DNA of 33,160 nucleotides from Alphaproteobacteria bacterium (GTDB lineage: Bacteria; Pseudomonadota; Alphaproteobacteria; Rs-D84): the NCBI GenBank assembly GCA_017513285.1, contig JAFXGD010000057.1, positions 1 through 33,160 of the forward strand. Direction: 5' to 3'. Position numbers and translations under genes: made by a program. Each line of letters starts with the position of its first letter. Position 1 is the stretch's first letter. The notes beneath the pieces were generated by a model. That model searched no databases, was not told the origin of the DNA, and saw only the letters and a list, made by a program, of their open reading frames with translations. Positions 1 to 33,160 of this stretch are shown here, one piece after another.

Positions 1-166
1 CTGCAAAACTATAGTTGTACACACGACCTTCTTGGGTGCACATCTTTTCCAACTCACGTGGAATAATGATATCATTAACTAATTTTTCCAGCGATTCTAC
101 ATACCCCGCCGGCGCCACAGATTTAATACCGTCCGTCAAACTGAACTTTACTAACTTTTTATCCAT
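1..166 (-). CDS. Unknown protein, N-terminal 55 residues only (gene runs off the window)
   Basis: On the minus strand an ATG at 166 opens a frame that stays open to the window edge, giving 55 residues beginning MDKKLVKFSLTDGIK. A GGGATA stretch just upstream can serve as ribosome binding site, and the start lies only 11 bases after the stop of the preceding gene, so it looks like the last visible member of the operon that starts with the LysM protein. The visible part has no signal peptide or membrane segment and is mixed charged and hydrophobic. I do not recognise a family from this fragment. Confidence 0.6.
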   Translation of the reverse strand, partial: MDKKLVKFSLTDGIKSVAPAGYVESLEKLVNDIIIPRELEKMCTQEGRVYNYSFA

Positions 167-177
167 TTTTTATCCCG

Positions 178-990
178 CTATCTTTTATTTTCTGCGATAA
201 TCTGTTTTGCAAATTTGCGTATTTGCTGAACAGCATCATCAAATTCAAACACATGTGGCATGGGGCAGACCGACTTCATTGTTGCATTATGCATTCTGGG
301 CGTTCTGCAAATCGGGCACATATGGAAATCACCTGCTTTTATCGCCCCACATGTTTTTGCCGCCTTGTGCGCCAAATTTGTACCGGGTTTATACACCGCA
401 ACAAATCGTGCATTTTCTTTTAACCTTAAATATTCTGTAAACATAAAAGCAGGGCACATTTGACCCGCACGTTGTTTTTCACGACGGCATGCGACCTGAT
501 GCGCACGAATTTCTTCTGCATGCTCTTGGGTGTACTTGGCACCATACTCTAATTTATGTTCACGATTTTCTTGATAATATTTCTTGGCCGTCGCCAAAAC
601 ACGTTCACGATTTCTATCGATCCACGCTTTGGTGTTGTCACGTTTACCAATGGCACGCACCCGTTTTTGTTCCGGCGTCAAAGCATCATAGTATGCCTTG
701 GACCGTTTTTTATATTTTTCCGGATTTTTGGCATATCTTGCTTTACGACGTTCACTGATTTCATCTGCATGACGTTCCCGATAACTTTTATTTTTCTCGA
801 TACGTTCTTCTAATGTCAAAGTTTTCGAATAACGTTTAGCATTTTCACGCATTTTTTCCGCATTACGCACATAGTAATCATGACGTTGTGCCGCAATCTT
901 TTCCCGATTTGCCGCACGATATCGTCTGCGCCTTTCACGTTCTTTCAACTGGGCCGGCGTTAATTCTTCATCCGGTATTCTTTTAGGCAT
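178..990 (-). CDS. Basic repeat protein with C-terminal cysteine cluster, function unknown
   Basis: A 270-residue, strongly basic protein. Roughly residues 15-170 consist of about nine imperfect units of 15-19 residues built on a pattern like Y-x3-N-x-E-K followed by R/K-x-Y (for example YRAANREKIAAQ, YVRNAEKMREN, YAKNPEKYKKR, YQENREHKLEY). This should form a long charged helical region. The C-terminal 100 residues are different and contain a possible zinc site, CGAIKAGDFHMCPIC followed by a later Cys and His pair. Similar charged repeats precede HNH-type domains in some phage and bacterial proteins (family knowledge), but I cannot see an HNH motif. The ATG at 990 is preferred; a TTG at 996 is in frame. 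No strong ribosome binding site is visible. It begins 17 bases after the LysM gene stop, so it is probably co-transcribed with it. Confidence 0.65.
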   Translation of the reverse strand: MPKRIPDEELTPAQLKERERRRRYRAANREKIAAQRHDYYVRNAEKMRENAKRYSKTLTLEERIEKNKSYRERHADEISERRKARYAKNPEKYKKRSKAYYDALTPEQKRVRAIGKRDNTKAWIDRNRERVLATAKKYYQENREHKLEYGAKYTQEHAEEIRAHQVACRREKQRAGQMCPAFMFTEYLRLKENARFVAVYKPGTNLAHKAAKTCGAIKAGDFHMCPICRTPRMHNATMKSVCPMPHVFEFDDAVQQIRKFAKQIIAENKR

Positions 991-1007
991 TTTCAAACCA
1001 TGTTTTA

Positions 1008-2141
1008 TTATCTGTCTTCATCCACAGGAATTTGCAATAACTGCTTTGGATGTATTAAATCCGGGTTTGTAATCCCATTACGTTCGGCAATAATACTGAA
1101 CAAAATTCCACGACGCATAAAATTACGTGCGATAATCCACAAACAATCCCCACGACGCACGGTATAGTACGTATCGTCATCGCCCGTCATTTCCGGCATA
1201 GTAAATTCATGCTTTACATTTGCGATTGTTTTTCCATCACCATCGTGCAGACGCACCATCATTTCGTATTTTTCACCGGATTTTAATTCGCCAACATCTG
1301 CGCCCAATCCAAAGTGTTTATGATCGGACACACGTGCAAAGCCCAAATATTTATCATTTAATGTCAAAGACACACGCAACCGTGGCAAAGAATTACCCGA
1401 CACCACAATACGCCCAGAATCCAAATAATCTATCTTTGTCACAACCAAATCGCCATCGTGCAAAACGTGTGGCGATTGCAATACAGTGCTGCCACTTTTT
1501 GTCATTAACAAAGAAACAGAATTATCTGCCCCCGCCTGAGACACATATACGAAAACTTTATCCGATGATTTTACTTCGGGTTCGTCGCCCAGCAACGCAA
1601 TTGTATAATTTCCCGGCGCCCAAGGTTTACTGGGGGTATAAACAAATTCCCCGGCATAGTTTGTACGTTCTGTGGCAACAATTTTACCATTAACCATGAC
1701 AGAAATATTCTGATGTGGCAACCAACGTCCTGCAACAACCACATTTCCATTTTTTTCAATACGCACGATATCGAATTGTGGCACATCTGCTTTTTTTACC
1801 GTCTGAACCACAGAATCCGGCACAGTTGGCACAACAACGACACGTGACACCGTTTCACCACGAATAAACAGCGCCCACACAATAATCATCAACACAAAAA
1901 TCGCACACATAATCGGGAACCAATATGCTTTCAGCACAGATTTTTGTTTTGCATTTTCAGATTTTTTATCTGTTGCATTTTTATCTTTATTTGGTGCGGG
2001 ACGTGCGAACAGATTCAAAGACTTTAAAAATCCACGTGTATATTCACGACGATTTTCCAACCAATCATTTTGCTGTGCGATTGCATCATCAATCAAGTCA
2101 TCTGTTGAACGTTTGATTTTTCCCATATTATTCTTGGCCAT
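1008..2141 (-). CDS. Membrane-anchored LysM-domain protein
   Basis: A 377-residue envelope protein. The N-terminal 72 residues are charged and cytoplasmic, a single hydrophobic helix lies at about 73-93 (WFPIMCAIFVLMIIVWALF), and the rest should be periplasmic. Residues about 115-320 look like two beta-rich Ig-like modules (IEKNGNVVVAGRWLP, then IDYLDSGRIVVSGNSLP, each followed by a ...V.LN/VNGK pattern). A LysM domain closes the protein at about 325-372 (YYTVRRGDCLWIIARNFM ... NPDLIHPKQLLQIP), which binds the glycan of peptidoglycan. Proteins of this layout are common in Alphaproteobacteria and tether the inner membrane to the wall. The start is well supported by AGGAG seven bases before the ATG. 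It is the first gene of a minus-strand operon continuing through 178-990. Confidence 0.85.
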   Translation of the reverse strand: MAKNNMGKIKRSTDDLIDDAIAQQNDWLENRREYTRGFLKSLNLFARPAPNKDKNATDKKSENAKQKSVLKAYWFPIMCAIFVLMIIVWALFIRGETVSRVVVVPTVPDSVVQTVKKADVPQFDIVRIEKNGNVVVAGRWLPHQNISVMVNGKIVATERTNYAGEFVYTPSKPWAPGNYTIALLGDEPEVKSSDKVFVYVSQAGADNSVSLLMTKSGSTVLQSPHVLHDGDLVVTKIDYLDSGRIVVSGNSLPRLRVSLTLNDKYLGFARVSDHKHFGLGADVGELKSGEKYEMMVRLHDGDGKTIANVKHEFTMPEMTGDDDTYYTVRRGDCLWIIARNFMRRGILFSIIAERNGITNPDLIHPKQLLQIPVDEDR

Positions 2142-2179
2142 ACCGATACTCCTGAAATCTGAGATTATTTTTACTTTTG

Positions 2180-2210
2180 GACAAATTATTACAAATAATA
2201 TTTCTTTGTC
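2180..2210. repeat. Inverted repeat in the divergent LysM/pfk intergenic region
   Basis: GACAAA (2180-2185) and TTTGTC (2205-2210) form a perfect 6-base inverted repeat separated by 19 AT-rich bases. It overlaps the -35 box of the minus-strand promoter and sits just upstream of the plus-strand -10 box, so it could be an operator. AT-rich sequence makes a chance match possible. Confidence 0.3.
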
Positions 2211-2212
2211 AA
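2183..2212 (-). promoter_or_regulatory. Putative sigma-70 promoter for the LysM operon
   Basis: Read on the minus strand, TTGACA (2207-2212) is followed after 18 bases by TAATTT (2183-2188); TAATAA at 15 bases is an alternative -10. The -35 box is consensus, the -10 box is weak. It lies about 40 bases upstream of the LysM gene start. Confidence 0.45.
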
Positions 2213-2223
2213 TTTATTTATGA

Positions 2224-2229
2224 TATAAT
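2224..2229 (+). promoter_or_regulatory. Putative -10 box for phosphofructokinase gene
   Basis: TATAAT, a perfect -10 consensus, lies 24 bases before the pfk ATG. The hexamer 17 bases upstream (TTTCTT, 2201-2206) is a poor -35 match, so activation by a factor or a weak promoter is possible. Confidence 0.45.
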
Positions 2230-2253
2230 TACGGCAAGAATCAGGGGTTATTC

Positions 2254-3333
2254 ATGAAAACGATTGGCATAATGACAACTGGCGGCGATTGCAGTGGATT
2301 AAACACCGCCATTCAACGTATTGTACGTGGCGCCACATTGCGTGGTTGGCGCACATTGGGCATATTGGACGGCACAGACGGTCTGTGTGTTACACCGCCC
2401 GCCGTCATAGAGTTAAATGATTTAATGTTACCGATTGAAAACGCACGTCTGGCGGGCAGCTTTCTGCACAACGGTCGTGCCCATGCACTGAATTTTGAAA
2501 CGGCGGCCGAAACGGGTCGCATTGCGGCTTTTAATCGCCAATTACACAAATCATTACGGTCATTAAATTTAGATGCGCTGGTCTTAATCGGCGGCAATGG
2601 CAGTCTGTCATTGGCATGGGCCAATCGTGAAATATATCGGGATTTACAGTTGATATGTATACCAAAAACGATTGACATGGACATGCCTTTGACCGAACGC
2701 ACAATTGGCTTTGACACTGCGGTTCAACAGTTAACATCGTTTTGCGATCAATTAATGCTGACCGCACGCAGTCACCACAGATGGTTTGTTGTCCAATCGA
2801 TGGGGCGTGATTGTGGTCAATTGGCATTGCATGCCGGCATTGCGGTCGGCGCCCACGCCATATTAATTCCCGAAATAAAATTTGACATCAACGCATTGAT
2901 TGACCACATTAAATCCGCCCAAACGGATTACGGCATAATCATTGTATCCGAAGGCATTTCATTGCGTGGTCATTCGGGTCGTCCGGCGGACATGATTTCA
3001 CGCAAATTAACATCGGCGGGCATCACCAACCGCCCTGCATTTCCGGAACACACACAAAGGGCAGGGGACACCACCGCCACCGATCGGATTTTGGCGACAC
3101 GATTTGCAGATTGCGCATTAAACGCCATTGAAAACAACGAAACGTATGTGATGACGGCATTAATGAATGACACGGTTACGACTGTGCCACTGGCTGAATT
3201 CATTGCATCGGGTGAAATTGTTCACGACCCAAAGATTCCCGATTTAATGACATCGAATGCGTATGTATCACCGGACGACCCATTACTGTCTGTGGCACAT
3301 GACATGGGGATATACCTGGGCGAACAGAAATAA
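2254..3333 (+). CDS. pfkA: 6-phosphofructokinase (group III / mixed-substrate type)
   Basis: A 359-residue cytoplasmic enzyme that phosphorylates fructose 6-phosphate at C1 in glycolysis. Recognisable motifs in order: N-terminal loop TTGGDCSGLN (8-17), GGNGS (113-117), PKTIDMD (137-143) with the catalytic Asp as D141, substrate loop MGRDCG (183-188), ALHAGIAVGA, SEGISLRG, and the sugar-phosphate loop HTQRAGD followed by DRILATRFA. The combination of Gly at the second ATP/PPi-discriminating position and Lys at the first (PKTID) is that of group III enzymes, which may use ATP or PPi; the phosphoryl donor cannot be settled from sequence. Two positions are unusual: the normal GGDGS Asp is Asn115, and the usual TIDND Asn is Met142. 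Start is supported by AGGGG eight bases before the ATG. It is monocistronic, between a divergent promoter region and a terminator. Confidence 0.9.
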   Translation: MKTIGIMTTGGDCSGLNTAIQRIVRGATLRGWRTLGILDGTDGLCVTPPAVIELNDLMLPIENARLAGSFLHNGRAHALNFETAAETGRIAAFNRQLHKSLRSLNLDALVLIGGNGSLSLAWANREIYRDLQLICIPKTIDMDMPLTERTIGFDTAVQQLTSFCDQLMLTARSHHRWFVVQSMGRDCGQLALHAGIAVGAHAILIPEIKFDINALIDHIKSAQTDYGIIIVSEGISLRGHSGRPADMISRKLTSAGITNRPAFPEHTQRAGDTTATDRILATRFADCALNAIENNETYVMTALMNDTVTTVPLAEFIASGEIVHDPKIPDLMTSNAYVSPDDPLLSVAHDMGIYLGEQK

Positions 3334-3372
3334 AAAAACGGGATTAAAATTAATCCCGTTTATCTTTTTTTA
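3332..3372. terminator. Bidirectional terminator between pfk and the ACP gene
   Basis: A perfect 10-bp stem (AACGGGATTA, 3337-3346, with TAATCCCGTT, 3351-3360) has a 4-base loop. On the plus strand a T-rich stretch follows (3364-3370); on the minus strand the A run at 3332-3338 becomes a T tract. It can therefore end both convergent transcripts. Confidence 0.85.
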
Positions 3373-3806
3373 TACAGTGGGCATTTTACCAACTTACATG
3401 CATTAACCACCGGCATCCCACCCGGGAAAGGATTTATATCCCTGACACATTTCTGTCCTGTGGCCCGACAATACACCACGCCATTATGCAGTAAATACGC
3501 CCCCGTTGCGGTTGGTCGTTTATACATTGGCCGTGCCTGTTTATCACGCAGGATAAATTTCATCGGCACACCTGCTTTGATATCTCTGATACACTGCACC
3601 ATTTCTGCGACCGTTTCGATACGTGCGCACAGTTCATCTGGCACATCGATTTTATAATGATGTTCCAAATCAATCAACATTCCCGCCCGGTCCAAAGAAT
3701 CGATACCCAATTCATCGAACCGCACATCCGTTGACATTACCTGCAAGTGCGAATTACGCCCTGTAACTTTTTCGGTATAGTCGCATACAGTATGAACGAT
3801 ATTCAT
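3360..3806 (-). CDS. Acyl carrier protein with a cysteine-rich C-terminal extension
   Basis: A 148-residue protein. Residues 1-80 form an acyl carrier domain: the motif LGIDSLD gives the serine (S37) that would carry 4'-phosphopantetheine, and helices around VCDYTEKVTG, MLIDLEHHYKIDVP and IETVAEMVQCI match the family. Typical ACPs end near residue 80; here about 68 further residues follow, basic, with four cysteines (YCRATGQKC and ACKLVKC) and little helix, which could form a zinc-binding or disulfide-linked module. I start at the ATG at 3806, preceded by AAGGAAG, rather than the longer frame starting at 3842. No fatty acid or polyketide genes adjoin it, so its acyl substrate and partner enzyme are unknown. 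It has its own promoter and shares a terminator with pfk. Confidence 0.75.
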   Translation of the reverse strand: MNIVHTVCDYTEKVTGRNSHLQVMSTDVRFDELGIDSLDRAGMLIDLEHHYKIDVPDELCARIETVAEMVQCIRDIKAGVPMKFILRDKQARPMYKRPTATGAYLLHNGVVYCRATGQKCVRDINPFPGGMPVVNACKLVKCPLYKKR

Positions 3807-3846
3807 TTTTTCTTCCTTTATGATGGCCCAAAAAACCACCACCGTA

Positions 3847-3876
3847 ACTATACCCAGATATAAATCACAATGTCAA
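3847..3876 (-). promoter_or_regulatory. Strong sigma-70 promoter for the ACP-like gene
   Basis: On the minus strand TTGACA (3871-3876) and TATAGT (3847-3852) are separated by 18 bases, about 40 bases before the ACP-like start codon. The -35 box abuts the dnaK terminator. Confidence 0.65.
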
Positions 3877-3877
3877 T

Positions 3878-3905
3878 AAAAAACGCCCCAAAACAGGGCG
3901 TTTTT
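3878..3905 (-). terminator. dnaK terminator
   Basis: Stem AAACGCCC (3881-3888) with GGGCGTTT (3896-3903), 7-base loop. On the minus strand it is followed by a T run (3878-3883), 20 bases after the dnaK stop. Confidence 0.85.
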
Positions 3906-3924
3906 GATGATAATTTTACTGATT

Positions 3925-5814
3925 TTATTTTTCAGAAAAATCTGCATCCACTGTACCGTCTTCATTTTTCTTGTCGGCATTTTCGGACGCTTGTTGTTCG
4001 GCCTGGGCGGCTTTATAGACCGCTTCGCCCAACTTCATTGCTTTTTCTGTCAGTGCATCTGTTTTTGCCTTCAAAGATTCGGCAGTTGCATCTGCTTTGG
4101 CCAATTCGTCTGCCAATTCTTTTTTGGCATCTTCGATGGCCTTTTTATCATCTTCGCTGATTTTATCACCATGTTCTTTCAAAGACTTTTCGATACTGAA
4201 AACGGCTGTTTCTGCTGTATTTTTTGCTTCGGCCAATTCACGTTTTTTCTTATCGGCTTCGGCATTTGCTGCGGCTTCATCAACCATACGTTGGATTTCA
4301 TCTTCGGACAAACCACCGTCTGATTTAATTGAAATCGCCTGTTCTTTACCTGTACCTTTATCTTTTGCAGACACATGGACGATACCATTTGCATCGATAT
4401 CGAACGACACTTCGATTTGTGGCATACCACGTGGAGCAGGTGCAATACCTTCCAGGTTAAATTGACCCAACAGTTTATTATCCGCCGCCATATCACGTTC
4501 ACCTTGGAACACACGGATTGTCACGGCCGATTGGTTATCTTCTGCAGTACTGAACACTTGGGACTTTTTGGTTGGGATTGTTGTATTACGATCGATTAAG
4601 CGTGTAAACACCCCACCCAATGTTTCGATACCCAAAGACAAAGGTGTCACATCCAACAGCAACACATCCTTTACATCACCTTTTAACACACCGCCTTGGA
4701 TTGCGGCGCCCATACCGACCACTTCGTCTGGGTTAACGCCTTTGTGTGGTTCACGACCAAAGAATTCTTTAACTGTTTCTGCGACCTTTGGCATACGTGT
4801 CTGTCCACCGACCAAGATAACTTCATTGATTTGTGATTTTTCCAACCCTGCGTCTTTCAACGCTTTTTTACAAGGTTCGATTGTACGTTCAATCAAATCC
4901 GCCACCAAAGATTCCAATTTTGCACGTGTTAACGTGGTATTAAAATGCTTTGGCCCGGTCGCATCTGCGGTCAAGTATGGCAAATTAATATCCGTAGATG
5001 TTTTTGATGACAATTCGATTTTTGCTTTTTCTGCCGCTTCTTTCAAGCGTTGCAACGCCAATTTATCACCGGACAAATCGATACCCGATTGTGCTTTGAA
5101 TTCTGCGATTAAGTGTTCCAAGATACGTGCATCAAAATCGGACCCACCCAATGCGGTATCACCATTTGTTGATTTCACTTCGAACACACCATCGACAATT
5201 TCCAAGATAGAAATATCGAACGTACCGCCACCCAAATCGTACACTGCGATAATACCGTCTTTACCTTTGTCCAAACCATATGCCAATGCGGCGGCGGTTG
5301 GTTCATTAACGATACGCAAAACATTTAAACCTGCGATACGACCGGCGTCTTTGGTTGCTTGGCGTTGTGAATCATTAAAGTACGCCGGCACAGTAATAAC
5401 AGCATCTGTCACCGGTTCGCCCAAATAACTTTCTGCATCTTTTTTCAATTTTGCCAAAATCATTGCCGACACCTGTGAAGGGGCGTATTTTTTCCCATCC
5501 ATTTCGACCCATGCATCACCATTATCACCTGCGACGATTTTATATGGCACACGTGCGGCGATTTCACGCACAGCCGGGCTGTCAAAGCGCAACCCCATCA
5601 AACGCTTAATTTCATAAATTGTATTTTCTGGATTTGTGACCGCTTGGTTTTTTGCGGTAATACCGACCAATTGTTCACCGTTTGACGTCAATGCGACAAC
5701 AGATGGTGTTGTACGTTGACCTTCGGCATTTTCGATAATTTTTGGATCAGTTCCGTCCATAAACGCCATGGCGGAATTAGTTGTACCTAAATCAATACCA
5801 ATTACTTTTCCCAT
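3925..5814 (-). CDS. dnaK: Chaperone DnaK (Hsp70)
   Basis: A 629-residue ATP-dependent chaperone that binds exposed hydrophobic segments of unfolded proteins, normally with DnaJ and GrpE. Hsp70 signatures are all present: [10 protein letters not shown] at residues 5-14, [20 protein letters not shown] with [15 protein letters not shown], the phosphate loop [12 protein letters not shown], and [13 protein letters not shown]; the substrate-binding domain ([28 protein letters not shown]) and a lysine-rich helical lid follow. The C-terminus ends [11 protein letters not shown], slightly shorter than the usual tail. A longer frame reaches 5922, but the ATG at 5814 has AAGGAG seven bases upstream and matches the family start. 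Neither dnaJ nor grpE is adjacent; dnaK is flanked by terminators on both sides, so it is monocistronic. Confidence 0.98.
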
Positions 5815-5849
5815 TATTTTACTCCTTAAAATTTTCAACTTTACACACC

Positions 5850-5877
5850 ATATAGTTATGCAAAAAATGATTTCAAG
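5850..5877 (-). promoter_or_regulatory. Possible heat-shock (sigma-32-type) promoter of dnaK
   Basis: On the minus strand CCCCTTGAAA (core CTTGAA at 5872-5877) is followed by CTATAT (5850-5855), with 18 bases between CTTG and the -10 element. CTTG with a spacing of 17-18 bases is the alphaproteobacterial RpoH layout; the -10 element fits only partly. No CIRCE inverted repeat is visible. Confidence 0.45.
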
Positions 5878-5919
5878 GGGCAACAAGCATATTTTCTTAA
5901 ACAAAAAAGAAAAAATTTT

Positions 5920-5947
5920 CAAAAAAAACCACCCAAAATTGGGTGGT
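5920..5947 (-). terminator. Terminator of the Cys-rich protein operon
   Basis: Stem ACCACCC (5928-5934) with GGGTGGT (5941-5947), loop of six bases. On the minus strand a run of eight T follows (complement of 5921-5928), six bases after the stop of the 419-aa gene. Confidence 0.85.
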
Positions 5948-5953
5948 CTTATA

Positions 5954-7213
5954 TCAGAATTTCACCACTGGAAGCTGAATATCAACCACTGGTTTAGAAC
6001 TCGCAGGCTTATCATCATCGACAGCAACCTGCACCTTATTGGCCAACAAGCAAGCTTTAAATTCATCGTCACCATCCAATAAATATTGCCAACAAGGCTT
6101 TCCTTTATATGTTTGTTCTGTCATATCACGTTTTCTGGTCTTTTCCAATTCAAATTGCACCACATTACCTTTTTCATCGTATTCGACAGCTTTACCGTCT
6201 TCTAATGGGCTCATTTCACAACGCCCGTTTGGCGAAATCGTACCATAATAACCATCGGGCGGACACGCAACGCACTCACGTCCCGCATCATCTGTGGCTG
6301 TCGGATCCCCCGCAAAGCCATAACCCGACTGGGCACAACGATATTGGATACAGGACCTTTCTCTCTCTCTTTTGGAAAGGACCTTATACTTCTCCTTCGC
6401 ATTCTGTCTCTTATACATTTCGCGATCTTTGAATATCTCATGATCCCAACCATTGCATATTGGTGTTGTATCACACAACACAGAATCAATTGGCACGCAA
6501 TCCGAATTATCCACATTTGGTTTATACCCATTTTTACACAACAAATGGAAATCGGCACCAATCGGTTCCATCAGAGCATAATTCCACCCACTCTCAGATT
6601 TTTCGCCAAAAGCGCGTATCGTAACCGGACGCGAAATAACACCGTGTTCTAATATTTTTTCAACCCCCATCGTAACATAATGATAATTATTTTGATCACT
6701 GGTTTTTCGTTCATTTACCTTATTACTGCAATCATAGTGATCCTTGAAAAAGTATGCCACTTTCGCCGAACCATTGTCATCATTGCCACTCATTCTTGGG
6801 ATATCTAACGGCACCGCGTCACATGTTTGTGCCCCTGTTGAATAATCAACAGAACAATTTTTACCACCAAAGCCGTCCTTACAAACCCAAAAACAATCCG
6901 CTGCACTTTTTCCCTTGGCATAGTAAGCATACAACTCAGGACGCTTGGTTGTACTGCTTCGATAACTGGCAATCAACATCGGACAAAACTCTACACCATT
7001 ACCATTTATTGTTCTGGGCAACAATACATTTATCTTTTCCTGGAATTGCCCATCTTCATCAATTGAAAACTCCGTTGGGAATGTAGAAATACACTTCTTA
7101 ACCGATGGATTGCCCCATGACGTTGAAACTTCCCCGGACACTTTATCGGCAAACGCCGGTGACGCAACACATAACGCCATAAAACCAACAAAAATATTTT
7201 TATGCATTTTCAT
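5954..7213 (-). CDS. Secreted cysteine-rich protein, function unknown
   Basis: A 419-residue protein with a clear signal peptide ([22 protein letters not shown], cleavage after AFA about residue 22). The mature part holds about 20 cysteines, mostly in short patterns such as [14 protein letters not shown] (EGF-like spacing), [31 protein letters not shown] and [11 protein letters not shown], so it is probably disulfide-stabilised outside the cytoplasm. The C-terminal 70 residues are charged and low in cysteine except CWQYLL and FKACLL. No enzyme motif is visible. The start at 7213 has AGGTGG upstream, lying partly in the end of the preceding gene; only 12 bases separate the two, so translation is probably coupled with the 813-aa secreted protein. 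I do not recognise a named family. Confidence 0.8.
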
Positions 7214-7225
7214 ACGTCACCACCT

Positions 7226-9667
7226 TTATTCATTTTCCAATTTATTACGGGAATCCCAATAACAAGTGTTATCCGACCATTCGCCATTTAACACATTGGC
7301 GCAAACATATTCATACCATTCATTTTTAAATATACAAACATTACGTGTCGAATCAAATGTTGTATATTCCACACCATCGCCCATGTCATTTTGTGCCAAA
7401 CACGCCGTTCTTTCCGTATTTGCCACACAACGTCCATAATATTCCAAATCTGCCGAATTCCGGGCTGTACGACCAAACACCGTCGCATAGAATGTGTTTT
7501 CTTGTTCCAACTTCTGCACACCTGCACCTAAACCACCGGATTCATCCGCTTCATACCATAACCCGTTGTTTTCCGCACATTTTTCCATCAACGCACTACC
7601 AATTCCGGCAACAACATTGTCGTATATCCGTTCAATCGATTCCCGCATTGCGGTATCTTTTATGTCATCAAAACTTGTTGCATTTTCATCGATTTTATCG
7701 CCATTCGGTTCACGACAATACAACGCCACACGTGTCATTATCGACTTTCTTAAATCCGATTGGGACAATGTACGGCAATTCCATGGATATGCGCCATCAC
7801 CCGTTGGTGTACACGTATCGGTCACATATTTTTCAATTGCTGCGGTACATCCTTCGGCGACCCGCACCGCATCAACCGTATTGGCATAATCCAACAATGC
7901 CGCCATACCACAACCTTTGGCTGTTGTATCAAATGCAACCTTGCCATTTGTAACGGTCACATTACAGGTTTCGTTTCCATACAAATTCGCACAAGACAAC
8001 AATTTATCAACACACATCTGTTGCGCCGCATATGCCGCCAAACCACCCGACACCTGGGCCGTTGTGTCATCAAAAGATTTTAAATGATTCGATTGCGTAT
8101 CATAACATTCACGCACCGTTTCCATACAAGACGCTTTAATTTCTTCTATCTTTTCATTTTGTGCCTGTTCAATTTCAATTTTTGCGGCCCGTTTAAATTC
8201 AAACCAAACCGTATCCGCAATATCACGACAAGAATCCAACGCAGATTCCGCATAAATGCGACGTTCATCCAAGAACGAATCAAACCCGCCCGCTGGCGCC
8301 GCAGCATTACTGCGACCGACATAACCGTCATCCAAATTAATCAAACTCGTCAAATTCAGCAATTCCGGCGTATAAATCGGTTCCCCCGTTGACAGGTTGA
8401 TATATTTACCGGTGTAATCCAAACATCTGTAATAATTGTCACCACATGCGGTATCTTGCAATATTGCTTCACGAACACGTGACAAACATTCATTAACATC
8501 GGCAGAATTATGCGCACGATATTCTTCCAAACGTGCCTGACGCAAAGTTTTTTCCGCCACACGAACGACACCCAAAACCTCTTCACGCTTTCTGTCCAAC
8601 GCACGTTCATATGCATTACAATCTTGGGTTACCATGATGCCATATGCACTGGACGCCATATTTAACACAGCGCTGCTTTCACAAGATTCTTTGATAACCT
8701 GCATACACTGTTTGTTTGCAGCGTTATACAGATTTGCACCTTCTAACGAACTCATATCCGTGGCACTGCTTTCAAAAATAGAACTGAATGCGCCACCACT
8801 GGAACCACCGCCCCATACATCATCCAAACTGGACGAAAAATCCAACGACATAACACCCAAAGATGTTGTTGATGTCGCAGCAACCGTACTGGCTTTCTTT
8901 TTACCCGACAACAAATCACCAATTTCATTCAGTGTTTTTTGGGCCAAACTGGTATCTTTCTTGATTGCCGCTTCACCGACCGTTGCGCTGTACATTGCGT
9001 TAACTTCGGCGGCCGTTTTATCAATGGCGTTCAAACTGTTATCTTCGAATTGTTGTAATAACTGACGTGCTTCATCCAACGCATATTCTGTATCACGAAA
9101 TTCTGTAAAGCGTGCACTGCAATAACAGCGGCGATACGTATCATTGGCATTTGCACAAAATTGATCCATGCATGTTGCATACGCTTCACGACACGCCGCA
9201 TATCCACCACCAATCTTGGACACATCGTTAAAGACCGCCGTTGCACGGGCCGTTGTCGCCGCACGGGCCACACCAGACGCCACAGGGGCCGCACTGCGTG
9301 CAGCATTTCCACCACGCACAGTCGCCGCACGGGCCGCCACCGGGGCCGCACTGCGTGCCACAGTTGCACCACCACGAATCGTCGCCGCACGTGCGCCAAC
9401 ACGATCCGCAACGGGCTTTACATCCGTGGCCGCACGAACCGCACCAGATGCACGTTTGGACGCAACACGCCCCACATCCGCACCATTTGCACGGTTAATT
9501 GATTTACCATCTGCCCGTGCGCCCATCGGGGACGAAATCGCACTGCGTGGATTGGGCGCCGGTTCCGCAATCGCCATACCATACGCCGCCATCATAAAGG
9601 CACAAAAACTGCTTAAAAAATATAAAGAACGTTTCAATTTACTTCTCTCTTTTTCGCATTTTACCAT
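7226..9667 (-). CDS. Large secreted cysteine-rich protein (paralogue of 27010-29388)
   Basis: An 813-residue exported protein of no family I recognise. A hydrophobic signal segment (about 13-34, LYFLSSFCAFMMAAYGMAIA) is followed by a low-complexity Ala/Arg/Gly/Val region to about residue 145, including a 19-residue tandem repeat. From about 150 come blocks shared with the protein at 27010-29388: Y-x2-C-x5-Y-x2-CMDQFC-x5-D-x-YRRC-x-CS-x-R; VGEAAIKKDTS; QDCNAYERALDRKRE; HNSADVNECLSRV; CGDNYYRCLD with GKYINLSTGEPI; SCRDIADTVWFEF; QNEKIEEIKASC; MCVDKLLSC. Around 30 cysteines in regular blocks suggest disulfide bonding. The C-terminal third (from about 600) is not clearly shared. Start is taken at the ATG with AAGGG upstream; a TTG 11 codons later (LKRSLYF) would give a more typical signal peptide. 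It is co-transcribed with 5954-7213 and probably with 9692-10099. Confidence 0.8.
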   Translation of the reverse strand: MVKCEKERSKLKRSLYFLSSFCAFMMAAYGMAIAEPAPNPRSAISSPMGARADGKSINRANGADVGRVASKRASGAVRAATDVKPVADRVGARAATIRGGATVARSAAPVAARAATVRGGNAARSAAPVASGVARAATTARATAVFNDVSKIGGGYAACREAYATCMDQFCANANDTYRRCYCSARFTEFRDTEYALDEARQLLQQFEDNSLNAIDKTAAEVNAMYSATVGEAAIKKDTSLAQKTLNEIGDLLSGKKKASTVAATSTTSLGVMSLDFSSSLDDVWGGGSSGGAFSSIFESSATDMSSLEGANLYNAANKQCMQVIKESCESSAVLNMASSAYGIMVTQDCNAYERALDRKREEVLGVVRVAEKTLRQARLEEYRAHNSADVNECLSRVREAILQDTACGDNYYRCLDYTGKYINLSTGEPIYTPELLNLTSLINLDDGYVGRSNAAAPAGGFDSFLDERRIYAESALDSCRDIADTVWFEFKRAAKIEIEQAQNEKIEEIKASCMETVRECYDTQSNHLKSFDDTTAQVSGGLAAYAAQQMCVDKLLSCANLYGNETCNVTVTNGKVAFDTTAKGCGMAALLDYANTVDAVRVAEGCTAAIEKYVTDTCTPTGDGAYPWNCRTLSQSDLRKSIMTRVALYCREPNGDKIDENATSFDDIKDTAMRESIERIYDNVVAGIGSALMEKCAENNGLWYEADESGGLGAGVQKLEQENTFYATVFGRTARNSADLEYYGRCVANTERTACLAQNDMGDGVEYTTFDSTRNVCIFKNEWYEYVCANVLNGEWSDNTCYWDSRNKLENE
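9280..9398. repeat. 57-bp tandem repeat encoding an Ala/Arg-rich stretch
   Basis: Two adjacent units encode ARAATIRGGATVARSAAPVA and ARAATVRGGNAARSAAPVA. A 17-base identical core recurs 57 bases apart (9285-9301 and 9342-9358). It is in frame, so copy-number change would lengthen or shorten the secreted protein without breaking it. Confidence 0.7.
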
Positions 9668-9691
9668 TTTTTCATACCCTTGGTCAACAGT

Positions 9692-10099
9692 TTAGTTTGC
9701 ATTATATTCAGATAAATCAATATCCGCACCCGACACCATTCCCATAACCACACCCCAAAACAGTGAATACAACCCATACGCATCATCATACATACGATAC
9801 GCCAATGCCGTATCCCCACAATCCATCGCCCGATTCCCGGCGTCCATCCGGCGCATCGCACCACCCAACAGCGCAACCGTCACATCCATATCATCCGCCT
9901 TATTCACAACACGGCGCATCAGATTTTGCCGCATCGCACACACCATATCGCTTAATTTACCGCCACACATGTCTTCTATGGCAATCAGATTCATTATTGC
10001 AATTGTCAAATCTTGATCAGACGACAAATCCAACGGATTGACTTTCTTGTTTTTATCCGCAAATTCCACACGCTGTCTAATATCTGAATCAATCCGCAT
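9692..10099 (-). CDS. Small protein of unknown function between rsmH and the secreted proteins
   Basis: A 135-residue protein, MRIDSDIRQRVEF..., with no signal peptide. It is probably helical: a middle section (about 28-100) is rich in Met, Ala and acidic residues with patterns such as IAIEDMCGGKLSDMVCAMRQ, and the C-terminal 35 residues are more hydrophobic (YGLYSLFWGVVMGMVSG), which could be a membrane-touching or buried helix. The start is preceded by AAAGGAAAGGAT. It lies 49 bases after rsmH and 24 bases before the 813-aa secreted protein gene, on the same strand, so it is likely in that transcript. No family is recognised; Met/Ala-rich helices of this kind do not identify a function. Confidence 0.7.
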   Translation of the reverse strand: MRIDSDIRQRVEFADKNKKVNPLDLSSDQDLTIAIMNLIAIEDMCGGKLSDMVCAMRQNLMRRVVNKADDMDVTVALLGGAMRRMDAGNRAMDCGDTALAYRMYDDAYGLYSLFWGVVMGMVSGADIDLSEYNAN

Positions 10100-10148
10100 A
10101 GCAAAAATCCTTTCCTTTATTCATTGTGCGCTGTTTTGTCCCATTTGG

Positions 10149-11000
10149 TCAACACGATTTTATCACGCCACGCATGTGCGCCGATCTGGCACGTGGGTTA
10201 TGCTTCAATTCTGCTTCCGACGGAACAACCGCCCGCATCGCCGCAAAAGGCGCCGTCGCCACGACGGGCATTCTGGGGTCACCCAATGGTGTTGTCCATT
10301 TGCGGAATGTATTTTTAACAATTCTGTCCTCTAAAGAATGAAATGTCACACACAAACACCGGCCACCACACTTTAAATGCTGTGGCACAACCGCCAACGC
10401 CCGTTCCAATTCGCCCATTTCATCATTAACCGCAATACGCAACGCTTGGAATACAGGCGCCACATCACGTGGATTATAAATCAAATCCCGCAATTGAAAT
10501 GTCGTCTGTGGTGCCGCCTGCTTAACCGCCCGTGCCACAGCCGCCGCTTTTTTCACATCGCCATAGTCCGCAAATATCCGTGCCAACTGCGCCACATCTG
10601 TTGATTGAATCAGTTCCGCCGCCGTCATACCATCGGCCGACATACGCATATCCAATGGCGCATCCGCCCGAAATGAAAAACCACGTTCCGGCACATCAAT
10701 CTGCATAGATGAAATTCCCAAATCAAACACAATCGCATCAACCACAACATCTAAATCTGCCAAAGCCGAAAAAGGGCGGGGTACAAAAGTAAATCTGTCG
10801 CCATATTCTGCGGCCAACACATTTGCATCGGCGACAACATTTGGGTCACGATCAAACGCAATAACATTGGCACCACGTTCCAAAAATGCCCGTGAATACC
10901 CACCCGCACCGAATGTACAGTCAACCACACTGCGCCCCGATATATCCCCCAACGCATCCAACACTGCATCCAACAAAACCGGAATATGTTTTTGTATCAT
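10149..11000 (-). CDS. rsmH: 16S rRNA (cytosine-1402-N4)-methyltransferase RsmH
   Basis: A 283-residue S-adenosylmethionine-dependent enzyme that methylates N4 of C1402 in the ribosomal P site. The start HIPVLLDAVLDAL, SAM loop DCTFGAGGYSRAFL, acidic AFDRDPNV, the FDLGISSMQID-x-PERGFSF signature with DMRMS, then FQALRIAVNDEM, CVTFHSLEDRIVK and the terminal NPRARSAHMR are all diagnostic. It is about 30 residues shorter than the E. coli enzyme (313), the loss being mainly in the helical segment before FQALRI and in the region after LEDRIVK. The gene starts 3 bases after dnaE ends, so it is translated from the dnaE transcript. In most bacteria rsmH heads the division and cell wall (dcw) cluster; here no ftsL, ftsI or mur gene follows. 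Confidence 0.95.
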   Translation of the reverse strand: MIQKHIPVLLDAVLDALGDISGRSVVDCTFGAGGYSRAFLERGANVIAFDRDPNVVADANVLAAEYGDRFTFVPRPFSALADLDVVVDAIVFDLGISSMQIDVPERGFSFRADAPLDMRMSADGMTAAELIQSTDVAQLARIFADYGDVKKAAAVARAVKQAAPQTTFQLRDLIYNPRDVAPVFQALRIAVNDEMGELERALAVVPQHLKCGGRCLCVTFHSLEDRIVKNTFRKWTTPLGDPRMPVVATAPFAAMRAVVPSEAELKHNPRARSAHMRGVIKSC

Positions 11001-11003
11001 CGC

Positions 11004-14000
11004 TTATTCTATCTCCACCCGAACACCCAAAGCCGTCAAATCTGCAACCGTTGTTCCGCCCAACTCAACACCCCCTGGCAGCGCCACAGTTGCGGTCTTT
11101 TCCGCACCATGCAAAACCAATTCAACCCGTGTATACCCACGTGGCAACGCAATCAAAGCCTTCTTTACATCTTGCAATACGGCTTGGTCCCGGATATCCA
11201 ACGTTATTTTCTTGGCGATTTTTGCCACCCACTGCGTCAAAGGCACAATAGAATCCACAAACACCGACACCCGGTCATCCCGATTTGACGTTTTACCCGA
11301 TATCAACACCACCGTTTCACCCGCCAATATCTGGGCAAATTCAATTGCCGCATCACCAAACGCCACCGCATCGATATTTCCAAAACTGTCAGATGCGTTA
11401 ATAGTTATCATTTCTTTGCCGGTTTTTGTACGCCGACGCCCAAAAGAATTCACATTGGCGGCAATTTGTACAGACTTTCTGTCCCCCAAAGATTCCAAAG
11501 TTGCGCTGGTCGCCAGATTTGCCCGTTCAATCAAATGCTTGTACTGATCCAACGGATGCGCAGAGATATAGAACCCCAGCGCAGACAATTCATTTTCCAA
11601 TTTCTGTCCAAATGTCCACGGTGTGGTTTTTGGTAAATTCTTGCACAATCGATCATCTGATACATCATCTTCAACCGTATTGGCAAACAGTGACAACATA
11701 TTCGCCCCATCACGTGACTTTGATGCATAAGACAATATTGCATCTGCATTCATATATATGGCCGCCCGATTTGGTTCCAACGAATCCAACACACCGGTCT
11801 TGGCAAAGGCCTCTAATATACGCTTATTCATAATTGGGGCGCACCGCTTTGCAAAATCCGTCAAGTTCTTAAACTTTCCATTGGCATTTCTTTCTGCCAC
11901 AATCGCATCTGTTGCGACCGTTCCGACACCTTTCAGTGCCGCCAACCCATAAATTATTTTTCCATCACGTACGGTGAACAAAGATTCACTTTGATTAATA
12001 TCTGGCGCAACAATTTGAATACCAAAATTAGATTTTGCATCATCCACAAAAATCGCCAACTGGTCTGTATCATTTAAATTACTGGACATCGAAGCGGCTA
12101 AAAACTCTGGCGTATAATTTGCTTTCAGATACGCACATTGATTTGCCACAACCGAGTATGCAATCGCATGCGATTTATTAAATGCATATTTGGCAAAATC
12201 CTTAAACTTCTCCCATAAATCTTTGGCGGTCTGTCTGTCCAATGTACCTTCTTTTTCGCACCCTTCATAGAATTTGCCTTCTAATTCATCCAACATGGCA
12301 ATAATTTTCTTACCCATTGCTTTACGCACATTGTCCGATTGCCCACGTGTAAACCCGGCCAAAACACGTGTTAATTGCATAACCTGTTCTTGGTAAACGA
12401 TAATTCCGTATGTTTCTTTCAAGATAGATTCTGCACGTGGATGCACATATTCGATTTCTTCTTCGCCATGCATACGTGCAATAAACTGGGGAATAAATGC
12501 GATTGGTCCCGGCCGGTTCAATGCATTCAGCGCCGAAATTTCCAAGAAACTGGTTGGGTGCATTTTGCGCAAAGTCTGTTGCACAAACGGGGCATCAAAT
12601 TGGAATATGCCTTCGGTTAATCCTTGCTGCCACAAACGCATTGTTTTTGGATCATCTGTTGGGATTTGGTCTAAATCTATATTAACGCCACGTGTTTGTT
12701 GAATCAGTCGTGTTGCATATTTTAACACCACCAACGTTTCCAACCCCAAAAAGTCAAATTTAATCAACCCTGATTTTTCCAGATACTTGCCATCAAATTG
12801 ACACGACGGCAGCGGGTTTGCCGGGTCACGATAAACAGGTGCGATTTTGGTTGTTGGTCTGTCCCCAATAACAACACCGCACGCATGCTGTCCCAAATTA
12901 CGTAAAGAGCCTTCTAAATCTTCTGCAACGGTAACAACTTTGTTCAAATCATGGTCATTATTCAAAATATCTTGGATTTCGCCCGACATATCAACCGCAT
13001 CTTTTAATGTTTTGGCATCCTGCGGAATCAATTTGGACAATCTGTCCGATTTAGAATAGGGCATCCCATACACACGCCCAATATCACGTATTGCACCACG
13101 TGCCTGCAATGAACCAAAGGTAATGATACGACACACAGAATCATGTCCATATTTTTCACACACATATGCCAACACACGTTCAATACCCGTTGGTTCAAAA
13201 TCAACGTCAAAATCCGGCATAGAAATACGATCCGGATTTAAAAATCTTTCAAACAGCAATCCATACTTTAACGGGTCAACATTTGTAATACCCAACGCCC
13301 ACGCCACAATAGAACCGGCCCCCGACCCACGTCCCGGCCCGGTTAACACATCATTTTTTCTGCACCAATCAATATAATCCGCCACAATCAAGAAGTACCC
13401 CGGAAATCCCATACCGATAATAACGCCCAATTCAAATTCGGCTTGCTCGTAATACGGTGCAGTATCTGTAATCCCATGTTGTTCCAATCTGCGCTTTAAC
13501 CCATTCATGGTATCATCACGCAACATTTGACATTCGGTTTCTAAATCATCGCCAAAACGTGGCAACAATGGCTTTTCATGAACGTTAACCATAAATCCAC
13601 AGCGCCGTGCAATAACAACCGTATTTTCGATTGCTTCGGGCAAATCGGAAAATATTTCCGCCATTTCTTCGTACGATTTGAAATATTGTTCTGATGATTT
13701 TCTGGGGCGTTCTGGGTCAATAACCTTGGTCTGGCCCAACACGCACCCCAACGCATCTGCCGCTTCATAGTCCGTATCCGCCGCAAAGCACACATCATTG
13801 GTCGCAACAATAGGAATATTCATATCCCGTGCGATATTTAAAAATCCAACTTCGGTCTTGATTTCATTTTCCAAACCATGTCGCTGAATTTCCATATAAA
13901 ACCTGTCCCCGAACAAATCCAACAAACGCTTGGCATAATTCTGTGCGGTGGAATCTTGGTTTTCCAACAACGCCATCCCAATTGGCCCAACATGCGCCCC

Positions 14001-14414
14001 CGACAGGCATATTAATCCATCACTGTGTTCGGCCAATTCATCAAACGTCACATATGGCCCCAAATGATGATTTTCACCCCGCATATACATTACCCGATTC
14101 AGTTCACACAAATTCAGGTACCCCGTATGATTCTGTGCCAACAGAACAATCTTGGACAACGCATGTGATCGCAGCATCTTTGGATCAACACCATGTTGAT
14201 TCAACGTAATTTCCACACCGATAACAGGCTGTAATTTATTAGACGGCATAACATCGGAAAATTCTGCACATCCAGACATTAAATTTGTATCTGTCAATGC
14301 ACACGCAAACATTCCCGCCGCCGCACATAACTTTGGAATTTGCTTGATTGTCAGTGTACTGGCCCCCACAGAAAATCGGGAATGCACACGAAGATGAATA
14401 AACTTACTGTCCAT
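11004..14414 (-). CDS. dnaE: DNA polymerase III subunit alpha
   Basis: The 1136-residue replicative polymerase. The N-terminal PHP domain begins FIHLRVHSRFSVGAS and includes ALTDTNLMSG. The palm motifs GPGRGSGAGSIVAWALGITN and MPDFDVDFE carry two catalytic aspartates, and IKFDFLGLET carries the third. Helix-hairpin-helix segments (NKSHAIAYSVVANQCAYLKA, GLAALKGVG) and an OB-fold (VQIAANVNSFGRRRTKTGKEM) follow; NMLSLF near residue 905 may be the clamp-binding motif. Length is close to E. coli DnaE (1160). There is no good ribosome binding site at the start codon; a possible promoter read on the minus strand, TTGCCC-18-TATGGT, would place transcription start only a few bases before the ATG. rsmH follows after 3 bases. 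The secA terminator separates it from secA upstream. Confidence 0.97.
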   Translation of the reverse strand: MDSKFIHLRVHSRFSVGASTLTIKQIPKLCAAAGMFACALTDTNLMSGCAEFSDVMPSNKLQPVIGVEITLNQHGVDPKMLRSHALSKIVLLAQNHTGYLNLCELNRVMYMRGENHHLGPYVTFDELAEHSDGLICLSGAHVGPIGMALLENQDSTAQNYAKRLLDLFGDRFYMEIQRHGLENEIKTEVGFLNIARDMNIPIVATNDVCFAADTDYEAADALGCVLGQTKVIDPERPRKSSEQYFKSYEEMAEIFSDLPEAIENTVVIARRCGFMVNVHEKPLLPRFGDDLETECQMLRDDTMNGLKRRLEQHGITDTAPYYEQAEFELGVIIGMGFPGYFLIVADYIDWCRKNDVLTGPGRGSGAGSIVAWALGITNVDPLKYGLLFERFLNPDRISMPDFDVDFEPTGIERVLAYVCEKYGHDSVCRIITFGSLQARGAIRDIGRVYGMPYSKSDRLSKLIPQDAKTLKDAVDMSGEIQDILNNDHDLNKVVTVAEDLEGSLRNLGQHACGVVIGDRPTTKIAPVYRDPANPLPSCQFDGKYLEKSGLIKFDFLGLETLVVLKYATRLIQQTRGVNIDLDQIPTDDPKTMRLWQQGLTEGIFQFDAPFVQQTLRKMHPTSFLEISALNALNRPGPIAFIPQFIARMHGEEEIEYVHPRAESILKETYGIIVYQEQVMQLTRVLAGFTRGQSDNVRKAMGKKIIAMLDELEGKFYEGCEKEGTLDRQTAKDLWEKFKDFAKYAFNKSHAIAYSVVANQCAYLKANYTPEFLAASMSSNLNDTDQLAIFVDDAKSNFGIQIVAPDINQSESLFTVRDGKIIYGLAALKGVGTVATDAIVAERNANGKFKNLTDFAKRCAPIMNKRILEAFAKTGVLDSLEPNRAAIYMNADAILSYASKSRDGANMLSLFANTVEDDVSDDRLCKNLPKTTPWTFGQKLENELSALGFYISAHPLDQYKHLIERANLATSATLESLGDRKSVQIAANVNSFGRRRTKTGKEMITINASDSFGNIDAVAFGDAAIEFAQILAGETVVLISGKTSNRDDRVSVFVDSIVPLTQWVAKIAKKITLDIRDQAVLQDVKKALIALPRGYTRVELVLHGAEKTATVALPGGVELGGTTVADLTALGVRVEIE

Positions 14415-14488
14415 GTCCGCACCATAGCAAAAAAAAGAACATCAGGGCAACCACATATTTCACAAAAAACGCAAAAATTCCCAACCCG

Positions 14489-14512
14489 AAAAAAAACGGG
14501 ACAAAATCCCGT
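14489..14512 (-). terminator. secA terminator
   Basis: Stem ACGGGA (14496-14501) with TCCCGT (14507-14512), 5-base loop, extended by A-T pairs. On the minus strand it is followed by a run of T (complement of 14489-14496), eight bases after the secA stop. Confidence 0.85.
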
Positions 14513-14519
14513 TTTTTTA

Positions 14520-17132
14520 TCAGTGTAATTTACCACAGCAATGCTTGAACTTTTGTCCCGAACCACATGGACATGGCGCATTACGGCGTGCATCGGACGT
14601 TGCCTGATTCAATCCGGCATCATGTTTTGCACGTTCTGCTTCGGTTGCAGCCACATCTTCACGTGTCAATTCCATACGGCAAATATAAGACACAGATAAC
14701 ACCTTGAAATTATTAACCGTATTTTTGAACAAATCCAACGCTTCCCGTTTATATTCGTACAGCGGATTCTTTTGTGCATACCCACGCAAACCGATTGCAC
14801 TTTGCAGATAATCCATTTGTTGCAAATGTTTTTTCCACACGGCATCCAATGCACCCAACATCATTTGACGTGATGCCATTTGCATCAATTCCGGCCCATA
14901 TTTGGCGTGTTGCTGTTCATATCTGCGTGTTGCCAGATTTACCAATATCTCATACGCTTTGCGTTCTGTAATTTGTTCGTCTGTTTTCCATTTTTCGATA
15001 TCTGTGATATCCAATGCGAACAAGCGCAACATTGCATTTCGAATTCCTGTGACATTCCAATCGGCGGGCATTGATTTTTCCGGCATATTGTTTTCACACA
15101 CCAATTCGATAACATCTGCAATCATCTCTTTGGCCAAAGGCGCCAAATCATCAGACACCATCAAATCATCACGCTGTTTATATATAACGCTGCGCTGCTC
15201 ATTTGCGACGTCGTCATATTTCAACAATTCCTTACGTGCTTCGAAATAGCGTGCTTCGACACGTTTTTGTGCTTTTTCCAACGCTTTTGTAATCCAAGGA
15301 TGCGTAATTGCTTCACCTGTTTTCAATCCCAACGTCGTCAACATCCCCTGTAAACGTGCCGCACCAAATATACGCATCAAATCGTCATCCAATGCCAAAA
15401 AGAACTTGGAATCACCCGGGTCACCTTGACGGCCCGAACGACCACGCAACTGATTATCAATACGGCGTGATTCATGACGTTCCGTACCGATAACATACAA
15501 ACCACCCGCATCCAAGACTTTCTTTTTATTTGCTTCTATTGTGGCATAGATTTCCTGCTTTTTGGCTTCGAAATCTGCATCATTTGCATCCAATGCCGCA
15601 ATCAGTTCTTCTGCATTACCGCCCAATTTAATATCCGTTCCACGGCCGGCCATATTTGTTGCGATTGTGACCGCACCCGGTGCGCCGGCCTGGGCCACGA
15701 TTTTGGCTTCGGATTCGTGATGTTTTGCATTTAAAACGGCCGGATTAATACCCAATTTCTGGCGTACAATTGCGGCCAATTCTTCAGACTTTTCAATAGA
15801 CACCGTACCAACCAACACCGGCTGTTGACGTGACAGACAATCTGAAATCTGTTTTAAAATTGCTGCATATTTTTCTTCTTTGTTACGATATATTTCATCA
15901 TGATGATCATTACGTGCAACCGGACGATTTGTAGGAATCGATACCACACGCAACTTATAAATTTCTTCAAATTCTGCGGCCTCTGTCATGGCAGTACCCG
16001 TCATACCAGACAGAGTAGGGTATAATCTGAACAAATTCTGATACGAAATACTGGACACGGTCTGATTTTCCGGCTGAACTGGGACATGTTCTTTGGCTTC
16101 GATTGCCTGATGCAGTCCTTTACCAAAGCGACGCCCACTCATCACACGTCCTGTAAATTCATCAACAATCAAAATTTCGCCATTTCTCACAACATAATTA
16201 ACATTTTTCTGATACAAATGATGCGCCAACAAAGACTGTTGAATATGCATAACCAGTGCCGCATTTTCGGACGCATACAAATTATCCCCAATCAGCAAAT
16301 CTGCCGCCTTTAACAGACGTGTTGCGGTATCCACGCCGGCTTCGGTCAAAGTGACATGACGATCTTTTTCATCTTTTTTGAAATCGCCCGCCCCAAATTG
16401 TGCCACCACGGCATCAACTTTGGCGTACAGTTCACTGGTATCTTCGGCTGGCCCCGATATAATCAACGGCGTACGTGCTTCGTCGATTAAAATACTGTCA
16501 ACTTCGTCAACAATTGCATAGAAAAAAGGGCGCAAAACCTGTTGTTTTTTTGAAAATTTCATATTATCACGCAGGTAATCAAATCCCAATTCCGAATTCG
16601 TCACATACGTAATATCACATGCATATGCGGCCCGTCTTTCTTCATCGGTCATATCATGTTGAATTATACCGACCGACAATCCCAAAAATCTGTAAATTTC
16701 ACCCATCCACGACGCATCACGTGATGCCAAATAATCATTAACAGTAATCAAATGCGCACCTTTACCATGCAGCGCCTTTAAATACATCGCCAATGTTGCG
16801 ACCAAAGTTTTACCTTCACCGGTTTTCATTTCTGCGATTTGACCGTTGGTCAGAACCATACCACCAATCATCTGAACATTAAAGTGGCGCAATCCGATTG
16901 TACGCACAGACGCTTCACGCACCAACGCAAACGCATCGGGCAGAATATCTTTCTCTTTTTCGCCCGCCGCCAACCGTGCCCGCAACACATCGGTCTGCGC
17001 ACGCAACTCTTCATCCGTCATCGCATGATACTTTGGTTCTAAATCATTGATAACAGAAACATTTTTATCATATGCTTTTACCAGTCTGTCATTCGCAGAC
17101 CCCAACAGTTTACCAATCATATTTTTTATCAT
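14520..17132 (-). CDS. secA: Preprotein translocase ATPase SecA
   Basis: An 870-residue motor that drives unfolded preproteins through SecYEG. Features in order: N-terminal IGKLLGSANDR, Walker A EMKTGEGKTL (101-110), TVNDYLASRDASWMG, TNSELGFDYLRDNM, Walker B IVDEVDSILIDEARTPLIISG, the preprotein cross-linking domain, NQTVSSISYQNLFRLYP, GMTGTAMTEAAEF, second nucleotide-binding fold with TNMAGRGTDIKLGG, QLRGRSGRQGDPG, then the helical scaffold. The C-terminal zinc/SecB-binding tail NAPCPCGSGQKFKHCCG is intact. Length is a little under E. coli SecA (901). ATG at 17132 is preceded by AAGGAAAG. Its own promoter and terminator bracket it, so it is monocistronic. It would export the several signal-peptide proteins of this window. 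Confidence 0.98.
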   Translation of the reverse strand: MIKNMIGKLLGSANDRLVKAYDKNVSVINDLEPKYHAMTDEELRAQTDVLRARLAAGEKEKDILPDAFALVREASVRTIGLRHFNVQMIGGMVLTNGQIAEMKTGEGKTLVATLAMYLKALHGKGAHLITVNDYLASRDASWMGEIYRFLGLSVGIIQHDMTDEERRAAYACDITYVTNSELGFDYLRDNMKFSKKQQVLRPFFYAIVDEVDSILIDEARTPLIISGPAEDTSELYAKVDAVVAQFGAGDFKKDEKDRHVTLTEAGVDTATRLLKAADLLIGDNLYASENAALVMHIQQSLLAHHLYQKNVNYVVRNGEILIVDEFTGRVMSGRRFGKGLHQAIEAKEHVPVQPENQTVSSISYQNLFRLYPTLSGMTGTAMTEAAEFEEIYKLRVVSIPTNRPVARNDHHDEIYRNKEEKYAAILKQISDCLSRQQPVLVGTVSIEKSEELAAIVRQKLGINPAVLNAKHHESEAKIVAQAGAPGAVTIATNMAGRGTDIKLGGNAEELIAALDANDADFEAKKQEIYATIEANKKKVLDAGGLYVIGTERHESRRIDNQLRGRSGRQGDPGDSKFFLALDDDLMRIFGAARLQGMLTTLGLKTGEAITHPWITKALEKAQKRVEARYFEARKELLKYDDVANEQRSVIYKQRDDLMVSDDLAPLAKEMIADVIELVCENNMPEKSMPADWNVTGIRNAMLRLFALDITDIEKWKTDEQITERKAYEILVNLATRRYEQQHAKYGPELMQMASRQMMLGALDAVWKKHLQQMDYLQSAIGLRGYAQKNPLYEYKREALDLFKNTVNNFKVLSVSYICRMELTREDVAATEAERAKHDAGLNQATSDARRNAPCPCGSGQKFKHCCGKLH

Positions 17133-17161
17133 TGTCTTTCCTTACATTTTTTATCACGCAA

Positions 17162-17190
17162 TATATAGCAATTTTGTAACTTGCGGTCAA
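17162..17190 (-). promoter_or_regulatory. secA promoter
   Basis: On the minus strand TTGACC (17185-17190) and TATATA (17162-17167) are separated by exactly 17 bases, 30 bases before the secA start codon. Confidence 0.7.
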
Positions 17191-17208
17191 GATACTTTAT
17201 GATATAAT
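17181..17208 (+). promoter_or_regulatory. Promoter of the 73-aa gene, overlapping the secA promoter
   Basis: TTGCGG (17181-17186), 16 bases, TATAAT (17203-17208). The -35 box shares two bases with the secA -35 box on the other strand, so the two promoters are divergent and cannot both be occupied at once. It leaves a leader of about 75 bases before the 73-aa gene. Confidence 0.65.
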
Positions 17209-17289
17209 AAAGAAAGTTGAAATTAACAAGCGCCAAAAAATAATTTTTTTATTATTAACGCACAAACATGGCCGTGAGAGGGAAAAACT

Positions 17290-17511
17290 ATGCAGGAACC
17301 AGTACAAAAATTATCACCACAATCAATAACCAGTGACGTTTACATCATTGCACCAACACAAATCGAATATATTGCACGCCTGTTTGGCAATACCGTTGCA
17401 GACACAATGAACATGCGCACATTCGCCCCAAAAATCCGCCAAATCGCGGAACAAGCCCTGAATCACGCATTAAATTCTGCAAAACACATGGGCGAAAAGA
17501 AAAAATCTTGA
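17290..17511 (+). CDS. Small protein of unknown function (73 aa)
   Basis: A 73-residue protein beginning MQEPVQKLSPQSIT and ending in a lysine-rich tail (MGEKKKS). It has no signal peptide or membrane segment and is probably helical after residue 25 (IEYIARLFGNTVAD, KIRQIAEQALNHALNSAKHM). A good ribosome binding site (GAGAGGG, seven bases before ATG) and a well-formed promoter support it as a real gene. It precedes the putative glycosyltransferase by 49 bases, with a hairpin between them. No family is recognised; size and basic tail would fit a nucleic-acid-binding or regulatory protein, but that is speculation. Confidence 0.65.
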   Translation: MQEPVQKLSPQSITSDVYIIAPTQIEYIARLFGNTVADTMNMRTFAPKIRQIAEQALNHALNSAKHMGEKKKS

Positions 17512-17535
17512 TTTTATTCCTATGAATCTACTACA

Positions 17536-17560
17536 ATCCCCTGTATCAGGGGGTATTTTT
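17536..17560 (+). promoter_or_regulatory. Hairpin covering the ribosome binding site of 17561-18487, or an intrinsic terminator
   Basis: CCCCTG (17538-17543), loop TAT, CAGGGG (17547-17552), extended by a G-T and an A-T pair. The 3' arm AGGGGG is the only Shine-Dalgarno candidate for the ATG at 17561 (spacing seven). The following GTATTTTT also makes it a plausible short terminator for the 73-aa gene. It may attenuate or gate expression of the downstream gene. Confidence 0.55.
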
Positions 17561-18487
17561 ATGGCCATCACATATGATAAAAAGCGCACAGACATAACAT
17601 TCTGCACCATGTTGTTTCAAATTCCACGCAATAATTTAAACAGCCTGAAACACATGGACAGGAAATTTGAAGAATTCTATCTGCCAAATTTGAAAAAATT
17701 GATTGAAACATTTGGGCGTGTCGCACTGTGGTGCGACGACACAACGGCAAAATATCTGCGCAAACATGGATTGGATAAAAATATCAACATGCGTGTAATG
17801 CGGTTCAACCAACTGCCCCATACCGGCGAACGAAATCTGTGGTTAAAAACAATGCACGGCATGCGCAAATATGTTGGATATTTCCTGCACAATAAAACCC
17901 CCGAACAGTGGATTGATTATATGATGATAATCAATGCCAAACCCGCCGTTATGGAATGGGCGGCAACCAACAATAAATTTAATTCTAAATACTTTATGTG
18001 GATTGATGCCGGTGCCACCAATCCAATGTACGCCGCATGTTGGGAAAATTGGGACGGGCATATATACGCAAAACCCAAAAATCGTGTCCGTATTACGATT
18101 GCACGAACATTGGGCAAATCACGCCCACATTTTGTTCCCCGATTTATATACAATATTTTTCGCACAAACCCCAAACATATACCATATGCGACACGTGAAA
18201 CGCTGATACGCCAAAATTTACGTGACATCGCCATGATAAATGCCGATTACGACGTTCCCGCATGCAGTATGCTGATGTCATGCGACATGGTACATAAATT
18301 TTACAACGCATTTGAACGGACCCGCAAAATCATGTTGCGCCACAACCTGGTATCGACGGAACAGGCTGTATTCCAAGCAATGATGAAATTTGACACCGAA
18401 CAAATGTTTGAATTATCGTACATATACGGTTATTCGGGCGTATATGCCGCCGTTGCCAAGAAAGAACCCGACCACATTTTGGAATAA
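17561..18487 (+). CDS. HtrL/YibB (WlaTC)-like putative glycosyltransferase
   Basis: A 308-residue soluble protein. The central segment KPAVMEWAATNNKFNSKYFMWIDAGA (split here as KPAVMEWAATN and FNSKYFMWIDAG, about residues 125-150) resembles the most conserved part of the HtrL/YibB family, where a lysine-containing helix is followed by N-x-F-x(T/S)-x-YF-x-WIDxG; the Asp of WIDAG may act like the metal-binding Asp of GT-A glycosyltransferases. The later pattern ACSMLMSCDMVHKFYNAF ... STEQAVFQAM also fits the family, where a glycine/methionine loop precedes a helix and an acidic TE/DE. Members are linked to lipopolysaccharide or capsule loci. The gene is rich in Asn, Lys and Arg. Start is set at ATG 17561, which has AGGGGG upstream, rather than the in-frame ATG at 17522, which has none. 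Sugar and acceptor cannot be inferred. Confidence 0.7.
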   Translation: MAITYDKKRTDITFCTMLFQIPRNNLNSLKHMDRKFEEFYLPNLKKLIETFGRVALWCDDTTAKYLRKHGLDKNINMRVMRFNQLPHTGERNLWLKTMHGMRKYVGYFLHNKTPEQWIDYMMIINAKPAVMEWAATNNKFNSKYFMWIDAGATNPMYAACWENWDGHIYAKPKNRVRITIARTLGKSRPHFVPRFIYNIFRTNPKHIPYATRETLIRQNLRDIAMINADYDVPACSMLMSCDMVHKFYNAFERTRKIMLRHNLVSTEQAVFQAMMKFDTEQMFELSYIYGYSGVYAAVAKKEPDHILE

Positions 18488-18495
18488 AAAACAGA

Positions 18496-18523
18496 TTGAA
18501 ATTTATTCAAAGGGTGTTAAAAT
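18496..18523 (+). promoter_or_regulatory. rnpB promoter
   Basis: TTGAAA (18496-18501), 16 bases, TAAAAT (18518-18523), ending 10 bases before the predicted 5' end of RNase P RNA. Confidence 0.65.
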
Positions 18524-18533
18524 TCACCACCGT

Positions 18534-18858
18534 AAGACAGGCGGGGCATGGCGGGTATTTATTTACCCGAGGAAAGTCCGGGCTGCATGGGACAACGTAC
18601 CGGCTAATATACCGGGCGGGGCGACCCGACGATTAGAGCAACAGTGACGTAAACGATTAAGTTCGAGTGAAACGGGCAATCTCTGCGTGCAGCAACTTCA
18701 AATAGGCCCCCTGTATGCGTCCCACATTGGGGGCGGGTAGAAGGCTTGACATACCGCAGTAATGCAGTATGCAGATTAATCATGTCCACTACCACGATGT
18801 GGTGTGCGAAACACACTGGATTGATGGCAGAACAGAACCCGGCTTATATGCCTGTCTG
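18534..18858 (+). ncRNA. rnpB: RNase P RNA (class A)
   Basis: This is the catalytic RNA that trims the 5' ends of precursor tRNAs. The conserved core GAGGAAAGTCCGGGC is at 18569-18583, AGAGCAACAGTGA, AACGGGCAATCT and GGGTAGAAGGCTTGA lie in the expected order, and ACAGAACCCGGCTTAT is near the 3' end. The terminal helix P1 is visible: GACAGGC (18536-18542) pairs with GCCTGTC (18850-18856), which fixes the ends to within a few bases. The P4 helix is also formed by the conserved 5' and 3' segments. The length of about 325 is at the short side for bacterial class A. It is preceded by its own promoter and followed directly by a terminator. Confidence 0.95.
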
Positions 18859-18861
18859 CAC

Positions 18862-18888
18862 CATGCGCCCACGGGCGCATGTTTTTTT
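18862..18888 (+). terminator. rnpB terminator
   Basis: Stem CATGCGCC (18862-18869) with GGCGCATG (18874-18881), 4-base loop, then seven T (18882-18888). The last T bases also encode the tolA stop codon on the other strand. Confidence 0.9.
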
Positions 18889-19684
18889 ACATAACTTTAC
18901 CTTGGGTTGGGTAAAAGGTCAGTTGGACTTTTTCCCATTTGGAAAATTCATTTGCCGGCAACATGCGCAGCGGTTGACACCGGTCAATTGCCGCCCGAAT
19001 CGTTTCCAACACATACGCAAACGCCGCATCTGTTTCCGCACGTGCCGCAGATTCAAACCACACATCACGCACCGTGCCATTTTTACGCATGGTCAAATGT
19101 GCCACCGCACGAATATCCGCAATGTCCGGCCGCTTTGAATCAACAACCCAACAACGTGTCATTGCCACACGCAGCGCATCAACAACAGACACCGTCAACG
19201 TCCGATCCAAAGACAACACTTCACGATTTACACGTACAACCTTTTTTTTCTTCTTGGGTGCTGGGGCCGGTTCCACGGGCTTTGATTGTTCTGCTTTTTT
19301 CTCTTCTGTTTTTTTATCTTCTTTTTTCTCTTCTGCTTCCTCTGCTGGGTCGGGCTTTTCTTCTTCTATCAACGCAGGCGCTTCTATCTTAACATCTTCT
19401 GTATCTTTGGCATCGGGCTGCGCATCTGGCTTGGCATCGGGGACTGTTTTTTCTTCTTCTTCGGTTTGCTGTGCCACTTGGCCGACATTATACAGTTTGG
19501 TTTCATCGCCCGAAACAACAACATCATTCAAATCGATTTCCATAATCTGAATTCTGTCTGGCGCAACCATTCTTGCCCGGTTTAATACGACCGCAACAGA
19601 CGTAATCATAATTGCCACCAACACCAAATGTCCACAAATGGATATCAATAAATTTTCCGATGAAAATCTGTTAAATTTGAACAT
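18887..19684 (-). CDS. tolA: TolA-like cell envelope protein
   Basis: A 265-residue inner-membrane protein of the Tol-Pal system, which uses the proton gradient to keep the outer membrane attached during division. A single N-terminal membrane helix (about 11-34, LLISICGHLVLVAIMITSVAVVL) is followed by a long charged linker (about 70-160) rich in Glu, Lys, Pro and Ala (EEAEEKKEDKKTEEKK). The C-terminal TolA domain (about 165-265) shows the alphaproteobacterial pattern RCWVVDS, AHLTMRKNGTVRDVWF, AIDRCQPLRMLPANEFSKW and LTFYP; the two cysteines probably form a disulfide. It starts 3 bases after tolR. The usual tolB and pal genes do not follow: the next element is rnpB on the opposite strand. Confidence 0.9.
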   Translation of the reverse strand: MFKFNRFSSENLLISICGHLVLVAIMITSVAVVLNRARMVAPDRIQIMEIDLNDVVVSGDETKLYNVGQVAQQTEEEEKTVPDAKPDAQPDAKDTEDVKIEAPALIEEEKPDPAEEAEEKKEDKKTEEKKAEQSKPVEPAPAPKKKKKVVRVNREVLSLDRTLTVSVVDALRVAMTRCWVVDSKRPDIADIRAVAHLTMRKNGTVRDVWFESAARAETDAAFAYVLETIRAAIDRCQPLRMLPANEFSKWEKVQLTFYPTQGKVM

Positions 19685-19687
19685 TGA

Positions 19688-20086
19688 TTATTCCGGCTGT
19701 GTACGCAATCCAACTTTTTGAAATCCGGCATCCTTTAAACTGCCCATCATGGCCATAACTGCGCCATAGTCCGCATGTGTATCCCCACTGATCATAATGG
19801 TCAAGTTTGGATTTTCGCCACGCATTGCAATTGCACGTTTAACCACATCTTCACGTTTCAATTCTGTTTCGGACAAGAAATATCGCCCACGTGAATCCAC
19901 GCTGATTTGAATTGCATGATCATTACCCGTCATGGCCGACGCCCCCGCACGTGGCAATTCCAAATCGATTCCCGTTGTCATCATTGGTGTTGTCACCATA
20001 AACACAGCCAACAACACCGTCATAACATCAATCATAGGCGTTAATTGAATTCCGCCATCGGATTGTCTGCGACGAATTCTGGACAT
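19688..20086 (-). CDS. tolR: TolR biopolymer transport protein
   Basis: A 132-residue ExbD/TolR-family protein of the inner-membrane proton channel that energises TolA. The cytoplasmic start MSRIRRRQSDGGIQLTPMID leads into the single membrane helix VMTVLLAVFMVTTPMM; D20 is the conserved proton-path aspartate. The periplasmic domain contains LELPRA, IQISVDSRGRYFL, LTIMISGDTHADYGAVMAMM and LKDAGFQKVGLRTQP, all typical. Its length is normal. It lies 15 bases after tolQ and 3 bases before tolA on one transcript. Confidence 0.95.
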   Translation of the reverse strand: MSRIRRRQSDGGIQLTPMIDVMTVLLAVFMVTTPMMTTGIDLELPRAGASAMTGNDHAIQISVDSRGRYFLSETELKREDVVKRAIAMRGENPNLTIMISGDTHADYGAVMAMMGSLKDAGFQKVGLRTQPE

Positions 20087-20101
20087 TATAGAATCCTTTT
20101 A

Positions 20102-20593
20102 TCATTGTTTACATTTTAATTCACAGCGCACTTCATTCAATCTGTCATACAGTTCATCTGACTTCTTTGCAAATACTTGATGTGCGATTGCCGCCGGCAC
20201 CGCCGCAATCAGTCCCAACGCCGTCGTTCCCAATGCCACCGCCAACCCCGGCGCAATGACACCAATACTGACCGACTGATTAACACCAATCGCTGCAAAA
20301 GAATCCATCACCCCCCAAACCGTACCAAACAAACCAATAAAAGGGGAAATATATGCAACCATGGACAAAAACCATAAATTTTTGTCGTATGGGCGAATTA
20401 ATTTATCCGCAATCGTATCCATGTTATCTGACGGCTTCACTTTAACCGGCGTCCGTCTGAAAGCACGCCACAGGCGAATTTTTTCCACAATTATGGCCCA
20501 CGACGCAACACTGAACCCCACCAGAACAACGGACACAAAAATCGTCATCCAATCACTGGTAAACAAACTTAATATTGAAAAATTATTTTCCAT
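20102..20593 (-). CDS. tolQ: TolQ proton channel subunit, compact form
   Basis: A 163-residue member of the TolQ/ExbB/MotA family. Helix 1 is VVLVGFSVASWAIIVEKIRLW (about 21-41); helices 2 and 3 cover YISPFIGLFGTVWGVMDSF and VIAPGLAVALGTTALGLIAAVPAAIAH, which contain the family signature GLFGTVWG and the conserved Thr residues of the channel. E. coli TolQ has about 230 residues; the difference is in the cytoplasmic loop after helix 1, here only about 45 residues instead of about 100, and in a short C-terminus. Helices are intact, so the channel is probably functional. The start has GGGAAAGGAAAG upstream. It lies 25 bases after ybgC. Confidence 0.93.
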   Translation of the reverse strand: MENNFSILSLFTSDWMTIFVSVVLVGFSVASWAIIVEKIRLWRAFRRTPVKVKPSDNMDTIADKLIRPYDKNLWFLSMVAYISPFIGLFGTVWGVMDSFAAIGVNQSVSIGVIAPGLAVALGTTALGLIAAVPAAIAHQVFAKKSDELYDRLNEVRCELKCKQ

Positions 20594-20618
20594 TTTCTTT
20601 CCTTTCCCTTGTTATCTT

Positions 20619-20993
20619 TTACACCAACCCAGATATAAATTCCTGTGGTATTTGCTTTGGGCGCATATCCCCACCCAAATAAGCGACTTTAATGTTAATT
20701 ATAGCACAAATAATTCCATCTTTCACAAATTTTTGTTCAATTTTTACCGTTGCCATTCCCACATCCAACATTTGTGTTTCAACGACAAACTCATCCGCCG
20801 CCCGCAATGGTTGAAAATACCTTATATTTAACTCTTTTACGACAAAGCCGATATCATCACCCACAACAACCCGCCCACGCAGCCAATTCATGCGGGCCCG
20901 TTCTGCAATTTCCAGATATCTGGCATGATAAACAATACCTTCGGCATCTGTATCGGCATATGCGACTGTAAATGGGAAAGTATGCACCTTCAT
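20619..20993 (-). CDS. ybgC: YbgC-type acyl-CoA thioesterase
   Basis: A 124-residue hot-dog-fold thioesterase. VAYADTDAEGIVYHARYLEIAERAR near the N-terminus (given as two parts: YADTDAEGIVYH and YLEIAERAR) is the 4HBT/YbgC active-site pattern; D16 and H23 correspond to the catalytic Asp18 and His25 of E. coli YbgC. YbgC hydrolyses acyl-CoA and interacts with acyl carrier protein and phospholipid enzymes, and is almost always linked to tolQRA. It starts within ATGA overlapping the end of the HD-domain gene, so the two are translationally coupled, and tolQ follows by 25 bases. Confidence 0.93.
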   Translation of the reverse strand: MKVHTFPFTVAYADTDAEGIVYHARYLEIAERARMNWLRGRVVVGDDIGFVVKELNIRYFQPLRAADEFVVETQMLDVGMATVKIEQKFVKDGIICAIINIKVAYLGGDMRPKQIPQEFISGLV

Positions 20994-21607
20994 TTTATAA
21001 ACTCCTGAACATCTATTGCCAATTCTTGTTTCAATCTTTCTGCGACTTTACGCCTGATTATTTCCATAACCGCACGCAACACAGGTTCAAAATCAAAAAA
21101 GCGGATAAATTCATCACTGAAAAACATTTTCCAATAAAAGTTATTATCATATTCACCCACATACGCCAAATCTTTGGCACACATGTGCTGTACCCCCGTA
21201 TCTAAAACATCCAACGCTTTGACCAATTGCGCTTCGGGCGTGGTACGTGCTTCATACTCTGCAAAACATGCACGCACATCGTTATTATTCCCCAACACAG
21301 ATACAATACGTTCGATTGCCGACATTTCCTGCACATGCTTTTGCAACTTGACATCTGGCGTCTGTTCATGCAGCGGCACATCATGCGCAATCGCTTCGGG
21401 CAAGTCGTGCAGCAAACATAACTCATACACCCGTTCCATATTCACCGGCACCGTCAAATACGGCCTGACAATCATTGCCATTAATGCCATATTCCACGAA
21501 TGCGATGCCACAGACTGTTGTTGTCCATCCGACATACGTGTCAAACGATATTCACATTCTAATTTTTCTGCTATCTGCAAAAAATCAACAATCTTATCAA
21601 CAGGCAT
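20990..21607 (-). CDS. HD-domain phosphohydrolase (YfbR/HDDC2-like)
   Basis: A 205-residue protein with the HD metal-dependent phosphohydrolase signature. VASHSWNMALMAM supplies the first His, LCLLHDLPEAIAHDVP (LLHDLPE about 71-77) supplies the HD pair and a Glu, and ALDVLDTGVQHM supplies the last Asp. This arrangement is that of the YfbR / HDDC2 group, which removes phosphate from deoxynucleoside 5'-monophosphates; the substrate is inferred, not shown. The protein has no signal peptide. Its ATG shares one base with the ruvB stop codon (TAATG) and its stop overlaps the ybgC start (ATGA), so it lies inside a tightly coupled operon. The terminal part after residue 150 is unremarkable. Confidence 0.85.
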   Translation of the reverse strand: MPVDKIVDFLQIAEKLECEYRLTRMSDGQQQSVASHSWNMALMAMIVRPYLTVPVNMERVYELCLLHDLPEAIAHDVPLHEQTPDVKLQKHVQEMSAIERIVSVLGNNNDVRACFAEYEARTTPEAQLVKALDVLDTGVQHMCAKDLAYVGEYDNNFYWKMFFSDEFIRFFDFEPVLRAVMEIIRRKVAERLKQELAIDVQEFIK

Positions 21608-22596
21608 TATTTTTCCAACCCCAAATGCGCATATCCCGCATCAGTAATAACACGCCCACGTGGGGTACGCTGAACAAAGCCCAATTGCATCAAATAAGGT
21701 TCAATAACATCTTCGATGGTATCGGACGGTTCTGACAACGCCGCCGCCAAATTTTCAACCCCAACGGGACCACCGGCATAATACTTGATTATCATATTCA
21801 TATATTCACGATCAATTTCATCCAACCCGCACGCATCAATATGCAATTGAAACAAAGTCGTTTTAATAGTATCCGCCGTAATCTGATTATTTCCCAACGC
21901 CGCTGCAAAATCACGGGCCCGCTTTAACAGCCGATTTGCGATACGGGGTGTACCACGGGACGACCGTGCCAACATCAGCGCCCCATCTGCATCAATTGGC
22001 GTTCCCAAGATATTTGCACTGCGCATAATAATCTTGGCCAAATCTTCTGGCGCATAGAACGTTAAACGCAAATCTATACCAAATCTGTCACGCAATGGAT
22101 TTGACAACAACCCTGTACGTGTTGTCGCCCCCACCAACGTAAACGGGGGCAGGTCGATACGCACGCTTTTTGCGCTGGCACCTTCACCCAACATGATATC
22201 CAATTTAAAGTCTTCCATTGCGGAATACAACACTTCTTCAATCGCAGTTGGCAACCGGTGAATTTCATCTATAAACAACACATCCATCGGTTCCAAAGAC
22301 GTCAAAATTGCCGCCAAATCCCCTTGCTTTGTCAACATTGGCGCAGACGTCGCCCGAAAATTTGTTCCCAATTCATTTGCCACAATATGTGCCAACGTTG
22401 TTTTACCCAACCCCGGCGGCCCATACAGCAACACATGATCCATAGATTCCCCACGTGCCTTGGCCCCCGACACAAACACGGATAAATTCTGCTTTAAACT
22501 GTCATGCCCAATAAAGTCCATCAAAGACCGTGGACGAATTGTCGCCCCAAATTCATCTGGCACATTTGCATCTAAAAATCGTTCTGTTTTCATCAT
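21607..22596 (-). CDS. ruvB: Holliday junction branch migration ATPase RuvB
   Basis: A 329-residue AAA+ motor that, with RuvA, moves Holliday junctions during recombination repair. Motifs: [13 protein letters not shown], Walker [16 protein letters not shown], Walker [13 protein letters not shown], sensor 1 [20 protein letters not shown] with arginine finger, [18 protein letters not shown], and the C-terminal winged helix [21 protein letters not shown] frame reaching 22635 exists, but the tandem ATG at 22596/22593 matches the family start and follows the upstream stop by one base. No strong ribosome binding site is seen, so translation probably depends on re-initiation. ruvA and ruvC, normally just upstream in Alphaproteobacteria, are absent here and an alpha/beta hydrolase-like gene takes their place. 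Confidence 0.95.
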
Positions 22597-22597
22597 A

Positions 22598-23257
22598 TTA
22601 TAACAATTTATCTTCTGCGTTTTCACGACCGACATACGCCTTTAAATCATTATACATTTGGCGCAAGTCTGCGGGCTGGGAATATCCTGCATCAGCCCCT
22701 TTGACACGAATAGTCTCTAAATCAATTTGGGCCTGTTTTTTCAGCATTTGTGTTAAATGGGTGGCAAATGCACGTGATTCATCGGCCTCATTCGCACCCT
22801 GTAATAACAATCCCCGATTTGGGCGTGGCGACAAAAACGCAAAGTCAGACACAGTCGCATCTGGCGATACCAGCGCAAAACCCGAAACCTCTGGCCGACG
22901 CATCATCGCCTGTAATACATACCATGCACCCAATTGATGTCCAGCCAACCATATTTTATCACTGTCTTCATTATGATTTTGAATCCAATCGATAACTGTT
23001 GCAATATCCAACATATTATCTGTGGTTGTTCCAATTACCCCTTCGGAATCGCCAACCCCACGATAGTTAAAGCGCACCACCGAAAAACCAATATCCATAA
23101 ACGCCCGAAACATTGCATATGATACCCGATCATTCATATGATATTTTTGACGTGGATTACCCGACAAAATCACCGCCAGTGGCGCCGCCTCTTGTGCAGA
23201 TTTATGATACACTGCATGTAACTTTCCCGCTTCACCCGAAATAATAAGATCAACCAT
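22598..23257 (-). CDS. Alpha/beta hydrolase fold protein lacking the catalytic triad
   Basis: A 219-residue protein with the shape of the small alphaproteobacterial hydrolases: [38 protein letters not shown] (as [17 protein letters not shown]), IDWIQ, then the nucleophile elbow region. The elbow is GHQLGA where GFSFGA is expected, so the nucleophilic Ser is replaced by Gln. The acid strand reads [12 protein letters not shown] instead of the usual G-x-x-D-x-x-x-P, and the catalytic His motif (GADHFF in relatives) reads GADAGYS. All three catalytic positions therefore appear lost, while the fold and flanking residues are well kept, suggesting a non-enzymatic role. It is the first gene of the ruvB-tol transcript; ruvB begins one base after its stop. 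Confidence 0.8.
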
Positions 23258-23293
23258 CTTTCCAACCTTTGTAATTTTTAAATCTAATCAGAG

Positions 23294-23321
23294 ATTAAAA
23301 CAAAGCCCACCCAAATTTCAA
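23294..23321 (-). promoter_or_regulatory. Putative promoter of the hydrolase-ruvB-tol operon
   Basis: On the minus strand TTGAAA (23316-23321), 16 bases, TTTAAT (23294-23299), 36 bases before the hydrolase-like start codon. It is divergent from, and does not overlap, the promoter of 23395. Confidence 0.5.
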
Positions 23322-23337
23322 TAAAAATATTTTTGTT

Positions 23338-23367
23338 TTGACACAATTATACAAAATGTTCTAATAT
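23338..23367 (+). promoter_or_regulatory. Promoter of the secreted protein / two-component operon
   Basis: TTGACA (23338-23343, consensus), 18 bases, TAATAT (23362-23367). It leaves a leader of about 20 bases containing AAAGG as ribosome binding site. Confidence 0.65.
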
Positions 23368-23394
23368 TTACCCGAGAGAACAAAAGGTCACACT

Positions 23395-24315
23395 ATGCGA
23401 AGACTATTTTTAACATCTGTATTGCTTACTTGCTGTGGATTTGGGGTCCATGCGAACAACATGGTTAACGAAGATTTTCAAACGATTTATACGGAAACAC
23501 CCGTGCAATCGTACTATGCATACCCCGACGACCCAAACTTTATCCCGGAAAGCGAATTCATGCAACGTGCCGACAGTCTGAACTATGACCAAAACATCAT
23601 GGACGCACGCCAAATAGAATCACAAATGCACCCCGGCGTACAGTTTGCAGACAGACCAATGGTGATATGTCGCAACTTTGGATGCACGAAATTAAATGAT
23701 CGCATAACACGTACATTTTTGTTCAACAGTTTGGCCAACATGTTCATGCAAAACGACTATTCCCGTGTTTATATATGTGAAGCGGACCCATTTTCCCGTG
23801 ACTGCTTGAAATCTGGCATATCATTCCCGGTACGCAGTGGCATTGCCAACGCCATGGCAAAAATACCAAAAGCAACCATTTCCCAAGTCTATGTTTCAAC
23901 CGGCCTGTCAAAAGCAACGGTTGGCATGACATATGAATTTCTGGTCAATGGTATAAACCGTGTTTGCGAACCAACAATTATGGACATTGTGATTCCGGTA
24001 AATTCCCAAGCAACCCTGTCCAATCGTGAATTTTCCTGTAACATGACCAGTGATGGATACAGCAACATTTCATTAATGGTCAGCATTGATTACATCGATT
24101 TAGACTATGGCATTTTGGGTGGCTATTATTCTTTGGGGATGCAAGGCCCAACAACCGGTGGCGGCACAGGATACGCACTGTTTAAAACCGAATTTGCCCC
24201 CGGCGCCATGCAACAACGTGTCAAAATGGGGCAGGCCGCATTGGAAGACGGCGTAAACGGCAACATGCACGCCATTCAACCCGGCGAATACGCTGTTGAA
24301 CCTTTAAAACAATAA
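23395..24315 (+). CDS. Secreted protein of unknown function, first gene of a two-component operon
   Basis: A 306-residue protein with a signal peptide MRRLFLTSVLLTCCGFGVHA (cleavage about residue 20); the Cys pair inside the signal lacks a convincing lipobox. The mature part has five or six cysteines spaced in pairs (VICRNFGC, YICEADPFSRDC, RVCEPT, EFSCNMT), which suggests disulfides in the periplasm. The middle is alternately hydrophobic and polar and probably beta-rich (TVGMTYEFLVNGI, SLMVSIDYIDLDYGILGGYY), followed by a Gly-rich loop GPTTGGGTGYALFK. No family is recognised. Its stop codon shares a base with the response-regulator ATG (TAATG), so it is made together with the sensor pair and may sense or deliver the signal, or be its target; that is inference. 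Confidence 0.75.
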   Translation: MRRLFLTSVLLTCCGFGVHANNMVNEDFQTIYTETPVQSYYAYPDDPNFIPESEFMQRADSLNYDQNIMDARQIESQMHPGVQFADRPMVICRNFGCTKLNDRITRTFLFNSLANMFMQNDYSRVYICEADPFSRDCLKSGISFPVRSGIANAMAKIPKATISQVYVSTGLSKATVGMTYEFLVNGINRVCEPTIMDIVIPVNSQATLSNREFSCNMTSDGYSNISLMVSIDYIDLDYGILGGYYSLGMQGPTTGGGTGYALFKTEFAPGAMQQRVKMGQAALEDGVNGNMHAIQPGEYAVEPLKQ

Positions 24316-24965
24316 TGAACCGTACCATATTAATTATTGACGATGACGATATGTTGCGCAACACCTTGGCCCAAGGTCTGCGCAAAGAAGGATTTTGTGC
24401 ATTATGTGCGAATTCTGCAGAAAACGCCGCCCAGGTATTACAACGCATATCTGTTGATGCCATTGTGTTGGATCGCATGATGACCGGCATGGATGGATTA
24501 ACTTTCTTAAAGCAACTGCGCACATCTGGCAACACAACCCCAACAATCATGTTGACCGCCATGTCTGGGGCGGAAAACGCAATTGATGGGCTGTCGGGTG
24601 GTGCAAACGACTATCTGGCAAAACCATTTCAAATTCGTGAATTAATATTGCGTATAAACAATATGATTGCCAAAAACACCGGCCCACAACCACAGATGCC
24701 CAATGGACTGCAATATTCCAACCAAGAATTCTTTGTATCGGATGCATCCGGCACCCGTCCATTGACACTGTCGGGCGAAGAAAAGAAACTGTTAACACAT
24801 TTAACACATCCGATTGGAAACACTGTGCCGGCGGCGCCAATGGTTGCAAAACGCTTGCGCAGTAAATTAAATTTGGTACTATCAAACCTGGACATAATAA
24901 CAATTCGTGGATGCGGCTATAAATTGGTTGATTTATCCGCCACACCCACAATCCAAAAAGGCTAA
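24315..24965 (+). CDS. OmpR-family response regulator with a shortened DNA-binding domain
   Basis: A 216-residue regulator. The receiver domain (1-118) is complete: acidic cluster IIDDDD (7-12), phospho-acceptor D53 in VLDRMMTGMDG, Thr81 and K103 in LAKPF. The C-terminal part (from about 132) has the start of the winged helix (LTLSGEEKKLLTHL) and the end (RLRSKLN...IITIRGCGYKLVD), but between them about 18-20 residues covering most of the second helix and the approach to the recognition helix are missing compared with OmpR, which reads ...LSRDKLMNLARG... there. DNA binding may be altered or lost. It is translationally coupled to the secreted protein before it and ends 3 bases before the kinase. 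Confidence 0.85.
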   Translation: MNRTILIIDDDDMLRNTLAQGLRKEGFCALCANSAENAAQVLQRISVDAIVLDRMMTGMDGLTFLKQLRTSGNTTPTIMLTAMSGAENAIDGLSGGANDYLAKPFQIRELILRINNMIAKNTGPQPQMPNGLQYSNQEFFVSDASGTRPLTLSGEEKKLLTHLTHPIGNTVPAAPMVAKRLRSKLNLVLSNLDIITIRGCGYKLVDLSATPTIQKG

Positions 24966-24968
24966 GAC

Positions 24969-26249
24969 ATGAGATTGACACCACGTACATTTTTATGGCG
25001 CACTATATTAATGATATTATTACCACTGATTATTGCCCAAGTAATTGTTGCGAATGCATTTTTTGGCAATCACTGGTCCCGTGTACACGATACCATGGCA
25101 CGCAGTTTGGCGGGCGAAATCACAACAATGATGAACTTTATTGACGAAGGCAACACAGATGCCACACAAAAAATGGCACGTGACATCGGCATTAACGTAA
25201 CATTTCACGACCAATTAAGTCGCCCACGGCACAACGATAACGCATCACGTGAAACGGGCAAATTGGCATACGAATTGTCCAAGCGCTTAAAACGTCCGGC
25301 CAACATATACATGGACCGGGGCAAGCGTTTGGTATTCATCGATGTTCCGACACAAAACAATCAGATTGCGACATTTGGTTCATCTTTGTACCGCATATAT
25401 TCTACCAGTACCGAAGTATTCATCATATGGTTAATTGGTTCGATTTTAATTGTATCGATATTGATTACACCATTTATCATCATGCACACCCGCAGCATTC
25501 GTCGCATCGCCAATGCGGCGGGCCGCTTTGGCCGCGGCTTGGACGCACCCGGTTTTGTTCCAACCGGATCCAAAGAAATCCGTGAAGCCGCCACATCCAT
25601 GATTACCATGAAACAACGTCTGGACAGATATAATCGCACCCGCACAGACATGTTAAATGCGGTCAGCCACGATTTAAAAACACCTTTGGCCCGCATGCGC
25701 TTGGCCATTGAAACGGAAACGGCAACCAACGAAAATTTGATACAAGACATTGACAGAATGACCGAAATGGTTAATGGGTATCTGGCATTTGCCCGTGGTG
25801 AAACCCCGGAAATAGAGCAGGCGACCGAACTGCCACCAATGTTGACACGCATTGCACGTGATGCCGCCGGCGACAAAGAAATCGTAACAGATTTTCCGGA
25901 CACACCGGCCCAATTTTATGCCCGTCCCATGGCATTGGCACGTGCATTCAGCAACATAATCGAAAATGCGGCCCGATACGCAAAAACAAAAATCAAAATA
26001 ACCGAACAGGATGATGTTGACACCATAACGGTCACAATCGAAGACGACGGCATTGGCATCCCCGACGACCGCAAGCGTGACGCATTACGTCCATTTGTAC
26101 GATTGGACGATGCACGTGGCACACACACCGGCGGCACAGGGCTGGGATTATCGATTGCCCAAACCGCAATTGAAAATCACGGTGGCCAAATATTCTTGGA
26201 AGACAGTGACATGGGCGGCCTGCGTGTCCGAATTGTTCTGCCGATATAA
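24969..26249 (+). CDS. EnvZ-like sensor histidine kinase
   Basis: A 426-residue inner-membrane kinase. Membrane helix 1 is about 9-32 (LWRTILMILLPLIIAQVIVA), a periplasmic sensor loop of about 115 residues follows (33-147), helix 2 is about 149-172, then a HAMP segment. The dimerisation/phospho-acceptor motif AVSHDLKTPLARM places the phosphorylated His at 234. The ATP-binding domain has the N box (NIIENAARYAK, 329-339), G1 (EDDGIGIPDD, 358-367) and G2 (GGTGLGLSIA, 388-397). It resembles EnvZ-type kinases that pair with OmpR. It closes the operon and is followed by a strong terminator. The periplasmic loop is rich in Arg, Asp and Asn and gives no hint of the ligand. Confidence 0.93.
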   Translation: MRLTPRTFLWRTILMILLPLIIAQVIVANAFFGNHWSRVHDTMARSLAGEITTMMNFIDEGNTDATQKMARDIGINVTFHDQLSRPRHNDNASRETGKLAYELSKRLKRPANIYMDRGKRLVFIDVPTQNNQIATFGSSLYRIYSTSTEVFIIWLIGSILIVSILITPFIIMHTRSIRRIANAAGRFGRGLDAPGFVPTGSKEIREAATSMITMKQRLDRYNRTRTDMLNAVSHDLKTPLARMRLAIETETATNENLIQDIDRMTEMVNGYLAFARGETPEIEQATELPPMLTRIARDAAGDKEIVTDFPDTPAQFYARPMALARAFSNIIENAARYAKTKIKITEQDDVDTITVTIEDDGIGIPDDRKRDALRPFVRLDDARGTHTGGTGLGLSIAQTAIENHGGQIFLEDSDMGGLRVRIVLPI

Positions 26250-26253
26250 ACCG

Positions 26254-26287
26254 AATTGCCCCACGAAATAAAGTGGGGCGATTTTTT
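26254..26287 (+). terminator. Terminator of the two-component operon
   Basis: Stem GCCCCAC (26258-26264) with GTGGGGC (26273-26279), extended by A-T and G-T pairs to about 10 bp, loop of eight, followed by six T (26282-26287). Confidence 0.9.
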
Positions 26288-26310
26288 ATCCCACCGCATG
26301 ATTTTTCTTG

Positions 26311-26339
26311 TTGCAAATAATTGAAATTTAAGTTATTAT
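26311..26339 (+). promoter_or_regulatory. Promoter of the Leu-Ala-Leu tRNA cluster
   Basis: TTGCAA (26311-26316), 17 bases, TATTAT (26334-26339), 32 bases before the first tRNA. Confidence 0.65.
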
Positions 26340-26371
26340 CTTATTCGCTTTGTGGGCAACCATAGGTTTTC

Positions 26372-26458
26372 GGGCGTATGGCGGAATTGGTAGACGCGCT
26401 AGTTTCAGGTACTAGTGGTAGCAATACCTTGGAAGTTCGAGTCTTCTTACGCCCACCA
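26372..26458 (+). tRNA. tRNA-Leu (anticodon CAG)
   Basis: 87 bases with a long variable arm, as expected for Leu. Acceptor stem GGGCGTA pairs with TACGCCC; anticodon stem CTAGT/ACTAG encloses loop TTCAGGT with anticodon CAG (reads CUG). T stem GGAAG/CTTCT and loop TTCGAGT are normal. CCA is encoded at the 3' end. Confidence 0.95.
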
Positions 26459-26463
26459 CAGTT

Positions 26464-26539
26464 GGGGTTGTAGCTCAGTTGATAGAGCGCTACGTTCGCA
26501 TCGTAGAGGTCGTGGGTTTGAGTCCCATCAGCTCCACCA
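26464..26539 (+). tRNA. tRNA-Ala (anticodon CGC)
   Basis: 76 bases. Acceptor GGGGTTG pairs with CAGCTCC with two wobble pairs (G3-T70, T5-G68) instead of the usual G3-U70 only. Anticodon stem CTACG/CGTAG encloses TTCGCAT, anticodon CGC (reads GCG). The G3-T70 pair is the Ala identity element. CCA is encoded. It lies five bases after tRNA-Leu(CAG). Confidence 0.93.
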
Positions 26540-26558
26540 ATTTTTTATACAAGTCTTC

Positions 26559-26645
26559 GGGGATATGGCGGAATGGTAGACGCTGAGGACTTAAAATCCT
26601 TTGGTCATTGCGACCGTGTGGGTTCAAGTCCCACTATCCCCACCA
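26559..26645 (+). tRNA. tRNA-Leu (anticodon TAA)
   Basis: 87 bases with long variable arm. Acceptor GGGGATA pairs with TATCCCC; anticodon stem GAGGA/TCCTT encloses CTTAAAA, anticodon TAA (reads UUA). CCA is encoded. It is the last tRNA of the cluster, followed by a terminator. Confidence 0.95.
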
Positions 26646-26654
26646 AACAGATAC

Positions 26655-26681
26655 AACACCAACTTTCGTTGGTGTTTTTTT
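26655..26681 (+). terminator. Terminator of the Leu-Ala-Leu tRNA cluster
   Basis: Stem CACCAAC (26657-26663) with GTTGGTG (26668-26674), loop TTTC, flanking A-T pairs, then T7 (26675-26681). Confidence 0.9.
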
Positions 26682-26797
26682 ATTCATGCACTATGCGTAT
26701 TTGGATAATTATTGACCATCACACCCCGGTCTGATTCGATATTTTATTCAATTGTCTTTTGCGCAACCCAGTCACCCATGAACCACGATAAAAACAC

Positions 26798-26825
26798 TTG
26801 CAAGACGACTTAAAAAGCGTATAAT
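26798..26825 (+). promoter_or_regulatory. Promoter of tRNA-Val
   Basis: TTGCAA (26798-26803), 16 bases, TATAAT (26820-26825), 13 bases before the tRNA. The stretch 26682-26797 before it holds no feature I can identify. Confidence 0.75.
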
Positions 26826-26838
26826 ATGCACCATATGC

Positions 26839-26915
26839 GGATGTGTAGCTCAGTTGGTTAGAGCGCTTCGTTCACATCGAAGAGGTCGTTGGTTCGAGTC
26901 CAATCACATCCACCA
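26839..26915 (+). tRNA. tRNA-Val (anticodon CAC)
   Basis: 77 bases. Acceptor GGATGTG pairs with CACATCC; anticodon stem CTTCG/CGAAG encloses TTCACAT, anticodon CAC (reads GUG). T loop TTCGAGT and encoded CCA are present. Confidence 0.95.
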
Positions 26916-26925
26916 CACATAAACC

Positions 26926-26946
26926 CACCCCAAACGGGGTGTTTTT
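26926..26946 (+). terminator. tRNA-Val terminator
   Basis: Stem CACCCC (26926-26931) with GGGGTG (26936-26941), loop AAAC, then T5. Confidence 0.85.
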
Positions 26947-26973
26947 CATTAAAAACATTATTATTTACTTGCG

Positions 26974-26991
26974 CAAAAATACGCATTTTTG
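26974..26991. repeat. Inverted repeat upstream of the 792-aa secreted protein
   Basis: CAAAAAT (26974-26980) and ATTTTTG (26985-26991) are perfect inverted copies around ACGC. They lie between a possible -35 (TTGCGC, 26969-26974) and -10 (TATCAT, 26993-26998), which would leave only a few bases before the ATG at 27010. This would suit an operator; it is AT-rich and could be chance. Confidence 0.35.
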
Positions 26992-27009
26992 ATATCATTT
27001 ACACCAGAG

Positions 27010-29388
27010 ATGAAGAAAATTCTGATTTTTACTGCAAACATCTTGGCATGCTTTGGGGTTGCCAATGCTGCTGTCCGTGACGGGACGGCCGTGGCACGCA
27101 CGGCAAAATCTGCAGCACAAACGCAAAATCGCATATATTCTACGCCACGCAGCACAACACAACGCAAACCATCAACCCCCGTGGCACGCACCACTGCATC
27201 ACGCACAGCCCAGCGCACAACAACACCCACACAGAACCAAGCACCCCAACGCATCACCGCACGCAGCGCCACGACCGGCGCCGGCTTTGACATGGCGCAA
27301 ACACGCACAGGTGCGGAATACGAACAATGTAAAAACACCTACTTTTCATGCATGGACCAATTCTGCACATTAAAAAGCGATGATTACCGTCGTTGTTCTT
27401 GCAGCGACCGTGTCTATAAATTAATGGATGCCCGCGACACACTGCAAAGTGCCGGCGACAAATTAACCACATTTTCAGACAACCTGGACATTGTTGGAAT
27501 GACCGCCGCCCAAGCCGGCGCAATGGTCAGTGCATCCGAAGGCGAAATCGCATTAACCAAAGACACATCCGCATCCAAAGCACTGCTGCAGGCTATTATG
27601 AATTCCATCCGTGGCGCAGACAGTCATGTTGACGGCAAATATTCCGATTTAAACAGCATAAAAATATCTTTTGATACCGCAAATGCATTTGGCACAGCGG
27701 ACGCCGGACAAATAATTGGCACTTACAACGGGCAATCATTATACAGTGCGGTCTATCCCCAATGTCGAAAAGCCGTCATGGCAGACTGCAACGACGCATC
27801 ATTACAACGTGCGGTCACCGCATACTTAATGGCCATTGAACAAGACTGCAACACCGTCGCCACCGCCATTGAAACCAGTCGCAAAGAAATGAAAGCCAAC
27901 ATCCGTGAAGGCAGTGCCATGTTGGATTTGGCCCGTATTGAAAATCGCAAAAAACACAACTCTGCCGATATGACCGCATGTATAAATGCGGTTGAAAGCG
28001 CCATTGTCGACGAACAAGTATGCGGCAAAAATTATCACAAATGCCTGGACAACGGGAAATATATTGACATATCGACCGGCGCACCGATTACAGGCGTCAA
28101 AGATTTCTATAAACTGGAACAAATGTTGGTCTTTGCAGATGGGATAGAGGCCGCAGATCAAAAACTGGCCCAAAATGCAGCCAATCGTGCATTTGTACAA
28201 AATTTTGAAAATCGTGTAAAAAAGTTTGCCACCGACGCCCTGAACACATGTACCGAACAAGCCGACATCGTATGGGCAGAATACTTGGACAAAGCAATGT
28301 TGGACATATACTATGCCCAAAAAGAAAAAGTCCAAGAAATCAAGCAGGGATGCTTTGACTTTGTGTCTTCATGCTATATCAACAATGACAACGCCATAAC
28401 ATCTGCCATGGCGGAATTAACCGGCGATGCCACAATTGTCTTACAGCCAGACGCATTGACATTAAATGCCAATATGTGTGCCGACTATGTACAATCATGC
28501 AACAACATGTTTGACGACAATATTATCCAAGCATATATGGACACAATCCAAGACACCGACACACTAACCGCATGCCGTGCGGTTGTAAAGCAGTGCTTTG
28601 ATAAATACGGTGGCACGAATTATGAAAATTTCTATTATCCATACAGTGGACTGTTTAAAACGGGTATGGCGCCCGACTGGTTCACACTGTACGATTACAC
28701 ATCTTCTAGCACCCCGATTATCAAATCTGAATGCGCAAAGCAATTGCAAAATATATCCGCATGCAGCAGCGATGACATGATTGAACGTGCATTTGGCGGT
28801 TTCGATTTGGCAAACACAAACGCCACCCACGACGAAGATTCACCATTGGCATTTAAGACCGACGGCGACACCCCCAGATACGGCTTTATCACAAACGATA
28901 TTCTGAATCATCGCTATCTGCGACCCAGGGGCGTCGCAACCGAAATTTACAATCAAATACTGTCTATATTGACCACGCAATGCACAAATATTTCGGGCCG
29001 TTTTGTTGAATATCAATGGATTAACACAGGTATTTATAACCAGGAAGCTTTCTGTCAAATCAAGTCAGACAATTCAACGGGTGGGACAGGAACGCCATTC
29101 TCCCCCACCGGTTATAATATTCAAGGCGCTGAAAACATGTGTCCATTGGGATATGCAGACGGCGTTGACACACAATCATGGGGTGCATGCCTGTGTTGGG
29201 AAAACGGCGGCCGACGCAGTAACAATGGCACATCTGCAAAATGCGTCGCCACCATTCCGAAAACAGAGGGTACCACCACCACATGGGAAGACGCCACAAT
29301 CAACCAACAAAATCAGGTTCAACCTTTGAGTTGCAGCCCCACCACCACCTCATGCGACATATCGCAAACCCCCGAAGGAATGGAATAA
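27010..29388 (+). CDS. Large secreted cysteine-rich protein (paralogue of 7226-9667)
   Basis: A 792-residue exported protein. Signal peptide MKKILIFTANILACFGVANA (cleavage about 20), then a Thr/Arg/Ala/Gln-rich low-complexity region to about residue 95. The shared blocks follow in the same order as in the 813-aa protein: Y-x2-C-x3-YFSCMDQFC with DDYRRCSCSDR (about 105-135); SEGEIALTKDTS; QDCNTVATAIETSRKE; HNSADMTACINAV; CGKNYHKCLD with GKYIDISTGAPI; TCTEQADIVWAEY; QKEKVQEIKQGC; MCADYVQSCNNMF. The C-terminal 150 residues differ, with MCPLGYADG and WGACLCWENGG resembling the Cys patterns of the 419-aa protein. There are about 30 cysteines. The start is the ATG at 27010 (signal peptide fits); the frame also runs from a TTG at 26989. 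The ribosome binding site is weak. It is monocistronic, with a terminator after it. Family and function are not recognised. Confidence 0.8.
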   Translation: MKKILIFTANILACFGVANAAVRDGTAVARTAKSAAQTQNRIYSTPRSTTQRKPSTPVARTTASRTAQRTTTPTQNQAPQRITARSATTGAGFDMAQTRTGAEYEQCKNTYFSCMDQFCTLKSDDYRRCSCSDRVYKLMDARDTLQSAGDKLTTFSDNLDIVGMTAAQAGAMVSASEGEIALTKDTSASKALLQAIMNSIRGADSHVDGKYSDLNSIKISFDTANAFGTADAGQIIGTYNGQSLYSAVYPQCRKAVMADCNDASLQRAVTAYLMAIEQDCNTVATAIETSRKEMKANIREGSAMLDLARIENRKKHNSADMTACINAVESAIVDEQVCGKNYHKCLDNGKYIDISTGAPITGVKDFYKLEQMLVFADGIEAADQKLAQNAANRAFVQNFENRVKKFATDALNTCTEQADIVWAEYLDKAMLDIYYAQKEKVQEIKQGCFDFVSSCYINNDNAITSAMAELTGDATIVLQPDALTLNANMCADYVQSCNNMFDDNIIQAYMDTIQDTDTLTACRAVVKQCFDKYGGTNYENFYYPYSGLFKTGMAPDWFTLYDYTSSSTPIIKSECAKQLQNISACSSDDMIERAFGGFDLANTNATHDEDSPLAFKTDGDTPRYGFITNDILNHRYLRPRGVATEIYNQILSILTTQCTNISGRFVEYQWINTGIYNQEAFCQIKSDNSTGGTGTPFSPTGYNIQGAENMCPLGYADGVDTQSWGACLCWENGGRRSNNGTSAKCVATIPKTEGTTTTWEDATINQQNQVQPLSCSPTTTSCDISQTPEGME

Positions 29389-29400
29389 AGCACCACACAT

Positions 29401-29432
29401 AAAAAAACACCCCGCAACATGCGGGGGTTTTT
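29401..29432. terminator. Bidirectional terminator between the secreted protein gene and leuS
   Basis: Stem CCCCGCA (29410-29416) with TGCGGGG (29420-29426), loop ACA. A T run follows on the plus strand (29428-29432), and on the minus strand the A run 29401-29407 gives a T tract for leuS. Confidence 0.88.
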
Positions 29433-29450
29433 ATTATGCGACTTTTTGGA

Positions 29451-31847
29451 TTATTTCTTTATAACAAAGTTCACCAATTTATTTGGCACGACAATCGTCT
29501 TTATAATTGTGGCACCATCTAATTTGCGACCCGCCGCATCTTTGGCCGCCGCAACAATTGTGGCTTCATCACTGCCAACCGGCACAACAAAGTCCGCCGC
29601 ACGTTTACCATTTACCGAAACAACAATGGTCATTTCGGTCGCCACCAATTTTGCCGCATCAAATGTTGGCCATGGCCGAAACACCAACATATCTGAATGC
29701 CCCATACGTTCCCACATTTCTTCGGTCATGTGTGGCGCAAACGGATTCAGCATCTGCAACAACGTTTCATATGCCGCACGTGGCATTGCGCCCGAAAACG
29801 CATTAATAAATTCCATCATTGCAGAAATAGCCGTATTAAACTTCATACCATCCAAACGTTCCGTCATATCTGCAATCAAACGATGAACCAAACGTTCTTG
29901 GGCATCTGTCATTGGCGCATCTGTTATATTATCCGCCAATGCTTCAACACGTTTCAAGAAACGTTGAACACCGGCCAACGCACCTTCGGACCAATTAACA
30001 TTGGAATCCCATGGCCCCAAAGACAGCACCGTTGTACGTGCTGCATCCGCCCCAACTTCGGCCAATTTTTCATCCACCTGGAACCCATTTCCGGCCGATT
30101 TAGACATTTTTTTACCATCTGTCCCCATCAGCAAACCGTTCGTAGTACGCTTGTGATATGGTTCCGGCGTATTTACATGTCCCAAATCAAACAAAGCCCG
30201 ATGCCAGAATCGAGAATAAATCAAATGGCGTGTATTGTGTTCATTTCCACCGTTATAGTGTCCAACCGGCATCCACTTTTCCATTTGTGCCGTCGAACAG
30301 AATGCATCATTATTACGTGGGTCTAAATATCTTAAATAATACCACGAAGACCCCGCCCATTGCGGCATAGTATCCGTTTCACGTTTGGCCGGCGCACCAC
30401 AGTGTGGACATGTTGTATTCACCCAATCTGTCGCACGTGCCAAAGGCGATTCGCCATCTTCGGTCGGTCTGAAATCTTCCATATGCGGCTGCATCAATGG
30501 CAGTTCCGATTCCGGCACAGGCACCCAACCACATTTTTCACAATATACCAACGGGATAGGTTCGCCCCAATACATCTGACGCGAAAATCCCCAATCCCCC
30601 ATACGATAGCGAACTTTTGGCCGTGCGAACCCGGCTTCTTCGCCGACTTTTATTGCCGCTTGAATTGCCTGTTGCTTTCCCATACCGTTCAAGAAATCTG
30701 AATTGATATGTTCACCATCACCAACCCATACTTTATCCGGTTCACCGCCCGCCAATACCGGGATTACATCCAAACCAAATTTCTTGGCAAAATCCCAGTC
30801 ACGTTCATCATGTGCCGGCACCGCCATAATTGTCCCGTGTGCATAGTTCACCAAAACATAGTCCGCAACAAACACCGGAATTTCGGTACCTGTATATGGA
30901 TTTTTTGCCATAATGCCTTCTAATTTAACACCGGTCTTTTCTTTGGTTGCATCTGTTCTGTCGAACTCTGATTTTGCGGCAGATTGTTTGATATAATCAC
31001 GCACGGCATCTGCATTTGTAATTTTGCCTTCATCCAACCATTTCGCCAACAATTTATGTTCCGGCGCAATCGCACAGAATGTCACACCAAATATAGTATC
31101 AACACGTGTTGTATAAACGGTCATTTTATCATCACCGACCATAAAATCGACATCTGCACCCGTTGAACGCCCGATCCAGTTAATCTGATCACGTTTAACT
31201 TTTTCCGGATAATCGACCAAGTTTAATCCGTCCAACAATTTATCTGCATATTTTGTAATTGCCAAATTCCATTGCATTTTTTCACGCACTTCCACTTCAC
31301 CATGGCAACGGTTACACTTACCATCTTCTAATTCTTCATTGGTCAAAGTCGTACGACAATTTGGACACCAATTCATCGGCAACATAGATTTATATGCCAA
31401 TCCGGCTTTAAAGAACTGAATAAACATCCATTGGGTCCATTTGATAAATTCCGGATCTGACGTTGCAACTTGGGCATTTAAATCAATAGACCACCCCATA
31501 TCCAACATATTTTTGGTAAACTTCTCTGCCAATTCACGCACCACCACAGATGGGTGACGACCAATTTTTGTCGCATAGTTTTCCGCAGAAATCCCCAACG
31601 AATCAAACCCCAATGGGAACAATACATCAAATCCCTGCATACGACGGAAACGTGCCATCACGTCACATCCTGTATAGTTCAACATATGCCCCCCATGCAA
31701 TCCCGTACCCGATGGGAAAGGAAACTCTGCCAACATATAGAAAGGCGTTTTTGTTCCATCATTTTTCGGTGTAAATGCACCGGATTCCTGCCATTTTTTC
31801 TGCCATTTGGCTTCACGTTCATGCACTTGTTTGATATCTTCTGCCAT
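29451..31847 (-). CDS. leuS: Leucyl-tRNA synthetase
   Basis: A 798-residue class I synthetase that charges tRNA-Leu. The nucleotide motif is EFPFPSGTGLHGGHMLNYT (HIGH variant HGGH, 51-54); KKMSKSAGN holds KMSKS at 580-584. The editing domain shows YTTRVDTIFG and VPAHDERDWDF. A zinc module has four cysteines, CPNC (161-164) and CNRC (178-181), and a second pair set is CEKC with CPHC (436-439 and 480-483). In the alphaproteobacterial LeuRS that I know, the first set is normally replaced by non-Cys residues (WDPVDNTV-type), so this copy looks more like LeuRS of other phyla. It starts at ATG 31847, with AGGAT upstream. It has its own promoter and a shared terminator downstream. Two tRNA-Leu genes lie elsewhere in the window. 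Confidence 0.95.
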   Translation of the reverse strand: MAEDIKQVHEREAKWQKKWQESGAFTPKNDGTKTPFYMLAEFPFPSGTGLHGGHMLNYTGCDVMARFRRMQGFDVLFPLGFDSLGISAENYATKIGRHPSVVVRELAEKFTKNMLDMGWSIDLNAQVATSDPEFIKWTQWMFIQFFKAGLAYKSMLPMNWCPNCRTTLTNEELEDGKCNRCHGEVEVREKMQWNLAITKYADKLLDGLNLVDYPEKVKRDQINWIGRSTGADVDFMVGDDKMTVYTTRVDTIFGVTFCAIAPEHKLLAKWLDEGKITNADAVRDYIKQSAAKSEFDRTDATKEKTGVKLEGIMAKNPYTGTEIPVFVADYVLVNYAHGTIMAVPAHDERDWDFAKKFGLDVIPVLAGGEPDKVWVGDGEHINSDFLNGMGKQQAIQAAIKVGEEAGFARPKVRYRMGDWGFSRQMYWGEPIPLVYCEKCGWVPVPESELPLMQPHMEDFRPTEDGESPLARATDWVNTTCPHCGAPAKRETDTMPQWAGSSWYYLRYLDPRNNDAFCSTAQMEKWMPVGHYNGGNEHNTRHLIYSRFWHRALFDLGHVNTPEPYHKRTTNGLLMGTDGKKMSKSAGNGFQVDEKLAEVGADAARTTVLSLGPWDSNVNWSEGALAGVQRFLKRVEALADNITDAPMTDAQERLVHRLIADMTERLDGMKFNTAISAMMEFINAFSGAMPRAAYETLLQMLNPFAPHMTEEMWERMGHSDMLVFRPWPTFDAAKLVATEMTIVVSVNGKRAADFVVPVGSDEATIVAAAKDAAGRKLDGATIIKTIVVPNKLVNFVIKK

Positions 31848-31883
31848 TGTATATCCTATTGTCTTATTTAAATATGCCGGCGA

Positions 31884-31912
31884 ATTTTAGACAAAATTCA
31901 CCACAAATTCAA
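31884..31912 (-). promoter_or_regulatory. leuS promoter
   Basis: On the minus strand TTGAAT (31907-31912), exactly 17 bases, TAAAAT (31884-31889), 36 bases before the leuS ATG. Confidence 0.65.
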
Positions 31913-31930
31913 GAAACTATTTGATTGATT

Positions 31931-32644
31931 TTAATTATTTTTTTCAAAACACGCCAAAAATTCGGCATTTCCACTGCCACCCGATATTGGCGATTGTGTC
32001 ACCCCACGCAATCGAAATCCCGATTTTGCGAAACATTCAACGACCTGATTTACGGACCAATCATGCCATTGTTCTGATTTTATAACACCATTAAATTTTG
32101 CTGCAACTTCACGTGGCACTTCAAACTGCGGCTTTACCAGCGCAACCACAACATCCGCCCCCCACCGCACAACCGCATCAACAATATTTGTCAACGATAT
32201 AAAAGACACATCTATAACCACCAAATCCACCACAGATTGCGGGGGCAGGGTACGAATATCGGTTTGTTCCAAAGACACAACACGCATGTTATTGCGCAAC
32301 GAATCCGCCAATTGATTTGTACCAACATCAACCGCATAAACACGTGCAGCACCATTTTTCAATAAAACTTCGGTAAATCCGCCCGTACTGGCCCCAACAT
32401 CCAAACACGCCATGCCTGTTGGATTTATCCCAAAATATTGTAATGCATGCGCCAACTTTAAACTGCCACGACCGGTGGAATAGGGCAACCCACCCCCAAC
32501 AATAACATCCGTATCTAAAACCTGTTGGCTGGGCTTTTTGGCGGGAACACCATTTACCGTCACCAACCCCGCATCAATTGCAGCAACCGCCCGTGCCCGT
32601 GTGGTATATATTTTTTTTAAAACCAACGCCTGATCCAATCTCAT
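31931..32644 (-). CDS. tlyA: TlyA-family rRNA 2'-O-methyltransferase
   Basis: A 237-residue RNA methyltransferase. An S4 RNA-binding domain opens the protein (MRLDQALVLKKIYTTRARA ... AGLVTVNGVPAKKPSQQV), followed by an FtsJ-like Rossmann fold with the SAM loop CLDVGASTGGFTEVLL, YAVDVGTNQL, DLVVIDVSFISL and VALVKPQFEV; the Lys, Asp, Lys and Glu of the catalytic set can be placed in these. In Mycobacterium TlyA makes 2'-O-methylcytidine in 16S and 23S rRNA; homologues in other phyla modify one or both. A frame reaching 32662 exists; I start at 32644, where the family begins, but neither start has a clear ribosome binding site. leuS begins 83 bases downstream on the same strand with its own promoter. 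Confidence 0.9.
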   Translation of the reverse strand: MRLDQALVLKKIYTTRARAVAAIDAGLVTVNGVPAKKPSQQVLDTDVIVGGGLPYSTGRGSLKLAHALQYFGINPTGMACLDVGASTGGFTEVLLKNGAARVYAVDVGTNQLADSLRNNMRVVSLEQTDIRTLPPQSVVDLVVIDVSFISLTNIVDAVVRWGADVVVALVKPQFEVPREVAAKFNGVIKSEQWHDWSVNQVVECFAKSGFRLRGVTQSPISGGSGNAEFLACFEKNN

Positions 32645-32680
32645 ACCGACATGATATCGCATATATTACACAAAATCAAC

Positions 32681-32708
32681 TTGCCAATTACATTTTTTCG
32701 TCTATAGT
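32681..32708 (+). promoter_or_regulatory. Promoter of the small membrane protein gene
   Basis: TTGCCA (32681-32686), 16 bases, TATAGT (32703-32708), 35 bases before the start codon at 32744. Confidence 0.65.
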
Positions 32709-32743
32709 GATAAAAAACATAAAAAATATCAAGGAACATATCT

Positions 32744-33100
32744 ATGTCAAACAACGAAGTAAAAATATTAAACCCACAATACATACACGACTATACGACC
32801 AAGCGTGACAATGAATTGCAACGCAAAATTGGCACACACACGACGTTTGGCGCCATATTTGCAATATTGGGTGCATTATCAACCGCATCTACGATATTGG
32901 CACTGAATACAGAAACCACAACAACCGGCGAACGGGCAACCATGGCAACAATCGCATTATTGGCATTGATTGGCAGCGGTATAAACTTTCATAAAATACC
33001 CCAAATCAAACAAGCCAGAGAACGCCTGCACATTACGATGAATTCGGCCCAACGCTGTCTGGAAGACATGATTGCGGCCCAGCAACAAAAACAAAAATAA
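32744..33100 (+). CDS. Small membrane protein with two predicted helices, function unknown
   Basis: A 118-residue protein. The N-terminal 32 residues are polar (MSNNEVKILNPQYIHDYTT), two hydrophobic helices lie at about 34-54 (TFGAIFAILGALSTASTILAL) and 66-82 (TMATIALLALIGSGINF), joined by a short Thr-rich loop (NTETTTTGERA), and a charged helical tail of about 35 residues ends QQQKQK. Both termini are probably on the same, cytoplasmic, side. AAGGAAC lies eight bases before the ATG. The next gene begins 17 bases on with a similar ribosome binding site, so the two form an operon. No family is recognised. Confidence 0.65.
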   Translation: MSNNEVKILNPQYIHDYTTKRDNELQRKIGTHTTFGAIFAILGALSTASTILALNTETTTTGERATMATIALLALIGSGINFHKIPQIKQARERLHITMNSAQRCLEDMIAAQQQKQK

Positions 33101-33117
33101 ACAAAGGAACAACAGAA

Positions 33118-33160
33118 ATGTTTACACAAACAGATCCGAAAAAACCAACAACCCCAGAAC
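33118..33160 (+). CDS. Start of an unknown gene (14 residues visible)
   Basis: ATG at 33118 opens a frame MFTQTDPKKPTTPE that runs off the window. A ribosome binding site AAAGGAAC lies nine bases upstream, and it follows the small membrane protein gene by 17 bases. The Thr/Pro/Lys-rich start gives no family. Confidence 0.55.
   Translation, partial: MFTQTDPKKPTTPE

Follow-up and report, generated by a model that had tools for sequence, protein, structure and literature searches.

Two genes in the window, by which we mean the whole 33,160-nucleotide stretch of DNA analysed here, encode true paralogues, and our results support the view of the initial annotation that they belong to an undescribed family of large, exported, cysteine-rich proteins. 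The source genome is apparently a member of 'Candidatus Enterousia', which the literature assigns to the order Rs-D84. Bacteria of this order occur widely in animal guts, have not been cultured and reportedly depend on partners. Given that the family is nearly universal in this order, restricted to it in our searches and occupies about 3% of a 1-Mb genome, it is a direct and testable candidate for a role in cell contact or feeding. It is probably important in the construction of the envelope of these bacteria or in their contact with other cells.

The first gene, P0001, lies at positions 7226–9667 on the minus strand and encodes an exported protein of 813 amino acids. The second, P0002, lies at 27010–29388 on the plus strand and encodes an exported protein of 792 amino acids, within an ORF that spans 26989–29388 and has a likely ATG start at 27010. 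Both were recognized as ORFs and by their homology to each other, and their placement on opposite strands is as first annotated. BLASTP aligned the two proteins with 31% identity across 513 amino acids (E=1e-61). We also compared the cores after removal of the low-complexity linkers; these gave 204 bits (E=6e-61), whereas 60 shuffles reached a maximum of 23 bits. Because the cores alone score far above the shuffles, the homology is independent of the linkers, and the earlier claim of a real domain family rather than an effect of composition holds. The blocks of sequence that had been reported as shared were all present in the same order and align far above background, but two of the patterns had to be amended, to GKYI-x-[IL]STG and Q[NK]EK-x2-EIK.

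The family plan comprises a signal peptide, an Arg-rich basic linker, a near-invariant C-x6-CMDxFC...CxCS module, an acidic helical core and a variable C-terminus, and members from the other families of the order share it. In P0001 (all positions on the minus strand), the signal peptide was placed by eye from the translation at residues 1–35 (9563–9667; edge approximate) and is followed by a low-complexity Ala/Arg/Thr/Ser linker (9224–9562) with a computed net charge of about +13, in which Arg far exceeds Lys; this layout is common to most members. The signature C159-x6-C166-MDQF-C171-x9-C181-x-C183-S (residues 159–184; 9116–9193) is near-invariant in the P0001 group and retained across the order; its column conservation averaged 0.94 among 56 P0001 orthologues, versus 0.62 in the remaining core. 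The acidic core (residues 185–628; 7784–9115) is predicted to be mostly alpha-helical in an AlphaFold2 model, which contains long helices and only short strands. With a mean pLDDT of 78 and a pTM of 0.54, the model is more reliable locally than in its overall arrangement. The C-terminal region (residues 629–813; 7229–7783) is variable by the same conservation measure, with most columns in the last 180 residues of the orthologues at 0.25–0.55. The core and C-terminus together carry a computed net charge of −38. In P0002, the signature module, CKNTYFSCMDQFCTLKSDDYRRCSCS, was read from the translation and aligned with the family (27328–27405, plus strand), and its Thr/Arg/Ala linker (27070–27297, plus strand; edges approximate) has a computed net charge of about +11. 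Both proteins have low-complexity linkers after the signal peptide and C-termini that diverge from each other, as the initial annotation described. Across the family, the N-termini resemble signal peptides by inspection, the computed net charge of the linker mostly lies between about +10 and +20, and that of the acidic cores of full-length members is about −24 to −75. Some members (L108:5505-7901, L207:5862-8018 and those of family f4) end in glycine-zipper-like hydrophobic C-terminal stretches.

Counting the copies per genome had been proposed as a check on the family. The source genome (1.10 Mb in 88 contigs, 96% complete) carries at least 14 members, several of them cut by contig ends; this count was built from searches plus stretches of the genome and is a lower bound. 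The family fills about 33 kb, or about 3% of the genome, as estimated from member lengths, and a relative assembled as a single contig has about 13 copies. The order was sampled with 190 genomes, 172 from the family-level group of the source genome and 18 from other families. With the P0001 alignment as a query, all 172 of the former were positive at E<=1e-5. With a broader profile, 17 of the 18 others were positive (best match E<=2e-8), and only G029 gave no match. No match was found in about 380 alphaproteobacterial genomes outside the order, nor outside the order in 396 phylum-wide genomes, and the viral contigs and plasmids searched contained no relative of the family. A phage or plasmid origin was rejected on the basis of the viral and plasmid searches, and horizontal spread because the class and phylum samples were blank outside the order.

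Next, we considered the evolution of the paralogues, which are old one-to-one orthologous groups. Twelve members of the source genome are reciprocal best hits with members of the single-contig relative (43–59% identity), P0002 has a reciprocal best hit there that is 56% identical, and a tree united most of the cross-genome pairs with support near 1.0. Exact DNA tracts shared between paralogues reached at most 26 bases in the source genome, in a comparison that excluded P0002, and 19 bases in the single-contig relative. Antigenic variation via recombination was rejected because exact tracts between paralogues do not exceed 26 bases. Orthologues of P0001 with conserved neighbours occur in 50 or more relatives, in the order dnaE-rsmH-P0001-partner, often with dnaK beyond, and a cluster of three family genes is also conserved in many relatives. 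The partner gene (5954–7213, minus strand), which begins 12 bases downstream of P0001, encodes a cysteine-rich protein of 419 amino acids, judged by inspection to be exported. About 40 relatives have a homologue in the corresponding position, with 21–30% identity, and the partner evolves much faster than P0001. Its model is beta-rich (pLDDT 76) with no match in the PDB at E<=0.001, and 11 of 41 partner homologues gave weak, sub-threshold matches to cEGF, an EGF-like domain.

Several other genes in the window and near family members were recorded. The window contains a repetitive, charged ORF matching PHROG 17714 (178–996, minus strand; E=6e-4) and an HtrL_YibB-like protein (17522–18487, plus strand; PF09612, E=4e-6). 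Elsewhere in the order, a Pom-like gene (Protochlamydia outer membrane protein, PF17251, E=5.6e-9) at L109:1873-3528 adjoins a family member, and another has beside it a pair of exported proteins whose TAAHC motifs, seen by eye, resemble those of serine proteases (L114:2626-6000); a Pfam scan of L114:2626-4125 gave no match. The order also has a type IVb pilus-like machine (L227, L228 and L110:162-2694) consisting of secretin, PilO, T2SSE and T2SSF, together with a sub-threshold Shufflon_N-like protein.

The searches for a known family or fold agree with the earlier statement that no named family fits. P0001 matched nothing in Pfam at E<=1, a Pfam scan of 23 diverse members returned no OmcB family among its matches, and NCBIfam and PADLOC gave no credible family. 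Against PDB sequences, phmmer found none and a profile search yielded chance-level matches only, while Foldseek found nothing at E<=0.001 (best E of 0.5 in the PDB and 0.13 in BFVD). A Pfam match of P0002 to Sol_i_2 (E=0.0018, under its cut-off) and PHROGs matches at E of 0.04–0.95 were regarded as chance. Assignment to a known family was dropped after these searches, and we found no description of the family in the literature searched on Enterousia and Rs-D84. Neither outcome that the initial annotation had named as a refutation, a confident family assignment or shared blocks that fail to align, was obtained.

We then examined the cysteines. The core cysteine count is even in 147 of the 169 signature-bearing members. 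C159 and C329 are jointly absent in members of families f2, f4 and f6, and C181 and C350 have been lost together in L210. The cysteines of the signature module, including its CxC motif, are nearly invariant across the order. Because core counts are usually even and these residues are lost pairwise, the sequences suggest that the cysteines form disulfides, in events that are few and, given that the members are related, not independent. The proposal of a disulfide-linked structure in the initial annotation therefore gains support from the even counts and paired losses as to the linkage, and its role is something we infer. A single DsbA-like protein was found in each of seven order genomes checked (including G000 and G050), and its gene lies near the three-gene family cluster in both genomes inspected. 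Searches of the seven genomes turned up no DsbB and no VKOR, while control genomes were positive for both. This result and the reported absence of a respiratory chain from the lineage leave no evident route to disulfide formation and count against the explanation preferred below. A DsbA-like protein without a recognized partner enzyme raises the question of how an anaerobe oxidizes so many cysteines.

The homology, architecture, copy number, distribution, old orthologues, charge pattern and paired cysteine losses given above were computed here; as to function, we infer, with a probability of about 0.4, that the proteins are scaffolds of the envelope or cell surface, braced by disulfides, that serve contact with partner cells, a reading that we prefer to a periplasmic scaffold, effectors, nutrient capture or metal binding. 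Each protein would exit by Sec, with cysteine pairing taking place in the periplasm. Through its basic linker it might be attached to an anionic partner, for example lipopolysaccharide, peptidoglycan or the surface glycans of another cell, and the rod-like core, with its paralogue-specific signature loop and variable C-terminus, might carry exported partner proteins that contact neighbouring cells. In its favour we counted the signal-peptide-like N-termini, the basic linkers and acidic cores, the signature, the cysteines, the DsbA-like protein, the gene neighbourhood and universality in the family-level group, as well as the reported occurrence of many hypothetical membrane-bound proteins in partner-dependent reduced genomes (PMC12306168). 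Against it we counted the existence of non-basic linkers (−13 in L108_5505 and −1 in L184_6220), the lack of an evident downstream partner for P0002 and similar paralogues, the fact that no lipobox or barrel anchor was identified in the family proteins, and the absence of independent support for adhesion from fold or family matches. A broader version, in which the family would be an order-defining envelope system of such scaffolds, some with a dedicated exported partner, for docking on and drawing from partner cells, its disulfides being made without a recognized DsbB or VKOR, seems unlikely.

A purely periplasmic role is somewhat unlikely; here the helical rods, braced by disulfides, would bridge the periplasm or give it a pattern and would make the envelope stiffer, the linker would sit on peptidoglycan, and other cells would not be contacted. 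The one-to-one orthologues with conserved neighbours resemble a housekeeping structure, and near-universality in the order and the long helices of the P0001 model fit as well; however, the variable C-termini and the fast-evolving exported partner better suit an exposed interface. It is distinctly unlikely that the proteins are effectors secreted through a type IVb pilus or type II-like secretin machine to act on neighbouring or host cells. Strong conservation and vertical inheritance are atypical of effectors, no toxin or enzyme domain was found in the family, and machine and family genes have no demonstrated link, even though a secretin occurs in seven of seven genomes, T2SSE, T2SSF and PilO adjoin it in one order genome, and some members have the hydrophobic ends noted above. 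Standard transporters for sugars, amino acids and peptides are reportedly missing from the lineage (PMC12306168), and its small genome keeps a large exported paralogous set, as might be expected if the proteins were surface receptors capturing nutrients for a transporter-poor cell; but with neither a binding domain nor a neighbouring transporter, we consider such receptors improbable. Least probable of all, in our estimation, are metal-binding or redox-active cysteines in place of structural disulfides. The nearly invariant CxC motif, the failure to find DsbB and VKOR and the anaerobic, fermentative lifestyle of the lineage (PMC12306168) would accord with them, yet even counts, pairwise co-loss and the DsbA-like protein suit disulfide pairs.

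The scaffold for cell contact can be compared with known systems. None of the described families matches, and disulfide-braced envelope proteins as such are known elsewhere, for example in Chlamydia. The Pmp proteins of Chlamydia, which are autotransporters with a C-terminal barrel, and other lineage-specific exported families are likewise sets of numerous exported paralogues encoded by a reduced, host-associated genome; however, the P0001 model lacks a C-terminal beta-barrel and P0001 has no Pfam match. Unlike recombining surface-antigen families, the Rs-D84 paralogues show no sequence-exchange tracts in the two genomes compared. The 60-kDa cysteine-rich outer-membrane protein OmcB has a basic N-terminus and undergoes disulfide crosslinking in the outer envelope. 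It is large, exported and rich in cysteines and belongs to the envelope, as the Rs-D84 proteins probably do, and both occur in bacteria that depend on partners. In the Rs-D84 proteins, too, a basic N-terminal region precedes a cysteine-rich part, which is a resemblance and not membership. OmcB is described as a surface-exposed, heparin-binding adhesin (PMC2811131). The Rs-D84 family has no sequence match to the OmcB Pfam family, is predicted to be mostly helical and has at least 14 paralogues. Our best guess is that the Rs-D84 family is an unrelated analogue of chlamydial OmcB.
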